Below are positions 1-64,000 of a stretch of 64,000 nt of DNA, in pieces. The notes beneath the pieces are model-generated. The model saw nothing but the letters and a program-made list of their open reading frames with translations, was not told where the DNA came from and did not search any database. Position numbers and translations under genes: made by a program. Each line of letters begins with the position of its first letter. Within the stretch, counting starts at the first letter, position 1. Location: NCBI RefSeq assembly GCF_003664995.1, contig NZ_JFHL01000002.1, positions 434,001 through 498,000 of the forward strand, given 5' to 3'. This DNA comes from Mesotoga sp. BH458_6_3_2_1 (GTDB taxonomy: Bacteria > Thermotogota > Thermotogae > Petrotogales > Kosmotogaceae).

Positions 1-1679
1 CTCCCTACTAGCGATAGACAGCAATCAACAACGTCAGGGTCGTAGAGTTTGCCCGCCCCTTCAGTAAGTTCAGAAATCGCCGCTGAAGTTTCATGTGCAG
101 GCCTGTATGGCCTGTGAGATACAATTGCTTCAAACACATCTGCAACCGTTACGACTCTCGTTTCAAAAGGAATTTCCTTACCCCTCAACCCCTGGGGATA
201 TCCGGAACCGTCAAGCCGTTCATGGTGCTGACGTACGATGCTTGATACTGGCCACGGTAATTCGATTCTTTCCAGCATCCTAAAACCTGCTTCACTATGA
301 CTTTGAATTAGGAACCATTCATTTTCCGTGAGACGCCCCGGTTTGCTAAGTATCTCAGTTGGCACAGAAATCTTACCAATATCATGGAGAAGTGCGCCCT
401 CACGTACAGTATCTATTTGATCCGAGTTGAGTCCCATCTCGGTTGCTATTGCCGTAGCAAGTTTGCTGACCCTTCGTTGGTGACCGGCAGTATATGGATC
501 TCTAACCTCAACCACTGTTGAGAGAGTCTCAATAAGGCTCTTAATAGTTTTCTCAGTCGATTCGGGAATGACATGATCAGAACTGGAGTGAGCAAAGGAA
601 TAAACAATTCTTCCTCCAGATCCTTCAGATTGGGAGGCATCAATCTCCGTCACCAAAGCTTCGACTTCTACTCGCGATCCATCACCCCGAGTGACTATCA
701 AAAAACGTTTATCACCTCTCCTACCATTATTAATCAGTCTATTCTCATTTCGATTACCTCTCACTTCTACGAAGTTGAACACGTCTCTCCCGATAATCTG
801 ATCTCTCTTTCTTCCGAAAAGCTTCTCGGCGGCTCTGTTGGTAAGGATAACCACTCCTCTTTCATCTGTAGAAATCAGTGCCTGATCAACTGTATCGATT
901 ATGCTTCTTGTATTAGCTAACTCAGTAAGGTCATTAATTTCGGCAGTGATCTCTCTGTGTATGCTCACTAACTCTCTGTTGGAAATCGGTTTTATCCAGA
1001 CCTCCTCGTGATAGGCTTGCTCAGAAAGCACAATTCTCTCCTGCCTTCCCGTCTTCGCAACTCTTCTCAGCGCCTGCAAATACAGATGATCGGCCTTGCT
1101 CATTGGTCTCGCTAGAGCTATACCCTCTATAATGGGGAGCCGTGCCAGTCGGTTAAGTTCAAAAGCGAGGTTCTTCGCTAAAGGAGTAATCTTTTCGCAA
1201 GTCCTGTCGACGGAAAAGATCGCAGCTCCTACGAACAGTTCTTCAAAGACTTTTCTGAATAGACTGCTGAATCCACTGTTAGTTTCAAAATGGGGAATAG
1301 CGGTTGAAGTTATTGAATAGGAAGCCGGATTCTTGAGATCTTCTTCAAAGTTGTCGTTCGCACTTCCTGGCTTCTCCTTTTCAACTAAAGACTCCATGTT
1401 AATCCTATTTGCCTTCTTCAAAATCTTGACATCACAGAATTTGCTTTTGTCGAAATATGAGGAGACGCTCCACACAGAACCGGCATGGTCTATAAACAAA
1501 TCGCTAGAACCGAAGAGAATATGGTACTCTTTGCCAACAACATCACCGAAGCACTTTTTCGAAGAAAGATTTTGGAAGGAAATTCTTCCAGTGGGATCAA
1601 CCATCATGACCGCTTCATCAATAAGGTCGAGATTAAAGTCTGTTGATTCATCTAATGACAAAACTGGCTCATCTCTCAT
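1..1679 (-). CDS. PAS / HD-GYP domain protein (3' end cut by window edge)
   Basis: About 559 residues are visible from an ATG at 1679. The reading frame stays open to base 3, so the gene leaves the window. An N-terminal PAS-like segment (about residues 15-90) and a second PAS domain (about 255-345) precede an HD-GYP domain. That domain has the intact HD dyad (LLHDIGK, H432-D433), HHERLDGSGYP (GYP at 492-494) and the VSHRPYRPA tail. HD-GYP proteins hydrolyse cyclic di-GMP. No membrane segment is obvious, so this is probably a cytosolic sensor. The start is the first ATG, but its ribosome site is weak. Confidence 0.9.
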   Translation of the reverse strand, partial: MRDEPVLSLDESTDFNLDLIDEAVMMVDPTGRISFQNLSSKKCFGDVVGKEYHILFGSSDLFIDHAGSVWSVSSYFDKSKFCDVKILKKANRINMESLVEKEKPGSANDNFEEDLKNPASYSITSTAIPHFETNSGFSSLFRKVFEELFVGAAIFSVDRTCEKITPLAKNLAFELNRLARLPIIEGIALARPMSKADHLYLQALRRVAKTGRQERIVLSEQAYHEEVWIKPISNRELVSIHREITAEINDLTELANTRSIIDTVDQALISTDERGVVILTNRAAEKLFGRKRDQIIGRDVFNFVEVRGNRNENRLINNGRRGDKRFLIVTRGDGSRVEVEALVTEIDASQSEGSGGRIVYSFAHSSSDHVIPESTEKTIKSLIETLSTVVEVRDPYTAGHQRRVSKLATAIATEMGLNSDQIDTVREGALLHDIGKISVPTEILSKPGRLTENEWFLIQSHSEAGFRMLERIELPWPVSSIVRQHHERLDGSGYPQGLRGKEIPFETRVVTVADVFEAIVSHRPYRPAHETSAAISELTEGAGKLYDPDVVDCCLSLVG

Positions 1680-1846
1680 TCTTGGGAAATAAAAATACAA
1701 ACGTTGGTTCAAAATTCAATTGTAATTCCAATCTAGATGGCTTCACTTTGAATTCTAACATCTTCGCAGTGGTTTTTGAAAATCAGACCGACTGTTCAAG
1801 ATGAGTTCCTTTTCTGAGAATTTCATCGAACGTGCGATAGGCAGCT

Positions 1847-2809
1847 TCACAATTTTCGAGGTTCATTTTCCTTTCGAAAAAAGACTTCATTGATTGCATA
1901 AGCGACGCCATCATTGGTGTTTGAGTGAGTTACGTAATCACATACGGCTTTCACTTCTGGAAATGCGTTCTCTACTGCCACGGCAAGCCCAACTCTCTGT
2001 AGAAGGGGGATATCCGCATAGTGATCTCCAATGAACGCTACTTCCTCACTGGACAGTCCATGATAGTCTAGAAAGGCATTGAACGCAATACCTTTGGAGA
2101 CTGATCCATCGTATATAGAAAGCAGTCCCCAGTTCGAAACCATTGATGTGATTTCTTTGCGGATTCCACCGCTCTCAACCCGAGACCAATATACATCTAA
2201 GAACCCTGTATCATCAGAGGTTCTTATTAACGAGTAGCTGAAATGACCTTCAAAATTTGCTTTGATCTCGGCCAAAACGCGAGTCAGAACCTCGAAATCT
2301 CCCGTAATATCTAACTGTAGGAGTCTCCTTTTGGCTATTGCTTCGGAAAGATCGTCAACCATTGTAATTCTGTGTTCGTTACTCTGAAGGAAAGGGAGAT
2401 ATGGGTTGATCACAAAATCGCCCTCATGAAACCAATCAGGAACATCTTGAGAATCTGTTCTCGCAAGAATATCACACCCCAAAGTGGGTGCGAGTTCAAG
2501 CAAGAAAGATGAAATGTTTCCATCAACCAAACGTTTCGCAATTATCTCACCTTTCCCTTTAATGAGAAAAGCTCCATTCTGAAGGGCATGGGGTCCTTCA
2601 AGATCCAGAACGTTGAGATATTCACGTGCCATTAAGTAGTCTCGACCAGTGAAAACTGCAATCTTTATCTCATTTTTCTTGAGTTTCTCAATTGCCTCAA
2701 GGGAGAAATCAGAGATCTCTTTGGTGTCATCCAGCAAAGTTCCATCCAAGTCAAGAATCAGGGCCCTGAGGTCCTGGAAGTTTATCTGACGGTCTCTCAA
2801 CTTTTTCAA
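1847..2809 (-). CDS. Cof-type HAD-superfamily phosphatase
   Basis: A 320-residue protein. HAD motif I is DLDGTLLDD (nucleophile D20, acid/base D22), motif II is in the VFTGRD segment, and motif IV is GDHYADIPLL from G261. The long cap between motifs II and III is the Cof/C2B type, which usually acts on small phosphorylated metabolites such as sugar phosphates or flavin. The ATG overlaps the stop of the upstream adenosyltransferase gene by four bases (ATGA), so the two are probably translationally coupled. The substrate cannot be read from the sequence. Confidence 0.9.
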   Translation of the reverse strand: MKKLRDRQINFQDLRALILDLDGTLLDDTKEISDFSLEAIEKLKKNEIKIAVFTGRDYLMAREYLNVLDLEGPHALQNGAFLIKGKGEIIAKRLVDGNISSFLLELAPTLGCDILARTDSQDVPDWFHEGDFVINPYLPFLQSNEHRITMVDDLSEAIAKRRLLQLDITGDFEVLTRVLAEIKANFEGHFSYSLIRTSDDTGFLDVYWSRVESGGIRKEITSMVSNWGLLSIYDGSVSKGIAFNAFLDYHGLSSEEVAFIGDHYADIPLLQRVGLAVAVENAFPEVKAVCDYVTHSNTNDGVAYAINEVFFRKENEPRKL

Positions 2810-3327
2810 TACTCGATTCCCTCTCTCGCCTGTACTCCCGCTGAATAGTAGTGCTTGATCTCTTTCATTTCAGTAACGAGATCTGCCTCATCGAGAATTT
2901 CTGAAGGTGCTTTCCTTCCAGTTAAAACAAGCTCTGTCTCTTCAGGCTTTGACGAAATCAATCTCCTGATGTCTTCAGTAGAAATCAGTCTATAGTAGTG
3001 GGCGATGAAAATCTCGTCCAGTACAACAACTCCAAACTCTCTTCCAATAATAATCTCTCTTGCTCTTGCTCTTGCAAGTCCATTTCGGGCCGCTTCGAGA
3101 TCTTGGCTTTCAGGATTATTCTTTATGAAACATCTCCTTCCGAACTGCTCAATGACAATTCTGTCTATGTAATTGGGTAATGAGAGTTCACTGTACTTCA
3201 TGCCCTTGATAAACTGACCAATGAATACCTTCTCTCCCGCAAGTGCCGCTCTTACCGACAGACCGACTGCTGCAGTAGTCTTGCCTTTGCCATCACCCGT
3301 ATAGATCTGAACGTATCCTCTTTCCAC
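2806..3327 (-). CDS. cobO: Cob(I)alamin adenosyltransferase, CobO/BtuR family
   Basis: A 173-residue protein that transfers the adenosyl group of ATP to cob(I)alamin or its precursors. The P-loop YTGDGKGKTTAAVG starts at about residue 9, and a Walker-B-like VVVLDEIF segment and the LVLTGRKAP strand follow, as in CobO/BtuR. I chose GTG at 3327 because a GAGGAGG site lies just before it and the P-loop then sits at the usual distance from the start. The frame is open back to an ATG at 3429, but a likely -10 box lies over that ATG. No other cobalamin gene is nearby, so this may serve salvage. Confidence 0.88.
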   Translation of the reverse strand: MERGYVQIYTGDGKGKTTAAVGLSVRAALAGEKVFIGQFIKGMKYSELSLPNYIDRIVIEQFGRRCFIKNNPESQDLEAARNGLARARAREIIIGREFGVVVLDEIFIAHYYRLISTEDIRRLISSKPEETELVLTGRKAPSEILDEADLVTEMKEIKHYYSAGVQAREGIEY

Positions 3328-3428
3328 GATGACCTCCTCGACTAATAACTTCAATTCTACTTCGAAATCGGAGTCCGAATATGAATATTTTGCAAAGTGT
3401 TCCGTTACCAAGTTGGAATTATATAGCA

Positions 3429-3457
3429 ATTATACGGAAATAGTTCGCATTTATCAT
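3429..3457 (-). promoter_or_regulatory. Probable promoter for cobO and the HAD gene
   Basis: Read on the minus strand, ATGATA (3457-3452) and a perfect TATAAT (3434-3429) are separated by 17 bases. A second TATAAT follows at 3423-3418. Transcription would start near 3422, downstream of the ATG at 3429, which supports the GTG start at 3327. Confidence 0.45.
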
Positions 3458-3461
3458 TTTG

Positions 3462-3490
3462 TTGAAGATTCTTTCTGAATGCAATAAACT
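3462..3490 (+). promoter_or_regulatory. Possible promoter of the sulfur-relay operon
   Basis: TTGAAG (3462-3467) and TAAACT (3485-3490) are separated by 17 bases, about 75 bases upstream of the first gene. Each box matches four of six consensus positions, so this is only a candidate. Confidence 0.3.
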
Positions 3491-3568
3491 GCCGATCTGG
3501 TTTAAAGGTGGAGGCAAAGAGTTTTCAAGAAATATTGTGAAGTAAATCACATTGAATGGAGGATGAAG

Positions 3569-3808
3569 ATGGCGAAGTATGAAGTGACAAAATCGGTGGA
3601 TGTGAGAGGCGAGGTTTGCCCTGTACCAGACGTTGAGACAAAGCGAGCTCTTAAGAAGATGAAATCTGGAGAGATACTTGAAGTCTGGATCGATTACGCT
3701 ATGTCGATGGAAAGAATTCCCGAAGCAGTCAAGGGAATGGGACATGAAGTTCTCGAAGTGGAGGAAGTCGGTAACAGCGAGTGGAAGATATACATCAAGG
3801 TAAAGTGA
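3569..3808 (+). CDS. tusA: TusA/SirA-family sulfur carrier protein
   Basis: A 79-residue protein with the TusA signature. Residues VDVRGEVCPVPDVETKRALK contain the sulfur-carrying Cys17 in the CPxP motif. TusA proteins carry a persulfide and pass sulfane sulfur to partners. The start is ATG 3569, which lies six bases after GGAGG; the ATG at 3563 touches the ribosome site and is unlikely. It is the first gene of a tightly spaced block (next gene 17 bases away). Its C-terminal half closely resembles the TusA domain fused to the ArsR regulator in the same operon, including IDYAMSMERIP against VDYPLSGERIP. That suggests the two arose by duplication. Confidence 0.92.
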   Translation: MAKYEVTKSVDVRGEVCPVPDVETKRALKKMKSGEILEVWIDYAMSMERIPEAVKGMGHEVLEVEEVGNSEWKIYIKVK

Positions 3809-3825
3809 AAAAGGGGTGAGATGAC

Positions 3826-4815
3826 ATGGCCTGGACGGGTCTCTTAGTTGGTCTCGTTTTTGGAATAATTCTTCAGAGAGGAAGAGTGTGTTTTAACTCA
3901 GCGTTTAGAGATGTTTTGCTCTTCAAGGATAACTACCTTTGGAAATTAGGTTTTCTTGCTGTCGGTCTGCAAATGATCACAGTTCTCTTTGTTGCCCAAA
4001 TGGGTTGGATAAAGATTGCACCACCAACACTGAATCTTTTCGGCAATATTGTTGGGGCTTACGTATTTGGCCTGGGTATGGTGCTAGCCGGTGGTTGTGC
4101 GTCTGGTGTAACGTACAGATCGGGAGAAGGAATGACAACTGCAATGATCGCTGCAGTATTCTACGGAATTGGTGCAATGGCAATGCGCGGCGGAGTGTTT
4201 TCACCTATAAGAACATGGGCTTCTCAATTTAATGTTTCCGTCGATGCCAATTCCTCTGTCTACCTTGACAAGGTTGGTCCGACTCTTGCAACGGTCCTCA
4301 ATATCAATCCCTGGATCCCTGCAGTGATACTAGCTGCGGTTCTTCTGTGGTATACATTGGGGACAAAGACAACAGAGAGAAAGACTAAGTTCAACTGGAA
4401 GGTTGCTGCGGTTTCTCTTGCTATTCTCTCTCCCATTGCATGGATAACAAGTGAGGCTGCAGGGAGAAACTACGGATTCGGTATCACCGGTGGCTGGGTC
4501 TCAATATTTGATTCTTACATCAGCAATCAGCCTCTTAGATGGGACGGATTCGAAATAATCGGTATCATTCTTGGCGCTCTCATCGCTTCACTTCTTGCCA
4601 AAGAGTTCAAACTGAGAATGCCCAAGAATCCCAAGACTTATCTTGTTGTGATGATCGGCGGCACGATGATGGGAGCTGGAGCCAGTCTGGCAGGCGGTTG
4701 TAATATAGGTCATTTTCTTGCCGGTCTTCCAACTCTCGCAATCTCTTCTATAATCGCTAGTGTGTTCTTGATACTTGGCAACTGGACAATGGCCTATATA
4801 CTATACAGAAAGTGA
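3826..4815 (+). CDS. YeeE/YedE (TsuA) family thiosulfate transporter
   Basis: A 329-residue polytopic membrane protein with two YeeE half-domains. It keeps three cysteines in the family's conserved contexts: C22 in RGRVCFNS, C91 in AGGCASG and C292 in AGGCNIG. In characterised YeeE proteins, cysteines in these positions line the path used for thiosulfate import. Its place between TusA and DsrEFH fits import of thiosulfate or another sulfane-sulfur compound for the relay encoded downstream. The ribosome site GGGGTGAG precedes the ATG. The exact substrate is inferred from the family. Confidence 0.9.
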   Translation: MAWTGLLVGLVFGIILQRGRVCFNSAFRDVLLFKDNYLWKLGFLAVGLQMITVLFVAQMGWIKIAPPTLNLFGNIVGAYVFGLGMVLAGGCASGVTYRSGEGMTTAMIAAVFYGIGAMAMRGGVFSPIRTWASQFNVSVDANSSVYLDKVGPTLATVLNINPWIPAVILAAVLLWYTLGTKTTERKTKFNWKVAAVSLAILSPIAWITSEAAGRNYGFGITGGWVSIFDSYISNQPLRWDGFEIIGIILGALIASLLAKEFKLRMPKNPKTYLVVMIGGTMMGAGASLAGGCNIGHFLAGLPTLAISSIIASVFLILGNWTMAYILYRK

Positions 4816-4825
4816 GGCGTCTCTT

Positions 4826-5182
4826 TTGAGAATAACAATTCAAGTTTTCGCACCACCTTACTCATATGAGGATCTTGATTCAGCAATAAAGATTGCTGAA
4901 GCCGGCCTTAACAAGGGACATGAAGTTACGATATTTCTATTTGCAGACTCAATCCTTTCTATAAACAGTAAGGTCAAGCCTATAAGAGTAGACAGAGATA
5001 TCCCCAGAAAATTGGAATCTATGATAAAAGAAAAAGGTTTGAAAGTTGAGATCTGTGGAATATGCATGGACTACAGAGGTGTAACCAAAGATATGATTAT
5101 CGAAGGTTCGAATCCCAGTGGTCTTCCCGAACTGGCTTCACTGATTTTCAACAGTGACAGGTTTGTTAACCTGATGGCGTGA
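4826..5182 (+). CDS. dsrE: DsrE-family sulfur relay protein
   Basis: A 118-residue DsrE/TusD-like protein. The Rossmann-like core begins ITIQVFAPPYSYEDLD. Two cysteines lie in VEICGICMDYRGV, where the family's persulfide-carrying Cys is found, just before the RGV segment. I chose TTG 4826 because GAGG lies eight bases upstream; the frame extends back to 4775 but only inside the previous gene. DsrE normally works in a DsrEFH (TusBCD) complex, and DsrF and DsrH follow with gaps of 8 and 10 bases. Confidence 0.87.
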   Translation: MRITIQVFAPPYSYEDLDSAIKIAEAGLNKGHEVTIFLFADSILSINSKVKPIRVDRDIPRKLESMIKEKGLKVEICGICMDYRGVTKDMIIEGSNPSGLPELASLIFNSDRFVNLMA

Positions 5183-5190
5183 GGTGCTTT

Positions 5191-5547
5191 ATGGATAAGA
5201 AGATACTTTTCGTTGTATATCAGGCGCCAGCAGGTTCTATTTGGGTAAACGAAGCATTTAGAACTGCGTTCGGAATGTATGGCGAGGATATTGAACCATC
5301 CGTTCTCCTAATGGAAGAGGCAACTGTTGCTCTTTCAAAGAAAACTAAGCCTGAATGTCTTGGCCTACTCTCGATTTCCATGTGTTTTAGGTTTATCAAG
5401 AGATACGAGACTGCGGTATACGGTGTCAGAGAACATGTGGAGAGATTCAAAGTTAAGGAGATCGAAGAAAGCTTCAATGCAAAGCTGATTGGAGAAGCTG
5501 ATCTTGGAGACTTCTTCCACGATTTTGACAACGTAGTATTTATGTGA
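5191..5547 (+). CDS. dsrF: DsrF/TusC-family sulfur relay protein
   Basis: A 118-residue protein starting DKKILFVVYQAPAGSIWVNEA, the DsrF/TusC pattern of a first strand followed by a helix that carries hydrophobic contacts. The start is ATG 5191, six bases after GAGG, rather than the in-frame GTG at 5179. It is thought to be a structural part of the DsrEFH hexamer. Cysteines are present in KPECLG and SMCFRF, but none is in the DsrE active position. It is the middle gene of the dsrEFH trio. Confidence 0.82.
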   Translation: MDKKILFVVYQAPAGSIWVNEAFRTAFGMYGEDIEPSVLLMEEATVALSKKTKPECLGLLSISMCFRFIKRYETAVYGVREHVERFKVKEIEESFNAKLIGEADLGDFFHDFDNVVFM

Positions 5548-5557
5548 GGTGTCTGGT

Positions 5558-5821
5558 ATGTATTTAATAGTTGTGAAAAATGGGCCCAATAATTCTGCCG
5601 ATAGAATCAAGATCAACGCGGCGAAAGAAGGCGACAAGGTTGTCCTAATTCAGGACGGTGTTTTCTGGGCATTGAACGAATTGACCACAAAGGCGGAGGT
5701 CTTTGCTCTTAAGGACGATGTTGAAGCCAGAGGATACTCGGCTAGTGACGTCTCTGTACCTCTGATTACTTACGAAGGCTTTATTGACATAGTTGAGGAA
5801 TGTGAAAAGTCAATAGGCTAG
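5558..5821 (+). CDS. dsrH: DsrH/TusB-family sulfur relay protein
   Basis: An 87-residue protein with the short DsrH/TusB fold. Strand one is MYLIVVKNGP, and the typical VLIQDGVFWALNE segment is followed by a strand (AEVFALKDDVEARG). The only cysteine is near the C-terminus (EECEKS); the position is not the classic DsrH one, so its role may be structural. The start is ATG 5558, eight bases after GAGG. It completes DsrEFH. The usual partner of this complex, DsrC/TusE, is not encoded in the window. Confidence 0.82.
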   Translation: MYLIVVKNGPNNSADRIKINAAKEGDKVVLIQDGVFWALNELTTKAEVFALKDDVEARGYSASDVSVPLITYEGFIDIVEECEKSIG

Positions 5822-5841
5822 GCGATAATTGTGCGATTTTC

Positions 5842-5870
5842 GAGGTGCACTTCGTTCAGACGTGCACCTC
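5842..5870 (+). terminator. Stem-loop between dsrH and the ArsR-TusA gene (terminator or operator)
   Basis: GAGGTGCAC (5842-5850) and GTGCACCTC (5862-5870) form a perfect 9-bp inverted repeat around an 11-base loop, followed by TTTCT. It could be a partial terminator or attenuator. The two 6-bp GTGCAC palindromes, 17 bases apart, could instead be an operator for the ArsR-type protein encoded 22 bases downstream. Confidence 0.55.
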
Positions 5871-5891
5871 TTTCTACTGGAGGGATTTGGG

Positions 5892-6470
5892 TTGTCAATG
5901 AAGCTTCCGGATTTGTTTCGGACTTTCTCAAATCAGACAAGAATTGAAATAGTTACGATGCTGATGGATAACTTTCTAACTGCTTCAGAAATTGCGTCGC
6001 TACTTCAAATTGATTTGTCAACTGTATACAGACATCTACAGCAAATGAAGAAGCTTGGTATACTGACTTCAACTCATTTGCATGGTGTTGAGAGATTCGA
6101 CTTCAGTTCTCCTCACATTTTCAGAATGCTGGACGAGGCGATTTCTTTCATAACGGAAGCAAAGGGTTTCAACGCGATTGCCTGCTCGGAGGGAATATGC
6201 AGTTATTACCTGGGAGGAGAGCTTGACATCATCGAGCCTGACCAGCTTCTTGATATGAGAGGTGAATCTTGCCCGATTCCGGATATTCAAGCAAGAAAGA
6301 CTCTGGAAAACATGAACCCCGAAGAAGTATTGCTTGTTATTGTAGATTACCCACTTTCGGGGGAGAGAATTCCTGTGTCTATTCAGAAAGAAGGCCATGA
6401 GATAATCAAAAAGATAGCTGATAAATACGGTGATATAAAGATCTACATAAGGAGGAGAGAAAATGCTTGA
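5892..6470 (+). CDS. ArsR-type HTH regulator fused to a TusA-like sulfur carrier domain
   Basis: A 192-residue two-domain protein. Residues 1-90 are a winged-helix ArsR-like domain (FRTFSNQTRIEIVTMLMDN; recognition helix near SEIASLLQIDLSTVYRHLQQ). Residues 118-188 are a TusA domain with DMRGESCPIPD and Cys127 in the sulfur-carrying position. The linker adds Cys98 and Cys103 (CSEGIC). TTG 5892 lies seven bases after GGAGGG; the ATG at 5898 is the alternative. The gene overlaps the flavoprotein gene by eight bases. A DNA-binding domain joined to a persulfide carrier suggests a sulfur-responsive regulator of this operon. That role is an inference; the domain calls are clear. Confidence 0.85.
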   Translation: MSMKLPDLFRTFSNQTRIEIVTMLMDNFLTASEIASLLQIDLSTVYRHLQQMKKLGILTSTHLHGVERFDFSSPHIFRMLDEAISFITEAKGFNAIACSEGICSYYLGGELDIIEPDQLLDMRGESCPIPDIQARKTLENMNPEEVLLVIVDYPLSGERIPVSIQKEGHEIIKKIADKYGDIKIYIRRRENA

Positions 6471-7824
6471 TGCGGTTGTAATTGGCGGTGGACCTGGCGG
6501 CTATGTATGTGCAATAAGAATAGCACAGCTGGGAAAGAAAGTCGCACTCGTTGAAAAGGAATATCTCGGTGGGACCTGCACAAACTGGGGCTGTATTCCG
6601 ACGAAAGCGATGCTGACTTCTGCCCATTTGTACACCGAGATAGTTGACAAGTCAAAGAGACTTGGAATCGAGATAACCGGTCTTAATTATGATCTGAAGA
6701 AAATCATGTCTCACATGAATAGAACGATCACGATGTCTAGAAAAGGAATTGAGCACCTTCTAAAGAAGAACGAAGTTGATTTCTACAATGACACGGCCGT
6801 GATAAAGGATCCAAAGCACGTCCTTCTGGAGCAGAACGGGGAGATTCTGGATACAAATAATATAGTTATAGCTAGTGGATCAGAACCCTCTATGTTTAGG
6901 CCGTTCAGTGAAGTCGAAGGAATCTGGACAAGCAATGACGTTTTTCGTATGGAAGAAATGCCTGAAAGTCTCGTAATTGTTGGCGGGGGTGTCATAGGAG
7001 TTGAGTTTGCAACATTTTTCAGTTCATTAGGAGTTAAGACGACTATTGTTGAGCTGGCAGATCACATACTGCCCTATGAAGACAGCGACATTGCTGACGA
7101 TATACGGAAGTCTTTGACAAGAAAGGGAGTCGAGATAATAGAAAAGACTAAGGTCACTGAGGTGGAAAGAGAAGAATGTTCTTTTATTCTCAATGCAGAA
7201 GGTGAACAAGAGCTCTCTCTTCAGGCCGAGAAAGTTCTTGTCGCAGTTGGCAGGAGACCCTCCATAACCGAAGATGTGAGAAAGCTTGGTCTGGAAATTG
7301 AAAGGGGAATTGTTACGAACAGCCGAATGCAAACAAACGTTCAAGGTGTTTATGCAATAGGGGATATTAGAGCCGGAATAATGCTTGCTCATGTTGCCAG
7401 CTATGAGGGTATAGTAGCGGCTCACAACATTGTCGGAGAAGTAATGGAAATGGATTACTCTGCAGTTCCTTCAATCATCTTCTCCAGTCCGGAGGTAGGA
7501 TCGACCGGGATAAGAGAGGACGATGTTGAAGATATGGAGAGAGTAAGTATCGCTAAGTTCCCTTTGAGTGCTAATGGCAGGGCAAGGACTGTACTAGAAA
7601 ACACAGGGTTTGTGAAGGTAATCGCGGATAAGGAAAGCGGAAAGGTTCTCGGTATGAGCATAGTTTCGCCATCTGCGACGGAGCTGATTATGGAAGGAGT
7701 AATAGCTGTCAAGAATGGGCTAACGATCGAAGAGCTTGAGAACTCAATACACCCTCATCCAACGCTATCAGAGACAGTACTTGGTGCGCTTGAAGGCGTA
7801 AATGGAATGAGTATTCATATCTGA
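6463..7824 (+). CDS. lpdA: Dihydrolipoamide dehydrogenase-like flavoprotein disulfide reductase
   Basis: A 453-residue flavoprotein. The FAD-binding GGGPGGY is at the N-terminus, the redox disulfide C39/C44 is in GGTCTNWGCIPTK, an NAD-binding GGGVIGVEF segment and GDI (second FAD motif) follow, and the C-terminal acid/base pair is H432/E437 in HPHPTLSE. All catalytic parts of Lpd are present. No 2-oxoacid dehydrogenase, glycine-cleavage or lipoate-binding gene is nearby, and it overlaps the ArsR-TusA gene. It may therefore reduce a disulfide or persulfide of the sulfur relay with NAD(P)H. It could also be an ordinary Lpd encoded here for regulatory reasons. Confidence 0.88.
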   Translation: MLDAVVIGGGPGGYVCAIRIAQLGKKVALVEKEYLGGTCTNWGCIPTKAMLTSAHLYTEIVDKSKRLGIEITGLNYDLKKIMSHMNRTITMSRKGIEHLLKKNEVDFYNDTAVIKDPKHVLLEQNGEILDTNNIVIASGSEPSMFRPFSEVEGIWTSNDVFRMEEMPESLVIVGGGVIGVEFATFFSSLGVKTTIVELADHILPYEDSDIADDIRKSLTRKGVEIIEKTKVTEVEREECSFILNAEGEQELSLQAEKVLVAVGRRPSITEDVRKLGLEIERGIVTNSRMQTNVQGVYAIGDIRAGIMLAHVASYEGIVAAHNIVGEVMEMDYSAVPSIIFSSPEVGSTGIREDDVEDMERVSIAKFPLSANGRARTVLENTGFVKVIADKESGKVLGMSIVSPSATELIMEGVIAVKNGLTIEELENSIHPHPTLSETVLGALEGVNGMSIHI

Positions 7825-7841
7825 GATAGTTCGTTAATAGA

Positions 7842-7876
7842 GGGCATCCCTCTGCAGGCAATGCTTCGGGATGCCC
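7842..7876 (+). terminator. Probable terminator of the sulfur-relay operon
   Basis: GGGCATCCC (7842-7850) pairs with GGGATGCCC (7868-7876) around a 17-base loop, 18 bases after the flavoprotein stop. The following bases are T-rich but broken (GTGTTCATTCTCTT), so termination may be incomplete. Confidence 0.55.
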
Positions 7877-8026
7877 GTGTTCATTCTCTTATGCCTGAAA
7901 TTCTTCTATACTTCTAAATACAACCTCTATTCTTTGATGATGCCCTCGATTTATTTTGCAGGGTTATTTTCTCGAATTTCCTGGCATTAACAAGATAACT
8001 ACTATAAAAAGCTTTCTGAACAGTTG

Positions 8027-9697
8027 TCAGAACTCTTTTGAATAAATATTCTTCGTCTGGCTGAAGACCTTTGTCTTTGCAAAAGTATGCTTATAGAATA
8101 AAAGATCCAACTTGATCATTATATGGCCTTCAGTCTCAAAATCAAGTTCAGCCTTCGATTCATTTACTTTTGCAGAGAAACCGACTGGCATCTCCATCTC
8201 CGGACGAAGGACACAAGCGATAGTTACTCCCGGATGGAACTTGAAGCCAAACCTTCCTTCTATTTCAGGAGATCCTTCGAAATCGATCTTATCAACAAAA
8301 ACTGAATTGTAGTCTATTGAACCCCTTGAATAACTCTTTCCATGAGCTCCGTGGAAGTCTATTTTTGCTTCGACTTCGTAATGGAACTTCGGATAAACCT
8401 CTATCTCTGGACCGAATTGAAGATCAATGCTCTCGATCTGCGTTTCCATTCCATAGAATAGCTCAATCGGTATGCTGACTTTTACGGGAATGCCGCATAC
8501 ACTTATGCTTACCTTTGGTTCAGCAACCTTCTTGGTTTTTTCAATCTCGAACCCTTCCTTTCCAACTATTTCCAGTATCGAAGAAACAGTTGCCGGAAAG
8601 CGAAGCGTTCCATTTGAGCTGAATTTGTTCCACGAAAGATGAAAGTCAAGACTGATATTCGCGTCAAGAACCAGTTTATTCTTTATTGCAGCTTTCATCT
8701 CATCATCATCAATGATAGATACTTCCCATTCTTTCTTAATCAGGTTTGTTGTTACACTCTCTGCAAAGGAACGATCACTTTCGGATCCAAATTTCTCTAT
8801 GATTTCTGATACATCACCCTCAATGTTCAGTATTAACGTACCCAGAGCCTCTTCAACAAAAGCTTCTTCCGTTTCTAGTGTTACTCTTGAAGGGTCAGTA
8901 TCATTCACCGAAACAACTCTTCTCAAAGAGTCTTTTATTGTGTCAAAGATGTAGTCACCGGGAGAAAAACGAGGGATAGAAGACGTCCTCGAAAACACGA
9001 TTTGATTTTCGATTTCAGAGGGTTCTTGAACAAGTAGAGAAGAGTTTATCACAAGTGATCTAGGTATAGAATTGCTCACTGCAATTACGCCTCTGGGAAA
9101 TCTGGTCGAGGAAACCATTGGCGGTTGCTGAACTCTGAAAAGGACTTTTCTGAAAGAAATTGGGGCGGAATTCTCTCCATCGGGTATATCATGTCTGAAG
9201 GTTAGAAGGTACCCATTGCTAATATCTGGATCCTGCATGCCGGCGGCAGAATGGTATGAGACGCCGGAGAAGAAATCAACATCAGATGAGCTCGAGAAAT
9301 CCTGAGATCCTACAGAAACCGGCTGAAAAATGGAGTCAACATGTTTTACAATTGCACCTTCCGAATCGTAAATCAGATACTCATATTCGATACCAGTCGT
9401 ATCTATGGATTTGATGTAGAGATAACCATAGTTTCTCTCCGCGATAGAAGAACCTTCTTCAAGTGTCCACTCCATTGTAAGATCCTGGAATGCAATCAGA
9501 GTTCCCTCTCCCAGGTGCGAAATCGACATGTCTGAAGGCGAAAAAAGGAGACCGCCCCCATAATAAGCACCGCCCTTCAGTTCTTCAAAGGGAACCCTAA
9601 CGACAACCGGATTATCCACAACGATGCACGAAGAAATGGAAAAGACAACAAAAATGGCTGCAACAAACAACAATAACGTTTTTGACAAGTTCTTCAC
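8027..9697 (-). CDS. Uncharacterised large lipoprotein
   Basis: A 556-residue protein starting at GTG 9697 after a strong GGAGG. The N-terminus is a lipoprotein signal: charged MKNLSK, a hydrophobic run, then the lipobox ISSC at about residues 20-23. The mature chain is rich in beta-strand patterns and polar residues and has no other membrane segment. I recognise no domain. The protein would be anchored on the outer face of the cytoplasmic membrane or to the outer sheath. The longer frame back to 9796 would bury the signal peptide and is unlikely. The lgt and lspA genes that process such proteins are in this window. Confidence 0.75.
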   Translation of the reverse strand: MKNLSKTLLLFVAAIFVVFSISSCIVVDNPVVVRVPFEELKGGAYYGGGLLFSPSDMSISHLGEGTLIAFQDLTMEWTLEEGSSIAERNYGYLYIKSIDTTGIEYEYLIYDSEGAIVKHVDSIFQPVSVGSQDFSSSSDVDFFSGVSYHSAAGMQDPDISNGYLLTFRHDIPDGENSAPISFRKVLFRVQQPPMVSSTRFPRGVIAVSNSIPRSLVINSSLLVQEPSEIENQIVFSRTSSIPRFSPGDYIFDTIKDSLRRVVSVNDTDPSRVTLETEEAFVEEALGTLILNIEGDVSEIIEKFGSESDRSFAESVTTNLIKKEWEVSIIDDDEMKAAIKNKLVLDANISLDFHLSWNKFSSNGTLRFPATVSSILEIVGKEGFEIEKTKKVAEPKVSISVCGIPVKVSIPIELFYGMETQIESIDLQFGPEIEVYPKFHYEVEAKIDFHGAHGKSYSRGSIDYNSVFVDKIDFEGSPEIEGRFGFKFHPGVTIACVLRPEMEMPVGFSAKVNESKAELDFETEGHIMIKLDLLFYKHTFAKTKVFSQTKNIYSKEF

Positions 9698-9901
9698 TGT
9701 CCACCTCCAGGAATCAAAGAAATGATGGTAAACCTTTATTTCGAAAGGAACAAAAAGATATACTATTTGACCAGGGAATCTCTTGATGCGAACCAAGAAG
9801 GTTTAATCATAAGATTCAATCTAACTTTACCATATGATTCCTATCTTCTCCATGCTCAATGAGAGCAAATATGCTCCGAATGCTCAAATTTTGAAAGCTC
9901 T

Positions 9902-10285
9902 TTATTGCCAGCTCTTGCTCTCGAAGTCACTTACACCCTTTTCCGCAAGATCCTTGTCAGGGAATTCTTCAATCGCTTTGCCGTCATCTCGAGAATCGAT
10001 TGTGAAGTAAGGTTCAGCAGGTGCAAATATACAGATTTGAGCGGCTCTATAAGTCCGAAATCTCATTCCGCATTTGTCACAAAGCCCAATATCCTCGACA
10101 TCTCTTCTAAAATTCACTACTTTGTTGTATCTTCTGCAATATGAATGATTTTGTTCATTCGCAAAAAAATAAAACGCTTGAGGCTGTCGCGACTTCTCAC
10201 CACCAGATATTATCGACTCTTCGGAATTCAGCCACTTCCATGATGCTGAGTTGAGGCTCTCCAGATCAAGGTCAGTTTTCTTCAA
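9902..10285 (-). CDS. Hypothetical protein with a possible zinc-binding CxxC
   Basis: A 127-residue protein of unknown function. Its centre contains SYCRRYNK and GLCDKCGMRF; the CxxC and the earlier Cys could form a small zinc site, and the segment resembles the core of short zinc-ribbon proteins. I chose TTG 10285 because AGAGGTG lies upstream at good spacing; GTG 10306 is in frame but has no ribosome site. It is transcribed away from the foldase gene at 10363, so the 77 bases between them should hold two promoters. Confidence 0.6.
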   Translation of the reverse strand: MKKTDLDLESLNSASWKWLNSEESIISGGEKSRQPQAFYFFANEQNHSYCRRYNKVVNFRRDVEDIGLCDKCGMRFRTYRAAQICIFAPAEPYFTIDSRDDGKAIEEFPDKDLAEKGVSDFESKSWQ

Positions 10286-10362
10286 AATATTCACCTCTTG
10301 TGACACACCCTTTTCAATGAAATGTTATCATGAATGTACCTAATACACGAGGGGGAATAATT

Positions 10363-12003
10363 TTGAAGAAGTTTATACTAGTTTTCCTGGTGGCTGTTCT
10401 CTCGATAGCCCTACTCGGAGCTGAGTACGCCGTTAGGATTACGAAGGCTGGAGAACCAGTTTCGGAAGAGTTCTGGATAACAAAGGAAGATATTCAACAA
10501 GCATTCGAAGCAACGATTGCAAATGCAGCAAGTCAGGGAATAGCGCTTGATCCATACTTTGACAGCTACTATGTTCCTAGTGAAATCGGCTTGAAAACGA
10601 TGATAATACCATACATAGTTGATGAGAAGCTTATTGATTACTACGCTGAAGAAAACAATTTACTTCCTTCGGACGAAGAAGTCGATGCTGAAACAGATGC
10701 GATGATGGAGACATACACATCAAATCCGGAGGTGCTACAGCAAATTGAAGCAATCTACGGCTCTCTTGAAGCCTTCAGGTTAGAGATGAGAAGTTATGTC
10801 TTTGCGACGCTGAAATCTGAGCTTGTTCAAGAATCCGTTGCACCGTTGAATGATGAAGCTCTTGCAGTCTATTTTGAGGAGTTCAAGACGGAAATTAAGA
10901 CCCAGTTTGAGACAATTAGGGCAAGGCACATACTGGTAAGTGATGAAGCAACCGCAACCGATCTCATGAATCGAATTGAAGGCGGCGAGATCACTTTTGC
11001 AGAAGCCGCTTTGCAGTATTCGATTGATTCGGGAACGGCGGTTAATGGGGGAGATCTAGGATCTCTTCAGAAGGGACAAACAGTCCCCGAATTTGAAGAA
11101 GCAATCCTTTCCGCCCCGATAGGCAAACTCTACGGTCCTGTTGAAAGTGAATTCGGATATCATTTGATAATTGTCGAGGAGAGAACCGAAATTGACAGTC
11201 TTGAAGACATGATGAATTCGCCCAGTTACAACGACTTCGTTGCAGGTTACCAGAACGATACTTATAGTCGTTGGATAGAGAACTACATTGACCAAAACGA
11301 TTTCGACTATGAGATTCTAGATAGTGAACTGCTTTTCTACAAGGATTATACTGATGCCATCGCAACTGAGGAAGCGGCGAACGAATTCTTTGTTGAAATG
11401 GCCGCAAAGATATTCGGTGAAGAATCTCTTGCAGAAGAATCTCCGTTGGATTATGCGGTGTTCATAGAGTTGTCTGAAATGCTTGGCTACACAGACAGTC
11501 CGAACTACGAAACTGCAATCCGAAGACTCTTCGAGATCGGAGAAAAGCGCGGAATGGTTGTTCAGATGATGTACGAGATTGATAGCGATGATCCCGAGGT
11601 TGCCGCGACTCATTACAGTTCACTGCTTGAAGAATTGGAAAATACCTTCATGAACCAGGACCTTCTTCAGCAGCAGTTAAGCAATTACGGTCAGAGTTTC
11701 GTAGATTACGTATTCAGCACAATCGAAGAAATCGAAATTGGTCTAGAAAGTATGGTCGATAGAGAAATCTCTAGTGAATTGAAGGCCAATATTCTTTACA
11801 TACTCATAAGGAACAACTCTCTTTCACTCGATCTTGATTACAGCCCTGACTGGATAGAGGAAAAACTGAACAAAAGGCTAAGTTACTTCGAAAAGCTAAT
11901 GGTAATCGAACCTTCTGAAGAGGCTCAAGCCGAGATAGATTCAATAGTTTCAGAGTTGGAGCAACTCGTATCAGAAAGAGAAACACAAAACGCCACTGAT
12001 TGA
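10363..12003 (+). CDS. Secreted PrsA/SurA-like peptidyl-prolyl isomerase
   Basis: A 546-residue exported foldase. TTG 10363 follows GAGGGGGA by six bases and opens a typical signal peptide (KKFILVFLVAVLSIALLG). A helical SurA/PrsA-like N-terminal region is followed by a parvulin domain at about residues 184-275 (RARHILVS, GGDLGSLQKGQ, FGYHLIIVEER). The long acidic helical C-terminal part has no family I recognise. Such proteins help outer-membrane or secreted proteins fold. The gene stands alone and ends in a strong terminator. Confidence 0.85.
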   Translation: MKKFILVFLVAVLSIALLGAEYAVRITKAGEPVSEEFWITKEDIQQAFEATIANAASQGIALDPYFDSYYVPSEIGLKTMIIPYIVDEKLIDYYAEENNLLPSDEEVDAETDAMMETYTSNPEVLQQIEAIYGSLEAFRLEMRSYVFATLKSELVQESVAPLNDEALAVYFEEFKTEIKTQFETIRARHILVSDEATATDLMNRIEGGEITFAEAALQYSIDSGTAVNGGDLGSLQKGQTVPEFEEAILSAPIGKLYGPVESEFGYHLIIVEERTEIDSLEDMMNSPSYNDFVAGYQNDTYSRWIENYIDQNDFDYEILDSELLFYKDYTDAIATEEAANEFFVEMAAKIFGEESLAEESPLDYAVFIELSEMLGYTDSPNYETAIRRLFEIGEKRGMVVQMMYEIDSDDPEVAATHYSSLLEELENTFMNQDLLQQQLSNYGQSFVDYVFSTIEEIEIGLESMVDREISSELKANILYILIRNNSLSLDLDYSPDWIEEKLNKRLSYFEKLMVIEPSEEAQAEIDSIVSELEQLVSERETQNATD

Positions 12004-12019
12004 ACTAACATAAGAACTA

Positions 12020-12052
12020 AGAACCGGAGAACTCCTCTCCGGTTCTTTTTTT
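12020..12052 (+). terminator. Intrinsic terminator after the foldase gene
   Basis: AGAACCGGAGA (12020-12030) pairs with TCTCCGGTTCT (12036-12046) around a 5-base loop, and seven T residues run from 12046 to 12052. This is a textbook rho-independent terminator. Confidence 0.93.
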
Positions 12053-12132
12053 ATGAAATTTAGTTTCGATTAATTAGATGAATACTTTCGAGAGCCGTTT
12101 GTATTTCGGCTCAATTTGAGGGATTTGAATGA

Positions 12133-13452
12133 TCACGCTCCTATACCTTCACTTGCGGTCTCAGTCTCAATCGAGGGACCTGTTGTTTCGTTCCTGTTTC
12201 GGCTCAGCTTGTCTTCGAAGAGCTTGGACATACCTTTTATGAGAAAGACAACGGTAAGAATGGCATTTCCGATACACGATGCTAGAACAAGATAGTGAAC
12301 GGGAAATCTGTCAACTGCAAATCCGAAGATTGCCGAACCCAAAGGAGTAGCAATCTGCGCAAGAATTGAGATCACTGAAAACACTCTTGATCTGTGACTT
12401 GTAGGCACTATACGATGAAAAAGAGTTTGAAGCGGCGTGTTCACAAAGGCGTTGAAGACACCCATTACAATAATAGGTACACCAAGTGACACAAAGTACA
12501 GCCATGAAGCTCCACCGAAAAGTCTCGTGAAGTACGGAAAGAAGAAAGCTGCCAGAATGAAGTTTATAATTGTTTCTGCGGCCAGACCTCCTGCAAATAG
12601 GCGACCCTGCCTTTTCTTAACAAGAATTGTTCCCAGCAATACATTACCAACGAGAACTCCAACTACCCAACCAGATTGAAGAAAACCGTACTGCTGACTG
12701 GAAAAGCCGACTACTGTGCGTGCAAAAAAAGGGAAGACAACTATGAAGATCGGAGACAAGAGAAAATTGGAGACCATAGCAAAAACAAGAACCATCAGGA
12801 GTCCTTTGATTTTCCTCAGAAAGGTAATTCCCTCTGCGATATCGAGAAAAACGCTTTTCACTGAAACTTTAGATTTTTCTGTTGTCTGCTGATACCTGAT
12901 GAAGATTTCGCTTATTGCTGAGGCTATGAATGATGCTCCGTTAAGAATAAATACTATCTCAATTCCAAACAGACCATAAAGAATTCCCCCGAGAGCCGGT
13001 CCCACAATGTAAGAGACCGAGTTCACCGCTCCAAGAATTGAATTTCCTCTCAATAGGTTGTCTTCTCCTATTATGTCTGGTAGCATAGCTGCAGTTGCGG
13101 GATCGAAAGAAATATCCAGCGTTGAGACTATTAGTTGAAAGATAAAGAGAAGTGTTATGGTAAGAGCTTCACTGTTTGCAAGGTATGCCATTGCCAAAAT
13201 TGCGGCACCTCTGGCAAAATCCATGTATATCATGATAAGCTTGCGGTTGAATCTATCACCTAATACTCCCGCGATCGGACCGAAGAGTATTCTGGGGAGC
13301 ATAGTGACAATAGAGAAAGTACCCATCATTGCCCCGGAGCCTGTAATATCGAGAATGTAAAGCGGGATTGCCAAAGCCTGGACACCACTTCCAATGAGCG
13401 AGACTAATCTTCCAGTTGTGAACAGCCAGAAATTTCTTCCCAAATCTTTCAT
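12133..13452 (-). CDS. MFS transporter (EntS/MFS_3-like exporter)
   Basis: A 439-residue protein with about 12 hydrophobic segments. It carries the MFS loop motif GVLGDRFNRKLIM between helices 2 and 3, which is close to EntS and macrolide-exporter proteins of the MFS_3 type. The start ATG follows GAGGTGG by a normal distance. The C-terminal tail is short, cytosolic and acidic. The substrate is unknown; efflux of a small hydrophobic compound is the family's usual role. It is a single gene facing the foldase gene. Confidence 0.82.
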   Translation of the reverse strand: MKDLGRNFWLFTTGRLVSLIGSGVQALAIPLYILDITGSGAMMGTFSIVTMLPRILFGPIAGVLGDRFNRKLIMIYMDFARGAAILAMAYLANSEALTITLLFIFQLIVSTLDISFDPATAAMLPDIIGEDNLLRGNSILGAVNSVSYIVGPALGGILYGLFGIEIVFILNGASFIASAISEIFIRYQQTTEKSKVSVKSVFLDIAEGITFLRKIKGLLMVLVFAMVSNFLLSPIFIVVFPFFARTVVGFSSQQYGFLQSGWVVGVLVGNVLLGTILVKKRQGRLFAGGLAAETIINFILAAFFFPYFTRLFGGASWLYFVSLGVPIIVMGVFNAFVNTPLQTLFHRIVPTSHRSRVFSVISILAQIATPLGSAIFGFAVDRFPVHYLVLASCIGNAILTVVFLIKGMSKLFEDKLSRNRNETTGPSIETETASEGIGA

Positions 13453-13809
13453 TGAACCACCTCAAATTCTGCTAACTCATATTTAATAATATCATAATTA
13501 ATACAATAAAATCAATAGCAAAATTAATAATTGTTATGTGGACAAAAACAATACTCATTTGAATCAAGAATTTGCAAAACCCTAAAGAATAAGCAAAGAT
13601 GCATCGAATATGAGTGAATAAATGCCAGGAGTTGCAGAAGTTAAAGACTTAGGAAATGTGAATGATTGAATAAGTCATATAATTAATACTACTTGATCCA
13701 AAATACAGGGAAGAGTATTCTTGAGATATGAGTTTATGGCATGCGTTTGCAATTAAACAAGTGACATGCCTTCTATTTGAGAACAGCATGAACCAGGAGG
13801 AATTTCGAA
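13453..13809 (+). other. AT-rich intergenic stretch between divergent genes
   Basis: About 357 bases without a coding frame. It separates the MFS gene (minus) from the tandem-HD gene (plus) and must hold both promoters. A TATAAT lies at 13678-13683 on the plus strand, but with no good -35 box. AGGAGG just before 13810 is the ribosome site of the plus-strand gene. Confidence 0.5.
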
Positions 13810-14985
13810 ATGCGTTTTAATACCAAAGAGATGTATCTATTACTTTTCAGACTGCTTCAAAAAGTTTCCAAGATTGATCTGCATTCACTGCAGGTTGCAT
13901 ATATGTCTAAGTCAATGGGCATGGAACTCGGGTTCTCCAAACACCGTATGAATGTTATCGGATTTCTTCACGATATCGGACTTCTTAATCCCGTGCAAGT
14001 AAACCAGGTTCAGAGAATACACGGAGTGGAGAATGCATCTATGAGAAACTGGTTGGCGCTTGATAGCGGACTCCAAGAGAACCATGCTGTTATCGGGTCC
14101 AGGATAGTCAGTAAGATAAAGGACATTGCTGAGCTGTCGGAAGTGGTTGAAAAACATCACTATTATTCCATGCTTCTTGATCCAAGCAATGAGCAGGATG
14201 TAATGGCAAATGTAATTCATCTAGCCGATACAGTAAGTATTTCTTTGATCTCTGGAGAGAGAACTGTGAAGCATATTGATGAAGTGAAACAAAACATAGC
14301 AAACTCTAATGAGTTTCTCGAAGAAGCAAGAGACGCATTTGAGAAGATTTCAGAGAAGAAGGGTTTCTGGTGGTCTGTTGTTGATGAGGATACGCTCTAC
14401 AATGAATTCGAACAGGACCTTGAAGAGAATACCTTGAGCAATAATGATCTTCAGTCACTTGGGGATATCCTGATGTATATGACAGATGTAAAGAGCAAGT
14501 TCACTACGTTTCACACTGAAAGGATAGCTTATCTTTCCAGACTGCTTGCCAGAAGAGCCCATTTGGGTGATGAAAGGTCAATGGAAGTATTTTTTGCAGC
14601 AAAAATTCATGACCTAGGGAAGATGGCGACCCCTATTTCCATTCTGGAAAAGCCAGGCAAACTAACTGAAGAAGAGACATTCATCATGCAACGTCACATA
14701 TTTGATTCGTTTCTAATAGTTGGAGGGAGAGAGGCTATTGAGAAGCACCGGCTATTGCAGTGGGGGATAAATCATCATGAGAGACTTGACGGGAGCGGAT
14801 ATCCCTGGGGCAGGAGTGGTGCGGAACTCGATCTGGAATCAAGAATCATCATGCTGGCGGATGTCTTCGTTGCTTTGACAGAAGACAGGCCCTACAGAAA
14901 GGGTATGTCCGTAGAATCATCTCTAGACATTATTGCACTCAAGTACAGAGCGGATTGCTCGACGAATATGTATTCGTTAAGTTGA
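13810..14985 (+). CDS. Tandem HD / HD-GYP domain protein with a 3' frameshift
   Basis: As read, a 391-residue protein. The first HD-like domain keeps FLHDIG (H54-D55) and a reduced EKHHYY but has no GYP. The second is a full HD-GYP domain with KIHDLGKM (H267-D268), HHERLDGSGYP (GYP at 330-332) and TEDRPYRKG. It is probably a c-di-GMP phosphodiesterase with a regulatory first copy. The last eleven residues (from about 381) do not look like the family. After a one-base shift near 14951 the frame reads on in good HD-GYP style to 15053. The gene is either truncated at its 3' end or affected by a sequencing error. Confidence 0.85.
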   Translation: MRFNTKEMYLLLFRLLQKVSKIDLHSLQVAYMSKSMGMELGFSKHRMNVIGFLHDIGLLNPVQVNQVQRIHGVENASMRNWLALDSGLQENHAVIGSRIVSKIKDIAELSEVVEKHHYYSMLLDPSNEQDVMANVIHLADTVSISLISGERTVKHIDEVKQNIANSNEFLEEARDAFEKISEKKGFWWSVVDEDTLYNEFEQDLEENTLSNNDLQSLGDILMYMTDVKSKFTTFHTERIAYLSRLLARRAHLGDERSMEVFFAAKIHDLGKMATPISILEKPGKLTEEETFIMQRHIFDSFLIVGGREAIEKHRLLQWGINHHERLDGSGYPWGRSGAELDLESRIIMLADVFVALTEDRPYRKGMSVESSLDIIALKYRADCSTNMYSLS

Positions 14986-15053
14986 GAGATCTTGTAGCCG
15001 AGGGTCTTGACTTTTCTGGAATTGAACATACCAAGAATCCCTTTCTTCTATGA
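14952..15053 (+). pseudogene. Out-of-frame 3' end of the tandem HD-GYP gene
   Basis: From 14952 a second frame, one base missing relative to the gene above, encodes GLLDEYVFVKLRDLVAEGLD and a further 13 residues, then TGA at 15051-15053. An HD-GYP protein would be expected to continue in this way after ALKYR. The 33 codons have no start or ribosome site of their own, so they are best read as the original C-terminus. Confidence 0.75.
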
Positions 15054-15162
15054 ATTCTGACTATGAGATTCCTGGTAGCCGTAGAAGAATTTATAGCTCG
15101 GTGACTCGCAGATTTTGAGATTTACGACGGCCTTCGTCGATTTCATGCCTCTTTTTGGGTTA

Positions 15163-15189
15163 AGGATCTTCTTCTTTCTTGAAGATCCT
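15163..15189 (+). repeat. Inverted repeat upstream of the GNAT-YoaP gene
   Basis: AGGATCTTC (15163-15171) and GAAGATCCT (15181-15189) form a perfect 9-bp stem with a 9-base loop, ending just before GGAGGTG at 15194. It may terminate upstream transcription, lacking a T-run, or act as an operator or leader hairpin for the next gene. Confidence 0.5.
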
Positions 15190-15206
15190 GTTTGGAGGTG
15201 AATCGA

Positions 15207-15980
15207 TTGATTGAAGTGAAAAGGGCTACTGAAGAAGATTTGGAGTTCGTAGCTGGGTGTGGTCACTCAATGAATAATGAAGTAGCCGAATCTGTTCGTA
15301 GAAGAACACAGTGGTTCTTGGAAAAATGGCAGAACGGACTGGTGTCTCTAATAGGACTTCTGAAAGGGAAGCACGTTGGGTTCCTTAACATGTTTCCGAT
15401 TGAGATCTCTCCCTGGGGACCGATTGGCAAAGAACTGTACGTTATTAACTGCCTGTTCGTCACGTGGGACTATCAGAAAAATGGAGTAGGAAAGAGAATG
15501 ATGTCCAGCGCTATTGATATTGCCAGGAGCACTTCAAGAAAGGGGATAATCTCATTTGGATACACAGATCCGAAATGGTACCTCCCTGTCTCTTTCTTTG
15601 AGAAGTCCGGCTTTCGCGAAATCTCAAGGAACGGAGATGAGAGATTGATGATGCTTGCTCTATCCGGCAAGGCAGAGATACCGAAGCAAATGGTGAGCAA
15701 GTATACTTATGAGCCTGTTGAAGGGAAGATTGTGGTGGATCTCTTCTTCAACCGTTTCTGTTCAACCAGTGACATAGAGGCATATAGAGTTATGAGAGTT
15801 GTGAAGGAGTTCAAAGACAATGTCGTTTTCAATCTTCACGAAATCGAAGAGCCGGGAGTCAAGGAAGAGTTCGGATTACCAAGAGCGTTTTTCGTGAATG
15901 GGAAAGAGATATTCTGGGGATATGAAGCTCCCGAGAGTGGGATAAGGCAAGCGATTGTCAATGCTATCAACTGTAGTTAG
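15207..15980 (+). CDS. GNAT acetyltransferase with C-terminal YoaP-like domain
   Basis: A 257-residue protein. Residues 1-145 are a GNAT fold: VINCLFVTWDYQKNGVGKRM holds the acetyl-CoA loop, and SFFEKSGFREI is the usual last strand. Residues 155-257 match the YoaP-like thioredoxin-fold domain (LFFNRFCSTSDIEA, GLPRAFFVNGKEIFWGYEAP). The start is TTG 15207, six bases after GGAGGTG. The acetyl acceptor is unknown. YoaP-type proteins occur alone in many anaerobes. The single Cys in RFCST is where a thioredoxin-like redox site would be, but it is not a CxxC. Confidence 0.8.
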   Translation: MIEVKRATEEDLEFVAGCGHSMNNEVAESVRRRTQWFLEKWQNGLVSLIGLLKGKHVGFLNMFPIEISPWGPIGKELYVINCLFVTWDYQKNGVGKRMMSSAIDIARSTSRKGIISFGYTDPKWYLPVSFFEKSGFREISRNGDERLMMLALSGKAEIPKQMVSKYTYEPVEGKIVVDLFFNRFCSTSDIEAYRVMRVVKEFKDNVVFNLHEIEEPGVKEEFGLPRAFFVNGKEIFWGYEAPESGIRQAIVNAINCS

Positions 15981-16261
15981 AGGTTTCATTCACCTTGGTG
16001 AAACATCTTGTGATAAGCCAACTGGAGATTAGGGCTTAACTAGCGTATAAGGGGATTGTGTTTCGCGAAGAAGTCTGCAGTGAATCTTCGTGATCTTCTG
16101 ATAAAAAACGAGGTTCTGGAGGAATCAAATCAAATTCATTTTGGTCGACAAAAGTGGAGAGTTTCGTGCAGTTCAATATGAATGGCACTTATCATGCAAT
16201 GGTTGATTATAATACACGGTATTAACTCTCCAAGTATGTTTCAATTGATGAGAAGATTTTT
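15981..16261 (+). other. Intergenic stretch upstream of the DUF427 gene
   Basis: About 280 bases with no convincing frame. A perfect TATAAT lies at 16208-16213, about 50 bases before the DUF427 start, but without a clear -35 box. An imperfect repeat near the start (GTTTCA 15983-15988, TGAAAC 15999-16004) may be the end of the GNAT transcript. Confidence 0.4.
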
Positions 16262-16540
16262 ATGAAGGCAGTTCGGTATGGAAAAGTCATTGCAGATAGC
16301 GACCAGACGATCATTATGGAAGGTAATCATTACTTTCCTCCGGTGGCCGTAAACAGAGATTTCCTTGAACAAAGCGATTTCACTACTATTTGCTGCTGGA
16401 AGGGCGAAGCTCACTATTACAACATCGTTGTTCACAGTGAAAGAAACGAAAATGCTCCATGGTACTGTCGAGAACCTCTGGAAAAGACAACAAACATCAG
16501 GAACTACGTGGCCTTCTGGCGGGGCGTCAAAGTTGAATGA
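16262..16540 (+). CDS. DUF427 family protein
   Basis: A 92-residue protein that matches DUF427 along its whole length: an ATSDQT-like start (GKVIADSDQTIIMEGNHYFP), the CCWKGEAHYY core (usually CPWKGxAxYY) and the ending NYVAFWRGVKVE. The family is small and beta-rich, with no agreed function. The ribosome site is weak (GATGAGAAG), but the protein is intact. It lies alone between two minus-strand-free gaps, and its end is close to the terminator of the opposing tct operon. Confidence 0.8.
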   Translation: MKAVRYGKVIADSDQTIIMEGNHYFPPVAVNRDFLEQSDFTTICCWKGEAHYYNIVVHSERNENAPWYCREPLEKTTNIRNYVAFWRGVKVE

Positions 16541-16556
16541 GCGAGCAAAGCAATTT

Positions 16557-16584
16557 GAAAAAAGCGATGCCTTCCGGCATCGCT
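16557..16584 (-). terminator. Terminator of the tct / sugar-acid operon
   Basis: AGCGATGCC (16563-16571) and GGCATCGCT (16576-16584) form a 9-bp stem with a 4-base loop. On the minus strand it is followed by six T residues (the A-run 16558-16563), 20 bases after the tctA stop. Confidence 0.9.
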
Positions 16585-16603
16585 AATTAATTATCTGATT
16601 GCG

Positions 16604-18100
16604 TCATTCTTCCTTCTTGCTTTTCGAAAAGGCTTTCTTTAAAAGGCCAAGAGCAGGACCACCAAGGAAGACCAGAACTATTAGAATGAAAAGAACAAGT
16701 GAGATCGGCCTTGTGAAAAACTGGTCCATGCTTCCTCCTGTTTTAATAAGTCCAACTCTCAGGTTGTCCTCTACCATAGGGCCTAGAATCAAGCCTAGTA
16801 TCATAGGAGCCAACGGGACTGATAGTCTTTCAAACATAAATCCAATGAATCCAAATATCAACATAACGTAGATATCGAAATAACTGTTCCTGATTGCGAA
16901 AGACCCGATCATAGAAAATAACACGACTGCAGTCAAAACTACGCTTGTCTTCATCTTCAGAACGAAGGCGAACGCTTTGATTCCGAGATACCCAATTGGT
17001 ATAAGCAAGATATTTGCCAGGATTGCAATACTGAAGACTCCGTTTACCAAATCGGGCGATTCTATGAATATCAATGGACCGGGTTTAAGACCGTACATGA
17101 GCATCGCTCCGAGGACTATTGCTGTTATGGTATCTCCTGGAACGCCGAAAACTAGAGCGGGAATCCATGTCCCACCAAGGGCTGCATTGTTTGCGCTTGT
17201 AGGCGCAATTACTCCCTTGATATTTCCCTTACCAAAGTCTTCACTGTTTCTAGAAGTCTTCTTCTCAACGCCGTAGGCAACCCACGATGCAATATCTGCT
17301 CCAGCTCCGGGAAGCGCTCCCACAAAAGTGCCGACAAATGCAGACTTAATGAGCGTCCACTTGTTCTGCCAGATTATTCGAAGAGCTTCGAGTGGAGAAA
17401 TCTTCACTTTCTCGGTGATAGGAGGCAGTTGGAGCTTAGAGGCGCCCTGCTGAACGCGTTTCAGCACCTCGGAGATTCCGAATAAGCCTATCATAACCGG
17501 GATAAAGCCGAGACCATCCATTAGCTCAATATTGCTGAATGTATATCTTGGAAAGCCTGTTGTAACATCTATTCCAATAGTGGAAATCGCCAGACCAAGT
17601 ACTGCAGAAGTAAGCCCTTTCACCATATTTCCTTTGCTGAGAACTGCGCTCATGCTGAGGCCGAAAAGGCCGAGCCAGAAGTATTCAAAGTTAGTGAATT
17701 GAAGAGCGAAGTTCGCTAGAGGCGGCGCAACCAAAATCAATAGCAGTATCCCTATCAACCCTCCAATTGCCGAGCAAAAGAGATCCAGGGTGAGTGCCAG
17801 TGATCCTTTACCCTTCTTAGCCAGCTCAAATCCATCGAGAGCGGCAGCTCCAGAAGCGGGAGTTCCCGGGATTCTCAGAAATGTCGCGGGAATGTCACCC
17901 GAAAAAATCGAAGTAAATGAAACTCCGAGGACCATTCCAAGACCGGCGAGAGGGGTCATGTAGTAACTAATCGGTATTATCAAAGCCACGGCCATTGTTG
18001 CAGTAAGTCCAGGTAGACCACCTACGAAAATCCCAAACGTCATTGCCATGAGGACAGGGAAGATAACGTCAGGGCTGAAGACTGCTAATACTGCGTCCAT
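16604..18100 (-). CDS. tctA: Tripartite tricarboxylate transporter large permease TctA
   Basis: A 498-residue membrane protein of the TctA family with about 12 hydrophobic segments. It has the family's glycine/proline-rich regions GGLPGLTATMAVALIIPISY near residue 28 and GALPGAGADIASWVAY in the second half. It is the main membrane channel of the TTT transporter that takes up carboxylates using the ion gradient. It starts four bases after tctB ends, with GGGGGTGA as ribosome site. In this operon the likely substrate is a sugar acid rather than citrate. Confidence 0.93.
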   Translation of the reverse strand: MDAVLAVFSPDVIFPVLMAMTFGIFVGGLPGLTATMAVALIIPISYYMTPLAGLGMVLGVSFTSIFSGDIPATFLRIPGTPASGAAALDGFELAKKGKGSLALTLDLFCSAIGGLIGILLLILVAPPLANFALQFTNFEYFWLGLFGLSMSAVLSKGNMVKGLTSAVLGLAISTIGIDVTTGFPRYTFSNIELMDGLGFIPVMIGLFGISEVLKRVQQGASKLQLPPITEKVKISPLEALRIIWQNKWTLIKSAFVGTFVGALPGAGADIASWVAYGVEKKTSRNSEDFGKGNIKGVIAPTSANNAALGGTWIPALVFGVPGDTITAIVLGAMLMYGLKPGPLIFIESPDLVNGVFSIAILANILLIPIGYLGIKAFAFVLKMKTSVVLTAVVLFSMIGSFAIRNSYFDIYVMLIFGFIGFMFERLSVPLAPMILGLILGPMVEDNLRVGLIKTGGSMDQFFTRPISLVLFILIVLVFLGGPALGLLKKAFSKSKKEE

Positions 18101-18104
18101 CTAC

Positions 18105-18602
18105 TCACCCCCTGACAATGTTCATGATTATTCCTTCGGGAAGAGGTATCCTAAACAATGTCCCAAATATCAGGAAAATCATAACTGCTAGAATAGTTGA
18201 ATATATGATTGAACGAAGCACTTTCACATTCAGAACGATCATCAAAATCGATGATACAATTATTGTCCCAAGAATGAAGCCCAAAAACTCGATAATTGGC
18301 ACAAAGAAAACAATCGCTGCAATTACGGCAACAATATTCTTAATTCCCTCAAAAGTGAATTTTTCCTCAAAAGCAATTGCTGAATCCTTTGGCAGCTTCT
18401 TCATCTTTATCATAACAGCGCTCTTAATGATAAAATACAGGCCAAAGATTATTAAAATCACAGCGAGAGTAAAAGGAAAAAACTTCGGACCGGGAAGAGT
18501 CTCTCCTCTTATCTTGTATGCTGGAAAGGACCAGCCGAAGTAAAATATCAGTGTTGCAAGCAAAATAAGAAACACCCCGAATAGAATATTCTTGACATTC
18601 AT
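18105..18602 (-). CDS. tctB: Tripartite tricarboxylate transporter small permease TctB
   Basis: A 165-residue protein with four predicted membrane helices and the TctB order: one helix at the N-terminus, a loop with LPGPKFFPFTLAVILIIFG, then two close helices near the end. I chose ATG 18602, which follows GGGGTGAT. The frame runs back to 18662, but that extension would be the translation of the GC-rich hairpin. TctB is the accessory membrane subunit. The sequence of this subunit varies widely between species. Confidence 0.87.
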   Translation of the reverse strand: MNVKNILFGVFLILLATLIFYFGWSFPAYKIRGETLPGPKFFPFTLAVILIIFGLYFIIKSAVMIKMKKLPKDSAIAFEEKFTFEGIKNIVAVIAAIVFFVPIIEFLGFILGTIIVSSILMIVLNVKVLRSIIYSTILAVMIFLIFGTLFRIPLPEGIIMNIVRG

Positions 18603-18631
18603 TAAATCACCCCAATTACTCAAATAGAAGA

Positions 18632-18650
18632 GGCGGCCCGCCGGGCCGCC
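18632..18650 (-). terminator. GC-rich hairpin between tctC and tctB
   Basis: GGCGGCCC and GGGCCGCC (18632-18650) form an 8-bp all-GC stem with a 3-base loop in the 63 bases between tctC and tctB. On the minus strand it is followed by TCTTCTATTT. It likely acts as an attenuator or 3'-end protector, giving more binding protein than permease. Confidence 0.65.
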
Positions 18651-18665
18651 TGCTGTTGGCAAAAC

Positions 18666-19622
18666 TTATTCGATGAATCCTCCGAGTTCGAGGACTTCTT
18701 TCCATGCGCTGTCCTGCTGCTCCGCGAATTGGTAGAACTCCTCGCCGTTTCGTATCTTTATCCCAAAACCGTTTGTTGCCATGAACTCTGCAAATGCATC
18801 TGAATTTGCGATCTTCAAGACTTCGGTTTCCAGTATTGCCTTCACTTCATCGGGAGTACCTACAGGAACTGAAATCCCTCTCCAGGTTCCTGCAGACCAG
18901 TTTATTCCCTGTTCCTTGAGAGTTTGAACATCGGGGAACTTACCCAGCCTTTCATCCGACATTACTGCTAGAGCCTTCAACTGACCACTTTCAAGTTGAG
19001 AAGCCGCTTCTGCTATCGAACATGTAATTACGTCAACGTGTCCACCGAGCAGTTCAATTATTGACGCTGCTGCCCCAGTTGTAGGAACCCACGTGACAGA
19101 ATCAATGGGAACGCCCGCTTCGTTAAACATACCGATTCTGGCTAGGTCCCATATAGAAGCGGCACTTGAGCCGGAGAAGAAGAACTCATTCGGATTGGCC
19201 TTAATATCGGCGAGAAGTTCGTGGATATCGTTCCAAGGAGCGTCTGCCGCAACGATAACACCTGCCGCGTCTTCATTGAACTGCGCAATGTAATCGAAGT
19301 CTTTGTAAGTTATCGTGGTAAGGCCAAGCCAATGCATATTGGCGATTTCGAGAGTCACGAGTGTGATCGTGTATCCGTCTGGTGCTGCATATACTCCGGC
19401 ACTGTGTCCGACTGCTCCGCCGCCACCGGTTCTGTTAACAACTGTGAATGGCTGACCAAGAGCCTTACTTAACTCGTCTGCAACGTATCTCGCAACGCGA
19501 TCAGTTCCGCCACCTGCGCCCCAGGGGCAGACTACTGATACAGGCTTTCTTGGATAGTCTACACCGAATAGAACCGATGAGGCCATCAGAGCGATTACTA
19601 GAAAAACTAGAAACTTCTTCAC
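18666..19622 (-). CDS. tctC: Tripartite tricarboxylate transporter substrate-binding protein TctC (Bug family)
   Basis: A 318-residue exported binding protein. The signal peptide KKFLVFLVIALMASSVLFG is followed by YPRKPVSVVCPWGAGGGTDRVAR, the Bug-family ligand loop, and the second conserved loop VNRTGGGGAVGHSAG. It captures a carboxylate outside the membrane and delivers it to TctAB. GTG 19622 lies eight bases after AGGAGG; GTG 19631 is too close. The gene lies 12 bases after the PfkB kinase stop, tying uptake to kinases and aldolase. Confidence 0.92.
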   Translation of the reverse strand: MKKFLVFLVIALMASSVLFGVDYPRKPVSVVCPWGAGGGTDRVARYVADELSKALGQPFTVVNRTGGGGAVGHSAGVYAAPDGYTITLVTLEIANMHWLGLTTITYKDFDYIAQFNEDAAGVIVAADAPWNDIHELLADIKANPNEFFFSGSSAASIWDLARIGMFNEAGVPIDSVTWVPTTGAAASIIELLGGHVDVITCSIAEAASQLESGQLKALAVMSDERLGKFPDVQTLKEQGINWSAGTWRGISVPVGTPDEVKAILETEVLKIANSDAFAEFMATNGFGIKIRNGEEFYQFAEQQDSAWKEVLELGGFIE

Positions 19623-19634
19623 AAAAAACACCTC

Positions 19635-20582
19635 CTATTGAGTAACAGGGTTTCCCCCAAGAAAATCATTAACCTGTTCTTTTGACGGTTGTCCTTCTGT
19701 AGAACCAGTTTTAGTACAAGTCAACGCCGCGGCAGACAGCGCAAACTGAAGAGAATCTTCTACATCTCTGTCTTCCAAATAACAGCACAACAGAGACGCA
19801 GTGAATGTGTCTCCAGCCCCAACAGTGTCGGCAACTTCAACCTTCTTTGCTCTGCCTTTCACGCTCTTCTTTCTAGTAGCTATGACCGCTCCCTTTACTC
19901 CACACCTGAGGGCGACAATTTTTGGGCCGAGTTCTAGAATGGAATTGGCTGCATCCTCTGGATTGCCCTTTATCCTCAGTACCTCTTGCTCGTCATCGTT
20001 TAGAGAAACGATATCGGCATACTCTGAAATAACACTCATATATACAGATTTGGCAAGATAGCTCGACCAGAGTTTGCTGCGAAAATTTAAATCAAACGAG
20101 ATTACTACACCATTCTCTCTTGCTCTATTCATGAGAACAAAACTGGCTTCGAGACATTGTCTGCTAATCGCCTGAGAAACTCCGCTAAGGTGTAGAATTC
20201 TTACTCCTTCAAAATCAACCTCTCTTGCGTCATTCACACTGTAAGTACTAGCAGCAGCGTCCTTCCTTCTGTAAATGAACTCATGTTTTTCTCCCGTGAA
20301 GCTCGCGAAGTACATTCCTGTTAGCCTATCACTGTCAATAATAACATTGGTTGTGTCTACTCCATTGGATTTCCAGAGATTAAGAAACCCCTCTCCGAAG
20401 GCGTCGTCTCCAACCTTTGTTATGTATCCCGATGTATGATCGAGTTTTGAGATGCCAAGCGCGACATTTGAAGTGTCTCCTCCCCAGGTCATCTCGAACT
20501 CACCGGCCTTTGAAAGACTCCGTCTATCTTTGCTGTAGAACGCTGCAAGAGGTTCACCAAAACACAGGACTTCTGGTTTCAC
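19635..20582 (-). CDS. PfkB-family sugar kinase (2-keto-3-deoxy sugar acid kinase-like)
   Basis: A 315-residue ribokinase-family enzyme. The N-terminal sugar-binding segment is WGGDTSNVALGISKLD, and the C-terminal ATP/catalytic motif is DTVGAGDTFTASL with the base Asp in GAGD. It resembles 2-dehydro-3-deoxygluconate kinases. The GTG start follows GAGGTGAT and lies four bases after the stop of a second PfkB kinase. Two kinases in one operon suggest two substrates or two steps, such as a keto-deoxy acid and a second sugar product. Which is which cannot be read from the sequence. Confidence 0.82.
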   Translation of the reverse strand: MKPEVLCFGEPLAAFYSKDRRSLSKAGEFEMTWGGDTSNVALGISKLDHTSGYITKVGDDAFGEGFLNLWKSNGVDTTNVIIDSDRLTGMYFASFTGEKHEFIYRRKDAAASTYSVNDAREVDFEGVRILHLSGVSQAISRQCLEASFVLMNRARENGVVISFDLNFRSKLWSSYLAKSVYMSVISEYADIVSLNDDEQEVLRIKGNPEDAANSILELGPKIVALRCGVKGAVIATRKKSVKGRAKKVEVADTVGAGDTFTASLLCCYLEDRDVEDSLQFALSAAALTCTKTGSTEGQPSKEQVNDFLGGNPVTQ

Positions 20583-20586
20583 ACAA

Positions 20587-21558
20587 TCACCTCAGTAGCC
20601 TCTTCTCGCCTGCACCGTATACATTCAGGAAAGTCTCAATTGCTTGCCAGTCGGGCAAGGGTTCAATATCGCCCTTCAAGCTGACCGTTATTGCCCCGGC
20701 GACATTTGCATATCTTAGCGAATCTTCAATGCTTTTCCCTTGAAGGTAACTTGCAAGGAAGGCTCCATCGCAGGCGTCGCCGGCTCCCAGTTCATCGATG
20801 ACAGGAACCTTGTATGAAGGCATTGAATAGCTTTTACCGCCTACCAAAGCTTCAACTCCATCTGATCCGTTCTTAAAGACAATTATATCGGCAGACTGAG
20901 CTTTCTTTACGATCTCTTCTCTCGCCCTTTCCATATCATCGCCGAACAACATTGTCAAATCACCGGCACCGGTGAAGAGAATATCTGCTTCTCGAATAAA
21001 TGGATCCAATGTATTCATTGCATTCTCGCGCGTCTTGAGAAGATTAATTCTTATGTTGGTATCAAAAGCGACCTGAGCCCCATGTTTCTTTGCAAGCTCA
21101 ATACTTTTCAAAGCCGCGTCATTACAGCTTTCACTAAGAGCTGGAGTAATTCCACTTACTAGAAAGAGATCTACGCCTTCAAAGAGTTCATCTCTCAAGT
21201 TATCCGGGCCAAAATTTGCAGCAGCCGAGCCTTTTCTATAGTAAAAGACCATAGTTTTGTCTGGTACAGGATAGCTTCTCTGGACGAAGTACACGGCAGT
21301 TGGGTTGGTTTTATCTTCAACGATACCGTCCGTGTCTACTCCTTCTAGTCGGAGCGAGTCGATTACCACCTTTCCAAACTCATCCGCTCCAACGGCACTT
21401 AGAAATGAACATTCTATTCCCAATCGCTGCATCTGAATAATCGTGTTCGCTTCTGAACCTGCCACATGTCTCTCAAAAAGACTTTGAAAACGAAGAGCCC
21501 CCTTTTCCGTTGGGTTCATCTGGACCATTATTTCTCCAAGCCCGAGAGCTCTCTTCAT
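20587..21558 (-). CDS. PfkB-family sugar kinase, second of the operon
   Basis: A 323-residue ribokinase-family enzyme. It has the N-terminal GGxxxN-type loop in altered form (AGSEANTIIQMQRLG), the RxYP-like donor strand, and the catalytic DELGAGDACDGAF. KDG kinases and some fructokinases share this motif. ATG 21558 follows GGGGGTGA. It lies 11 bases after the aldolase gene and 4 bases before the next kinase. Its identity to that neighbour is low by eye, so it is not a recent duplicate. Confidence 0.82.
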   Translation of the reverse strand: MKRALGLGEIMVQMNPTEKGALRFQSLFERHVAGSEANTIIQMQRLGIECSFLSAVGADEFGKVVIDSLRLEGVDTDGIVEDKTNPTAVYFVQRSYPVPDKTMVFYYRKGSAAANFGPDNLRDELFEGVDLFLVSGITPALSESCNDAALKSIELAKKHGAQVAFDTNIRINLLKTRENAMNTLDPFIREADILFTGAGDLTMLFGDDMERAREEIVKKAQSADIIVFKNGSDGVEALVGGKSYSMPSYKVPVIDELGAGDACDGAFLASYLQGKSIEDSLRYANVAGAITVSLKGDIEPLPDWQAIETFLNVYGAGEKRLLR

Positions 21559-21569
21559 CAATTCACCCC

Positions 21570-22448
21570 CTAGAGTGCCTTCATTTCTTTCAGAGCGTCT
21601 TCAATCTTCTGATAAACTGAATCAGATACGAGAGAATAAGGATGCCTTGGATAACCGGAATCAATACCTCTCATTTTCAACATTGCATGAATCGCAGGAA
21701 TGCTTTGAGCATAATGCTGAATGTCTCTAAGTTTATTTACTCTCAGCTGAAGCTCCAGTGCCTTTTCATAATTACCTTCAACGCTTTTTTCATATAGTTC
21801 GACTACCGGTTCGGGAAGTGCGTTCGCTAGTCCACAGATAGCCGCATCGGCACCCAGTGGTATCGAGGGAATAATGAAGGCTTCTGTACCGCTTATATAA
21901 CAGAAGTTGTCCATGTCCATGTTGAATTTTACTCCGTAGAAATAGAGAAGATCAAACGTGCTATCCTTTATCCCGTAAAGACCCACGTCTCTCAGTTTCT
22001 TAAGAGTCTCGATGTCTATCGTTACTCCGGTTGTTTTTGGATTGTTGTAAATGAATACAGGAAGAGCAGTTGTCTCTATGAGTTTTTTGAAGAATCTGAC
22101 GATATCGGCTTGAGAGTAGGGGAAGTAGAAGGGTACCACTGTTGCAACAGCTTTGGCGCCAGCTTGTTCGGCATGTTTGGCAAGTTCGAATATATCATTT
22201 GGATTGCTTGATCCAATGTGAGCGATTACTGGTACACGGTCTGCTGCCCCCTTAATTGCAAGTTCAGTTACCTTCTTTCGTTCATCCACAGTCATGAGCG
22301 GTCCTCCACCGTAAGTACCGCAGACAAAGAGACCGTGAACCCTTCTGGAAAGGAAGTCTATGAGATTGAGATACCGTTTCTCATCGATATTTCCCTCTGA
22401 GTCAAATGTTGTTAGTACCGGTGGAATAATTCCTTTAAAAGCTCCCAT
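21570..22448 (-). CDS. DHDPS/NAL-family aldolase (likely keto-deoxy sugar acid aldolase)
   Basis: A 292-residue TIM-barrel lyase of the DapA family. It has the Schiff-base lysine K161 in GIKDST and the acid/base tyrosine Y134 in YNNPKTTG. The phosphate/carboxylate loop reads CGTYGGGPLM in place of the GTTGE of true DapA. That change points to 2-keto-3-deoxygluconate-type or related aldolases rather than lysine synthesis. Neighbouring kinases, RpiR regulator and Tct transporter support a catabolic role, splitting a keto-deoxy sugar acid into pyruvate and an aldehyde. Confidence 0.85.
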   Translation of the reverse strand: MGAFKGIIPPVLTTFDSEGNIDEKRYLNLIDFLSRRVHGLFVCGTYGGGPLMTVDERKKVTELAIKGAADRVPVIAHIGSSNPNDIFELAKHAEQAGAKAVATVVPFYFPYSQADIVRFFKKLIETTALPVFIYNNPKTTGVTIDIETLKKLRDVGLYGIKDSTFDLLYFYGVKFNMDMDNFCYISGTEAFIIPSIPLGADAAICGLANALPEPVVELYEKSVEGNYEKALELQLRVNKLRDIQHYAQSIPAIHAMLKMRGIDSGYPRHPYSLVSDSVYQKIEDALKEMKAL

Positions 22449-22463
22449 GTTGCACCTCCGAGT

Positions 22464-23312
22464 TTAGAATTTCAGATATGATAATGATCTTCTCGATAAT
22501 GAAAGAGTATCGAGTGACTCTTCCCCCTCCCTTACCGCAAGACAAGCGAAGAGTGAGTCAACAACCACCATCTGGACACATCTCGAAACGATTGCGTCGG
22601 TACGCAAGTTCATTTCTTCAGGGACGGCAGCTACAATGCAGAGATCTGCAATTCTAGCAAGCGTTGCATCGGCAAATCCTGTAAGCGCTATGATTTTCAC
22701 CGTATTCTTCACTTTTTGAAGAGGCAAAACCACGTCTTTGCTCTCCCCCGACTGGGAGATTGCGAATACGCAGTCATCCTTACCAAGTTTTGAAAGCGTA
22801 ACTGCATTTGTATGTGAATCCGGACAATAAATAGCATCTTTTCCGAGAAGATTCAGCTTGAAAGATAAATTGTTAGCTATGGAGCCTGAAACACCGTATC
22901 CAATGCATATTATTCTTCTACTATTCTCAATCAAATCGACTGCTTCGGTTATTCCCTTTCCAATTGGCCCCTCTGAGTTCTTTTTCAAAGCCATAATGCA
23001 CCCATTGAAAATCTTTCCGACAACATCTGATGGCTTGTCTTCTATCGAGATATCCTCATAAGGATGATAAAAAGACGATCCGGCGATTTCAGATGCTAGA
23101 GTAACCTTGAATTCATGAAAGCTTTCATATCCCAGCTGCCTGTAGAACCTTACGATTGTCGATTCACTTCCCACTTTCGACCTGTTCATAAGCTGAGTTA
23201 TTGAAAGATTAACGGTTTCGGAGGGGTTTTGAAGAACCGCATCTGCAATTCTCTTCATTGTTGGTGTGAAGTCGGCGCTTTCTCTGGCTATTCTATCTAG
23301 AAGAGTTCCCAA
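22464..23312 (-). CDS. RpiR-family transcriptional regulator
   Basis: A 282-residue protein. An N-terminal HTH_6 domain (residues 1-75; SITQLMNRSKVGSESTIVRF) is followed by a SIS sugar-phosphate domain (residues 115-240) with AISQSGESKDVVLPL. RpiR proteins bind a sugar phosphate and control the adjacent catabolic genes. TTG 23312 lies eight bases after GAGGG; the frame extends to 23327. It is the first gene of the minus-strand operon, 15 bases before the aldolase gene. A TAGAAA/TTTCTA repeat over its promoter suggests self-regulation. Confidence 0.9.
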   Translation of the reverse strand: MGTLLDRIARESADFTPTMKRIADAVLQNPSETVNLSITQLMNRSKVGSESTIVRFYRQLGYESFHEFKVTLASEIAGSSFYHPYEDISIEDKPSDVVGKIFNGCIMALKKNSEGPIGKGITEAVDLIENSRRIICIGYGVSGSIANNLSFKLNLLGKDAIYCPDSHTNAVTLSKLGKDDCVFAISQSGESKDVVLPLQKVKNTVKIIALTGFADATLARIADLCIVAAVPEEMNLRTDAIVSRCVQMVVVDSLFACLAVREGEESLDTLSLSRRSLSYLKF

Positions 23313-23326
23313 AAAAATCACCCTCA

Positions 23327-23341
23327 TAGAAAAAATTTCTA
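23327..23341. promoter_or_regulatory. Candidate RpiR operator, site 1
   Basis: TAGAAA (23327-23332) and TTTCTA (23336-23341) flank three A residues. The site covers the predicted start of rpiR transcription, as expected for repression. RpiR-type operators in several bacteria are of the GAAA-N-TTTC kind. A matching half of this sequence occurs again at 23470. Confidence 0.5.
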
Positions 23342-23466
23342 CTATAATCTAACATGATTTGTCCTTCTAATCAAATCAGAAGATTAGTCATTAGAGACAA
23401 TAATGCACATTTAAAAAGAATTAGAAGCGAATAATGAGATAAATCTAGATATATCACTGAGGAAAG

Positions 23467-23481
23467 TCATAGAAAAAATTT
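23467..23481. promoter_or_regulatory. Candidate RpiR operator, site 2
   Basis: A second copy of TCATAGAAAAAATTT, 143 bases from the first, on the same strand. Its right arm is a T-run rather than TTTCTA, so the palindrome is imperfect. It lies about 165 bases upstream of the KdgK-like start and could control the plus-strand genes. Confidence 0.4.
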
Positions 23482-23645
23482 TTTTCGCAAGTTGATGGAT
23501 TCACATTACGCTTTACTGGAGGTTTTGATCTGCTGTGCTATTATCTAAATGATTATGAATTGCAAGCGTTGATAATTTCCAAACTTTGCAGTAAGAGTCT
23601 TCATTGATTTCGATTGTCAGTTTATGAAGTGGGAGGATGATTTGG

Positions 23646-24668
23646 ATGTCCAGAGTAGTTACCTTCGGAGAAATAATGATGCGTCTTGCATCTCCTTTGG
23701 GAGAGAGATTTGAGCAGACTAAGAATTTCGAAGTTGTTTACGGGGGAGCGGAAGCCAATGTAGCCGTTGCGATTGCGAAGTACGGGGGGAAAAGCAGATT
23801 CGTGTCAAAGGTGTCGGCAGATCAATTCGGAGATGCGGCCATAGGAAACATAACGGTCCACGGGGTGGATACCAGTTATGTCATGAAAGATACCGGCAGG
23901 CTAGGTAAGTATTTCTACGAATATGGTTATTCTCAGAGGCCATCAAAAGTTATTTACGATCGTGATAACTCGGTCTTCGCTAATTCAAAGCCCGGGGATT
24001 TCGACTGGGAAGAGATTTTCTCAAACGCCACCTGGTTTCACTTCACAGGCATCACTCCTGCACTAAGCGATGGGTTGATCGAAACATGCGAAGTAGCTCT
24101 GACGGAGGCCAAGAAGAGAGGGATAACTGTCTCTTGCGATCTCAATTACAGGTCGAGATTGTGGAGCAAAGAAAAGGCGAGAGATGTAATGACTTCCCTT
24201 ATGAAGAATATAGATGTGCTCTTTGCAAATGAGGAAGATAGCGAATCTGTCTTTGGAATAAAGGCACAGGGAACTGATGTTAGCGATGGCAGGCTAAGTG
24301 TCGAGGGATACAAAGATGTGGCAACAAAGCTTAGGGACACATTTGATCTGAAGGCAGTCGCAATTTCCCTAAGAGAAAGCATAAATGCCAATTTCAACAG
24401 GTGGTCCGCAGCGCTGCTTACCGGTGGGGAATTCATTGTATCTACGAAATACGACATAAACATAATCGATCGTGTAGGCGGAGGAGATGCATTTGCTGCG
24501 GGATTGATCTTTGGACTTGACAGTTCATGGGAATCGGGGAAGTCGCTTGAGTTCGGTGTCGCTGCATCTTGCCTAAAACACACAATAAAGGGAGACTTCA
24601 ACATTGTATCTAGGGACGAGGTCGAAAAGCTACTTGGTGGAAACGCTTCAGGAAGAGTTGTGAGGTAG
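23646..24668 (+). CDS. kdgK: 2-keto-3-deoxygluconate kinase-like PfkB enzyme
   Basis: A 340-residue PfkB enzyme close to bacterial KdgK: VTFGEIMMRLASPLGERF, YGGAEANVAVAIAKYGG and the catalytic DRVGGGDAFAAGL, where GGGD takes the place of the common GAGD, as in many KDG kinases. It would convert 2-keto-3-deoxygluconate to KDPG. ATG 23646 lies nine bases after GGGAGG; ATG 23637 touches that site. It is the first of two genes facing the rpiR operon and is followed after four bases by a PLP enzyme. Confidence 0.87.
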   Translation: MSRVVTFGEIMMRLASPLGERFEQTKNFEVVYGGAEANVAVAIAKYGGKSRFVSKVSADQFGDAAIGNITVHGVDTSYVMKDTGRLGKYFYEYGYSQRPSKVIYDRDNSVFANSKPGDFDWEEIFSNATWFHFTGITPALSDGLIETCEVALTEAKKRGITVSCDLNYRSRLWSKEKARDVMTSLMKNIDVLFANEEDSESVFGIKAQGTDVSDGRLSVEGYKDVATKLRDTFDLKAVAISLRESINANFNRWSAALLTGGEFIVSTKYDINIIDRVGGGDAFAAGLIFGLDSSWESGKSLEFGVAASCLKHTIKGDFNIVSRDEVEKLLGGNASGRVVR

Positions 24669-24672
24669 GAAT

Positions 24673-25911
24673 GTGACATCTCGCCATTATGTGCAAAGTT
24701 GTGACGTATGCGGTTTCCAGAACAGCAATTCAGTTGGTATCCCAAAATGCCCTAAGTGTGGCAACACTCTTAATTACAGATACAATCAAATTGGCGAAAC
24801 GGGTCTGGATGATTTTCCGGACAAAGATCGTTACGGCATGTGGAAATACCATAGACTACTACCAATCGATGATTTTCATCACTGTGTAACGCTTGGAGAG
24901 GGTGCAACCCCTTTAACTACTAGCGTTAGACTTCGAGCAGAGTTGGGAAGCACCGGGAGAATTATGCTGAAGGACGAGACTCAGAACCCTACCGGCACTT
25001 ACAAAGATCGTCCTGCGGTTATGGGTGTCATTAAGGCTATAGAAATCGGTTCAGAAAAAGTGATCATCGCTTCTGATGGAAACGCTGGCCCTGCAACAGC
25101 CGCTTATTGTGCCCGAGCTGGACTTCGTTGCTTCGTACTGATGCCTGCCGATACGCCTGTTGAAAGAAACGTGCAAACGATCTTGTATGGTGCTAATCTC
25201 ATCCTTGTGGAAAACAGTACTGTAAGCGATTGCATTGACTTGATAACTGAACTACCTGAATATTACAACTGGACTCATCTGACAACTGCCGCGGCAGTCA
25301 ATCCTTATCACTTTGAAGGTACGAAGACCATAGCTTTCGAGATTGCGGAAGATCTTGGATGGAATACTCCAGATTGGGTTATAGTGCCCGCGGGAGGGGC
25401 CGGACTATTAGCGGCTGTTTGGAAAGGTTTTTTAGAGATGATAGAAGCTGGCATAATAACTGACCTCCCAAGATTACTTGCCGTTCAGGCCGAGGGGTGT
25501 GCGCCTTTAGTAAGAGCCTTTAAGGAGCACAATACAAAGATCGAGAGATGGGAAAAGCCCAGTACCCTGGCGATGGCCATTAGCGTTCCTTACCCGCTTG
25601 ACGGTGAACTTGCTCTTCAAGCAATAAGGGATTCCGGTGGGTCGGCTATCTCCGTGTCGGATAGTGAGATGGTTAACGCTACCCGTGTCATGGCAAGACT
25701 CGAGGGCATCTTTGCAGAACCAACTGGTGCGGCTTCTATAGCAGGTTTGGCGAAAGCCATTGAAGAGGGAATCGTAAGTAAGGAAGAATCGGTTGTTGCG
25801 CTTGTTACAGGGACAGGACTAAAAGTCATCTCATCGTTTGGCAAGATTCTTGAGGTACATAAGACGATTGGAAGGAACATTTCAGATCTGAAGAGCACTT
25901 TGGATGGATAG
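24673..25911 (+). CDS. Threonine synthase-like PLP enzyme (possible amino-acid or amino-sugar-acid lyase)
   Basis: A 412-residue fold-type II PLP enzyme. It has an N-terminal zinc ribbon (C10, C13, C26, C29), the PLP lysine K111 in GTYKDRP, a cofactor loop SDGNAG, and the C-terminal EPTGAAS. The start is GTG 24673, four bases after the KdgK-like stop. Sequence style fits archaeal-type threonine synthase, but the genome has a second copy at 44689. This one is tied to a KDG kinase. A PLP lyase making a keto-deoxy acid from an amino sugar acid is therefore possible. Threonine synthase remains the default call. Confidence 0.75.
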   Translation: MTSRHYVQSCDVCGFQNSNSVGIPKCPKCGNTLNYRYNQIGETGLDDFPDKDRYGMWKYHRLLPIDDFHHCVTLGEGATPLTTSVRLRAELGSTGRIMLKDETQNPTGTYKDRPAVMGVIKAIEIGSEKVIIASDGNAGPATAAYCARAGLRCFVLMPADTPVERNVQTILYGANLILVENSTVSDCIDLITELPEYYNWTHLTTAAAVNPYHFEGTKTIAFEIAEDLGWNTPDWVIVPAGGAGLLAAVWKGFLEMIEAGIITDLPRLLAVQAEGCAPLVRAFKEHNTKIERWEKPSTLAMAISVPYPLDGELALQAIRDSGGSAISVSDSEMVNATRVMARLEGIFAEPTGAASIAGLAKAIEEGIVSKEESVVALVTGTGLKVISSFGKILEVHKTIGRNISDLKSTLDG

Positions 25912-26158
25912 AGAATGGTGTGTTTTGTTCTTCAAATACTGGAACCAACTCGCCGCATTCAATATATGCGTTTCTTGTTCCGCGGACAGAATATTACGTA
26001 CGAAGAATAGGAGCCATTTGTGTATAGGGTAAACCTTTTCTTTATGCGATCAGAGAGAGATTTGTCTGATTGTCATTTAGTATGCCATAAGTTCTCCGAT
26101 ATTCAGGCTTGACAGAGCGAGATTTTTCAAGGATTTATGAATTGTCCAATTGATTCAC

Positions 26159-27415
26159 TTAATGGAGTTCTTTCGTTTTTCTTTTTCTATTTTCGAGTAC
26201 CTCAACTATTGCGGAGTCGATCTTTGACATACCTTTTGAAAGAAGGACCTGGATGTTTTCTATAGACCTGTCCAGAGTGGTGGAAATGAATCCCTGTTCA
26301 GAATTAACTCCAAGATTGTCCATTGCCAGTAATGCACAGCTATATGCTTCCTGACCTCCAAGGCCCGCCTTCAATGAACAGCTCTCTTTTGCACCATCGC
26401 ACATAATTCCCGTCGTGCTCGATAGTAAAGTTAGCATTGCCTGTTCAATGATGTCCCTTGTTCCTCCAAGGAGATAGGTAATCCCTGCTGTGGCCCCCGT
26501 CCCGGCAGCTGTAACGCATCCGCAGATCGGGGCAACTCTGCCGAGCTTGTTCTTTATGTAACCGGAGAAAAGGTGGCTCAAAGCTACTGCTTTCGCAATG
26601 TCCTCGCGACTCTTTTGGAAGTGCTCACCGGTCAGAGCCACTGGAAGTGTGGCAACGATTCCCTGGTTACCACTTCCGCCACTGCTCATTACAGGAAGTG
26701 GAACACCTGACATCCTGGCCGCTGAAGCCGCGAAACAGTAACTCCGAATTCTGTATCCGAGACTTTCGTTTTCATAGTATCTGGAAGTTTCTCTCGAAGG
26801 TAGCATTTCATTAAGACCAAATCTAGCTATCTTGAGATTCATTTCTATTCCCTCGAAGATCTTCTCGATTTCCAGTTCAGTGATTTCTCGAACTGACTCA
26901 AATATCTCTTCAGGGGTAAGTTCCAGTATGTCGGAAGGGACTATTTCCTCACTTGAGGGAACCTTTTCTCCGTCAATTTCTAATAAAACGACATTGGTGT
27001 GACTGTCAATTATCCTGCAAAGCGCAGAGTGATTCCGATTAGCCACCGAGGCTTCAATAAATACTCCAGATAGATCTTGATCACAGATCACACTGACCAG
27101 GCCCTTGTCCAGCATCTCTCTTGCAAGATCTACTGACTCAATTCGGCAAGGTCTAAGTGCCTCGAGCTGGAGGCCTGCGTCTCCGCATACAGCACCTAAA
27201 GCGGCAGCAAACTCATTCCCCTTTTCATCTGTACCTGGAATTCCCACGTACATTCCGTTCTTGTACACATTGACACTGGTAGTTACTTCTACTTTTTCTA
27301 CCTTTCCTTCGAGTTTGCTTGCTGCAAGAGCAACACAAAATGCGATCGCTCCGGGTTCTGTGCACCCAAGTGCAGGTCTAACTTCTCTTTCAAGATATTG
27401 TTCGAGAAAACGCAT
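26159..27415 (-). CDS. cyuA: L-cysteine desulfidase, CyuA/UPF0597 family
   Basis: A 418-residue protein of the CyuA (YhaM) / serine dehydratase-alpha family. Cysteines likely to hold the [4Fe-4S] cluster are C18 in ALGCTEPGA, two in PICGCVTAAGTG, and those in MCDGAKESC. The conserved SSGGSGNQG loop is present. The enzyme breaks L-cysteine into pyruvate, ammonia and sulfide. GGAGGTG precedes the ATG. It is a single gene on the minus strand, facing the PLP enzyme gene. It is a second sulfur-related function in this window besides the DsrEFH locus. Confidence 0.88.
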   Translation of the reverse strand: MRFLEQYLEREVRPALGCTEPGAIAFCVALAASKLEGKVEKVEVTTSVNVYKNGMYVGIPGTDEKGNEFAAALGAVCGDAGLQLEALRPCRIESVDLAREMLDKGLVSVICDQDLSGVFIEASVANRNHSALCRIIDSHTNVVLLEIDGEKVPSSEEIVPSDILELTPEEIFESVREITELEIEKIFEGIEMNLKIARFGLNEMLPSRETSRYYENESLGYRIRSYCFAASAARMSGVPLPVMSSGGSGNQGIVATLPVALTGEHFQKSREDIAKAVALSHLFSGYIKNKLGRVAPICGCVTAAGTGATAGITYLLGGTRDIIEQAMLTLLSSTTGIMCDGAKESCSLKAGLGGQEAYSCALLAMDNLGVNSEQGFISTTLDRSIENIQVLLSKGMSKIDSAIVEVLENRKRKTKELH

Positions 27416-28224
27416 CTTTCACCTCCACTGTCCGATAACTTAGTTTAGCACCGCTTTCGAATTGGAGCAGATATCTCAATCTCTTGAGATTTTCATCCTT
27501 AGGGAGATATGGTGCTCAAGCTCTTCAAAGCCACGAAAATCGGGAGTATACTGAATCAACATGAACAACACAAAGAATCTCCTATGGCAAATTATCAATT
27601 AATTAGAGGACTCAGACATCAAGAATCGCGAGCTCTCCCACCCTCCAGTTTTCACAGAACCAAACCCCTTGCTGAAAATCGAGAAGTTGAAGCGTCCCAG
27701 ATTATCGAGTGTGGCAAACAACGCAGTTCTACTATTCGTGACAAGCCAACAGAGAATCTTGATCCTGTGATTCGCCAGGAAGTAACGGAAATGCCTGGAG
27801 ATTGCTTCTACTGGAGTATGAGACAACAATTACACTAGATCGGTGATCTTCTAGAGATTTCGGAGCAATTTACTGTTGTTCTCTAAGAAAAGGTATAGTT
27901 CAGAATACGATTGACGGCGCAAAGCCAGAGATTAGGATTGTCCAGAATAGGAAGTCTTGACGGTTGGGGAATTCTTGAATGTAATCGTGGAGAGACTTCG
28001 TGAAAGCAGATATCGATTGAGGATGCTTCCCGAACTCCAAATAAGCCATTCGGGCGAATCTTCAGAGTGAATGAGCTTCTACCTCTTTCATTGTAGCGCT
28101 AAGCGCAAAGTTCAAAACATAGAATGCTTATTTTCAAAGCTGTCAATTGTGTGCGGCTCTTCTCTTATGTTGCCCTAGTTGAGATATTAGAGACATACTC
28201 GGGATTTTTGGCAAGAAGTTGCAA
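27416..28224 (+). other. Gene-poor stretch between cyuA and the GGDEF gene
   Basis: About 800 bases. Frames up to 109 codons exist (27509-27838 on plus; 27599-27829 on minus), but none has a ribosome site or a recognisable family. Short open runs in several frames give the impression of eroded coding sequence. The upstream extension of the GGDEF frame (28124-28273) lies before its promoter and is not counted as coding. Confidence 0.5.
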
Positions 28225-28233
28225 TGATATAAT
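28225..28233 (+). promoter_or_regulatory. Extended -10 promoter of the GGDEF / HD-GYP pair
   Basis: TGATATAAT at 28225-28233 is an extended -10 element (TG, one base, TATAAT). The start of transcription would be near 28240, about 33 bases before the chosen ATG at 28274. No strong -35 box is present, as usual for this promoter type. Confidence 0.5.
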
Positions 28234-28273
28234 CAAATGGGATTGTTCTTGCAGTCCATCCGCGGAGGGGATT

Positions 28274-30625
28274 ATGGGAGTCTGTAGACGCGATTTTTTT
28301 GCTTCGTTGGAGACAATCTTTTCTTATATGTCTGTTGAGGGACGGAGTGTAACGAAGCTGTGCGATGTTCTAACTGTAGCCGGCAAGTCTCTTTGTGCTG
28401 ATCGGCTTGCAATCTACGAGTTCCAGGATCTAACGGATGGTTCTTTTTCCTTGAGACAAATCTGCGAATGGAAGAGTGAAACGAAGGAAATCGAAAGGAT
28501 TCTAGGTGTAAGAAATGAAGTCATACAAGATCGCTGGATTGAGAAAATCATTGGGGCGAAGAAGTATGGAATCTCCTCAGAGAAATCTGGGGGCGCAGTA
28601 GTAATAGTCAATTCCTTGGGCACGGCCGGATTAGCTCTAGTTTGCGAAGACAAGTCTGTGTACAGAGATTGGACAGAAGATGAGAAGGCCTTCTTGAGGT
28701 GCTTGATCAGTTCAATTTCTCTCAGTGATAAGGAACAGCTTTCGGAAGAGGCTTCCCGAGGTGAAGAAGTAGTGCTGAAGGAGAGACTATTAAGGAGCGA
28801 CAGATTACTAAAGAATTTTGAGGGCAATGTTCTGGACATTCTTGCCGTGGCCGACAAAAAATTGATTTTCACTTACGTATCCCCTTCTGTGGTGAATACA
28901 ATGGGCTTCACCCCGGAGGAGTTGGTAGGGACAAAGGCATTTGATCTGATTGATCGGAGAGATGTTGAACGGGTTATTGAGGAATCGAAAAAACTGGCTG
29001 CAGAGAAGATACATGGTTCCTTCAGGTATAGAACAAGGACTAAGGGCGGCAGAATGTTATGGATGGAAACGGCCGTCAGTCCTCTACTTAAGAGTAATGA
29101 AATAGAAGGTTGGACTATGTCTTCGAGAGACGTTACTAGCGAAGTGAAGCTCCAGGCTGAATTGAGAACCAGAGACAGTATGATGATTTTCATGAACGAT
29201 TTGTATGTCTTAGTTCTCAGCGGAGACAACCTCCATGAAGCTGCTTCGAAGATTGTGAATCGCGCATATGAAGAAAAGGGCATTGTGGGTTGCAGAATTG
29301 TCTTCAGTGATGAGGATCCCTTCGATCTTGAAGTCTCAAGGGGTAATACCGAGATCTTCCCGGTAGACTTAGAAGGAGATCCCGAAGTTCTCAGGAAGCT
29401 AAGTGGCAATCACATACTTCTGGAAGACATAGTTTATGATGGGATCGAATTAAGGTACGTGTGTATAGCTCTTGAGTCAAATAATGAGGTTATCGGAGCT
29501 TTTGAAAGTGTTACAGAGAGGGTAACCGGCTTAACCGAGGAGAGCATAGACCTTTACAGGCTAATAGGCACCACCATTTCTCTTTCGCTTAATAAGATAA
29601 AGAACTTTGTGACAATAAAGAGGAATCACATCACTTCTGAATCTTTAAGAAAGGCGACCGAAGCGATTACGAAAGATCTAAACATGAACACCGTTATTGA
29701 ATCCATAGTTGGCGGACTCAGGCAGGTCATTCCGTTTTACAGCGCCGCAGTTGAGTTAATCGATGGAGACCAGTTGCTGATAGTAGGTGGTAGCTGGCCG
29801 GGTAGAGAATCTTTCCTTGGAACGAGGTTTACAATGGAGGTTGGTAGTCCTGGCCATGATGTTGTCAAGAAGAAACGAATAGTCCTGGCTGAATATGCTC
29901 AGAAGAAATACCACCAGTTCAACAAACCGGATTTTGCTTTCATAAAATCGTGGATGGGTGTACCCCTCCTTATTGAAGATGAACCTATTGGAATGATCGC
30001 CGTTGACAGCGAGATTGAAAGGGCTTTCAGGAAGCGGCATTTGGAAGCTCTGAAAGCATTTGCAGATATTGCTGCAATAGGTATAAATAACGCCCGCCTT
30101 CACGAGGAGGTAAGAGATCTTTCGATAAGGGACTATCTTACAGGTGTATACAACAGGAGAGGTCTTTTCGAACTGGGAGAAAGAGAAATCGAAAAGGCAA
30201 AGCGTTATGGAACTGAGATGGGCTTGATAATGTTTGATGTTGATAACTTCAAGAAGCTTAACGACAAATTGGGTCATCTTGGAGGAGATTACGTTCTGAA
30301 GAGAGTAGCACAAATCTGCTGCAGGATTTTGAGAGCAGCCGACATATTTGGTCGGTACGGTGGGGATGAGTTCATAGTAATATTGCCCATGACTGACTCA
30401 AGACGTACTGAGGAAGCTGCACTTAGAATACTCCGCTCGTTTCGGGAGACGAATATTGAGTTTAATGGTATTCCGTTGGAGGTTAGTGCCAGCCTTGGCA
30501 TAGCAGGTTTAGCAGGTCAGAAAGACGAGCTTGAAGAAATGATCAAGAGAGCAGACAATAATCTGTATGTTTCTAAGAGTTCCGGGGGAGATAAGGTAAC
30601 AGGAGGACCGGAAAGTGACCAGTAG
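28274..30625 (+). CDS. PAS/GAF/GGDEF diguanylate cyclase
   Basis: A 783-residue cytosolic sensor. A GAF-like region (about 15-150) is followed by a PAS domain (about 180-300), a GAF-like region, a clear GAF domain (about 480-615) and a GGDEF domain. The active site GRYGGDEF has GGDEF at 696-700, and the inhibitory I-site RAAD lies at 687-690, five residues before it. The enzyme should make c-di-GMP and be product-inhibited. ATG 28274 follows GGAGGGG. Its stop lies within the next gene (11-base overlap), which has an HD-GYP domain, so synthesis and sensing of c-di-GMP are encoded together. Confidence 0.92.
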   Translation: MGVCRRDFFASLETIFSYMSVEGRSVTKLCDVLTVAGKSLCADRLAIYEFQDLTDGSFSLRQICEWKSETKEIERILGVRNEVIQDRWIEKIIGAKKYGISSEKSGGAVVIVNSLGTAGLALVCEDKSVYRDWTEDEKAFLRCLISSISLSDKEQLSEEASRGEEVVLKERLLRSDRLLKNFEGNVLDILAVADKKLIFTYVSPSVVNTMGFTPEELVGTKAFDLIDRRDVERVIEESKKLAAEKIHGSFRYRTRTKGGRMLWMETAVSPLLKSNEIEGWTMSSRDVTSEVKLQAELRTRDSMMIFMNDLYVLVLSGDNLHEAASKIVNRAYEEKGIVGCRIVFSDEDPFDLEVSRGNTEIFPVDLEGDPEVLRKLSGNHILLEDIVYDGIELRYVCIALESNNEVIGAFESVTERVTGLTEESIDLYRLIGTTISLSLNKIKNFVTIKRNHITSESLRKATEAITKDLNMNTVIESIVGGLRQVIPFYSAAVELIDGDQLLIVGGSWPGRESFLGTRFTMEVGSPGHDVVKKKRIVLAEYAQKKYHQFNKPDFAFIKSWMGVPLLIEDEPIGMIAVDSEIERAFRKRHLEALKAFADIAAIGINNARLHEEVRDLSIRDYLTGVYNRRGLFELGEREIEKAKRYGTEMGLIMFDVDNFKKLNDKLGHLGGDYVLKRVAQICCRILRAADIFGRYGGDEFIVILPMTDSRRTEEAALRILRSFRETNIEFNGIPLEVSASLGIAGLAGQKDELEEMIKRADNNLYVSKSSGGDKVTGGPESDQ

Positions 30626-33278
30626 AAAATGGGAGACTAGGAGTATTAACTTGAGTCTCGAAGCACAACTCAGAGAGAGAAAGAAGGAGCTGAACCTATT
30701 ATATAGCTTTTCGAGAATCGTTGATAGAGCCGAGAACTCTATCGAAGACATTATCATTGGTCTTGTGAGAATATTTCCTGATGCATTTATGGATCCAGAA
30801 AATACCCTCGCAGTTATTGTGTACAACGACAAAGTGTACGAATCGGGCAAAATCTTGAAAAGCGACCGGTTCATTCGTGAACCGATAAAGAAAGGAGGTA
30901 AAGAAGTAGGAAGTGTAACTGTCTATTACTGTGGTGACAGCGAAATTGCATTTCTATATGAAGAAGGTCAGATGGTTTTTTCGATAACAGAGAGGCTAGG
31001 GAAAATCATTGAGCGTATTAAGTCATCTGAGAGTCTTAATGAGAGTGAAGAGCGATACAGAGTCACTTTATCGAGCATAGGAGATGCGGTCCTTGCAACC
31101 GATGGATTTGGAATGATCGTATTTGCGAATGCTGTCGCCTGCAACTTGATTGGCCTTGAGGAAAAAGAAATTGTTGGTAAGAGAATGAATGATGTTATGG
31201 AAATATTCAGTGAAGAGACAGGCGAATCGACTCAGATTCAAGTTGAGGATATTATTAAGACTGGTATGAAAATTGGTTTGGCTAATCATACGGGTCTTAA
31301 GTCCAAGAATGGGAAGGTCTATTCAATAGCAGACTCGGCAGCTCCGATCATCAGGGATGATGGCGAAATCTCAGGAATTGTCTTGATCTTCAGGGATGTG
31401 ACAGAAGAGAGGCAGAAGGAAGAGAGAATCGCACATAGCGAATCGAAATATCGTGAACTGGTGCAGAATATGAATGGTGGTCTTCTCATCATTGATAGCC
31501 ACGATCAAGGTGAGAGCTTTTTTCTGAAGGAGTTCAAGCCGCCGAGAGGAATCGCAGAAAGTGCCGCCTGTAACCACTCGGGTAAGGATGTAAGAGATGT
31601 CTTCCAAACATTGGAGAAAAGCCAGCTGTACGATGCAATAAAGAAAACGTTCAAAGACGGAAAGCCACGTAGTGTTGGTCTTGAGCGATATATTTGCGGG
31701 AAGCAAGAAGGTTGGTGGGTGAACTATGTTTATCGGCTTCCTTCTGGTGAGATAGTAGATCTCAGTTATGATATAACTGAAATGACAGAGATCCAGAGAT
31801 TCAAGAATGAAGCCGGTAGAAGTCTCTTCAAGATTTCGAAGGCAATAGCGGGTAAGCGATTTTCCCTCGATGAATTCATGAGAGAAACGATTGAGACGGT
31901 AGGTTCTTCGCTCAATGTCGATCGTGCCGGAATATATATGTTGAACAGGGTCGGAGAAATGGAACTGATGCTTAGCTATGATCTACATGAAGGAAAGATC
32001 AGAATGGATAGATCACTTGCGATGGGCACTGATCTGGCTGGCGAATACGTGAATCTAGTGAGCGATAAGCGATTCTTGAGCGTTTCGAATGTTGAGATTG
32101 AGAATAGTAGTCCCTTTGTCGACAGTCTTAAAGAGGCTGGCATTGAAGCCATCCTCGATATACCGTTGAAGATCAGGGGGAAGATCGTTGGATCACTCTT
32201 CTGCGATATGGAAACCTCAAGAGAATGGACAGCCGACGAAAAGCAATTCGCTGCTTCAGTTGGAGACATTCTAACTCTTGCTCTTGAAGAAGATGAACTG
32301 GTCAAGAGTGAACAGCGTTACAGAAACTTCTTCGAAATGAACGGGGCGATAATGCTGCTTATTGATCCATCAACAGGGAGAATCGTTGATGCAAATGAAG
32401 CTGCCAGCGAATTCTACAAATATGATACCGATAAACTCAAGAAGCTTTCAATTAGGAATCTCACAACAGATAGCCGAGGACTCAAAGAGATTAACAAGCT
32501 CCTTTCGAAAGAGACTCTCAGACTTGTGACACGTCAGAAGCGGGCCGGTGGAGAGATAATTGATGTGGAGATATTCGCCTCACCTTTCAGATCTTCTGGA
32601 GTGGAGTTGCTCAACTTCATAATAATTGATGTCACAGATGCTCTGACTGCAAAGGACAGATTAGCCGAAGCCTTGAAAAAAGTGAATGCGGCGCTAGAAG
32701 GGGCCGTCGAGTTAGTCAGTAAAGTTGTTGAAGCGAGAGATCCTTATACTGCAGGTCATCAAGAGAATGTAAGTAAATTGGCTACGGCAATTGCGGAGAA
32801 ACTTGATCTAGAGAATGACTCAGTAAGATCAGTGCGAATCGCTGGTCTACTTCGCGATGTTGGAAAGGTTTCAATACCTGCTGAGATCCTTTCGAAGCCG
32901 GGAAAGCTTACCGATCTCGAGTGGTCTCTAATCAAACGTCACCCTGTCATTGGTTACGAAATCCTTCGTGATGTACAGCTCGGCGGTCCGATAGCAGAGA
33001 TTGTAAAGGACCATCACGAGAGAATCAACGGAACCGGGTATCCGGAAGGTCTTGAAGGATCGGAGATCTCTCTGGAATCGAAAATTGTTGCAGTAGCCGA
33101 TGTCGTAGAAGCGATGGTTTCTCACAGACCATATAGGGCTTCAAAAGGTTTGGCCGAAGCAATTCAAGAAATTGAGGGCAACGCTGGTATACTTTATGAT
33201 AAGGAAGTTGTTTCAGCCTGTGTAGATTTAATCAAATCAGGATTCAGTTTCGGAAGATCCTATAACAGCAAATTCTAA
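30615..33278 (+). CDS. PAS/GAF/HD-GYP protein with altered HD dyad
   Basis: An 887-residue protein: an N-terminal sensor region, a PAS domain (about 145-260), another PAS-like segment, a GAF domain (about 420-555), a PAS domain (about 565-690) and an HD-GYP domain. The HD-GYP has TAGHQENVSKLA, KRHPVIGYEIL, DHHERINGTGYP (HH at 800-801, GYP 808-810) and ADVVEAM. The HD dyad, however, reads LLRDVGK: R747-D748. The codon is CGC at 32853, one base from CAC. The metal-binding histidine is lost, so hydrolysis is probably impaired and the protein may only bind c-di-GMP. GTG 30615 follows AGGAGG. Confidence 0.92.
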   Translation: MTSRKWETRSINLSLEAQLRERKKELNLLYSFSRIVDRAENSIEDIIIGLVRIFPDAFMDPENTLAVIVYNDKVYESGKILKSDRFIREPIKKGGKEVGSVTVYYCGDSEIAFLYEEGQMVFSITERLGKIIERIKSSESLNESEERYRVTLSSIGDAVLATDGFGMIVFANAVACNLIGLEEKEIVGKRMNDVMEIFSEETGESTQIQVEDIIKTGMKIGLANHTGLKSKNGKVYSIADSAAPIIRDDGEISGIVLIFRDVTEERQKEERIAHSESKYRELVQNMNGGLLIIDSHDQGESFFLKEFKPPRGIAESAACNHSGKDVRDVFQTLEKSQLYDAIKKTFKDGKPRSVGLERYICGKQEGWWVNYVYRLPSGEIVDLSYDITEMTEIQRFKNEAGRSLFKISKAIAGKRFSLDEFMRETIETVGSSLNVDRAGIYMLNRVGEMELMLSYDLHEGKIRMDRSLAMGTDLAGEYVNLVSDKRFLSVSNVEIENSSPFVDSLKEAGIEAILDIPLKIRGKIVGSLFCDMETSREWTADEKQFAASVGDILTLALEEDELVKSEQRYRNFFEMNGAIMLLIDPSTGRIVDANEAASEFYKYDTDKLKKLSIRNLTTDSRGLKEINKLLSKETLRLVTRQKRAGGEIIDVEIFASPFRSSGVELLNFIIIDVTDALTAKDRLAEALKKVNAALEGAVELVSKVVEARDPYTAGHQENVSKLATAIAEKLDLENDSVRSVRIAGLLRDVGKVSIPAEILSKPGKLTDLEWSLIKRHPVIGYEILRDVQLGGPIAEIVKDHHERINGTGYPEGLEGSEISLESKIVAVADVVEAMVSHRPYRASKGLAEAIQEIEGNAGILYDKEVVSACVDLIKSGFSFGRSYNSKF

Positions 33279-33297
33279 TAGATACGGAGGAGAAATC

Positions 33298-33465
33298 ATG
33301 GATATATTCATTCTTGTTCTTGCGATTTTTGGAGGATTGGTTTTTCTGGGTCTTGCAGTTAAGCTGGCCTTTTTTGGACTACGCGTGATTTTCAGTCTCG
33401 CTTTTGTTGGGCTCGTTATATTCGCTGTGATCTGGTTGCTATCAAAAATCCTGACCTTGTTCTAG
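33298..33465 (+). CDS. Small membrane protein, 55 residues
   Basis: An ATG at 33298 lies seven bases after GGAGG (33286-33290) and opens 55 codons to TAG 33463-33465. The product is almost wholly hydrophobic: MDIFILVLAIFGGLVFLGLA, then a second and possibly third segment ending WLLSKILTLF. It probably spans the membrane two times. I recognise no family. It lies 19 bases after the HD-GYP gene, so it is likely in the same transcript and may be a partner of that signalling pair. Confidence 0.72.
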   Translation: MDIFILVLAIFGGLVFLGLAVKLAFFGLRVIFSLAFVGLVIFAVIWLLSKILTLF

Positions 33466-33480
33466 ATTTCTTCATCGCTT

Positions 33481-34653
33481 CTACCTCGGATCTCTGCGCA
33501 TTCTCTTCCTGTGGATAAGGTTCATACTGAAAAACACTGCAAGAGCGCCTAGAATCTGGCTGGCGATGACCAGCATTCCAAATCTTAGGTTAGTGCTTTC
33601 GCTAATGCGGCCGACAAGGAGATTTGTGATCACAACACCAAAAGAGCCAGATGCGGCAAAGATTGAAAGAACGGCCTCGCGATTCTCCCTGTAGCCAGAA
33701 ACGATTATTGCTTGGAGAGTAGGAAAAGTTCCCGAAAATCCCAAACCCGTTGTGAAGACTCCCAGTGCAAGAACGATCGGATTCTCAGCCAGGAAGGAAA
33801 AGGAAAATCCGACAGATGAAATCAAGCCTAGAACGACAAGCGTTCTCTGAAGTCCCACTTTGTCAACCACGAATCCGGTGATTATCCTTCCAACAAACAG
33901 ACCAAACGCAAGCAAAGATGGTATAAGGCTAGCGATCCTTAATGATATGGATTTCTCTTCATATACAAAAGTGGAAAGCCAAGAGAACAAGCCCATCTCG
34001 TAGCCAACGTACAGAAGACCTCCCACAGCGATCAACCAAAAGACAGTGTCTTTGGGAAGAGTCAGTCTTCTTCTCTCAACCGCAGGAGAGGGCTCAACAG
34101 ATGATTTCTTCCAAACAATCCAGGAAAGAAGACTGATCATAAGAAATAGAGCAGAGGCCAAAAATATCGGAATGTTCCACTTGCTGGTGTCAGTGAGAAC
34201 CAACGAAACGAATACCGGACCCACAATGCTTCCCAGGGCAAAGAAAGAATAGACCAGATTCAATACTCCGCCAGTCTTCTTAAATGCCAAATATGAAACG
34301 CACAGCGCAATGCTAATTTCAGTTATGCCAAGGCCAAACCCGAACAGCAGTCTCCCAGTGAGAAACGTGGAATAACTTCTTGAAATAGCCATGAATACTA
34401 CAGAAAGAGTTATGCAGCTAATTCCTGTAGCGGCGGTAAGAAATGGACCGAACTTTCTCGAAATGAAAGCAGCAATCAGAACTGCAATTTGGTAGACAAA
34501 AGAAGGAAGGCCAAGAACAAGACCGGTCATGTCATGACTCATTTCGAGTTCTACTGCAATTGCGGGCAAGGCACTGTTTATTGACTGAGCCGTGAAACCA
34601 ATCATGAAGTAGACCAGTGAAGATGCAGCGACAAAAACAGATCTCAACTTCAT
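33481..34653 (-). CDS. MFS transporter (12 transmembrane segments)
   Basis: A 390-residue major facilitator. It has an N-terminal half with ISRKFGPFLTA in the helix 2-3 loop and a second loop motif GFVVDKVGLQRT in the C-terminal half, of the sugar/drug-type (MFS_1). The ATG follows GGAGG. The gene ends 15 bases after the stop of the convergent 55-residue gene. The substrate is unknown. Confidence 0.82.
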   Translation of the reverse strand: MKLRSVFVAASSLVYFMIGFTAQSINSALPAIAVELEMSHDMTGLVLGLPSFVYQIAVLIAAFISRKFGPFLTAATGISCITLSVVFMAISRSYSTFLTGRLLFGFGLGITEISIALCVSYLAFKKTGGVLNLVYSFFALGSIVGPVFVSLVLTDTSKWNIPIFLASALFLMISLLSWIVWKKSSVEPSPAVERRRLTLPKDTVFWLIAVGGLLYVGYEMGLFSWLSTFVYEEKSISLRIASLIPSLLAFGLFVGRIITGFVVDKVGLQRTLVVLGLISSVGFSFSFLAENPIVLALGVFTTGLGFSGTFPTLQAIIVSGYRENREAVLSIFAASGSFGVVITNLLVGRISESTNLRFGMLVIASQILGALAVFFSMNLIHRKRMRRDPR

Positions 34654-34799
34654 TGAGTGCCTCCAGAGGTTTTCAAATTCTCTCCAAGAATTCGTTTTGA
34701 GCCTTCTTACTGCGAACAGTGTACCACATTAACCTAGCGATACTTGCTACCGGGTTCAGGCACAACACACAAGAGAACTCTCAGAGTATCGCTTACTCT

Positions 34800-34830
34800 T
34801 TGAAAGTGATGCACAACCTCAGTGCATAAT
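34800..34830 (+). promoter_or_regulatory. Possible promoter of the alpha/beta hydrolase gene
   Basis: TTGAAA (34800-34805) and CATAAT (34825-34830) are near-consensus, but the 19-base spacer is long. The gene starts 42 bases later, after GGGAGGA. Confidence 0.3.
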
Positions 34831-34872
34831 GGTAAAAAGGATTATCTGTAGAATGCAAATGGGAGGATAGCC

Positions 34873-35613
34873 ATGAGAAGAGGAAACGCATACTTATGGT
34901 TGGTTGTTCTTGGAGCAGCTGTAACAGTATTGACGGTTGGTGTTGCCTACTTCCTATTTCCATATCCGCCGATGGTGGAGGCTCTGCAGGCTCTGAATAG
35001 TTCCAATACGGTTTTGTACAGCTTCAAAGACAGAACTCACACATTTTCAACAAGAGAAGAGAGCAAGGTCGGAGTGATTTTCTATCCAGGTGGGCTGGTT
35101 GATCCAATAGCATATGCCCCGCTCCTTAGAGAGCTCGCGATGAAAAATCTGTCGGTCTTTCTCGTAGACATGCCACTAGATCTTGCCGTTCTTTCCCCAA
35201 ACAGTGCGGCTGCCATAATTGAGAGAAATCCAGAAATCAGAGTATGGATTATGGCTGGGCATTCTCTGGGAGGATCTATGGCTGCTAGATTCGCTTCCAA
35301 AAATCAGGGAATTGTCTCTGGACTCGTTCTGCTTGCCGCTTATCCGGCCAGTATGGACTCACTATCTGAATCTGATCTACATGTGTTGTCAGTTTATGGC
35401 AGCGATGATACAGTCCTCGACAAGGAAGCCCTCGAGAAAGCCAGATCTCTCTTGCCTGAAGATACAAAGTACATCGTGATTGAAGGAGGAAACCACGCTC
35501 AGTTCGGTTATTACGGACCACAGAAGGGAGACGGCAAGGCAAGCATCAGCCTTCTTGAACAGCAGAAGATTACGGTGGATGAAATACTTGCGCTTATTGA
35601 GCAAATTATGTAG
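34873..35613 (+). CDS. Membrane-anchored or secreted alpha/beta hydrolase
   Basis: A 246-residue protein. An N-terminal hydrophobic helix (residues 8-30) is an anchor or signal. The alpha/beta-hydrolase domain has the nucleophile elbow GHSLGG (Ser near residue 136), an Asp in YGSDDTVLD and a His in EGGNHAQFGYYG. This pattern, including the last motif, is that of the Abhydrolase_5 group. The substrate is unknown. It stands alone, and GGGAGGA precedes the ATG. Confidence 0.84.
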   Translation: MRRGNAYLWLVVLGAAVTVLTVGVAYFLFPYPPMVEALQALNSSNTVLYSFKDRTHTFSTREESKVGVIFYPGGLVDPIAYAPLLRELAMKNLSVFLVDMPLDLAVLSPNSAAAIIERNPEIRVWIMAGHSLGGSMAARFASKNQGIVSGLVLLAAYPASMDSLSESDLHVLSVYGSDDTVLDKEALEKARSLLPEDTKYIVIEGGNHAQFGYYGPQKGDGKASISLLEQQKITVDEILALIEQIM

Positions 35614-36430
35614 CTTCTCTTTGTTCGATCAGACAAAATGACAGAAAGCATCCGAAGCAGACCTTTGGATTTCCCGGCTAGAGTCGAAGAGGTGACTGTC
35701 AGAAAATCCACGACGTCAATACTTCTATGGAGATCAGCCGAAGTAGACAGATTCAGCGGTTTCATCTGTCCAGTATTGATGAAGAAGTATGCAACACAAA
35801 GATCACAAGTTAATGTACAGACTCGTACAAGAATGCCGTTCTACACGCCTGATTTGGCTCAGATAATTTCTCTGGCGGCCACTAACATCAGTATTAGAGA
35901 AGAAGGCTCCAGAAATCATCAGAGCCTCCTTTACAATGAACTGAAAAAAAGATGATTTCCCGGAACAGGTTACAGGGATTCGTTTTCCCTTGATTTCGTG
36001 ATCCTTTTAAACTAATCTCTTGCAAGACCTTGTAAAACTGGGAACCACTTCTTCAGGAATCTTGACAATTAAGTTCCTGATTCCTGTTTCTGCCCAGCAA
36101 TGATTTTCCAGCCTGAGGCCGTCAATAAGAAGTGAGCTGCTTTTGTTTTCCGGAGTTCCATACACAAAGTAGATGAGGAAGAGACCATGGAGAAGCATTA
36201 ACATCGGGATATATGGTCATGAGCGAGAGGTGGGATTTCTGGGCTTAAGTCTCCATGATTAGGAGAGACGCAAAGTAAGAAACTCAGATTTACTTGAAGA
36301 AAATCCGGGTTCTTATGTAAAGACTCATTAGAAACCAGTGTTTGCATTCAATGGAAGCCAAATTTTGAATTGCAGAAATGTTCTACGTTGTTCTTATCAG
36401 GCATTTCTAACAAATCATTCTAACAGTTGA
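35614..36430 (+). other. Gene-poor stretch with weak open frames
   Basis: About 817 bases, the longest gap without a sure gene. Two frames are open: 35638-35955 (plus, 105 codons) and 36007-36204 (minus, 65 codons). Neither has a ribosome site or family. The minus frame ends in a peptide that looks protein-like (RNLIVKIPEEVVPSFTRSCK) and may be the tail of a lost gene. A small stem (GGCTC / GAGCC near 35905-35925) is not a good terminator. Confidence 0.45.
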
Positions 36431-37522
36431 CTAAAATTCTACAGACATCCAGAAGGCCTGTCTTCCAAAGTCGTCGTCAGATATTGTGCCGACTACAAGA
36501 AACCGACCGGAGCTAATCCTTGTGAACGAGTGCGGCTCGAAAGAATTGACTTCAAAGGATCTTTCGTCCAAGATTTCTCCTCTGTCACCAATTCTAACTA
36601 GGCCAAAACCCTCCTCGGAAACTGTTACATAAGAGAGAAGAACGATAAACTCCCCGCCATCTCTCTGAATAGACAATGCTGCCGGGAATTTCTCGCTTAA
36701 CCGAGTCTCTTCTATCAACTCACCTGCCAAGTCAAGTTTCACCAGATATCCCACCCCAGAAAAATCGCTTGCAGTAACGGCAACAAGGTATCCGTCACCA
36801 GTTTCAGCTGCGGCTCTTCCTTCAAGACTAAGGGAATCTGCCTTTCCGATTTCTTTTTGCCACAAAGTTTTGCCGTTAGGATCAAGGACGGCAACCCACA
36901 GGAACTCGTGATCTTCAATCCAGCTGTAGCCGGTAGAAAGGAGATTGTAATCGGAAGTCTCAATTATGTCCATCGCCCCGTCAAAGCTTTCACCTCCGAA
37001 GTCTCTTTCCCAAAGAAGTCTTCCTTCGAGGTCAATCTTCAGCAAACTTGCTTGAAGGTATTTCTTATCCGTCATGCACTGACCTGCAATGACAAAAGCG
37101 CCTCCCGAATATACAGCTGTCCAGGGAGAATAATTCGAGTACTTCCCGTAGTTGTTTTGCCAGACGAGGCGTCCCTGTTCATCTACAAGCGTAGCCATCA
37201 GCCTGGCATCACCACTAGCCTCTACTCGGGACAAAAGGAGAGCAAGTCCATCATCTGTGATTGCGATGCACCTTCCAATGTCGTCTGCTGGGGTGCCATA
37301 TTCCCTTGTCCACAGAATCTGACCGTTGAGATCAGTCTTGACAACAAGCGTTTCAATGTATGGTTCATCGTAGTGTTCAGAAAAGCCGATCATCAAGAAT
37401 CCGTCAGATGCACTGACCACGTCGAAAAGTCCTTCTGCCCTTTCACCGCCAAAACTTCCCGAAAAGGCAATGACCATACATACCACAGTCACTACAGTCG
37501 ATACAGAAACAATCCTTCTCAT
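36431..37522 (-). CDS. Secreted beta-propeller-like repeat protein
   Basis: A 363-residue exported protein. After a signal peptide (residues 1-25) it carries about six repeats of 45-50 residues. Each has a xxKxDLxGxxLW strand, as in VKTDLNGQILWTREYG, KIDLEGRLLWERDFGG and AVLDPNGKTLWQKEIG, followed by a D/E-rich loop and a GGxxxxG-type strand. This is a beta-propeller pattern of the PQQ/quinoprotein-like sort seen in cell-surface proteins of anaerobes. No catalytic residues are evident; binding or structural roles are likely. GGAGG precedes the ATG. Confidence 0.75.
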   Translation of the reverse strand: MRRIVSVSTVVTVVCMVIAFSGSFGGERAEGLFDVVSASDGFLMIGFSEHYDEPYIETLVVKTDLNGQILWTREYGTPADDIGRCIAITDDGLALLLSRVEASGDARLMATLVDEQGRLVWQNNYGKYSNYSPWTAVYSGGAFVIAGQCMTDKKYLQASLLKIDLEGRLLWERDFGGESFDGAMDIIETSDYNLLSTGYSWIEDHEFLWVAVLDPNGKTLWQKEIGKADSLSLEGRAAAETGDGYLVAVTASDFSGVGYLVKLDLAGELIEETRLSEKFPAALSIQRDGGEFIVLLSYVTVSEEGFGLVRIGDRGEILDERSFEVNSFEPHSFTRISSGRFLVVGTISDDDFGRQAFWMSVEF

Positions 37523-37997
37523 CCTTCGCCTCCAGCTAGCTGTTGATTCTGCTTGATTTATCTATTTGGCAAATCTGAAAGTGCTTCAAGAGTTGGATTC
37601 TCAATCGTTTATTCATCATTATAATACAGGTACGAATCGTGTCGTTCCAAGTTATTCTCGTAATTTGCTTCTAATTTTCTTAGTGGGAATAACTAGTTCT
37701 TCAGATGAAAGCTGGGTAAAATGCTTGCGGATTTGTTGATGCCGCAAAGTTTCGGCTCAAGCTCCACACGGTGGAGTCTGACAGTTCCTTTCCATTTCTT
37801 TTTTTGGAGAGATCCGGAAATGATCCTGGTGATTTTCGGATCTATTCTTTTCTCACTCAAGGCCTCAAAGGACCATTGCAAAAGTATCTTAGAATGAGTA
37901 TTTTAGTTTAAATGCAAAAAGGTTTCTCGATTGATGTATCTGAGTAATATAATCTCTGTATAACCTGTTGATTCTCATTTCAGAGGGTGATGCACAG
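37523..37997 (+). other. Intergenic stretch before the ABC exporter gene
   Basis: About 475 bases. A 62-codon minus-strand frame (37693-37881) lacks a ribosome site and family and is not called. GAGGGTGAT at 37983-37991 is the ribosome site of the exporter gene. A second hydrophobic 25-codon frame after GGAGAG near 37800 is too short to trust. Confidence 0.4.
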
Positions 37998-40361
37998 ATG
38001 CTTCAGCTGGAGAAAGTATCGAAAATATACGAAACAGGCGAATTTGTACAGACGGCACTTAACGAAGTCTCGATTTGTTTTTCTAAGAACGAGTTTGTCG
38101 CGATTCTTGGACCCAGTGGCTCTGGCAAGACCACCCTTTTGAACATAATAGGTGGACTCGACAGATGCTATCATGGAGATCTTGTTATAAATGGAAAGTC
38201 GGCAGAGGAATTCACTGACTGGGAACTTGATGCATATAGAAACAAGAGTATCGGGTTTGTCTTTCAAAGCTTCAACTTGATTCCACACCTCAGCATTCTG
38301 GACAACATCCAGATGGGAATGATACTGGGCGGTGTTCATCCTTTAGAGAGAAATAAGAAAGCGATGAACCTGCTAGAAGGAGTGGGTTTGTCTGATCAGG
38401 CGAATAAGAAACCCAATCAGCTTTCTAACGGACAGATGCAGAGAGTGGCTATTGCTAGAGCTCTTGCCAACAATCCAGACATCGTTCTTGCGGACGAACC
38501 TACAGGTTCTCTAGATTCTCAGACCGGTGAGCAGACGATAGAGCTCATAAGAGAGATGGCGGTGAATAAGCTGGTGATTATGGTCACTCATAACGAGGAG
38601 ATCGCGAAGAGATTTGCAGATAGAGTGATCATACTTCGTGACGGTTACATTGCTTCCGATAACAGAGTTGTGAACGAACCCGATCCGCGCTCGGAGCTCG
38701 AGATTAAGAAGACACGAATGAGTTATCCTACGGCGCTAAAGCTCTCGGCTACCAATATTCTAACGAAGAAATGGCGTACTGCGCTTACAGTTCTAGCTTC
38801 AAGCATAGGTATCGTGGGAATCTTTCTTGTTCTATCACTATCAAGTGGTTTCGGGAGACAATTGGCGGATTTCGAATCACAGACTTTATCGACTTTCCCA
38901 ATAATGGTCAGTCAGACGACTGTAGATATTGATTCTCGGAATTTCCAACGCTTCGAATCCGAAATGAGCCTTTCTGATGCTGAAGAGTTGTTTATCTATC
39001 CTTATGATACTAGTGACGAGGTTCTGATTCATAACAACAATTTGTCCGACGAGTATCTTGAGTATGTTGAAAGCATAAATCCGAAGCTTCTTTCGGGATT
39101 CACATATACTCGACACGTTAACATGAATCTTGTTGCTGGATACGGAGAGATGGCAAAGACGATTGATCAGACTCATGTTAACTTCACCTCCTATCCTGAG
39201 AATCTGGATTCAGAAAGTCCAGGTTATCTGGAGAGTAACTTTGATCTGGTTGCAGGCTCCTTCCCGAAAAAACCTACAGATCTCGTAATGATTGTCAAGC
39301 AAGATAACAGAGTATCCAAGGGGATTCTGCAGGCGTTGGGCGTAGATTATGACAGAGGAATAATCGCTGTTGAAGACATAGTTGGATTAAAAATCAAGGC
39401 AATCAGTAACAATGATTTCTACGTGAAGGACGGAATGCGCTTCTCACCAAAGTCGTCAATGAGCGATCTGATGGAGCTTTACTATGGTGAAGTCGGAATA
39501 CTTCTTGAGATTTCTGGAATTATTAGGGCGAAGGAGCAAATTAAGTTTTCCGTTCTGAACGAGGGGTTAGCGTATTCTGATCGCCTTGCTAAGATGTTTA
39601 TAGAAGATGCAATGAAATCGGAGATTGTGAAGGCGCAGAAGGAGTTCTATGTGAACATCCTAACCGGAGAGCAGTTTGCTTCGGATCTCTTCAACGTTCT
39701 TTCGGTTATCCCTCCAGATATCACATCCAGGTTAATCGGAGGTATCACTCTTCCGGTAACCAAGAGGAACACTCTTCAGAAGCTAGGGGCGTTTGAAACA
39801 CCAGTTTCGGTTGTGCTTTATCCAAAGGACTTTAAATCAAAGCAGAAGGTTCTCGAGTATCTTGATGCCTGGAACGAAGGCAAGAGTGATGAGGAAACAG
39901 TAATTTACATAGATCTTGCTTCTACTATAACGAGATTACTTGACGGTGTACTTAGCGCCTCGACGATTGTTCTCTTGGCCTTCGCCTTGATTTCTCTCGC
40001 GGTTTCTCTGATTATGATAGGTATAATTACTTACATTTCGGTGACCGAAAGAACCAAGGAGATAGGTATACTAAGGGCGCTGGGCGCGAGGAAAATAGAT
40101 GTTACCAGGGTCTTCAATGCCGAAAACTTTATAATTGGGACATTCTCAGGGATTTTGGGCATATTTATCGCCTCCTTGTTGATTCTGCCAATGAACTCAA
40201 TAATTGAAAGAATGACTGGCTTACCAGATGTTGCGTATCTTAATCCCCTAATTGCCCTGGGTCTAGCAGGTGCAAGCGTAATACTTACGATTTTGGGTGG
40301 ACTGATTCCCGCGAAGATGGCTGCCAGGAAGGACCCCGTTGAAGCTTTGAGAAGTGAATAG
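37998..40361 (+). CDS. MacB-type ABC transporter, ATPase fused to FtsX-like permease
   Basis: A 787-residue fusion. Residues 1-225 are a LolD/MacB-type ATPase with Walker A GPSGSGKTT (38-46), signature LSNGQMQRVAIARAL (NGQ in place of GGQ) and Walker B DIVLADEPTG. Then come one membrane helix (WRTALTVLASSIGIVGIFLV), a large extracytoplasmic region of about 360 residues, and three helices of the FtsX domain near the C-terminus (ERTKEIGILRALGARKIDVTR loop). Such proteins use ATP to work on envelope substrates such as lipoproteins or peptides rather than pump across the membrane. ATG 37998 follows GAGGGTGA. No membrane-fusion partner gene is adjacent. Confidence 0.9.
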   Translation: MLQLEKVSKIYETGEFVQTALNEVSICFSKNEFVAILGPSGSGKTTLLNIIGGLDRCYHGDLVINGKSAEEFTDWELDAYRNKSIGFVFQSFNLIPHLSILDNIQMGMILGGVHPLERNKKAMNLLEGVGLSDQANKKPNQLSNGQMQRVAIARALANNPDIVLADEPTGSLDSQTGEQTIELIREMAVNKLVIMVTHNEEIAKRFADRVIILRDGYIASDNRVVNEPDPRSELEIKKTRMSYPTALKLSATNILTKKWRTALTVLASSIGIVGIFLVLSLSSGFGRQLADFESQTLSTFPIMVSQTTVDIDSRNFQRFESEMSLSDAEELFIYPYDTSDEVLIHNNNLSDEYLEYVESINPKLLSGFTYTRHVNMNLVAGYGEMAKTIDQTHVNFTSYPENLDSESPGYLESNFDLVAGSFPKKPTDLVMIVKQDNRVSKGILQALGVDYDRGIIAVEDIVGLKIKAISNNDFYVKDGMRFSPKSSMSDLMELYYGEVGILLEISGIIRAKEQIKFSVLNEGLAYSDRLAKMFIEDAMKSEIVKAQKEFYVNILTGEQFASDLFNVLSVIPPDITSRLIGGITLPVTKRNTLQKLGAFETPVSVVLYPKDFKSKQKVLEYLDAWNEGKSDEETVIYIDLASTITRLLDGVLSASTIVLLAFALISLAVSLIMIGIITYISVTERTKEIGILRALGARKIDVTRVFNAENFIIGTFSGILGIFIASLLILPMNSIIERMTGLPDVAYLNPLIALGLAGASVILTILGGLIPAKMAARKDPVEALRSE

Positions 40362-40598
40362 AGTCTAGTAGGTCTGGCTATTTCTTTAATAATTGTTCAG
40401 TAGCTGTGCAAATTGAAAGACTCTTCGCCACGACGTCGCAGGGTTTCCGAACAGGCGGAGACAACTCCTGTTCAGCAAGTTGTTTGAACACAATACTGGA
40501 AGAAATGAAGGAGAGCCCATCGCAGAACAGCCTCCCGATCCGTCCTTTTACTTCCCCGTGCGGCTACTGCTGTAACGTGTCTTCACAATGGGCCGAAA
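40362..40598 (+). other. Intergenic stretch with a 7-bp stem
   Basis: No coding frame is convincing in these 237 bases. GAACAGG (40449-40455) pairs with CCTGTTC (40467-40473) around an 11-base loop. It could belong to the end of the ABC exporter transcript, but there is no T-run. Confidence 0.4.
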
Positions 40599-41237
40599 TC
40601 ATGATCCGGGAATATATAGATTGAAAACGCTCGTAATATTCGCAACTTCAACTGCGGGCATTTTAGAAATCTTGCCGGAGTCGAATCCAAAAAAGATTAG
40701 GTACACCGATTCTGGTGCCCCAGTTCTTACATAAGCATCTTTTCCAACGATCACAGTGTACTTCGTCTCTATCTCTGGATTCTTGAAGTAGTAGAATTTC
40801 TCTTGGGATAGACCCGGCGCGAAATTCTTCTGAAAGAAATATGCGGAGTCTGACGAGGTTTTCTTCATCCCAACCCAAATATCTTTCGTTCCCGTCACAA
40901 AAACCCTGAAGTACGGTCTATCCTTCGCATTTTGCGCTTCCGTAATAATCGCTTCGAGATCTACAGCGGTGTTCGAAAGATAGTTCTTCGCGATGATATA
41001 CTGCTCAAGAGCCCCGCCCGATCCAAGAAGTCTTTCAACGCTTGTAAGCTTTGCCTTGAAGTCTTCTTCTATTGCTTCAAGCTCTTCATCATATTGTCTG
41101 CGCATCTGCGCAAGTTCGGCTTTCATCTGACCGACCCTGTTAACTGCTATCAATGAAAACAGAAAACCGATTATGGCAGCCATTATCAAAAAGAGACCAA
41201 TAGCAAGCGCTGGAGAGGTTCGCCGTTTCTTAGCCAT
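40599..41237 (-). CDS. Membrane-anchored coiled-coil protein of unknown function
   Basis: A 212-residue protein. A basic start (MAKKRRTS) leads into one membrane helix (residues 9-32), then a heptad-rich coiled coil (residues 33-70: VGQMKAELAQMRRQYDEELE). The C-terminal half is a beta-rich, extracytoplasmic domain with no family I know. AGAGG precedes the ATG, four bases after the methyltransferase stop, so the two genes are probably one transcript. Confidence 0.72.
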   Translation of the reverse strand: MAKKRRTSPALAIGLFLIMAAIIGFLFSLIAVNRVGQMKAELAQMRRQYDEELEAIEEDFKAKLTSVERLLGSGGALEQYIIAKNYLSNTAVDLEAIITEAQNAKDRPYFRVFVTGTKDIWVGMKKTSSDSAYFFQKNFAPGLSQEKFYYFKNPEIETKYTVIVGKDAYVRTGAPESVYLIFFGFDSGKISKMPAVEVANITSVFNLYIPGS

Positions 41238-41240
41238 TCT

Positions 41241-42011
41241 CTACCTCTTTTTCCCGCAAAAGAAGAGATGCTCTGAACGAGCAAAGGTCTCGCGGTTCCT
41301 ACAATATTTATGTTCCCAGTCTGCAGCTACACTAATTCCGGCAGCCAGAGCATGTTCGTCGTAAGGATAAAAGGCAACTATCGATGCAATGTCAACAAGA
41401 TCAAACCCTGTCTCGTCAAGAAAGGATTCAATTTCGTTTGAAAAGTAGGGTCTTGTAATAAAGCGTTTGTTGCTTACCGATCCGTCACCTATAGGGATTT
41501 CGCCTCGCTCTATTAGTCTCTTCGCCATCGAATATTCTCCCCTTGAAAGAAAGTCATGTAGGAAAGCCCATGCGTTGTCAACTGTCGCCAAAAGCGAGCC
41601 ACCAGTTTTGAGTACCCTATGTGACTCATTGAGCACCTTGATTGGGTCCTTTGCATACGAAAGAAGATCACCCATTGCAAGAACGATATCGAAACCCTCA
41701 TTCTCAAATGGTAGATTCTCAGCATTAGAATGAATGAATGCTATTCTGAGATCTGCAATATCTGCCTTCATTGAAGCAACCTTCAACATTTCCTTTGCAA
41801 GATCAACGGCAACAACTTCGTGATCCTTCTCGGCGAGATGAAGAGCCCACTTTCCCGTTCCGGTCCCGAGATCAAGAACCTTGCCCGCCGTTTTCACATG
41901 ATCTTCAATAAGCTTCTCAACTACGACGTGATAGAGCTTCCAGTAAGCTTCTTCATACATGTAGTCATATCTGCCAGCAATTTCATTGTAATATTCCCAA
42001 GATTCCCTCAA
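41241..42011 (-). CDS. Class I SAM-dependent methyltransferase
   Basis: A 256-residue methyltransferase. Motif I is VLDLGTGTGKWAL, motif II is VVAVDLAKEMLKVA, and the motif-IV region is FDIVLAMGDLLSYAKD, followed by the usual SHRVLKTGGSLL strand. The N-terminal YYNEIAGRYDYMYEEAYWK is typical of the Methyltransf_11/25 group. The substrate is unknown. It shares a transcript with the coiled-coil membrane protein. No specialised pathway genes are adjacent. Confidence 0.85.
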   Translation of the reverse strand: MRESWEYYNEIAGRYDYMYEEAYWKLYHVVVEKLIEDHVKTAGKVLDLGTGTGKWALHLAEKDHEVVAVDLAKEMLKVASMKADIADLRIAFIHSNAENLPFENEGFDIVLAMGDLLSYAKDPIKVLNESHRVLKTGGSLLATVDNAWAFLHDFLSRGEYSMAKRLIERGEIPIGDGSVSNKRFITRPYFSNEIESFLDETGFDLVDIASIVAFYPYDEHALAAGISVAADWEHKYCRNRETFARSEHLFFCGKKR

Positions 42012-42437
42012 ACCTTAGCACCTCACAAGAGAAGTAGATAATCTTAAGGAAGCAACTAACTATAGTATAATACATAATCCGGATGGGATTCAGATGGTAT
42101 GTCTTAGGAAGAAGTGCTCTTGGAAGTTGGTATGAGATTGTTTTGATGAACCTTTTCGCCCAATCTAACTGGTAAGAAAGGCATTTGATGAAAGACTGTA
42201 CGATGATAAGACAGAAGGGTTTTCAGTAAGATATATTTCTTTTTCGAGTAACGTCAATGCGCAGAAGGATCAAATTTCGGAAATTGCTTTACTTGATTAT
42301 TTTGAAGAATTGGTTCTACCATTGGAGAGAAACGATTCATTGAAAGGACAGTTCTGAGATTGGTTGAATCAAGTCACTGTTTATGGAAGATGAAGAGCTA
42401 GAACTGGAGTCTCGGCTCCTGAAATGGACCCGGAGCG
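42012..42437 (+). other. Intergenic stretch with a broken small gene
   Basis: About 425 bases between two minus-strand genes. TATAAT (42066-42071) sits just before an ATG at 42083. The open frames from there look like one small gene split by a frameshift, listed separately. Confidence 0.5.
42083..42357 (+). pseudogene. Possible frameshifted small gene
   Basis: From ATG 42083, 30 codons (starting MGFRWYVLGRSALGSWYE) end at TAA 42173. From about 42169 the next frame is open for 62 codons to TGA 42355 (VRKAFDERLYDDKTEGFSVR and onward). A one-base change near 42168 would join them into about 92 residues. A TATAAT lies 12 bases upstream, and there is no clear ribosome site. The second part looks like real protein (regular charge pattern, no stop). 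I recognise no family. Confidence 0.35.
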
Positions 42438-43211
42438 TTACTGTGCAGGAGGTTTCTTCTTTTCGAAGAACTCTCCCAGCTTTTCACCCATGTTTTTCAT
42501 GAACGTGTTGATATCTCCAGACTTCCTCAAGTATGACCAGAACAGCAGGATACCTATTGTAGCGCCAATGTTGTTGTAAATCAAATCAATCATTGTGTCA
42601 TCTAGGCTGTTCTCTTGAGCCATTCTATAACCGGGATAGCCACCGAAAATTTTGTCTGAAACGAACTCTCCAATCTCCCAGAATACGCCTGCCATATTGA
42701 CAATAGCAATGCCGGAAAGCCAGACTTTCCATTTAATTGCCTTGGGAGGAAGATTCGACCACGCTATTGCTGAACCGAAAATAAACGGAAAGAGTGAAAA
42801 TCCTCCCCAAAATCCCCCAAAGACGTGAAGAAGGTCATCGAAAAGGGCGAAATTGTTGTAGAAACCAAGCCACATTCCAAAGAAACTGTGCAATACGAGA
42901 TGTAGTAATGTGAGAAACCGGGTCTCTTCGAACATTGGGACACCGGTAATCCCTTGAAATATCCATGTTGCATACCCAAGAAATGCCATAACGATATACC
43001 CAATCATATGAGGTAAATTGAAATCTCCAATTGATGCAAAAGCTGGCACAAACAGAAGAAGAGAACAGACGATATTTAGCCATTTGAGGCTCTTGTAGAT
43101 TTTGACATTGCTTGTGAGCAGCGACTTATTAATCGTCGGTTTATCGATTAGCGTTTCGCCGAAACTTCGTGCGTATGCGCTTAGGATTTCTATCACATTC
43201 TTTGCAGTCAC
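42438..43211 (-). CDS. YjdF/DUF2238-like membrane protein
   Basis: A 257-residue membrane protein with about five helices. It carries the YjdF-type polar motifs in order: FDDLLHVFGGFWGG, VFWEIGEFVSDKIFGGYPGY and DDTMIDLIYNNIGATIG. In this family Asp/Glu residues in the membrane suggest a metal or lipid-related role, but no function is established. GTG 43211 follows a GGGGG-containing site. It is transcribed away from the methyltransferase gene at 43366. Confidence 0.8.
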   Translation of the reverse strand: MTAKNVIEILSAYARSFGETLIDKPTINKSLLTSNVKIYKSLKWLNIVCSLLLFVPAFASIGDFNLPHMIGYIVMAFLGYATWIFQGITGVPMFEETRFLTLLHLVLHSFFGMWLGFYNNFALFDDLLHVFGGFWGGFSLFPFIFGSAIAWSNLPPKAIKWKVWLSGIAIVNMAGVFWEIGEFVSDKIFGGYPGYRMAQENSLDDTMIDLIYNNIGATIGILLFWSYLRKSGDINTFMKNMGEKLGEFFEKKKPPAQ

Positions 43212-43365
43212 TTCCAGCCCCCAGTGATTTTCTTCTTTTCAATTATACACAAGTTCTAAAACACACTTTCTGAGAACGCAAACAAGAAAACTCAATAGAG
43301 AAACACACAGCGGATTCTGGTGTCGCTTTGTCAAACTCATTTGCTAGACTATTTGAGAGGTGAAA

Positions 43366-44169
43366 TTGTTGAGAGAAAGAAAAGGCTTTGATTTTGACGA
43401 AGTGGCAATGACATATTCACAGTACAGATATCCCAACGAAAAACTGGTAGAGCATATTTTCAACAGAGTCAGGTATGCCGACAGAATTCTGGAAGTTGGC
43501 TGTGGCACTGCTGATTACTTGAGTATACTTTCGGAACTTCTTCACGCGCGTGGATTTGGGTTTGACATCAGCCCTTCAATGATTCTGAAGGGCACAAGGA
43601 AGAATCACAGAGTTGAGTTGAAGGTTGCCGATGCTGATCAGCCCTTTCTGTATGAAGATGCTCAGTTTGATTTCGTCTTTAATGTTAATCTTGTTCATTA
43701 CATTGCCAATCTGGAGAGCCTCTTCGAAGAGAGTTTTAGAGTGCTGCAAAATGATGGAAGCGTGCTGACAGTTACCGATTCCTGCCAGGATATTGGTGAA
43801 AGAACGCTAACTCACTATTTCCCTGAAACACTTGAGATAGACAGGGCCAGATATCCCGGAAATTCGTCTATAACGTGTGCGATGAAGAAGGCGGGATTTG
43901 AAGGAATATACACTACAAAAGTCAAGACGACTTTCGAATTCAAGAAGAGACATTTTGAGCAGTACAGAAGCAAGGCATATTCTGCACTAAGATTAATGTC
44001 AGAGAAAGGGTTCATAGAAGGGATGAAGAGGCTTGAAGAGGACATGAAACACGGTCTCGTTATCGGGAAGAAAGCTTACACTCAGATCTGGGGTATAAAG
44101 ATAGCTAAGAGGGATTTCGATCTACCCACAATCTTTGCTGTAGGCTTCAATGGAGAAAGTTCTAGATAA
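43366..44169 (+). CDS. Class I SAM-dependent methyltransferase
   Basis: A 267-residue methyltransferase. Motif I is ILEVGCGTADYLSIL, motif II GFGFDISPSMILKG, and the motif-IV region FDFVFNVNLVHYI. The start is TTG 43366, near GAGAGG (43355-43360); TTG 43369 and GTG 43360 are also possible. The first residues (VAMTYSQYRYPNEKLVEHI) are like small-molecule methylases. It is not close to the other methyltransferase at 41241 beyond the common fold. A small exported protein follows after 19 bases. Confidence 0.82.
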   Translation: MLRERKGFDFDEVAMTYSQYRYPNEKLVEHIFNRVRYADRILEVGCGTADYLSILSELLHARGFGFDISPSMILKGTRKNHRVELKVADADQPFLYEDAQFDFVFNVNLVHYIANLESLFEESFRVLQNDGSVLTVTDSCQDIGERTLTHYFPETLEIDRARYPGNSSITCAMKKAGFEGIYTTKVKTTFEFKKRHFEQYRSKAYSALRLMSEKGFIEGMKRLEEDMKHGLVIGKKAYTQIWGIKIAKRDFDLPTIFAVGFNGESSR

Positions 44170-44188
44170 AAACCTTAGGAGGTGTGTG

Positions 44189-44686
44189 GTGAAAAAACTA
44201 CTGTTGATTTCGTTGATTTTGATTCTTGGAGTTTCAGGTTTTTCTGTTGCAATCAGCGTCGGAATTGGCTTCAATCTTGATATGTCCTCCGGTTCGGTCG
44301 TGACACCCTTTTTTCTAAATTTTGCGGCAGGGATACCCCTGATACAGGGTGTAATTCATTCTTACCTCTTCTCGTTCAACTGGTCAAGCCTTGTGGTTAA
44401 AGGGTTCAGCATCCCTGAACATACGTACTTAGGGGTTCAGACGAGAATCCCGGTATACAAGAGTCTTTACGTAAAGGGGCAGCTTTTCTGGTCCCTGAAC
44501 CACATCTTTGCTGTTGCGGGTGGAGATCGAGCGATCGCAGGCACTCCTCTGTATTCAAGAATAGGATTTGGAAGCTATTTCTCAAGAGTCGGACTGGATG
44601 CTGGCTTTGATGGATACTGGCAGCTAGATCCACGCAGTACTGTTCCTTTTGCCAGGCCATATATATCTGTGGACTACACCTTCTGA
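44189..44686 (+). CDS. Small exported beta-rich protein
   Basis: A 165-residue protein. GTG 44189 lies six bases after AGGAGG and opens a signal peptide (KKLLLISLILILGVSGFS). The mature part alternates hydrophobic and polar residues and ends in an aromatic strand (PYISVDYTF), as outer-membrane barrel proteins do. An eight-strand barrel or surface protein is possible. I recognise no family. It overlaps no gene, and the threonine synthase gene begins two bases after its stop. Confidence 0.7.
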   Translation: MKKLLLISLILILGVSGFSVAISVGIGFNLDMSSGSVVTPFFLNFAAGIPLIQGVIHSYLFSFNWSSLVVKGFSIPEHTYLGVQTRIPVYKSLYVKGQLFWSLNHIFAVAGGDRAIAGTPLYSRIGFGSYFSRVGLDAGFDGYWQLDPRSTVPFARPYISVDYTF

Positions 44687-44688
44687 CA

Positions 44689-45783
44689 TTGGCTTCCTTC
44701 GTTTGCTCTCAATGCGGGTGCAAGTATCCCGCTGAATCGAAGAACTTCAGATGCGAGTGTGGAGGCGTCTTCGATTTGGAATACGATTCGTCCTTTCCTG
44801 TTGAGGAGATAGAAAAACGCACTCCCACTATGTGGCGTTATCGGGAGGCCCTTCCAATAGAGCATGATCGGTTCATCATATCTATGTCGGAAGGATTCAC
44901 CCCATTGATCGAAGAGGAAATATGCAGACGTAAAGTGTTGATTAAGCAGGACTATCTCTTTCCTACAGGTTCCTATAAAGATAGAGGGGCAAGCGTGCTA
45001 GTAAGCTATGCCAAAGAGCACTCAATTGAATCAGTTGTCGAGGATTCGTCGGGAAATGCTGGATGTTCGATTTCAGCCTATTCTGCCAGGGCAGGCATAT
45101 CTTGTGAGATATTCGTTCCCGAAGGGACTTCAGCGAGAAAACTAGATCAAATCAGTGCATATGGTGCCAGATTAAGGTTAGTTAGGGGTTCCAGAGAAGA
45201 CACTGCGAGATCCATTCTTGGGAGTGCGTATGAAAGTTTCTACGCAAGTCATACTTACAATCCGGTCTTTCTTCACGGTACAAAGACCTTTTCTTTCGAG
45301 ATTTGCGAACAACTTGGCTGGAAGGGCCCAGATACGATTGTTCTTCCTGTGGGAAACGGTACCTTATTACTTGGAGCGTCGATCGGGTTTCACGAAATGA
45401 AATCTGCGAGAATAATCGACAATATTCCGAAGATAATTGCAGTACAGTCAGAGAACTGTTCTCCACTTGTGCAAGCGTTTAATAGAAGGCTGGAGCAACC
45501 AGAGGATGTGGAAACAAAGTCTACGGTTGCTGAGGGAATTGCAATTGAAAGACCGGTAAGAGGGTCCCAAATACTTAGAGCAGTTCGAGATAGTGGTGGA
45601 CTGTTTCTTAGTGTCTCAGAAATGGAAATAATTGAGGCCCGTAACGAAATGTCTAGACGAGGTCATTTTTTGGAACCAACTGCTGCAGCGACAATAGCGG
45701 GACTGAAGAAGTACATAGCCTTCTCAGATCCTGGTGAGTGTATCATCTCTGTGTTCACGGGACACGGCTTAAAAACAGGATGA
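44689..45783 (+). CDS. thrC: Threonine synthase
   Basis: A 364-residue fold-type II PLP enzyme. It has an N-terminal zinc ribbon (C6, C9, C22, C24), the PLP lysine K97 in TGSYKDRG, the cofactor loop SSGNAG, and EPTAAATIAG near the end. It is a normal archaeal-type threonine synthase and so would convert O-phosphohomoserine to threonine. The start is TTG 44689, two bases after the upstream stop and without a clear ribosome site, suggesting coupled translation. A larger paralog lies at 24673. No other threonine gene is adjacent. Confidence 0.8.
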   Translation: MASFVCSQCGCKYPAESKNFRCECGGVFDLEYDSSFPVEEIEKRTPTMWRYREALPIEHDRFIISMSEGFTPLIEEEICRRKVLIKQDYLFPTGSYKDRGASVLVSYAKEHSIESVVEDSSGNAGCSISAYSARAGISCEIFVPEGTSARKLDQISAYGARLRLVRGSREDTARSILGSAYESFYASHTYNPVFLHGTKTFSFEICEQLGWKGPDTIVLPVGNGTLLLGASIGFHEMKSARIIDNIPKIIAVQSENCSPLVQAFNRRLEQPEDVETKSTVAEGIAIERPVRGSQILRAVRDSGGLFLSVSEMEIIEARNEMSRRGHFLEPTAAATIAGLKKYIAFSDPGECIISVFTGHGLKTG

Positions 45784-46036
45784 GACCAATACAGGCCTTA
45801 CGCCCACAGAAGGCTAGAGAACTTAGGTTTTCCTCTTTGGCAGACAAACCATTCTTCGATTGACCATAGCTGTTGCTCTTAATTCTTGAAGGTCATCAAG
45901 ATGGAACTATTGCTCGAGGAATTGAAGGTCTTGAGATCCCGTTGGTGTATGCAGCCAGACAGATCAAAGCTAACTGGTAATTTCAGAAGTCTTTCTGCCA
46001 AATGAGTCTTTGACTTGAAGCGCTGCCTATATTGCG
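45784..46036 (+). other. Intergenic stretch with a possible HD-GYP relic
   Basis: About 250 bases before the YugP promoter. From 45885 to 45980 one frame reads LEGHQDGTIARGIEGLEIPL and further residues to TAA. This resembles the HHExxDGTGYPxGLxGxEIPL part of HD-GYP domains with the GYP changed. Without start, ribosome site or neighbouring domain sequence it would be a degraded fragment. Confidence 0.35.
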
Positions 46037-46065
46037 TTGACCATCTTACTCACGGGTTATATAAT
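46037..46065 (+). promoter_or_regulatory. Strong sigma-A-type promoter of the yugP-rlmN-rsgA operon
   Basis: TTGACC (46037-46042) and a perfect TATAAT (46060-46065) are 17 bases apart. Transcription should start at about 46072, only about 15 bases before the start codon, so the leader is little more than the ribosome site AGGAGG (46073-46078). Confidence 0.75.
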
Positions 46066-46086
46066 CGTAAGTAGGAGGTGGTTAAG

Positions 46087-46764
46087 TTGTTTTGGGATCC
46101 AACGTTCATTATACTTATTCCAGCAATTATCCTGGCAGCTTGCGCCCAGTTTCTTGTTAGCTCGCGGTTTTCTCAGTATTCGAAAGTTAGGTCTACCTTC
46201 GGTTTTAACGGCACTCAGTTAGCCAGACAGCTTCTTGACAACGCGGGGCTTTACGACATTAAGATAGAAAGAATAAGAGGCAATCTCACTGATCACTATG
46301 ATCCTAAGAAGAGGGTTGTACGATTATCGGATGCAACTCACAACAGCACATCAATAGCGGCCTTAGGAGTAGTCGCACATGAAATTGGCCACGCCATTCA
46401 AGACAAAGAAAAGTACGCTCCGCTGGTTGTTCGCAATGCAGTAGTACCTGTTGCACAGATAGGCTCTTCCCTCTCCTGGATTATCTTCATTATTGGGCTT
46501 CTTATGGTATCACCGATTCTAATCAGAATTGGAATCGTTGTCTTCTCGGCCTTTGTGTTTTTTACGCTGGTAACACTACCGGTAGAGTTCAATGCGAGTT
46601 CCAGAGCTAAGAAGCTCCTCGCTTCAATGGGAATGCCTTCGAAAGAGCTGAAAGGAGTAAGCTCCGTTCTAGGAGCAGCCGCGATGACGTATGTTGCATC
46701 TGCCGCCACTTCGATTCTTCAGTTGCTCAGAATGTTGGTGTTGTCGGGTGCTGGAAGAGATTGA
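46087..46764 (+). CDS. YugP-type membrane zinc metallopeptidase
   Basis: A 225-residue membrane protease of the YugP (Zn_peptidase_2) family. One N-terminal helix (DPTFIILIPAIILAACAQFL) is followed by the zinc site VVAHEIGHAIQD, a helix pair, and the SRAKKLLASMGM segment typical of the family. It probably degrades or trims membrane proteins. TTG 46087 lies eight bases after AGGAGG; GTG 46078 overlaps that site. It heads an operon with rRNA and translation genes. Confidence 0.87.
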   Translation: MFWDPTFIILIPAIILAACAQFLVSSRFSQYSKVRSTFGFNGTQLARQLLDNAGLYDIKIERIRGNLTDHYDPKKRVVRLSDATHNSTSIAALGVVAHEIGHAIQDKEKYAPLVVRNAVVPVAQIGSSLSWIIFIIGLLMVSPILIRIGIVVFSAFVFFTLVTLPVEFNASSRAKKLLASMGMPSKELKGVSSVLGAAAMTYVASAATSILQLLRMLVLSGAGRD

Positions 46765-47768
46765 TGCAGGATGCTCGTTCGATAGCGCTGCAAACTTTGT
46801 CTTTCTTTGATGCAAACGGGTACATTTCTTTCAAGAAGGTGGAGATGGCTCTCTCCACGCTTTCTTCAAAAGACCGCTCTTTCTGTATAAACTTGATCTA
46901 CGGAATTCTAAGAAAGAGAATCAGAATCGACTATGAGCTTGCCCGCTTTTTGAGGAAGCCCAGCAAAGTTCCAGTAGCGGTGAGAAATGTCTTGAGGATG
47001 GGGGTATTCCAGATCCAGTTTCTGGACAGTGTGCCTGAATACGCCTCAATAGACTCTTCGGTAAGTCTAGTAGGCGTAAAGGAGTTCAAAGGACTTGTGA
47101 ATGCAGTTCTCAGAAAAATCGCTGATTCTGGCCCGTCGAAAGATCAACCGTTAAATGTCACCTATTCTCATCCGGAGTGGCTTGTGAATTATTGGAGAGA
47201 TGTAGAGTGGATCGAAAGTCTGGAAGAGCTTCTTGAGTATAACCAAACACCTCCAGTACAGACAGTTATTGCCTCTGGCCGACAAGATGAACTTGTCGAA
47301 AAGGGTTTTATCTTCGACATGAGCCAGTACTCGGATCTTCTCAATATCTTTCAAAGAGGCGATCCCTCATACAAGCCTGAAAGCGTTGATGAGGTTGAGT
47401 ATATCCTTTCGGGACTGGGCGTCCCAGTAGCAAAGCATAGCGGCACCCTTACGGGAAGAATAAATTCCATGCCTTGGCTATTACATTCTCTGAGTCTCAG
47501 TGCCTTTACAGAGGCTTTTCAGAAGGCGAAGGAGTTACTGAGTAGCTTCGCGAAAGAACACGATGATTTCATTTACTATAGCCAATCAATGACCGAAGAG
47601 GAGAACAATAGAGCTCTAAATTCTCTTAGTGAATTTGAACCGGTTGAAATGGAAGAGTTCTTTAAGAAACGGAGAATTGCCGCTGTATTCGATGGAAGTG
47701 GTTACTGGCTACAACCATCGAAAGCGCCACTTGTTGGTTATGTGGCCAGGATTAGGAGAGCAAGATGA
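46764..47768 (+). CDS. RsmB-like protein lacking the methyltransferase active site
   Basis: A 334-residue protein. Residues 1-130 are the NusB-like RNA-binding domain of RsmB (DARSIALQTLSFF, RNVLRMGVFQIQFLD, FKGLVNAVLRKI), followed by the RsmB-type SHPEWLVNYW linker. The remainder is much shorter than the usual RsmB (about 430 residues). The SAM-binding DxCAAPGGKT loop is missing, the catalytic PC motif is absent, and the YSTCS motif reads YYSQSMTEEEN. The C-terminal VGYVARIRR matches RsmB. It is probably a non-catalytic rRNA-binding protein. ATG 46764 overlaps the previous stop by one base. Confidence 0.82.
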   Translation: MQDARSIALQTLSFFDANGYISFKKVEMALSTLSSKDRSFCINLIYGILRKRIRIDYELARFLRKPSKVPVAVRNVLRMGVFQIQFLDSVPEYASIDSSVSLVGVKEFKGLVNAVLRKIADSGPSKDQPLNVTYSHPEWLVNYWRDVEWIESLEELLEYNQTPPVQTVIASGRQDELVEKGFIFDMSQYSDLLNIFQRGDPSYKPESVDEVEYILSGLGVPVAKHSGTLTGRINSMPWLLHSLSLSAFTEAFQKAKELLSSFAKEHDDFIYYSQSMTEEENNRALNSLSEFEPVEMEEFFKKRRIAAVFDGSGYWLQPSKAPLVGYVARIRRAR

Positions 47769-48784
47769 AAGATATTCTTTCCCTTGGTCTTGACGAGATG
47801 AGAGGTCTGCTGCTTTCTAAAGAAGAAGCTGCTTTCAGAGCTGACCAGATCTTTAACTGGGTTTACAAGAAAAGAACTCTGGACTTTTCAGAAATGACGA
47901 ATCTTCCCAAGGCTCTTCGAGGAGAACTGCCAGGATTACTGTACTTCTCGGCAATGAGGGCAGTTGAAAAGCAGTTTTCGAAAGACGGTACCGAAAAGTA
48001 CTTGTGGAAACTCAAAGATGGGAATCAGATTGAGTCTGTTGTCTTGAGGCATCCGGGACATGTTACTTTCTGTATCTCTTCTCAAGTAGGTTGTGCTTTG
48101 AACTGCTCCTTCTGCGCAACGGGAGCGGGAGGTTTTTCTAGGAACCTCTCGACCGGTGAAATTGTCTCTCAAGTGATCCACATGGAAAGAGCTATTCATG
48201 GACCCGTAGACAACATTGTCTTCATGGGAATGGGTGAGCCCTTTCTCAATGAGAACAGTGTATATAAGGCAATCAATATCCTTCACGATCCCAGAGGTAG
48301 AAACCTTGGCTTCCGGCATTTCACAATATCCACTGCAGGAATACCGGAAGGGATAAAGAGGCTTGCGGATTCAGAGATAGATATCAGGCTTTCAGTTTCA
48401 CTCCACAGTGCCAAAGATGAGTTAAGAAGCTCATTGATGCCAGTAAATAGGATACATTCATTAGATTCGCTGAGAGAAGCACTTGTGTATTATCAACAGA
48501 AGACTGGAAACAGAATTACCTTTGAATATGCCTTGATAAGTGGAGTGAACGACACAGCCGGAGATGTTGAACAACTTATCAAATACCTTCGAGGAATCAA
48601 GTCTTTTATAAATATAATACCTGTGAACCCTGTCAATCCGAACTTCGAAAGACCTACAGATCAGAAAGTTGTAGATTTCGAGGAAAGATTGAAGGCTGTC
48701 GGATTTGAGAGCGCAGTGAGACATGAGAAGGGCACGGACATTGATGCCGCTTGTGGCCAGTTAAGGCAGAGAAGAAGGGGGTAA
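47765..48784 (+). CDS. rlmN: 23S rRNA adenine-2503 C2-methyltransferase RlmN
   Basis: A 339-residue radical-SAM enzyme. It holds the iron-sulfur motif C110-x3-C114-x2-C117 (VGCALNCSFCATG), the SAM-binding GMGEPF, and the C-terminal catalytic Cys in DAACGQL. It methylates A2503 of 23S rRNA and A37 of some tRNAs. Its ATG overlaps the stop of the RsmB-like gene (ATGA), and rsgA follows three bases later, forming a ribosome-related operon. Confidence 0.95.
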   Translation: MKDILSLGLDEMRGLLLSKEEAAFRADQIFNWVYKKRTLDFSEMTNLPKALRGELPGLLYFSAMRAVEKQFSKDGTEKYLWKLKDGNQIESVVLRHPGHVTFCISSQVGCALNCSFCATGAGGFSRNLSTGEIVSQVIHMERAIHGPVDNIVFMGMGEPFLNENSVYKAINILHDPRGRNLGFRHFTISTAGIPEGIKRLADSEIDIRLSVSLHSAKDELRSSLMPVNRIHSLDSLREALVYYQQKTGNRITFEYALISGVNDTAGDVEQLIKYLRGIKSFINIIPVNPVNPNFERPTDQKVVDFEERLKAVGFESAVRHEKGTDIDAACGQLRQRRRG

Positions 48785-48787
48785 GGC

Positions 48788-49690
48788 TTGGAAAGACGAA
48801 AAGGAGTAGTAGTTAGATTTGGAAGCAGGAATATGGAAGTGGTGGACAACGAGACAGGTGGGAGGCTTTTGTGCACGATGCCAGGTCGGTTTAGGATGCA
48901 AGGGATTAGACCAATTGTCGGTGACCGAGTTGAATACTCTCTAAGCGGTAACGGCCAGGGTCGGATAGAAAGTATTCTCACAAGAGAAACTGAGCTTCTG
49001 AGACCGAGGATTTCCAATATAGAGCAGATACTCCTGGTGCTTTCCCTCAGAGAACCTGCCGTTCAAAATGTGATTACGGACCGATTTCTTGTTTTGGCTG
49101 AATATGCGAAGCTGCCAGTTGTTGTAGTCATTAACAAGATCGATCTGCTTGCTGACGACGAAATAAAGGAGTTCAGTGAAATCTACGGTGAGTATTACAA
49201 CATTCATCAGGTCTCTTCGAAGAAGGAGATTAACATAAATCAATTGCGCGATATTCTGAAAGGCAAGATAAGCGTGATGGCTGGAATGTCTGGTGTCGGA
49301 AAGAGCAGTCTGTTGAATACGCTTAATCCAGGTCTGAAGTTGAGAGTGTCGGAAATATCTCGAGGTCTTGAGAGAGGGCGACATACTACTTCCTACGTGG
49401 AATTGCTTCAGTTCGATTTCGGAGGGTTAATTGCCGATACACCTGGTTTTGCAAATCTCGAATTGCCTGAAATAGAGCCAGACTGCCTAAAGAGGTATTT
49501 TCCGGAGATTGATCAGGAAAGCGGAATGTGTGCTTTTTCCGACTGCGTCCACATCGATGAACCTGGGTGCTACGTTAAGGAGCTGATAAAAGCAGGGAAC
49601 ATCCACGAAAGTCGGTATGAAAGTTACTTGAGTATGTATAATGAATTGAAGGAAAGAGAAAGGGAGAAGGGAGGAAAGAAGTATGGCTAA
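48788..49690 (+). CDS. rsgA: Ribosome small subunit-dependent GTPase RsgA
   Basis: A 300-residue circularly permuted GTPase. The order is an OB-fold N-terminus (residues 1-65), G4 VVINKIDLL, then G1 GMSGVGKSSLLN, G3 DTPGF, and the C-terminal zinc knuckle CAFSDCVHIDEPGC. It acts in late assembly of the 30S subunit. The TTG start lies three bases after the rlmN stop, with GGGGTAAGG as a weak ribosome site. The rpe gene starts inside its last codons (8-base overlap). Confidence 0.95.
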   Translation: MERRKGVVVRFGSRNMEVVDNETGGRLLCTMPGRFRMQGIRPIVGDRVEYSLSGNGQGRIESILTRETELLRPRISNIEQILLVLSLREPAVQNVITDRFLVLAEYAKLPVVVVINKIDLLADDEIKEFSEIYGEYYNIHQVSSKKEININQLRDILKGKISVMAGMSGVGKSSLLNTLNPGLKLRVSEISRGLERGRHTTSYVELLQFDFGGLIADTPGFANLELPEIEPDCLKRYFPEIDQESGMCAFSDCVHIDEPGCYVKELIKAGNIHESRYESYLSMYNELKEREREKGGKKYG

Positions 49691-50330
49691 GATATCTCCC
49701 TCTATTCTTGCTGCTGACTTGACCAATCTAGCCTGCGAAGTAAGTAAAGTACGAAAAGCAGATTTTCTGCATATAGATGTAATGGATGGGATGTTCGTCC
49801 CTAATATAACTTTCGGAGTACCGATTATGGAGGCGCTGGGTAGGTTGAGTCATCCACCACTGGACGTTCACTTAATGATAGAGGAACCTTCGAGATATGT
49901 GAGAGAATATGCAGAACTTGGCGCAAAGAATCTTCATGTTCACGTGGAGGGCAACTATCATCTTCACAGGCTGCTGGGACAGATAAAGGAGTATGGAGCC
50001 AATGCTTTCATAGTCTTGAACCCGTCAACACCCGTTTCCTGGCTTGAAGAAGTTCTTCCTTTTGCTGACGGTGTGCTGGTTATGACCGTAAACCCTGGCT
50101 ACACAGGTCAACGATTTATTCCGGAAGCTGCAAGAAAAATTGAATCGCTCGATCGCATTCGCTGTGAGAAAGGGTTTGACTTCGAAATTGCAGTTGATGG
50201 TGGTGTAAGCCTCGACAATGCGAAAGAGCTTGTTAGTAAAGGCGCTGATATCCTCATCATGGGAGCAGCGGTATTCAGATCAGATTCTCCATCAATAGTT
50301 GTTGATAGGATCAAGGAGTTAAGAAGGTGA
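49683..50330 (+). CDS. rpe: Ribulose-phosphate 3-epimerase
   Basis: A 215-residue TIM barrel with the epimerase motifs PSILAADLTNL, HIDVMDGMFVPNITFG, HLMIEEP, VMTVNPGYTGQRFI and AVDGGVS. It interconverts ribulose-5-phosphate and xylulose-5-phosphate in the pentose phosphate pathway. It overlaps rsgA by eight bases and rdgB by four, and a GGGAGG-type ribosome site precedes the ATG. The order rsgA-rpe is common in Gram-positive-type genomes. Confidence 0.95.
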   Translation: MAKISPSILAADLTNLACEVSKVRKADFLHIDVMDGMFVPNITFGVPIMEALGRLSHPPLDVHLMIEEPSRYVREYAELGAKNLHVHVEGNYHLHRLLGQIKEYGANAFIVLNPSTPVSWLEEVLPFADGVLVMTVNPGYTGQRFIPEAARKIESLDRIRCEKGFDFEIAVDGGVSLDNAKELVSKGADILIMGAAVFRSDSPSIVVDRIKELRR

Positions 50331-50914
50331 AGCTGTATCTGGTTACTTCCAATGAAAACAAGCTTAGGGAGATCAGCCTACTGCTTCCCGATGGAATCGA
50401 GCTTGAGTCTATTGAGGCCGTGGCGTCCCACAGAGATATTATTGAAGATTCGCCGACCTTTCTCGGAAACTCGGTGAAGAAGATTGAAGCATATATGGAT
50501 CTTGGAGTACCTCTTCTAGCTGATGATTCAGGACTTGTGATAGATTCCCTTGGGGGTTTTCCAGGAGTGAACTCTGCCAGGTTCATGGAAGGTAGTAGTT
50601 ATTTTGGGAAGATGAGTGCCATACTTGACCGGATGGAAAATGAACAAGAGAGGACCGCGAGATTCATCTGCGCAGCCCTCTTCTATGATCCTTCGAATCA
50701 TTCGTTGCTTGGTGTTGAAGGAAAAGTTGATGGAACAATAGCCAAAGGAATTTCAGGAACCGGAGGTTTCGGCTACGATCCGATATTCATCCCCCAAGGC
50801 TATTCTGATACATTCGCCGTTCTCGGTGACTCGGTAAAGGGAAGACTCTCTCATAGAGCCACTGCCTTTAGGAGGCTTTTTTCACTGGTTTGCCTTTGTA
50901 AAGAGAAAGCATAA
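50327..50914 (+). CDS. rdgB: XTP/dITP diphosphatase (RdgB/HAM1)
   Basis: A 195-residue protein of the HAM1 family. Motifs are the N-terminal TSNENKLREI substrate loop, LADDSGLVIDSLGG, PGVNSARF, and TGGFGYDPIFIPQGY, with SHRATAFRRL near the end. It removes non-canonical purine nucleotides. The GTG overlaps the rpe stop. Its last 47 bases overlap the 3' end of the convergent lgt gene. Confidence 0.94.
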   Translation: MKLYLVTSNENKLREISLLLPDGIELESIEAVASHRDIIEDSPTFLGNSVKKIEAYMDLGVPLLADDSGLVIDSLGGFPGVNSARFMEGSSYFGKMSAILDRMENEQERTARFICAALFYDPSNHSLLGVEGKVDGTIAKGISGTGGFGYDPIFIPQGYSDTFAVLGDSVKGRLSHRATAFRRLFSLVCLCKEKA

Positions 50915-51755
50915 AGAGAGTGATTCCGGCGAACAAAAGAACCACCGAAACAACTTGGGCAGTTCTGACATCCGTCTTTCCTATATACAAACTATCTAGT
51001 CTCAACCCTTCGACAAAGAATCTCACGATCGAGTAAAAGATCATGTATAGTGCCGTGACCTCACCAAAATTTCTTCTCTTTCCCAGATACCAGTACAGAA
51101 ATGAAAATATGACTATATTTGCAAGGCTCTCGTATAGAAAGGTCGGATGAAAGTAATCGTATCCCGAATAACCGGGCATACGATATCTCAAAGGAACGAA
51201 CATTCTCCACGGAAGATCAGTCGGTGAACCGTAGGCCTCGTAATTGAGGAAATTACCCCAGCGACCTATGGCCTGAGCTAAAGGCAACACGGCCGTGAAG
51301 ATATCTGTAACCTGAAGAAATCTCAGTTCTGCTTTTTTCCTCAGCTTGACGTAAAGGAACGTGACAATCAGAGCTGCGAAAAAAGCCCCATGAATTGCTA
51401 GTCCTCCATCCCAGGTTCTGAAAATGCTCCAGAAATCCCCTTTATAAAGCTCATAGTTGAAGACAACATAGTAGATTCTGGCGCCCAACACCCCAAAGAT
51501 TATGCCAATGAAGACTCCCTCAATCATGTAATCTTCCTTTATTCCTTCTTTGAGGCCCTGATGCCTTCCAAGAATATAGGCAACGATTATTCCTGTTGCA
51601 ATCATCACTCCATACCATCTGATTGAAAAGGGGCCGAGACTTTCTACAATGACAGGATTTAGTATCAGTTTGCCGCTGAATACAGCTCTCAAAAAGAAAA
51701 ACAGCGCAACTGCAGAGGCTGCAGCCACTGATATTAGAACGACTCTTTTCTTCAT
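50868..51755 (-). CDS. lgt: Prolipoprotein diacylglyceryl transferase Lgt
   Basis: A 295-residue membrane enzyme with seven helices. It has the conserved SIRWYGVMIATG, the RxxxxGGLAIHGAF segment (TWDGGLAIHGAFFA), and the Lgt signature AIGRWGNFLNYEAYG followed by HPTFLYES. It attaches diacylglycerol to the lipobox cysteine of pre-lipoproteins such as the one at 8027. The ATG follows GAGGGGG. The 3' end overlaps rdgB by 47 bases on the other strand. Confidence 0.95.
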   Translation of the reverse strand: MKKRVVLISVAAASAVALFFFLRAVFSGKLILNPVIVESLGPFSIRWYGVMIATGIIVAYILGRHQGLKEGIKEDYMIEGVFIGIIFGVLGARIYYVVFNYELYKGDFWSIFRTWDGGLAIHGAFFAALIVTFLYVKLRKKAELRFLQVTDIFTAVLPLAQAIGRWGNFLNYEAYGSPTDLPWRMFVPLRYRMPGYSGYDYFHPTFLYESLANIVIFSFLYWYLGKRRNFGEVTALYMIFYSIVRFFVEGLRLDSLYIGKTDVRTAQVVSVVLLFAGITLFMLSLYKGKPVKKAS

Positions 51756-51827
51756 ATCAACCCCCTCTTATGACTCGCATAAACGTTTCGTACACGATAG
51801 ATCTCCAATCACAAAAGATCTAACTGC

Positions 51828-53132
51828 CTATTGCTGAGAAGAGTCCTCTCCGGAACTTCTTTCACTGCCTTTCTCTTCTTTTTCTAGTGATGGTTCCATT
51901 TCGCTTATTGCGGCGCGCTCAATTACTGCGTCAAGAACTTTGTTTCTAATTATGGTTGAAACAATGTCTTCCTTGATGTCTTCGCGAGAAGTAACCATCT
52001 CTCTCGCCCTGTCGGCAGAGATTCCCCAGTACGGTGCCATTTCCTCCGCATAAGCCTCGATTTCTTCTTGTTCCGCCTTGAAGCCTTCTTTCGAGGCAAT
52101 TTCGTCAATGAACCTTGACTTCTTTATCTCATCGAAGACACCGCTTCTGAAGTTTTCCAAAAGTTTCTCTTCACTTCCGGCCTGTTTCAAGTAGTTATCA
52201 TAGCTCTTCTCTTTCTTCGAGTTCTCTATAGTCCTCTGAACGAAATAATCGAGAGTGGAGTCGGAGATTTCTATTTCAACCAGATCATTGATCTTGTCCA
52301 TAGCCTGTTGCCTCAAAAAGTCCTTCTGCCAATTTAAGAAGGATTCCACTCCCTCCTTCTCGACAATCCGCTTGAGTTCTTCGAGAGAATTGGCCTCGGC
52401 GTTTACCGTCTTCGCAAATTCATCGTCAAGATCTAATGGACTCTTGCTGAGAACATCCAATATTTTGACCGAATAGAAGTATTCATTATCCGAGTCTTCG
52501 AACGTTCTGTCAAATTCAACTACGTCACCCTTTGTTTTTCCAATTACATTCTTGACAATCGGTCTGTCGTCGTCGGGAGCAACTGTGAGCTCCTGAACTT
52601 TGTTTTCGGCAATTTTCTTGCCATCTTTAGTTATCGTATATTCTATCTTGACTATGTCGCCATTTTCAACCTGTCCCTCTTTTGGCTCCACTATAGCGTG
52701 TTCGTTTCTAAGTTCTTCGAGCCTATTGTTTACATAATTGAGTACTACTTCATCCTTCTTTGGGATTTTGAGATCAAGGTTTTCATAGTCAAAAATCTTG
52801 ACTTCGGGATCTCTGTGAAGCTTAACTTCAACTCTTGCGCCTTCTCCCTCCATCTTCTGATCTGTTATGACTGCTGGGATTAGGATTTTTTCCTCCTTTA
52901 GCTCTTCCTCGATTTTGTCTGAGAGGACCTCAAGAACCATCTCTTCAAAGCTCTCTGCAAGGAAGTTTCTTACTATGTTCAGGGGTACCTTTCCCTTCCT
53001 GAAACCGGGGATTGTGTACTGCTGATTAACATATTTGCCAACGTCCATTTCTGCCTTCCTAACCTCTTCCGAACCAAAGGAAAAGAGAAAGGTTTCAACA
53101 TTTTCTTCTTTCTTCACAAAGTTTTTCTCCAT
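51828..53132 (-). CDS. tig: Trigger factor
   Basis: A 434-residue ribosome-associated chaperone. The N-terminal ribosome-docking region keeps the GFRKGKVPLNIVR signature (usually GFRxGKxP). A short PPIase-like insert around VENGDIVKIEYTITKDGKKI is followed by the long helical C-terminal chaperone arms. The C-terminal tail is acidic. GGAGGT precedes the ATG. A TATAAT lies upstream on the minus strand (53183-53178). Confidence 0.95.
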   Translation of the reverse strand: MEKNFVKKEENVETFLFSFGSEEVRKAEMDVGKYVNQQYTIPGFRKGKVPLNIVRNFLAESFEEMVLEVLSDKIEEELKEEKILIPAVITDQKMEGEGARVEVKLHRDPEVKIFDYENLDLKIPKKDEVVLNYVNNRLEELRNEHAIVEPKEGQVENGDIVKIEYTITKDGKKIAENKVQELTVAPDDDRPIVKNVIGKTKGDVVEFDRTFEDSDNEYFYSVKILDVLSKSPLDLDDEFAKTVNAEANSLEELKRIVEKEGVESFLNWQKDFLRQQAMDKINDLVEIEISDSTLDYFVQRTIENSKKEKSYDNYLKQAGSEEKLLENFRSGVFDEIKKSRFIDEIASKEGFKAEQEEIEAYAEEMAPYWGISADRAREMVTSREDIKEDIVSTIIRNKVLDAVIERAAISEMEPSLEKEEKGSERSSGEDSSQQ

Positions 53133-53234
53133 TGGGAATTACCTCCATTCAGGTACTGGTTTTTTTTATGTCGTCTAATTATACGTATCTGTCGATTTTC
53201 CGCGGTTAAAGAGATGTTATAATTAATCTTTGTC

Positions 53235-53708
53235 TCACCTGAGTTCAATCAGCTCGTACTTAAGATCATTCGGATCAATTATGACAACGGTTTGTCTTCC
53301 AGTTAGATAGCCGCAGCTTTCACCGGGATTTACTATCACAGGACTAGGATCCAGTCTAATATCGAGCTTATGTGTATGACCGTAGAAAATAAAATCAGCT
53401 CTTAATGTATCTTTCAGTCCGAAAGGTTCATGCATTAGAATAACTCTATACCCGTTTACCTCGATCTCCTTCGGGCCTTTGATTAAGGACCCCCCAAGCA
53501 GGCTCTTGAGGCCGAGCAACTCTCCATCATTGTTTCCAATGACCACATGGAGTTCTCCGCTGAACCGAATTAGCTCTCGGGCTGCGAAAGGTGACACGAG
53601 ATCTCCGCAATGAAAGAGAACATCAACTTCTCTGTCAATTGCGAGACTCACTGCTTCTGAGATTCTTGTCATGTTGTCATGAGAATCCGACATTATCATC
53701 CATTTCAT
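53235..53708 (-). CDS. YfcE/MJ0936-type metallophosphoesterase
   Basis: A 157-residue phosphodiesterase with all metal motifs: SDSHDN, HCGDLVSP, GNNDGE, LMHEPFG and YGHTHKLD. The family cleaves phosphodiesters in vitro; the natural substrate is unclear. ATG 53708 follows GAGAGG; GTG 53717 is in frame but too close. A promoter lies upstream in the divergent region. Confidence 0.9.
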   Translation of the reverse strand: MKWMIMSDSHDNMTRISEAVSLAIDREVDVLFHCGDLVSPFAARELIRFSGELHVVIGNNDGELLGLKSLLGGSLIKGPKEIEVNGYRVILMHEPFGLKDTLRADFIFYGHTHKLDIRLDPSPVIVNPGESCGYLTGRQTVVIIDPNDLKYELIELR

Positions 53709-53766
53709 TTCACTCACCTCTCGGTGATTCTATTTGGTGTTGAAAAGTGAAGGTGAATCGAATACA

Positions 53767-53795
53767 ATTATAACTGCACGTGACCCAAGGGACAA
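53767..53795 (-). promoter_or_regulatory. Probable promoter of the YfcE gene
   Basis: On the minus strand TTGTCC (53795-53790) and TATAAT (53772-53767) are 17 bases apart; transcription would begin near 53760, 52 bases before the ATG. Confidence 0.45.
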
Positions 53796-53828
53796 AGGGT
53801 TTCGGATCTGGTGCCCGCGGAGGTTTGC

Positions 53829-54500
53829 TTGAATAACTTGAATAATAAGAGATTGGTAGTTCGCTTCTGCTGTGGAGGTCTCATGAGATTTCTTTCTCAC
53901 CAGGAAACCGTCACAGCAATTGAACGGACAATCAGGAGATCTGGGCTATCCGTGACTTTTACACAGGGATTCCATCCCCGGATAAAAGTGAGTTATTCGC
54001 CAGCAATTCCTACTGGAGTGGCAAGTCTGGCACATTATGTTCTTCTTGAAACAGATGAAAAGAACAGTGATCCCGTGAGTCTGTTGAACTCCGCAGCCAA
54101 TTATACCCTTCGCGCTCTATCGTCATGGTACCTGTCTTCCGATCACAAAAGAATTGAAGATTTTATTGATTCCTACAGAATGGTTCTCGTACTTCCAAGG
54201 GAGCTCTATGATCCAAATCTATATGATGCAGGCGCTGAAGTCACAAAAAAGACTAAAAGTGGGCAAAGAGATTACCTGGCCGGAGACGTCTTTCAGGACA
54301 TCTCAGTGACCACCTTGAAAACTGTCTATATGGTAAAATATTCTCAGCCAGTAGACTCAATGGTTCCAGCGGAGGAAATGCTAAAGATTTTGTCGAAAGA
54401 AGGTACCGCTTCTCATGAAGGGGTAATTGTTTTTGTGGAAGAAGGGTTGCTTCGTGGGAAATATACTTCAAATATTCTGGATGAAATAGGAGGGATATAA
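53829..54500 (+). CDS. DUF2344 protein (radical-SAM-linked, TIGR03936)
   Basis: A 223-residue protein of the DUF2344 family. It has the N-terminal [20 protein letters not shown] segment, [18 protein letters not shown] and a variable C-terminus. Usually it is fused or adjacent to a B12-binding radical-SAM protein; here no such gene is near, so its partner must be elsewhere. TTG 53829 lies five bases after GGAGG; GTG 53811 is in frame but before it. It begins a long plus-strand operon that runs to 62777. Confidence 0.88.
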
Positions 54501-54501
54501 T

Positions 54502-55260
54502 ATGTCCGGTCACAACAAGTGGGCAAATATCAAGCACAGAAAGGGCGCACAAGACGCCAAGAGATCGAAGGTTTTCACGAAGATCATCAGAGAGCTTATG
54601 GTCTCGGCAAGAGAAGGTGGTTCTGATCCAAATACAAACACCTCTTTGAGAACTGCTATAGAAAAGGCGAGAGCGGCAAATATGCCTAAAGACACGATGG
54701 AAAAAGCAATCAAGAAGGGTGCAGGGGAACTCGAAGGGCAGTCGTTCTCTGAGGCTCTTTATGAAGGCTACGCTCCGGGTGGTGTTGCACTTCTGATCAG
54801 ATGTCTTACTGATAATAAGAACAGAACAGCACAGGAAATTAGGCACACTCTTTCGAAATACGGCGGTTCGATGGCCGAAAGTGGTGCTGTCAGCTGGATG
54901 TTTGAAAGAAAGGGAATCATTACCGTAGCAAAAGAACAGATTTCTGATCTGGAAGAGTTTCAGCTTCTTGCTATAGAGGCAGGAGCCGAGGATATAAAAG
55001 ACGAAGCAGATCCAATCGAGATCGTGACCTCTCCGGACTCAGTATCAGATGTAAAGACTGCCCTTGAAGAAAACGGCTATTCATTGTCTTACGATATGAG
55101 TTACATTCCGAGCAACACGCTAAAAGTTGAGGGTTCAGATGCGGGTAAGCTTTTTAAACTTCTCGACATTCTTGAAGACAACGACGATGTTCAGGAGATC
55201 TACGACAATTCAGATATCGATGAAGCCGAAATGGAGGCTCTCGCCGAGCAAATGGGTTGA
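54502..55260 (+). CDS. YebC/PmpR-family protein
   Basis: A 252-residue protein with the YebC signature: [57 protein letters not shown] and [16 protein letters not shown]. The family acts as a transcriptional regulator or, as shown for TACO1 and YebC, helps ribosomes through proline-rich stretches. It starts one base after the DUF2344 stop. GGAGGG precedes the ATG. Confidence 0.94.
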
Positions 55261-55300
55261 TCCTCACTGCCCTTTTGGGCAACATGTGGAGTGATAATAA

Positions 55301-55777
55301 TTGCTGTCTCTTCTTGGGATTACTCTGGCCTTGATTCTTGATCAAGTAAGCAAGTATTTCGTCGAGAATGGAATGACGTATTTTCAGCGAATAGATTTGG
55401 TCGGAGGAATTTTTGGCTTAAGATATGTGAGAAATACAGGTGTGGCATTTGGCCTTTTCAAGAATCAGGAGCCTTGGCTTCTGGCTTTTGTCGCTATAGG
55501 AATTGTAGTAGCGATAGTAATTGCTTCGAGTTTTCATTCCTCCAAACTATCCAGATGGGAGTCCTTCTTTGTTGGTCTGATTGTTGGTGGTGCACTTGGT
55601 AACAATCTGGTGGATAGACTGAGATTAGGGCACGTTGTTGATTTCTTCGAATTGAAGGGGTTCCCAGCGATTTTCAATTTTGCAGATATGTGCATTGTCT
55701 TTGGTGCGGCCTTGCTTACACTTTCCGTATATCGAAGGGAGAAGCGTGCTTCAAGAGATAATAGTCTCCAGTCGTGA
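55301..55777 (+). CDS. lspA: Signal peptidase II (lipoprotein signal peptidase)
   Basis: A 158-residue four-helix aspartic protease. Catalytic aspartates lie in GGALGNNLVDRLRLG and FNFADMCIV. The N-terminal LDQVSKYFVENGM and the VRNTGVAFGLF strand are typical. It removes signal peptides after Lgt has lipidated the cysteine. TTG 55301 follows GGAGTGAT. The rluD start overlaps its end by 32 bases, a common arrangement (lspA-rluD) in many bacteria. Confidence 0.95.
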   Translation: MLSLLGITLALILDQVSKYFVENGMTYFQRIDLVGGIFGLRYVRNTGVAFGLFKNQEPWLLAFVAIGIVVAIVIASSFHSSKLSRWESFFVGLIVGGALGNNLVDRLRLGHVVDFFELKGFPAIFNFADMCIVFGAALLTLSVYRREKRASRDNSLQS

Positions 55778-56678
55778 GGACGGCTGGAGACTTGATAAGA
55801 TAGTCGTTGAGAAGGCTCCACCATGGGTTTCCCGAACATTTGTGCAGCGCCAGATCAAAGAAACGAAGGTTTTTGTGGACAGAAAGCCCAGAAAGCCCGC
55901 CTACAAAGTGAAGACTGGAGAATCTATCACTTTTGAGCTTCCCGACAAACCGGAGGTTCTATCTGTAGAACCTGAAGAGATCCCTCTTAATATTGTCTTC
56001 GAAGATCACGACATAATCGTCGTGAACAAAGATCCGGGCATTATTGTTCATCCTTTGCCTAGAAAACAGACTGGAACACTCGTAAATGCTCTTCTGAACC
56101 ACTGTATGGATCTACAGGGTATTGGAGGTGTGACGAGACCTGGTATTGTTCACAGACTGGATAAAGATACAAGCGGAGTAATAATTGTTGCAAAGAATGA
56201 TCTAGCTCATGTGTCTCTCTCAAGCCAGTTCAAGAACAGATTGACTTCTAAGGATTACATAGCGATTGTTAGAGGCAAGACTCCAATATCCGGAAAGGTC
56301 GATTATTCGATTGCCCGCCATCCTGTGAACAGACTAAAGATGTCGGTAAATGAAAGTGGTAAGGAGTCACTAACATATTATCGAACTCTGAAAAACTTCT
56401 CCGAAATCGCCTCTTTGGTTTTTGTAAGTCCTAAGACCGGCAGGACACATCAAATAAGGGTTCATATGAGAGAAAAGGGCTTCCCGCTTCTTGGAGACGC
56501 CGTTTATGGCAAGGCTAGAGACGATGAGATATTCGGAGTTAAGAGACAGATGCTGCATGCGGCGAGACTCACTGTATCTCACCCCCGCTCAGGGAAGCGA
56601 ATGACTTTTATTGCCTCACTCCCCGCTGATATGAAGGAAGTAATAGTGAACCTCTCTGAATTGGTGACAAAAAGATGA
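55746..56678 (+). CDS. rluD: Ribosomal large subunit pseudouridine synthase, RluD family
   Basis: A 310-residue enzyme. An S4 domain (residues 1-80, DGWRLDKIVVEK... FVQRQIKETKVFVD) precedes the catalytic domain with GIVHRLDKDTSGVIIVAKN (catalytic Asp in HRLD) and the GRTHQIRVHM motif. It makes pseudouridine in helix 69 of 23S rRNA if it is a true RluD; RluC-like or tRNA specificity is possible. GTG 55746 lies after AAGGGAG, within lspA. The longer frame from 55680 is inside lspA and lacks a ribosome site. Confidence 0.93.
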   Translation: MLQEIIVSSREDGWRLDKIVVEKAPPWVSRTFVQRQIKETKVFVDRKPRKPAYKVKTGESITFELPDKPEVLSVEPEEIPLNIVFEDHDIIVVNKDPGIIVHPLPRKQTGTLVNALLNHCMDLQGIGGVTRPGIVHRLDKDTSGVIIVAKNDLAHVSLSSQFKNRLTSKDYIAIVRGKTPISGKVDYSIARHPVNRLKMSVNESGKESLTYYRTLKNFSEIASLVFVSPKTGRTHQIRVHMREKGFPLLGDAVYGKARDDEIFGVKRQMLHAARLTVSHPRSGKRMTFIASLPADMKEVIVNLSELVTKR

Positions 56679-59374
56679 AGACAGCTTTTTTGATCACTAA
56701 GCACGAGTTGTTCGGTTCCGTTCTTGAAATCAAGGACACGGCTGAAGAATTGAAGAGGAGAGGCTACAAAAGATGTGTGATTCTTGATTCCTCTCTGTCA
56801 TCCTTTGTGAAGTGGTATTCAGTTCTCTCCAGTTCGGGTATAGTGACCGTGCCCGGTCTGAGAGAGGGGTATGAATACTGGATTGCAAAAAATGAAAGTG
56901 GTTTCAGAGAACTTCTCGTTCGCACTATTCATGACTCTGAAAACCTAATAAACATAAAAGGAAAGCCCCGTAATCTTGACAGTTCCTCAAAAAATCCGAT
57001 CTGGGAGTGTCGCTATCTAGATCACCAAAGTGAGAGATTCAGAGTATATACTTCTCTTGGATCTTCAACTGAAGAAGCGGATTACTCTCTGCCTGATGAA
57101 AAACTCTATCATGAGATTGAGGAAGATCTTGCTGAACTGCTCTCCAGACTACCTAAAGAATTCCATCTCCAGAAGATAGATCATGTCTTTCCTGTGAGAT
57201 CATCACCAGAAGAGTTCTCTTCCCTTCTGCGAAGAACTCTTGAATCGAAGAAGTTGGAAAGCAGTTACTCTGAAAGGCTTAATAGGGAGCTTTCGGTAAT
57301 CATTTCCAAAGATATTCAGGATTATTTCATGACAGTCTCAAAGATTGTTGAAATCGCAAAGAACAATAATTGCTGGATAGGCCCCGGAAGAGGGTCAGCC
57401 GTTGGTTCTCTTGTCAGCTACTTGCTTGGCATAACTCGCATTGATCCCGTGGAGGAAGAGCTCTTCTTTGAAAGATTTCTTAGTTTGAAGAGAAACGATC
57501 CCCCTGATATTGACCTTGATGTTGACGATAAATCAAGGCAGAAACTTCTGAATAAACTCGGCGAGTATTTCGGCCATGACTGTTTCTGTCTTATAAGTAC
57601 TGCTTCAACTTTTAGTTTTAAAGGAGCTGCTCGCGAAATTGGACGGAAGCTTGGAGTCGATGGACAGAGAGTATCGAGACTAATCGAATGGAGTAAGGAG
57701 GGGCAAAGGTTTCCGTATGCATTTGAAAACGATGTTGATATGAAACAGCTGTTTGAGATGTCAAAGCTTGTAGTGGGACTTTATTCAGGTTTTTCAATTC
57801 ATGCGGCCGGTGTTATTCTATCAAGTATTCCTCTAACGGGACTGATACCTCTCAATTCAAATGATGGGCTGGCGGTTTCTTTATGGGATATGGATTCTCT
57901 TCGGATTGTTGGTTTTCAGAAGATTGATCTACTCGGTTTGAAGAACCTGTCCTTCCTGAAGGAAATGACGAAAGGAAGAGAGCCGTGGGACTACCCAACG
58001 AATGATTCCAAGACTTATGAAACTCTTGGTAGAGGATATACGTCGGCAGTATTCCAACTCGAAGCGCCTTTTGCAACAAGGGTCGTTAGATCGGTGAAAC
58101 CTGTTTCGTTGAGAGACCTCTCAATCGCTATAGCCCTTAATAGGCCTGGTCCAATCAAGTCTGGAGTGACCGAGCGTTTTCTAAGACTCTCAAGAACTCC
58201 TTCGGAAATCGAGAAGATAAGGAGAAAGGTTCCTGTTTTGGCGGAAACTGGCGGACTTCTCGTTTATCAGGAACAGGTCTTAAAGATTGCTGCAAGCATG
58301 CTCTCTCTAGAAGCTGATGATGGTGAGCTCCTTAGAAGAGCTATTTCCAAGAAAGAGAAAGAAGCAGTCGATGGACTGCTTCGAAGTTCACCTGGCTATA
58401 GTGAACTTCAACCGGATAGAAGGGAGAAGTTGTATTCTTTCCTTGTCAATTTTGCTGGTTATGCCTTCAACAAGTCTCACAGTCTTAGCTATGCAATGAT
58501 TGCGTACTGGTTGGCGTATTTCAAGGCAAACCATCCCGAGATCTTCTATCCACTTATATTGGCAGAACTTCCTCGCAACAGCCTGCCGCGAGCTGTTGCA
58601 GAAATAAGAGATCAAGGTTTGAAGCTATGTGCAGGGAAGGAAGCTTCACAGAGTTCCGGCTGTGTTTCTCTTTCCATTCCGGGACTTCTCAAGAATCATG
58701 AACTGAGACCTGTGCCAGTTGAGGATTCTTTCTTCACTTTTGTAAGAAACAACAGATCGAAATACCAAGCTAGGGATCTTGAAAGGCTTATTAAAAGCGG
58801 TTATCTAGACGGTTTTGGAGAAAGAAACGAGTTATTGAAGAAAATGAACGACGCCTTGATGGGAGTTGATCCCGAACTTAAATCTATCCGAGCTGTATTT
58901 GGTTACAAGGAAGAGTCACAGGAGAAAAACGAGAGAGACACGTTAATCGACAGGGCAATGATGGAATTGGAGGTTCTTGGTTTCAATCTAACAGAGATCG
59001 AGCCACCAGATCTTTCCAGAGAAGCGACTGATTTCGAGGTTACAACGGCGCTTGCTTGTTTGAGAACAGGGATAGCGCCTTACAGGAGAGTAGACTACAT
59101 GGGTAAGAGTTTCATTACAGATGGTAGATCGTTTATTGAGATAAGTAATCAAGTTCCTATTCAAGGTTATGTCTTATTCAAGAGCGGAAGACCTTTTGAG
59201 ATGAAGGAGAGAATCATGGAAGTCAACAGAGTATTCTTCGGACCGATCGAAGGAAAGTATCTTACCGATGCGGCCAGAATAGAGAATGTGGTTGTAAGAA
59301 CAGGAACTGCTCAGAAGGTAATCCAAAAAGCGAAGCCTTTAGATACTGACGCCGATGAGATAATTTGGAAATAG
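56675..59374 (+). CDS. dnaE: DNA polymerase III alpha subunit, short DnaE type with degenerate PHP domain
   Basis: An 899-residue C-family polymerase. The palm has the catalytic aspartates PDIDLDVDD, the GPGRGSAVGSLVSYLLGI site and the conserved FSIHAAGVIL and QKIDLLGLKN segments. The fingers and HhH regions follow (LNRPGPIKSGV, QEQVLKIAASM). The N-terminal PHP domain (residues 1-95) has lost the usual HxH and other metal ligands, so it is likely only structural. The length is near the short DnaE of Thermotoga. It is translationally coupled to rluD (ATGA overlap). A PolC is expected elsewhere. Confidence 0.92.
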   Translation: MKTAFLITKHELFGSVLEIKDTAEELKRRGYKRCVILDSSLSSFVKWYSVLSSSGIVTVPGLREGYEYWIAKNESGFRELLVRTIHDSENLINIKGKPRNLDSSSKNPIWECRYLDHQSERFRVYTSLGSSTEEADYSLPDEKLYHEIEEDLAELLSRLPKEFHLQKIDHVFPVRSSPEEFSSLLRRTLESKKLESSYSERLNRELSVIISKDIQDYFMTVSKIVEIAKNNNCWIGPGRGSAVGSLVSYLLGITRIDPVEEELFFERFLSLKRNDPPDIDLDVDDKSRQKLLNKLGEYFGHDCFCLISTASTFSFKGAAREIGRKLGVDGQRVSRLIEWSKEGQRFPYAFENDVDMKQLFEMSKLVVGLYSGFSIHAAGVILSSIPLTGLIPLNSNDGLAVSLWDMDSLRIVGFQKIDLLGLKNLSFLKEMTKGREPWDYPTNDSKTYETLGRGYTSAVFQLEAPFATRVVRSVKPVSLRDLSIAIALNRPGPIKSGVTERFLRLSRTPSEIEKIRRKVPVLAETGGLLVYQEQVLKIAASMLSLEADDGELLRRAISKKEKEAVDGLLRSSPGYSELQPDRREKLYSFLVNFAGYAFNKSHSLSYAMIAYWLAYFKANHPEIFYPLILAELPRNSLPRAVAEIRDQGLKLCAGKEASQSSGCVSLSIPGLLKNHELRPVPVEDSFFTFVRNNRSKYQARDLERLIKSGYLDGFGERNELLKKMNDALMGVDPELKSIRAVFGYKEESQEKNERDTLIDRAMMELEVLGFNLTEIEPPDLSREATDFEVTTALACLRTGIAPYRRVDYMGKSFITDGRSFIEISNQVPIQGYVLFKSGRPFEMKERIMEVNRVFFGPIEGKYLTDAARIENVVVRTGTAQKVIQKAKPLDTDADEIIWK

Positions 59375-59388
59375 AATTGGAGGAAATC

Positions 59389-60000
59389 ATGGAGATCTAC
59401 TTCGTGAGGCATGGGGAGACCGAATGGAACAATAGCAACCGCTGGCAAGGAAGATCGGATATCCCCTTGTCAGAAAAAGGCAGAGAGCAAGCTAAGAAAA
59501 CGGGCAGGTTTCTCAAGAGACTAATTCCCAGTACTGCAGCGGTCTTCACCAGTGATCTGGTAAGGGCAAGAGAGACTGCTGAAATCATTGGCCTCTTTCT
59601 AGGCAAATCTCCAATAGTCAACCCTGTTCTTCGTGAAGCAGATGTTGGCCTTTGGAATGGACTTGGCATTAGCGAGGCTTTCGAGAGTTTTGGAAACCTG
59701 ATAGAGTACTGGCGCAAGGATCCCTGGGCTGACATCCCCGACACGGAACCGCTTGGAGCAGTTCAAAGAAGAGCGGTTGAATTCGTGAGATATCTCTCTT
59801 CCAATTATCCAGGAAAGCAGGTAATTGTTGTTTCTCACGCATTATTGATTAGAACGGCTCTTTGCCATGCAATGGGACTGCCGCTTGAAAATCACTATCG
59901 ACTTTCAGTTCACAACTGCTCAGTGTCAGCAATTGGAGTTGGCAGGGCAGAAATTAGAGCCCTTGAGCTAAATCTCTGGCGACATCTGGAGGATTACTAG
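59389..60000 (+). CDS. Histidine-phosphatase family protein (phosphoglycerate mutase-like)
   Basis: A 203-residue phosphatase. It has the phosphohistidine motif YFVRHGETEWN at the N-terminus, VRARETAEII, and the second histidine in VVSHALLIRTAL. Similar proteins include CobC alpha-ribazole phosphatase and broad-range sugar phosphatases; the substrate is undetermined. ATG 59389 lies seven bases after GGAGG. It ends at the GTG of comB (1-base overlap). Confidence 0.9.
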   Translation: MEIYFVRHGETEWNNSNRWQGRSDIPLSEKGREQAKKTGRFLKRLIPSTAAVFTSDLVRARETAEIIGLFLGKSPIVNPVLREADVGLWNGLGISEAFESFGNLIEYWRKDPWADIPDTEPLGAVQRRAVEFVRYLSSNYPGKQVIVVSHALLIRTALCHAMGLPLENHYRLSVHNCSVSAIGVGRAEIRALELNLWRHLEDY

Positions 60001-60701
60001 TGGCAATGGAAGTGAGAGTCAACCTTCTACCACGGTTGCTCAACGAGGAGACAGACGTTGCCGTGGTGATTGATGTACTTAGAGCTACGAGCACCATGAC
60101 GGCAGCACTTCACTTCGGAGCTAAGAAAATTGTGCCGGTGCTATCTGTCGAAGAAGCAAAGAAGTACAGGGAGGACAATTTTGAAGTGCTAACTGTTGGT
60201 GAAAGAGGGTCTAAGAAGATCGATGGTTTTGATCTTGGCAATTCCCCGCGCGAGCTCTCTGAAGAGATGATTGAAGGGAAAGAACTGGTAATTACTACAA
60301 CAAACGGGACAGTTGCTGTCTCAAAATCAAAGAGGGCAAGAAAAGTAATACTTGCTTCTTTCCTAAATCTGGGAAGCGTAGTCAGACTTCTGAAAAGAGA
60401 AAGCGGGAGAATAGAGTTGCAATGCGCAGGTACCGATGGTGATCCTTCACTGGAAGACACTTTGCTTGCGGGGGCACTCGTTTCTCAGCTCGAAATCGGC
60501 CACATCAATGACAGCTGCAGGATTTCCTCAGTGCTTTATGAAGCCGTCAAGGATAATCTGGAGAGTTTCATTTTGGAGAATGGTGTGCAAGCGAAGAGAC
60601 TAGTCTCTCTTGGATTTTTTGAAGATGTGGGCTTTTGTGCTAAAATCAATCTGTACGATCTTGTTCCGCTTTGGCGGGATGGTGGCTTCGTACGGGGGTA
60701 G
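60000..60701 (+). CDS. comB: 2-phosphosulfolactate phosphatase family protein (ComB)
   Basis: A 233-residue ComB-family protein with DVLRATSTMTAAL, GERGSKKIDGFDLGNSPRE, VITTTNGTVA, and CAGTDGDPSLEDTLLAGAL. In methanogens the enzyme makes sulfolactate for coenzyme M; in bacteria the physiological role is unclear. Here no other sulfolactate genes are near, so only the family can be stated. GTG 60000 lies seven bases after GGAGG. It is coupled to its neighbours on both sides. Confidence 0.9.
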   Translation: MAMEVRVNLLPRLLNEETDVAVVIDVLRATSTMTAALHFGAKKIVPVLSVEEAKKYREDNFEVLTVGERGSKKIDGFDLGNSPRELSEEMIEGKELVITTTNGTVAVSKSKRARKVILASFLNLGSVVRLLKRESGRIELQCAGTDGDPSLEDTLLAGALVSQLEIGHINDSCRISSVLYEAVKDNLESFILENGVQAKRLVSLGFFEDVGFCAKINLYDLVPLWRDGGFVRG

Positions 60702-60705
60702 TTCG

Positions 60706-60918
60706 ATGGAGTTCGTTTCTAATGCTTTTTTTGTTATAGCGATGGGTGCGCTCTTTCTATCGTTGGTTTTCTTTGAGATTGGTACAAAGAAGGTGCGCAA
60801 ACCAAAAAGCGAAGTGAAGCCTGAAGATTACAAACCTTATGATAAGAAAGGCTGGTATTCCCTTGTTGCAGCCGGGGGGTTTCTTGGTCTATCTTTGTTG
60901 TTTGCATTGATTTTGTGA
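60706..60918 (+). CDS. Small two-helix membrane protein
   Basis: A 70-residue protein. ATG 60706 lies seven bases after GGGGG. It has two hydrophobic segments (AFFVIAMGALFLSLVFFEIG and LVAAGGFLGLSLLFALIL) with a charged loop (KKVRKPKSEVKPEDYKP). The frame extends back to 60610 inside comB, which I reject. Unknown function. It overlaps the GTG of the next frame only if the longer start of that gene is used. Confidence 0.75.
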   Translation: MEFVSNAFFVIAMGALFLSLVFFEIGTKKVRKPKSEVKPEDYKPYDKKGWYSLVAAGGFLGLSLLFALIL

Positions 60919-60938
60919 AGGTCGAGGGGGTTGGTGAA

Positions 60939-61580
60939 ATGCCTAGCAAGCTAGCAGTTGACAACGTCGTTTCGAAACTGCCGGGAGTTCACAGCGCACG
61001 AATCGTCTATGATGAGAGCGGAGAAATGGTCGAAATTCATGTTCTGGCGGACATTTCCAAACCGGCAAAGCAATTGGTTAGAGACATTGAAACAGCAATC
61101 TTCGCTTCGAGCGGGATCAAGATTGATAGAAAGATAGTCTCTATCGCGCAGATATCTCTTGATTCCGGCGATGAAGAAGAGGCTTCGGTAATAAGGCCTT
61201 ACCAAAAGGAAGAAGTCCAAGGGTACAACTTCCAACTTACTAGTCTTGAAACAAAAGCTACGATGAGGCGGCTCGATATCACTGTAATACTAGATTATGA
61301 AGGGAAAGAACTCGAGGGTTCTTCCATAGTTGATGTTGGTGATGACGAGAAATATATGGCGATTGTAGAGTCTACCGTCGCGGCCATCAGAGATGTAATA
61401 CCCAGTTTCAGGATTGAGTTCATTGAAAAGCTGGAATACGGTATGACAGAAATTGTCATGGCCGTGGGATCTTCACTGGTAAACGGAAAGAGAAAGAGAG
61501 AAGCTGGCGCGAGGCTCTGCAAGAAGGATAGTCTGAATGATTTCGCACTGGTCGTCTTAGAGATAATAAACAAGATCTGA
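60939..61580 (+). CDS. Conserved hypothetical protein, two-domain alpha/beta
   Basis: A 213-residue protein. Residues 1-60 (VVSKLPGVHSARIVYDESGEMVEIHVLAD, shown here only as a pattern of strand, turn and strand) look like a small ferredoxin-like fold that also appears in secretion and regulatory proteins. Residues 90-213 are a second alpha/beta domain with no known relatives. ATG 60939 lies eight bases after GAGGGGG; the frame reaches back to 60915. It lies between the small membrane protein and the aminotransferase, so it may belong to the same transcript. Confidence 0.7.
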   Translation: MPSKLAVDNVVSKLPGVHSARIVYDESGEMVEIHVLADISKPAKQLVRDIETAIFASSGIKIDRKIVSIAQISLDSGDEEEASVIRPYQKEEVQGYNFQLTSLETKATMRRLDITVILDYEGKELEGSSIVDVGDDEKYMAIVESTVAAIRDVIPSFRIEFIEKLEYGMTEIVMAVGSSLVNGKRKREAGARLCKKDSLNDFALVVLEIINKI

Positions 61581-61619
61581 AATTTAAAACACTGATTGAA
61601 AAACCGCGGAGGTGCTCTG

Positions 61620-62777
61620 ATGGATTTGTCGCACTTTGTCTCTTCTGTAACACCCTCGGCCACACTCGAATTTAACAAGAAGGCCCTGGACCTTGCAAAA
61701 TCAGGAGAGAATGTCGTGAAATTCACTGCCGGTGAACCGGATTTTCCTACTCCCCGCCCAATTGTAGACGCAGCAATAAAAGCTCTCAATGAGGGAAAAA
61801 CGAAGTATACGAACGCCTCTGGAATTGATGAGTTAAGAAAGGCGATCACAGTGAAACTTCAGAAGGATAATGGTCTTAACTACTCACCTGAGGAAATAGT
61901 GGTTTCGAACGGGGGGAAGCAAGCGATTTATAACGTGCTTAAAGCCTTGTTGAACGTGGGTGATGAAGTATTAATTATTTCTCCTGCTTGGGTTAGCTAT
62001 GAGGCTCAAATTCTCTTGTGTGGTGGTGTGCCTGTAGTTGTTCCGGCAAGAGTGGAAAAGGGTTTTGTCCCCGAAATTTCTGAAATCGAGAAAGCAATTA
62101 CCGATAGAACGCGTGCAATAATGATAAACTCTCCAAACAACCCAACCGGAGCCATATATCCTGAAGAGTTTCTTCGGGTCCTGGGTAAGCTTTGCGTAGA
62201 GAGAGATCTTTTTGTAATCTCCGATGAAGTGTATGAGAAGCTCGTGTTTGATGCACCACATTTCTCTATTGCTTCGATTGAGGGTATGAAAGAGAGGACT
62301 GCGGTGATTAACGCTTTCTCGAAAACTTATGCAATGACGGGCTGGAGGGTCGGCTATTCCGCCATATCTATGAAATTAGCCAGGGCGATTTCGAAAATCC
62401 AAAGTCACCTTTCCTCGAATGTCAACACAATGGCCCAGTACGCCGCCGTGAAGGCTTTTGAAGTCGACACCTCTTCTATGGTGGAAGAGTTCCGGAAGAG
62501 GAGAGATTACGTAATCTCAAGACTGGAAAAAATTGGATTGAAGTTCAGCAAGCCTGCTGGAGCCTTCTATGTTTTTATAGACATCAGATCTTTTCTTGGA
62601 GGAAGGTTTAGGAACTCAAATGATTTTGCAATTGGCCTTCTTGAAGAGCAAAAGGTCGGAATGGTTCCTGGAAGCGCATTCAGCTACGAAGGGTTCATAA
62701 GAATGTCTTTTTCGAGTTCAACCGAAGAACTCAAAGAAGGATTAGACAGATTTGATAGATTTCTAAAGACGCTTTGA
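61620..62777 (+). CDS. aspC: Class I/II aspartate aminotransferase
   Basis: A 385-residue PLP enzyme of the AAT-I family. Features are FTAGEPDFPTPRPI, the PLP-contacting NSPNNPTGAIYP, DEVYEKLVFD, and the Schiff-base lysine in NAFSKTYAMTGWRVGY. The C-terminal PGSAFSYEGFIRMSFSSS holds the substrate-binding Arg. It most likely moves amino groups between aspartate/glutamate and oxo-acids. ATG 61620 follows GGAGGTG. The gene ends exactly where the convergent HD gene begins. Confidence 0.92.
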   Translation: MDLSHFVSSVTPSATLEFNKKALDLAKSGENVVKFTAGEPDFPTPRPIVDAAIKALNEGKTKYTNASGIDELRKAITVKLQKDNGLNYSPEEIVVSNGGKQAIYNVLKALLNVGDEVLIISPAWVSYEAQILLCGGVPVVVPARVEKGFVPEISEIEKAITDRTRAIMINSPNNPTGAIYPEEFLRVLGKLCVERDLFVISDEVYEKLVFDAPHFSIASIEGMKERTAVINAFSKTYAMTGWRVGYSAISMKLARAISKIQSHLSSNVNTMAQYAAVKAFEVDTSSMVEEFRKRRDYVISRLEKIGLKFSKPAGAFYVFIDIRSFLGGRFRNSNDFAIGLLEEQKVGMVPGSAFSYEGFIRMSFSSSTEELKEGLDRFDRFLKTL

Positions 62778-63908
62778 CTATCGCCCCGTCCAGTCTAGAC
62801 TCCATCTGAATGTTTGGGTCAGGAACTGAACGCTCTCTAGATCTGACTTTGATAGGTCGTCAAGCATCCTGTTCATGGCATCTCTGAAGGCATACTGTGT
62901 GTTTCCCGAACGTATTTCCATCAGGCATTCTACTGTCGCAGCAAATTGGTCGGCTGCCCACACGAGTTTACCTTCATGTGATTCAAATGGATCAAGCATT
63001 CTGTATTTAAGCTCTTTGATAAGTCTATCAGGCATTCCGGCTAGCAGATTCTCGGTGACCATTCGTTCTTCAACTTGTGCGATCACCTCCTCGAAGCCCG
63101 GGACTTTTTTCTTAGTCGGAGTTATTATGTCACCTGTCATGCTTTCTGGAATATCATGCAGAAGGGCGAGTTTAACGGATTCAACCGGATTTATCACCTT
63201 GCCGCTTTCCTCCTCCATACAGGAGAGAATGTACGCCGTTATTGTGACGTAGAATGAATGGGCGGCAACGGTAGTAGGTACGTTTCTGTTTAGTCTGTTC
63301 CAGCGGACTGCCCGTAGCAGAACGATTAGGGCATTCGTGTAGCGTTCTAGCCATTCAGCGTCAGCTATGAGACGATACGGTTCAAAGTCCCTAAAACTCT
63401 CTATCCGTTGCTCCAAATCTTTCAGCGGTCTGTTGAAGAAGTCAGGAAAATATCTGGCATGAAGTCCGGCTTCGAGTTTGGCTGAGAGAAGGTCCCCGGT
63501 CTGGATGATTTTGCCTTCGATTGTATCGTCTTTTGAGTGAACCATCGAAAGGTAGAAAGGATCGTGTCTATCATCAGGAAGGTACTGAACGATCTCCTCC
63601 ACCGTTCGTGAGAAGACATCGTTCCACTTGTCAGGTGAAAGTGACTTGATCAGTACCTTTGTGTCCACAGAGATGTCAGAGAGAAGGCATTTTGGTATTT
63701 CTTTGAGAACAAGTCTCTGAAATAGCTTTTTGTCGTCGATATGAAAACCATTAAGGCCGGCCATCTCGGACATCAACAGACAGTACTGGGCCGATATGAA
63801 GGCGTTCTCGGCCTCATTGGTCCTTAGCAGAGTCGGTGTGTTGTTCCATCTATACATTGTGAAGAGATTTGTTGCCAGTTCCAGAAGTTTCACGTATCCT
63901 TGAAACAC
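62778..63908 (-). CDS. Tandem HD-domain protein (YfbR/HD_3-like), first copy degenerate
   Basis: A 376-residue protein made of two related HD domains. The second (about residues 190-320) keeps TTVAAHSFYVTITAYIL and LALLHDIPESMTGDIITPTK, the YfbR 5'-nucleotidase pattern. The first (about residues 15-120) aligns with it (RWNNTPTLLRTNEAENAF, LVLKEIPKCLLSDISVDTK) but the metal ligands H and HD are replaced by N and KE. One active and one structural copy are likely. GTG 63908 follows GGGAGG by seven bases. A TATAAT lies upstream at 63957-63952 (minus strand). Confidence 0.82.
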   Translation of the reverse strand: MFQGYVKLLELATNLFTMYRWNNTPTLLRTNEAENAFISAQYCLLMSEMAGLNGFHIDDKKLFQRLVLKEIPKCLLSDISVDTKVLIKSLSPDKWNDVFSRTVEEIVQYLPDDRHDPFYLSMVHSKDDTIEGKIIQTGDLLSAKLEAGLHARYFPDFFNRPLKDLEQRIESFRDFEPYRLIADAEWLERYTNALIVLLRAVRWNRLNRNVPTTVAAHSFYVTITAYILSCMEEESGKVINPVESVKLALLHDIPESMTGDIITPTKKKVPGFEEVIAQVEERMVTENLLAGMPDRLIKELKYRMLDPFESHEGKLVWAADQFAATVECLMEIRSGNTQYAFRDAMNRMLDDLSKSDLESVQFLTQTFRWSLDWTGR

Positions 63909-64000
63909 GGAGGCACCTCCCGAATGCAGTGCATAGATATATGTTATTACAATTATAGGTTTTAGTTTCAATAAATAAAAGTCTTCAGTTGGGAAAGAGG

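Follow-up and report, generated by a model that had tools for sequence, protein, structure and literature searches.

RsmB (Fmu, Sun) is the methyltransferase responsible for m5C967 in 16S rRNA (TIGR00563, PRK14903; structures 1sqf and 1sqg). It has long been asked whether cells retain rRNA methylases such as this one because of the methyl group they add or because of the hold that the protein has on the rRNA. Single-molecule experiments performed in vitro and published in 2026 indicated that E. coli RsmB, together with RsmD, reduces misfolding of H30/H31 independently of SAM. The effect was measured for the two enzymes together and on a minor subclass of molecules; it is mimicked by replacement of the h31 loop, the authors' proposal being that the two enzymes keep this loop sequestered (PMC13004024). 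Moreover, E. coli ΔrsmB accumulates 17S rRNA precursor, and RsmB acts early, before S19 (PMC7056703). Assembly roles independent of modification have also been described for METTL15 (PMC11197891) and for RlmB and RlmKL (PMC11194073), and the mitochondrial NSUN4-MTERF4 pair provides another relative of the RsmB/F-type m5C methyltransferases with a separate assembly role (PMC3916286).

The Kosmotogaceae protein analysed here, a short RsmB ortholog that we call core-less RsmB, is proposed to share with METTL15, RlmB, RlmKL and RsmB/RsmD in vitro an RNA chaperoning or assembly checkpoint function exerted by binding alone. However, the active sites are kept in those proteins, whereas the Kosmotogaceae form has lost the SAM half and both catalytic cysteines; likewise, NSUN4 differs from it in being catalytically active and acting with a partner. 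No earlier report of such a form was found in the literature searched, which excluded most subscription journals.

The gene and its neighbours

The gene was found in a 64,000-nt stretch of the genome of Mesotoga sp. BH458_6_3_2_1 (hereafter the window), where it lies in a run of genes on the forward strand. The features are as follows:

46078 to 46764, forward strand: YugP-like neutral zinc metallopeptidase, upstream of core-less RsmB (PF04298, E = 7.8e-87)
46764 to 47768, forward strand: core-less RsmB ortholog, an ORF of 334 aa plus stop
46773 to 47126, forward strand: NusB-like RNA-binding domain (PF01029; residues 4-121 of the TTG-started ORF)
47127 to 47390, forward strand: SHPxWL linker and a ferredoxin-like region that is reduced (about residues 122-209, up to the deletion point)
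47391 to 47765, forward strand: remaining part of the Rossmann domain, its second half (about residues 210-334: β4, αD, β5, αE, β6, β7)
47765 to 48784, forward strand: rlmN (TIGR00048, E = 8.5e-113)
48788 to 49690, forward strand: rsgA (TIGR00157, E = 1.4e-72; PF03193, E = 1e-51)
49683 to 50330, forward strand: rpe, ribulose-phosphate 3-epimerase (PF00834, E = 8e-69)

The ORF starts with the ATG at 46764-46766 and stops with the TGA at 47766-47768; an alternative in-frame start, TTG at 46761, would give a protein of 335 residues. The ATG overlaps the TGA stop codon of the zinc-peptidase gene (TGATG), and the rlmN start at 47765, with AGGAGAG upstream of it, overlaps the stop of core-less RsmB (ATGA), as the preliminary description of this DNA had reported for the overlap with rlmN and for the rsgA gene that follows. 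These overlaps between start and stop codons point to translational coupling of core-less RsmB and RlmN. Directly before the zinc-peptidase gene there is a promoter-like sequence, TTGACC-17-TATAAT (46037-46065; 11 of 12 matches, a class of match no more frequent here than in shuffled sequence), and this site is likely to be the start of a yugP-rsmB-rlmN-rsgA-rpe transcript.

Extent of the deletion

The first domain is matched by Pfam with an E-value of 6.1e-22 (78.9 bits, cut-off 23.1), and the PF01029 NusB-like N-terminal domain is found in all 16 short forms compared. The methyltransferase domain PF01189, on the other hand, has no Pfam match in core-less RsmB or in any of the 16 short forms, and PF22458, the ferredoxin-like domain of RsmF/B, is matched below threshold by the protein of the window and by seven of the 16 overall (best E 0.013). 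The NCBIfam RsmB models match residues 1-170 only, with scores well under cut-off (153 versus 503 bits and 89 versus 269 bits).

The short form has 334 aa compared to 411-446 aa for the full RsmB of relatives, and about 95 residues are missing, close to the 100 estimated in the preliminary description. Aligned with full-length RsmB of other Thermotogota, core-less RsmB lacks the SAM motif (e.g. DACAAPGGKATH), has other residues in place of the motif-IV PC and shows YYSQS where full RsmB has YSTCT. In the region of the motif-VI cysteine it has FIYYSQSMTEEEN opposite LIYSTCTVTYEEN of full RsmB, while the EEN after motif VI and the C-terminal DGxGYWLxP block are retained. Motif I, PC and TC are present in the 33 full-length sequences examined (one motif I reads DACSAPGGK) and absent from 16 out of 16 short forms, which bears out the claimed loss of the SAM loop, the PC nucleophile and the TCS motif. 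In one genus (g3, loci L012-L014) the YYSQ region is degraded further, e.g. to FFLLLDSYSLEET in L012, with EE(N/T) still there. That is, the strand context of motif VI itself drifts and the EE(N/T) motif stays.

Profile-profile alignment with full-length RsmB from Thermotogaceae is collinear over 331 columns (E = 3.6e-46), the main gap opening after residue 209 of core-less RsmB. The AlphaFold model of the short form is confident (pLDDT 92.2, pTM 0.87), and a control model of a full-length relative (pLDDT 84.6) shows the canonical order β1-αA-β2-αB-β3-αC-β4-αD-β5-αE-β6-β7. The linker and ferredoxin-like region of the short form has, in the AlphaFold2 model, the strands 167-169, 184-187 and 194-198 and the helix 175-180; past the last of these strands come a short helix (211-217), a β4-like strand (223-226), αD (246-266), β5 (269-274), αE (280-286), β6 (292-295) and β7 (326-333). 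Alignments and predicted structures together show that the deleted block corresponds to β1-αA-β2-αB-β3, i.e. the SAM-binding half of the Rossmann fold, and that the β4-β7 half stays. Strands were assigned by reading the two DSSP strings and the alignments, without residue-by-residue superposition of coordinates. The preliminary description, which had the NusB-like domain and the C-terminal strand of RsmB as the parts kept, was thus right on the former but gave too little for the latter, since αD-β5-αE-β6-β7 is also retained. It had also left room for a SAM site to emerge from structure prediction; none is seen in the confident AlphaFold model.

The top Foldseek match of the model is E. coli Fmu/RsmB (1sqf, E = 7.4e-13; 1sqg, E = 3e-12), with a TM-score of 0.77 by query length and an rmsd of 5.6. 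NusB structures, including NusB-boxA complexes, are also matched, to the first domain. Orthology to RsmB is supported by the conserved yugP-rsmB-rlmN position together with the collinear profile alignment, and the initial reading of the protein as an RsmB homolog without catalytic core is confirmed by the NusB domain, the absence of PF01189 and this alignment. With RsmB it shares the orthologous position, the NusB domain, the SHPxWL linker, the second half of the Rossmann domain and the overall architecture (Foldseek E 7e-13), whereas it differs in having no SAM half, no motif I and neither the PC nor the TC cysteine, and in being shorter. With NusB (TIGR01951, PF01029) it has in common the all-helical RNA-binding fold of residues 4-121, but it falls under the equivalog cut-off and has about 210 additional residues of RsmB origin. 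The protein is RsmB by descent and not an m5C methyltransferase by its defining features, and annotation as the latter or as NusB is inappropriate. As judged from sequence and model, there is no known mechanism by which it could act as a SAM-dependent methylase.

Distribution, origin and selection

A profile of the short form was used to survey 103 Thermotogota genomes and matched 63 of them. The short form occurs in all 17 available Kosmotogaceae genomes, which represent five genera (Mesotoga, Kosmotoga and kin), with 29-88% identity. The matched frames of these 17 genomes contain no stops, and complete copies have 334-338 aa; in two of the genomes (G009 and G013) the gene is split by contig ends. 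In the other 46 matching genomes the RsmB frames are full length or cut at contig ends. There was no match to the short-form profile in 40 genomes, one of which (G042) has a contig-cut catalytic half.

That the genome encodes a full-length RsmB or RsmF at another locus was rejected with two profiles. PF01189 is absent from the whole source genome, in a search that was positive in 14 of 14 control genomes, and is not found above cut-off in any Kosmotogaceae genome. With the full-length RsmB profile, the only second matches in Kosmotogaceae genomes are canonical NusB and weak matches to other methylases. The genome search proposed in the preliminary description has thus turned up no complete RsmB, and no other RsmB/RsmF in the family.

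In a maximum-likelihood tree of the NusB part the short forms make up one clade, with a support of 100 for the split between short and full forms, which makes a single deletion event, predating the divergence of the Kosmotogaceae genera, the most likely history. The conservation of the short form in relatives, also raised at the outset, is therefore that of a form fixed throughout the family and of single origin.

Between close Mesotoga pairs, dN/dS (NG86) is 0.11-0.19 for core-less RsmB versus 0.08-0.19 for rlmN in the same pairs; these values, although obtained with the simple Biopython estimator, are far from neutrality. By segment, the values are 0.04-0.17 for the NusB part (residues 5-125), 0.08-0.30 for the middle and 0.16-0.24 for the Rossmann remnant, i.e. 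the NusB domain changes more slowly than the second half of the protein. The NusB part (residues 1-124) also shows the highest conservation of the protein (mean 0.73) and has a net charge of +4 to +12 in complete copies, the remainder being acidic. Residues invariant in the 15 full rows of the alignment lie in both halves: R6, L50, R51, D57, R79, G81, N114, R118, W140, D210, P238-W239-L240 and E281. From these sequence comparisons, purifying selection is shown to act on the NusB-like domain as well as on the Rossmann half that remains. The preliminary description had held that a full RsmB at this locus in relatives would make the short gene a recent pseudogene. Other families do have full RsmB there, but the short form is present throughout its own family, and a recent pseudogene is ruled out by this presence and by the dN/dS values.

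Possible function of core-less RsmB

Core-less RsmB is most likely an ancient, functional, non-catalytic RsmB, and by analogy with the E. coli protein we consider it probable that it works as a methylation-free 30S assembly factor binding helix 31 of nascent 16S rRNA. The conservation of the RNA-binding half and the loss of the methyl-donor half suggest that it works only as a ribosome-assembly helper. As RsmB has been conserved without its SAM half, the simplest account would be that the Kosmotogaceae kept only the SAM-independent assembly function. As sequence and model show, RsmB has lost β1-αA-β2-αB-β3 and both catalytic cysteines, most likely in the common ancestor of the Kosmotogaceae, after which m5C967 would no longer have been made. 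The protein would most likely still bind nascent 16S rRNA at helices 30/31, together with RsmD, which the family has retained, and, as proposed for E. coli RsmB/RsmD, sequester the h31 loop, so that the 3′ domain misfolds less early in 30S assembly. Of the idea that a dead enzyme was kept for an rRNA-binding or assembly role, the retention under selection holds and the role is plausible in the light of the E. coli RsmB literature, whereas the argument from the operon is weak (see below).

The target base is in place. In the source genome and the other matched Kosmotogaceae, h31 of the 16S rRNA reads GATGCTAAGCG or GAAGCTAAGCG, with a C at the equivalent of E. coli 967. That catalysis was lost because the target base had disappeared is rejected for the Kosmotogaceae, as C967 is kept in every genome of the family whose 16S matched the pattern. 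Here C967 is still present and probably unmethylated; the ancestral m5C967 state in Thermotogota is taken by analogy from E. coli. Among the matched genomes, a G at 967 occurs only in G018 and G024 (family f2), which belong to a genus that lost RsmB (g7); all matched 16S copies of g7 (loci L131 and L130) have the G (GATGGTAACCG).

Alternatively, core-less RsmB might be a non-catalytic partner subunit that delivers rRNA to, or activates, RsmD, which acts at G966 next to 967, or the co-translated RlmN, in analogy with the pseudo-methyltransferase subunits of two-subunit enzymes. The overlap with rlmN would fit, as would the retention of RsmD in Kosmotogaceae (best match weak in G016, 83% complete), the half Rossmann domain left as a possible protein interface, and the hydrophobic conserved PWL and the EEN/EET positions, which have no catalytic reason to persist. 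However, in families f5 and f10, as in two genera of f2, yugP and rlmN have a full RsmB between them, and in RsmB-less genomes yugP adjoins rlmN (G041, G018, G024) or rlmN is in another setting. The yugP-rsmB-rlmN order is thus ancestral, other families having either full RsmB there or a clean loss, and since catalytic RsmB occupies the same position, the coupling to rlmN is inherited and gives no evidence for a new role; operon context as a sign of such a role was discounted for this reason. Furthermore, other families have RlmN and RsmD without any RsmB. We therefore regard a partner role as unlikely. Slightly less likely still would be its stricter version, in which core-less RsmB is an obligate, non-catalytic component of an rRNA-modifying complex of two proteins, with the half-Rossmann domain docking on RsmD or RlmN and the NusB domain presenting the RNA. 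If true, a former methylase would have become a targeting or activating subunit of a neighbouring methylase.

Two observations concern rlmN and its surroundings in other Thermotogota. Outside Kosmotogaceae, many genomes encode a small membrane protein with PASTA-like repeats between rlmN and rsgA (loci L083, L085, L082, L078, L072, L070, L073 and L071), the position of the PrkC kinase in Firmicutes. In addition, the draft genome G039 has two near-equal rlmN matches (contigs C45 and C18; loci L076 and L090), possibly due to a strain mixture or a duplication.

An improbable alternative is a NusB-like transcription factor, with a role in antitermination or rRNA transcription through boxA/S10 binding rather than in assembly. 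The NusB domain being the best conserved part, and the structural match to NusB-boxA complexes, would agree with such a role, which however leaves the Rossmann half without a function. In addition, a separate canonical NusB is encoded by 16 of the 17 Kosmotogaceae genomes, the exception being G006 (80% complete, 260 contigs), where core-less RsmB alone matches. Replacement of a missing NusB was rejected on the same count. The score against the NusB equivalog TIGR01951 (42.6 bits, cut-off 88.35) is also weaker than the matches to the RsmB models. As a side note, the canonical NusB domain of four family f5 genomes (G057, G055, G052 and G059) is part of open frames 710-725 aa long, which points to fusion with a neighbouring protein.

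A functionless relic in slow decay is strongly disfavoured and seems very improbable. RsmB is dispensable in Thermotogota, having been lost outright in several families, but the low dN/dS in every close pair, the intact frames of near-constant length, the invariant residues in both halves and the confident fold all speak against decay. That the protein is still an enzyme, of unrelated chemistry or with a SAM site unrecognisable by sequence, is hardly credible: polar S188, S191, D210, E211 and E281 do not vary among the 15 full rows, but neither cysteine is left, and the strands and loops making up the SAM site in class I methyltransferases have no counterpart in the model.

Regarding the favoured role of core-less RsmB in 30S assembly, many other Thermotogota have lost RsmB without sign of a substitute, so that a chaperone role cannot be essential in general. 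The advantage of core-less RsmB may accordingly be conditional, since other families do without RsmB. The protein is also a trap for annotation, as Pfam names only NusB and the NCBIfam RsmB models match only the first half. With the methyl-donor half lost, the RNA-binding part conserved and the target cytosine present, the Kosmotogaceae appear to have run a separation-of-function experiment on RsmB, and core-less RsmB would be a natural, stable, methylation-free RsmB that allows a direct test of the chaperone model.
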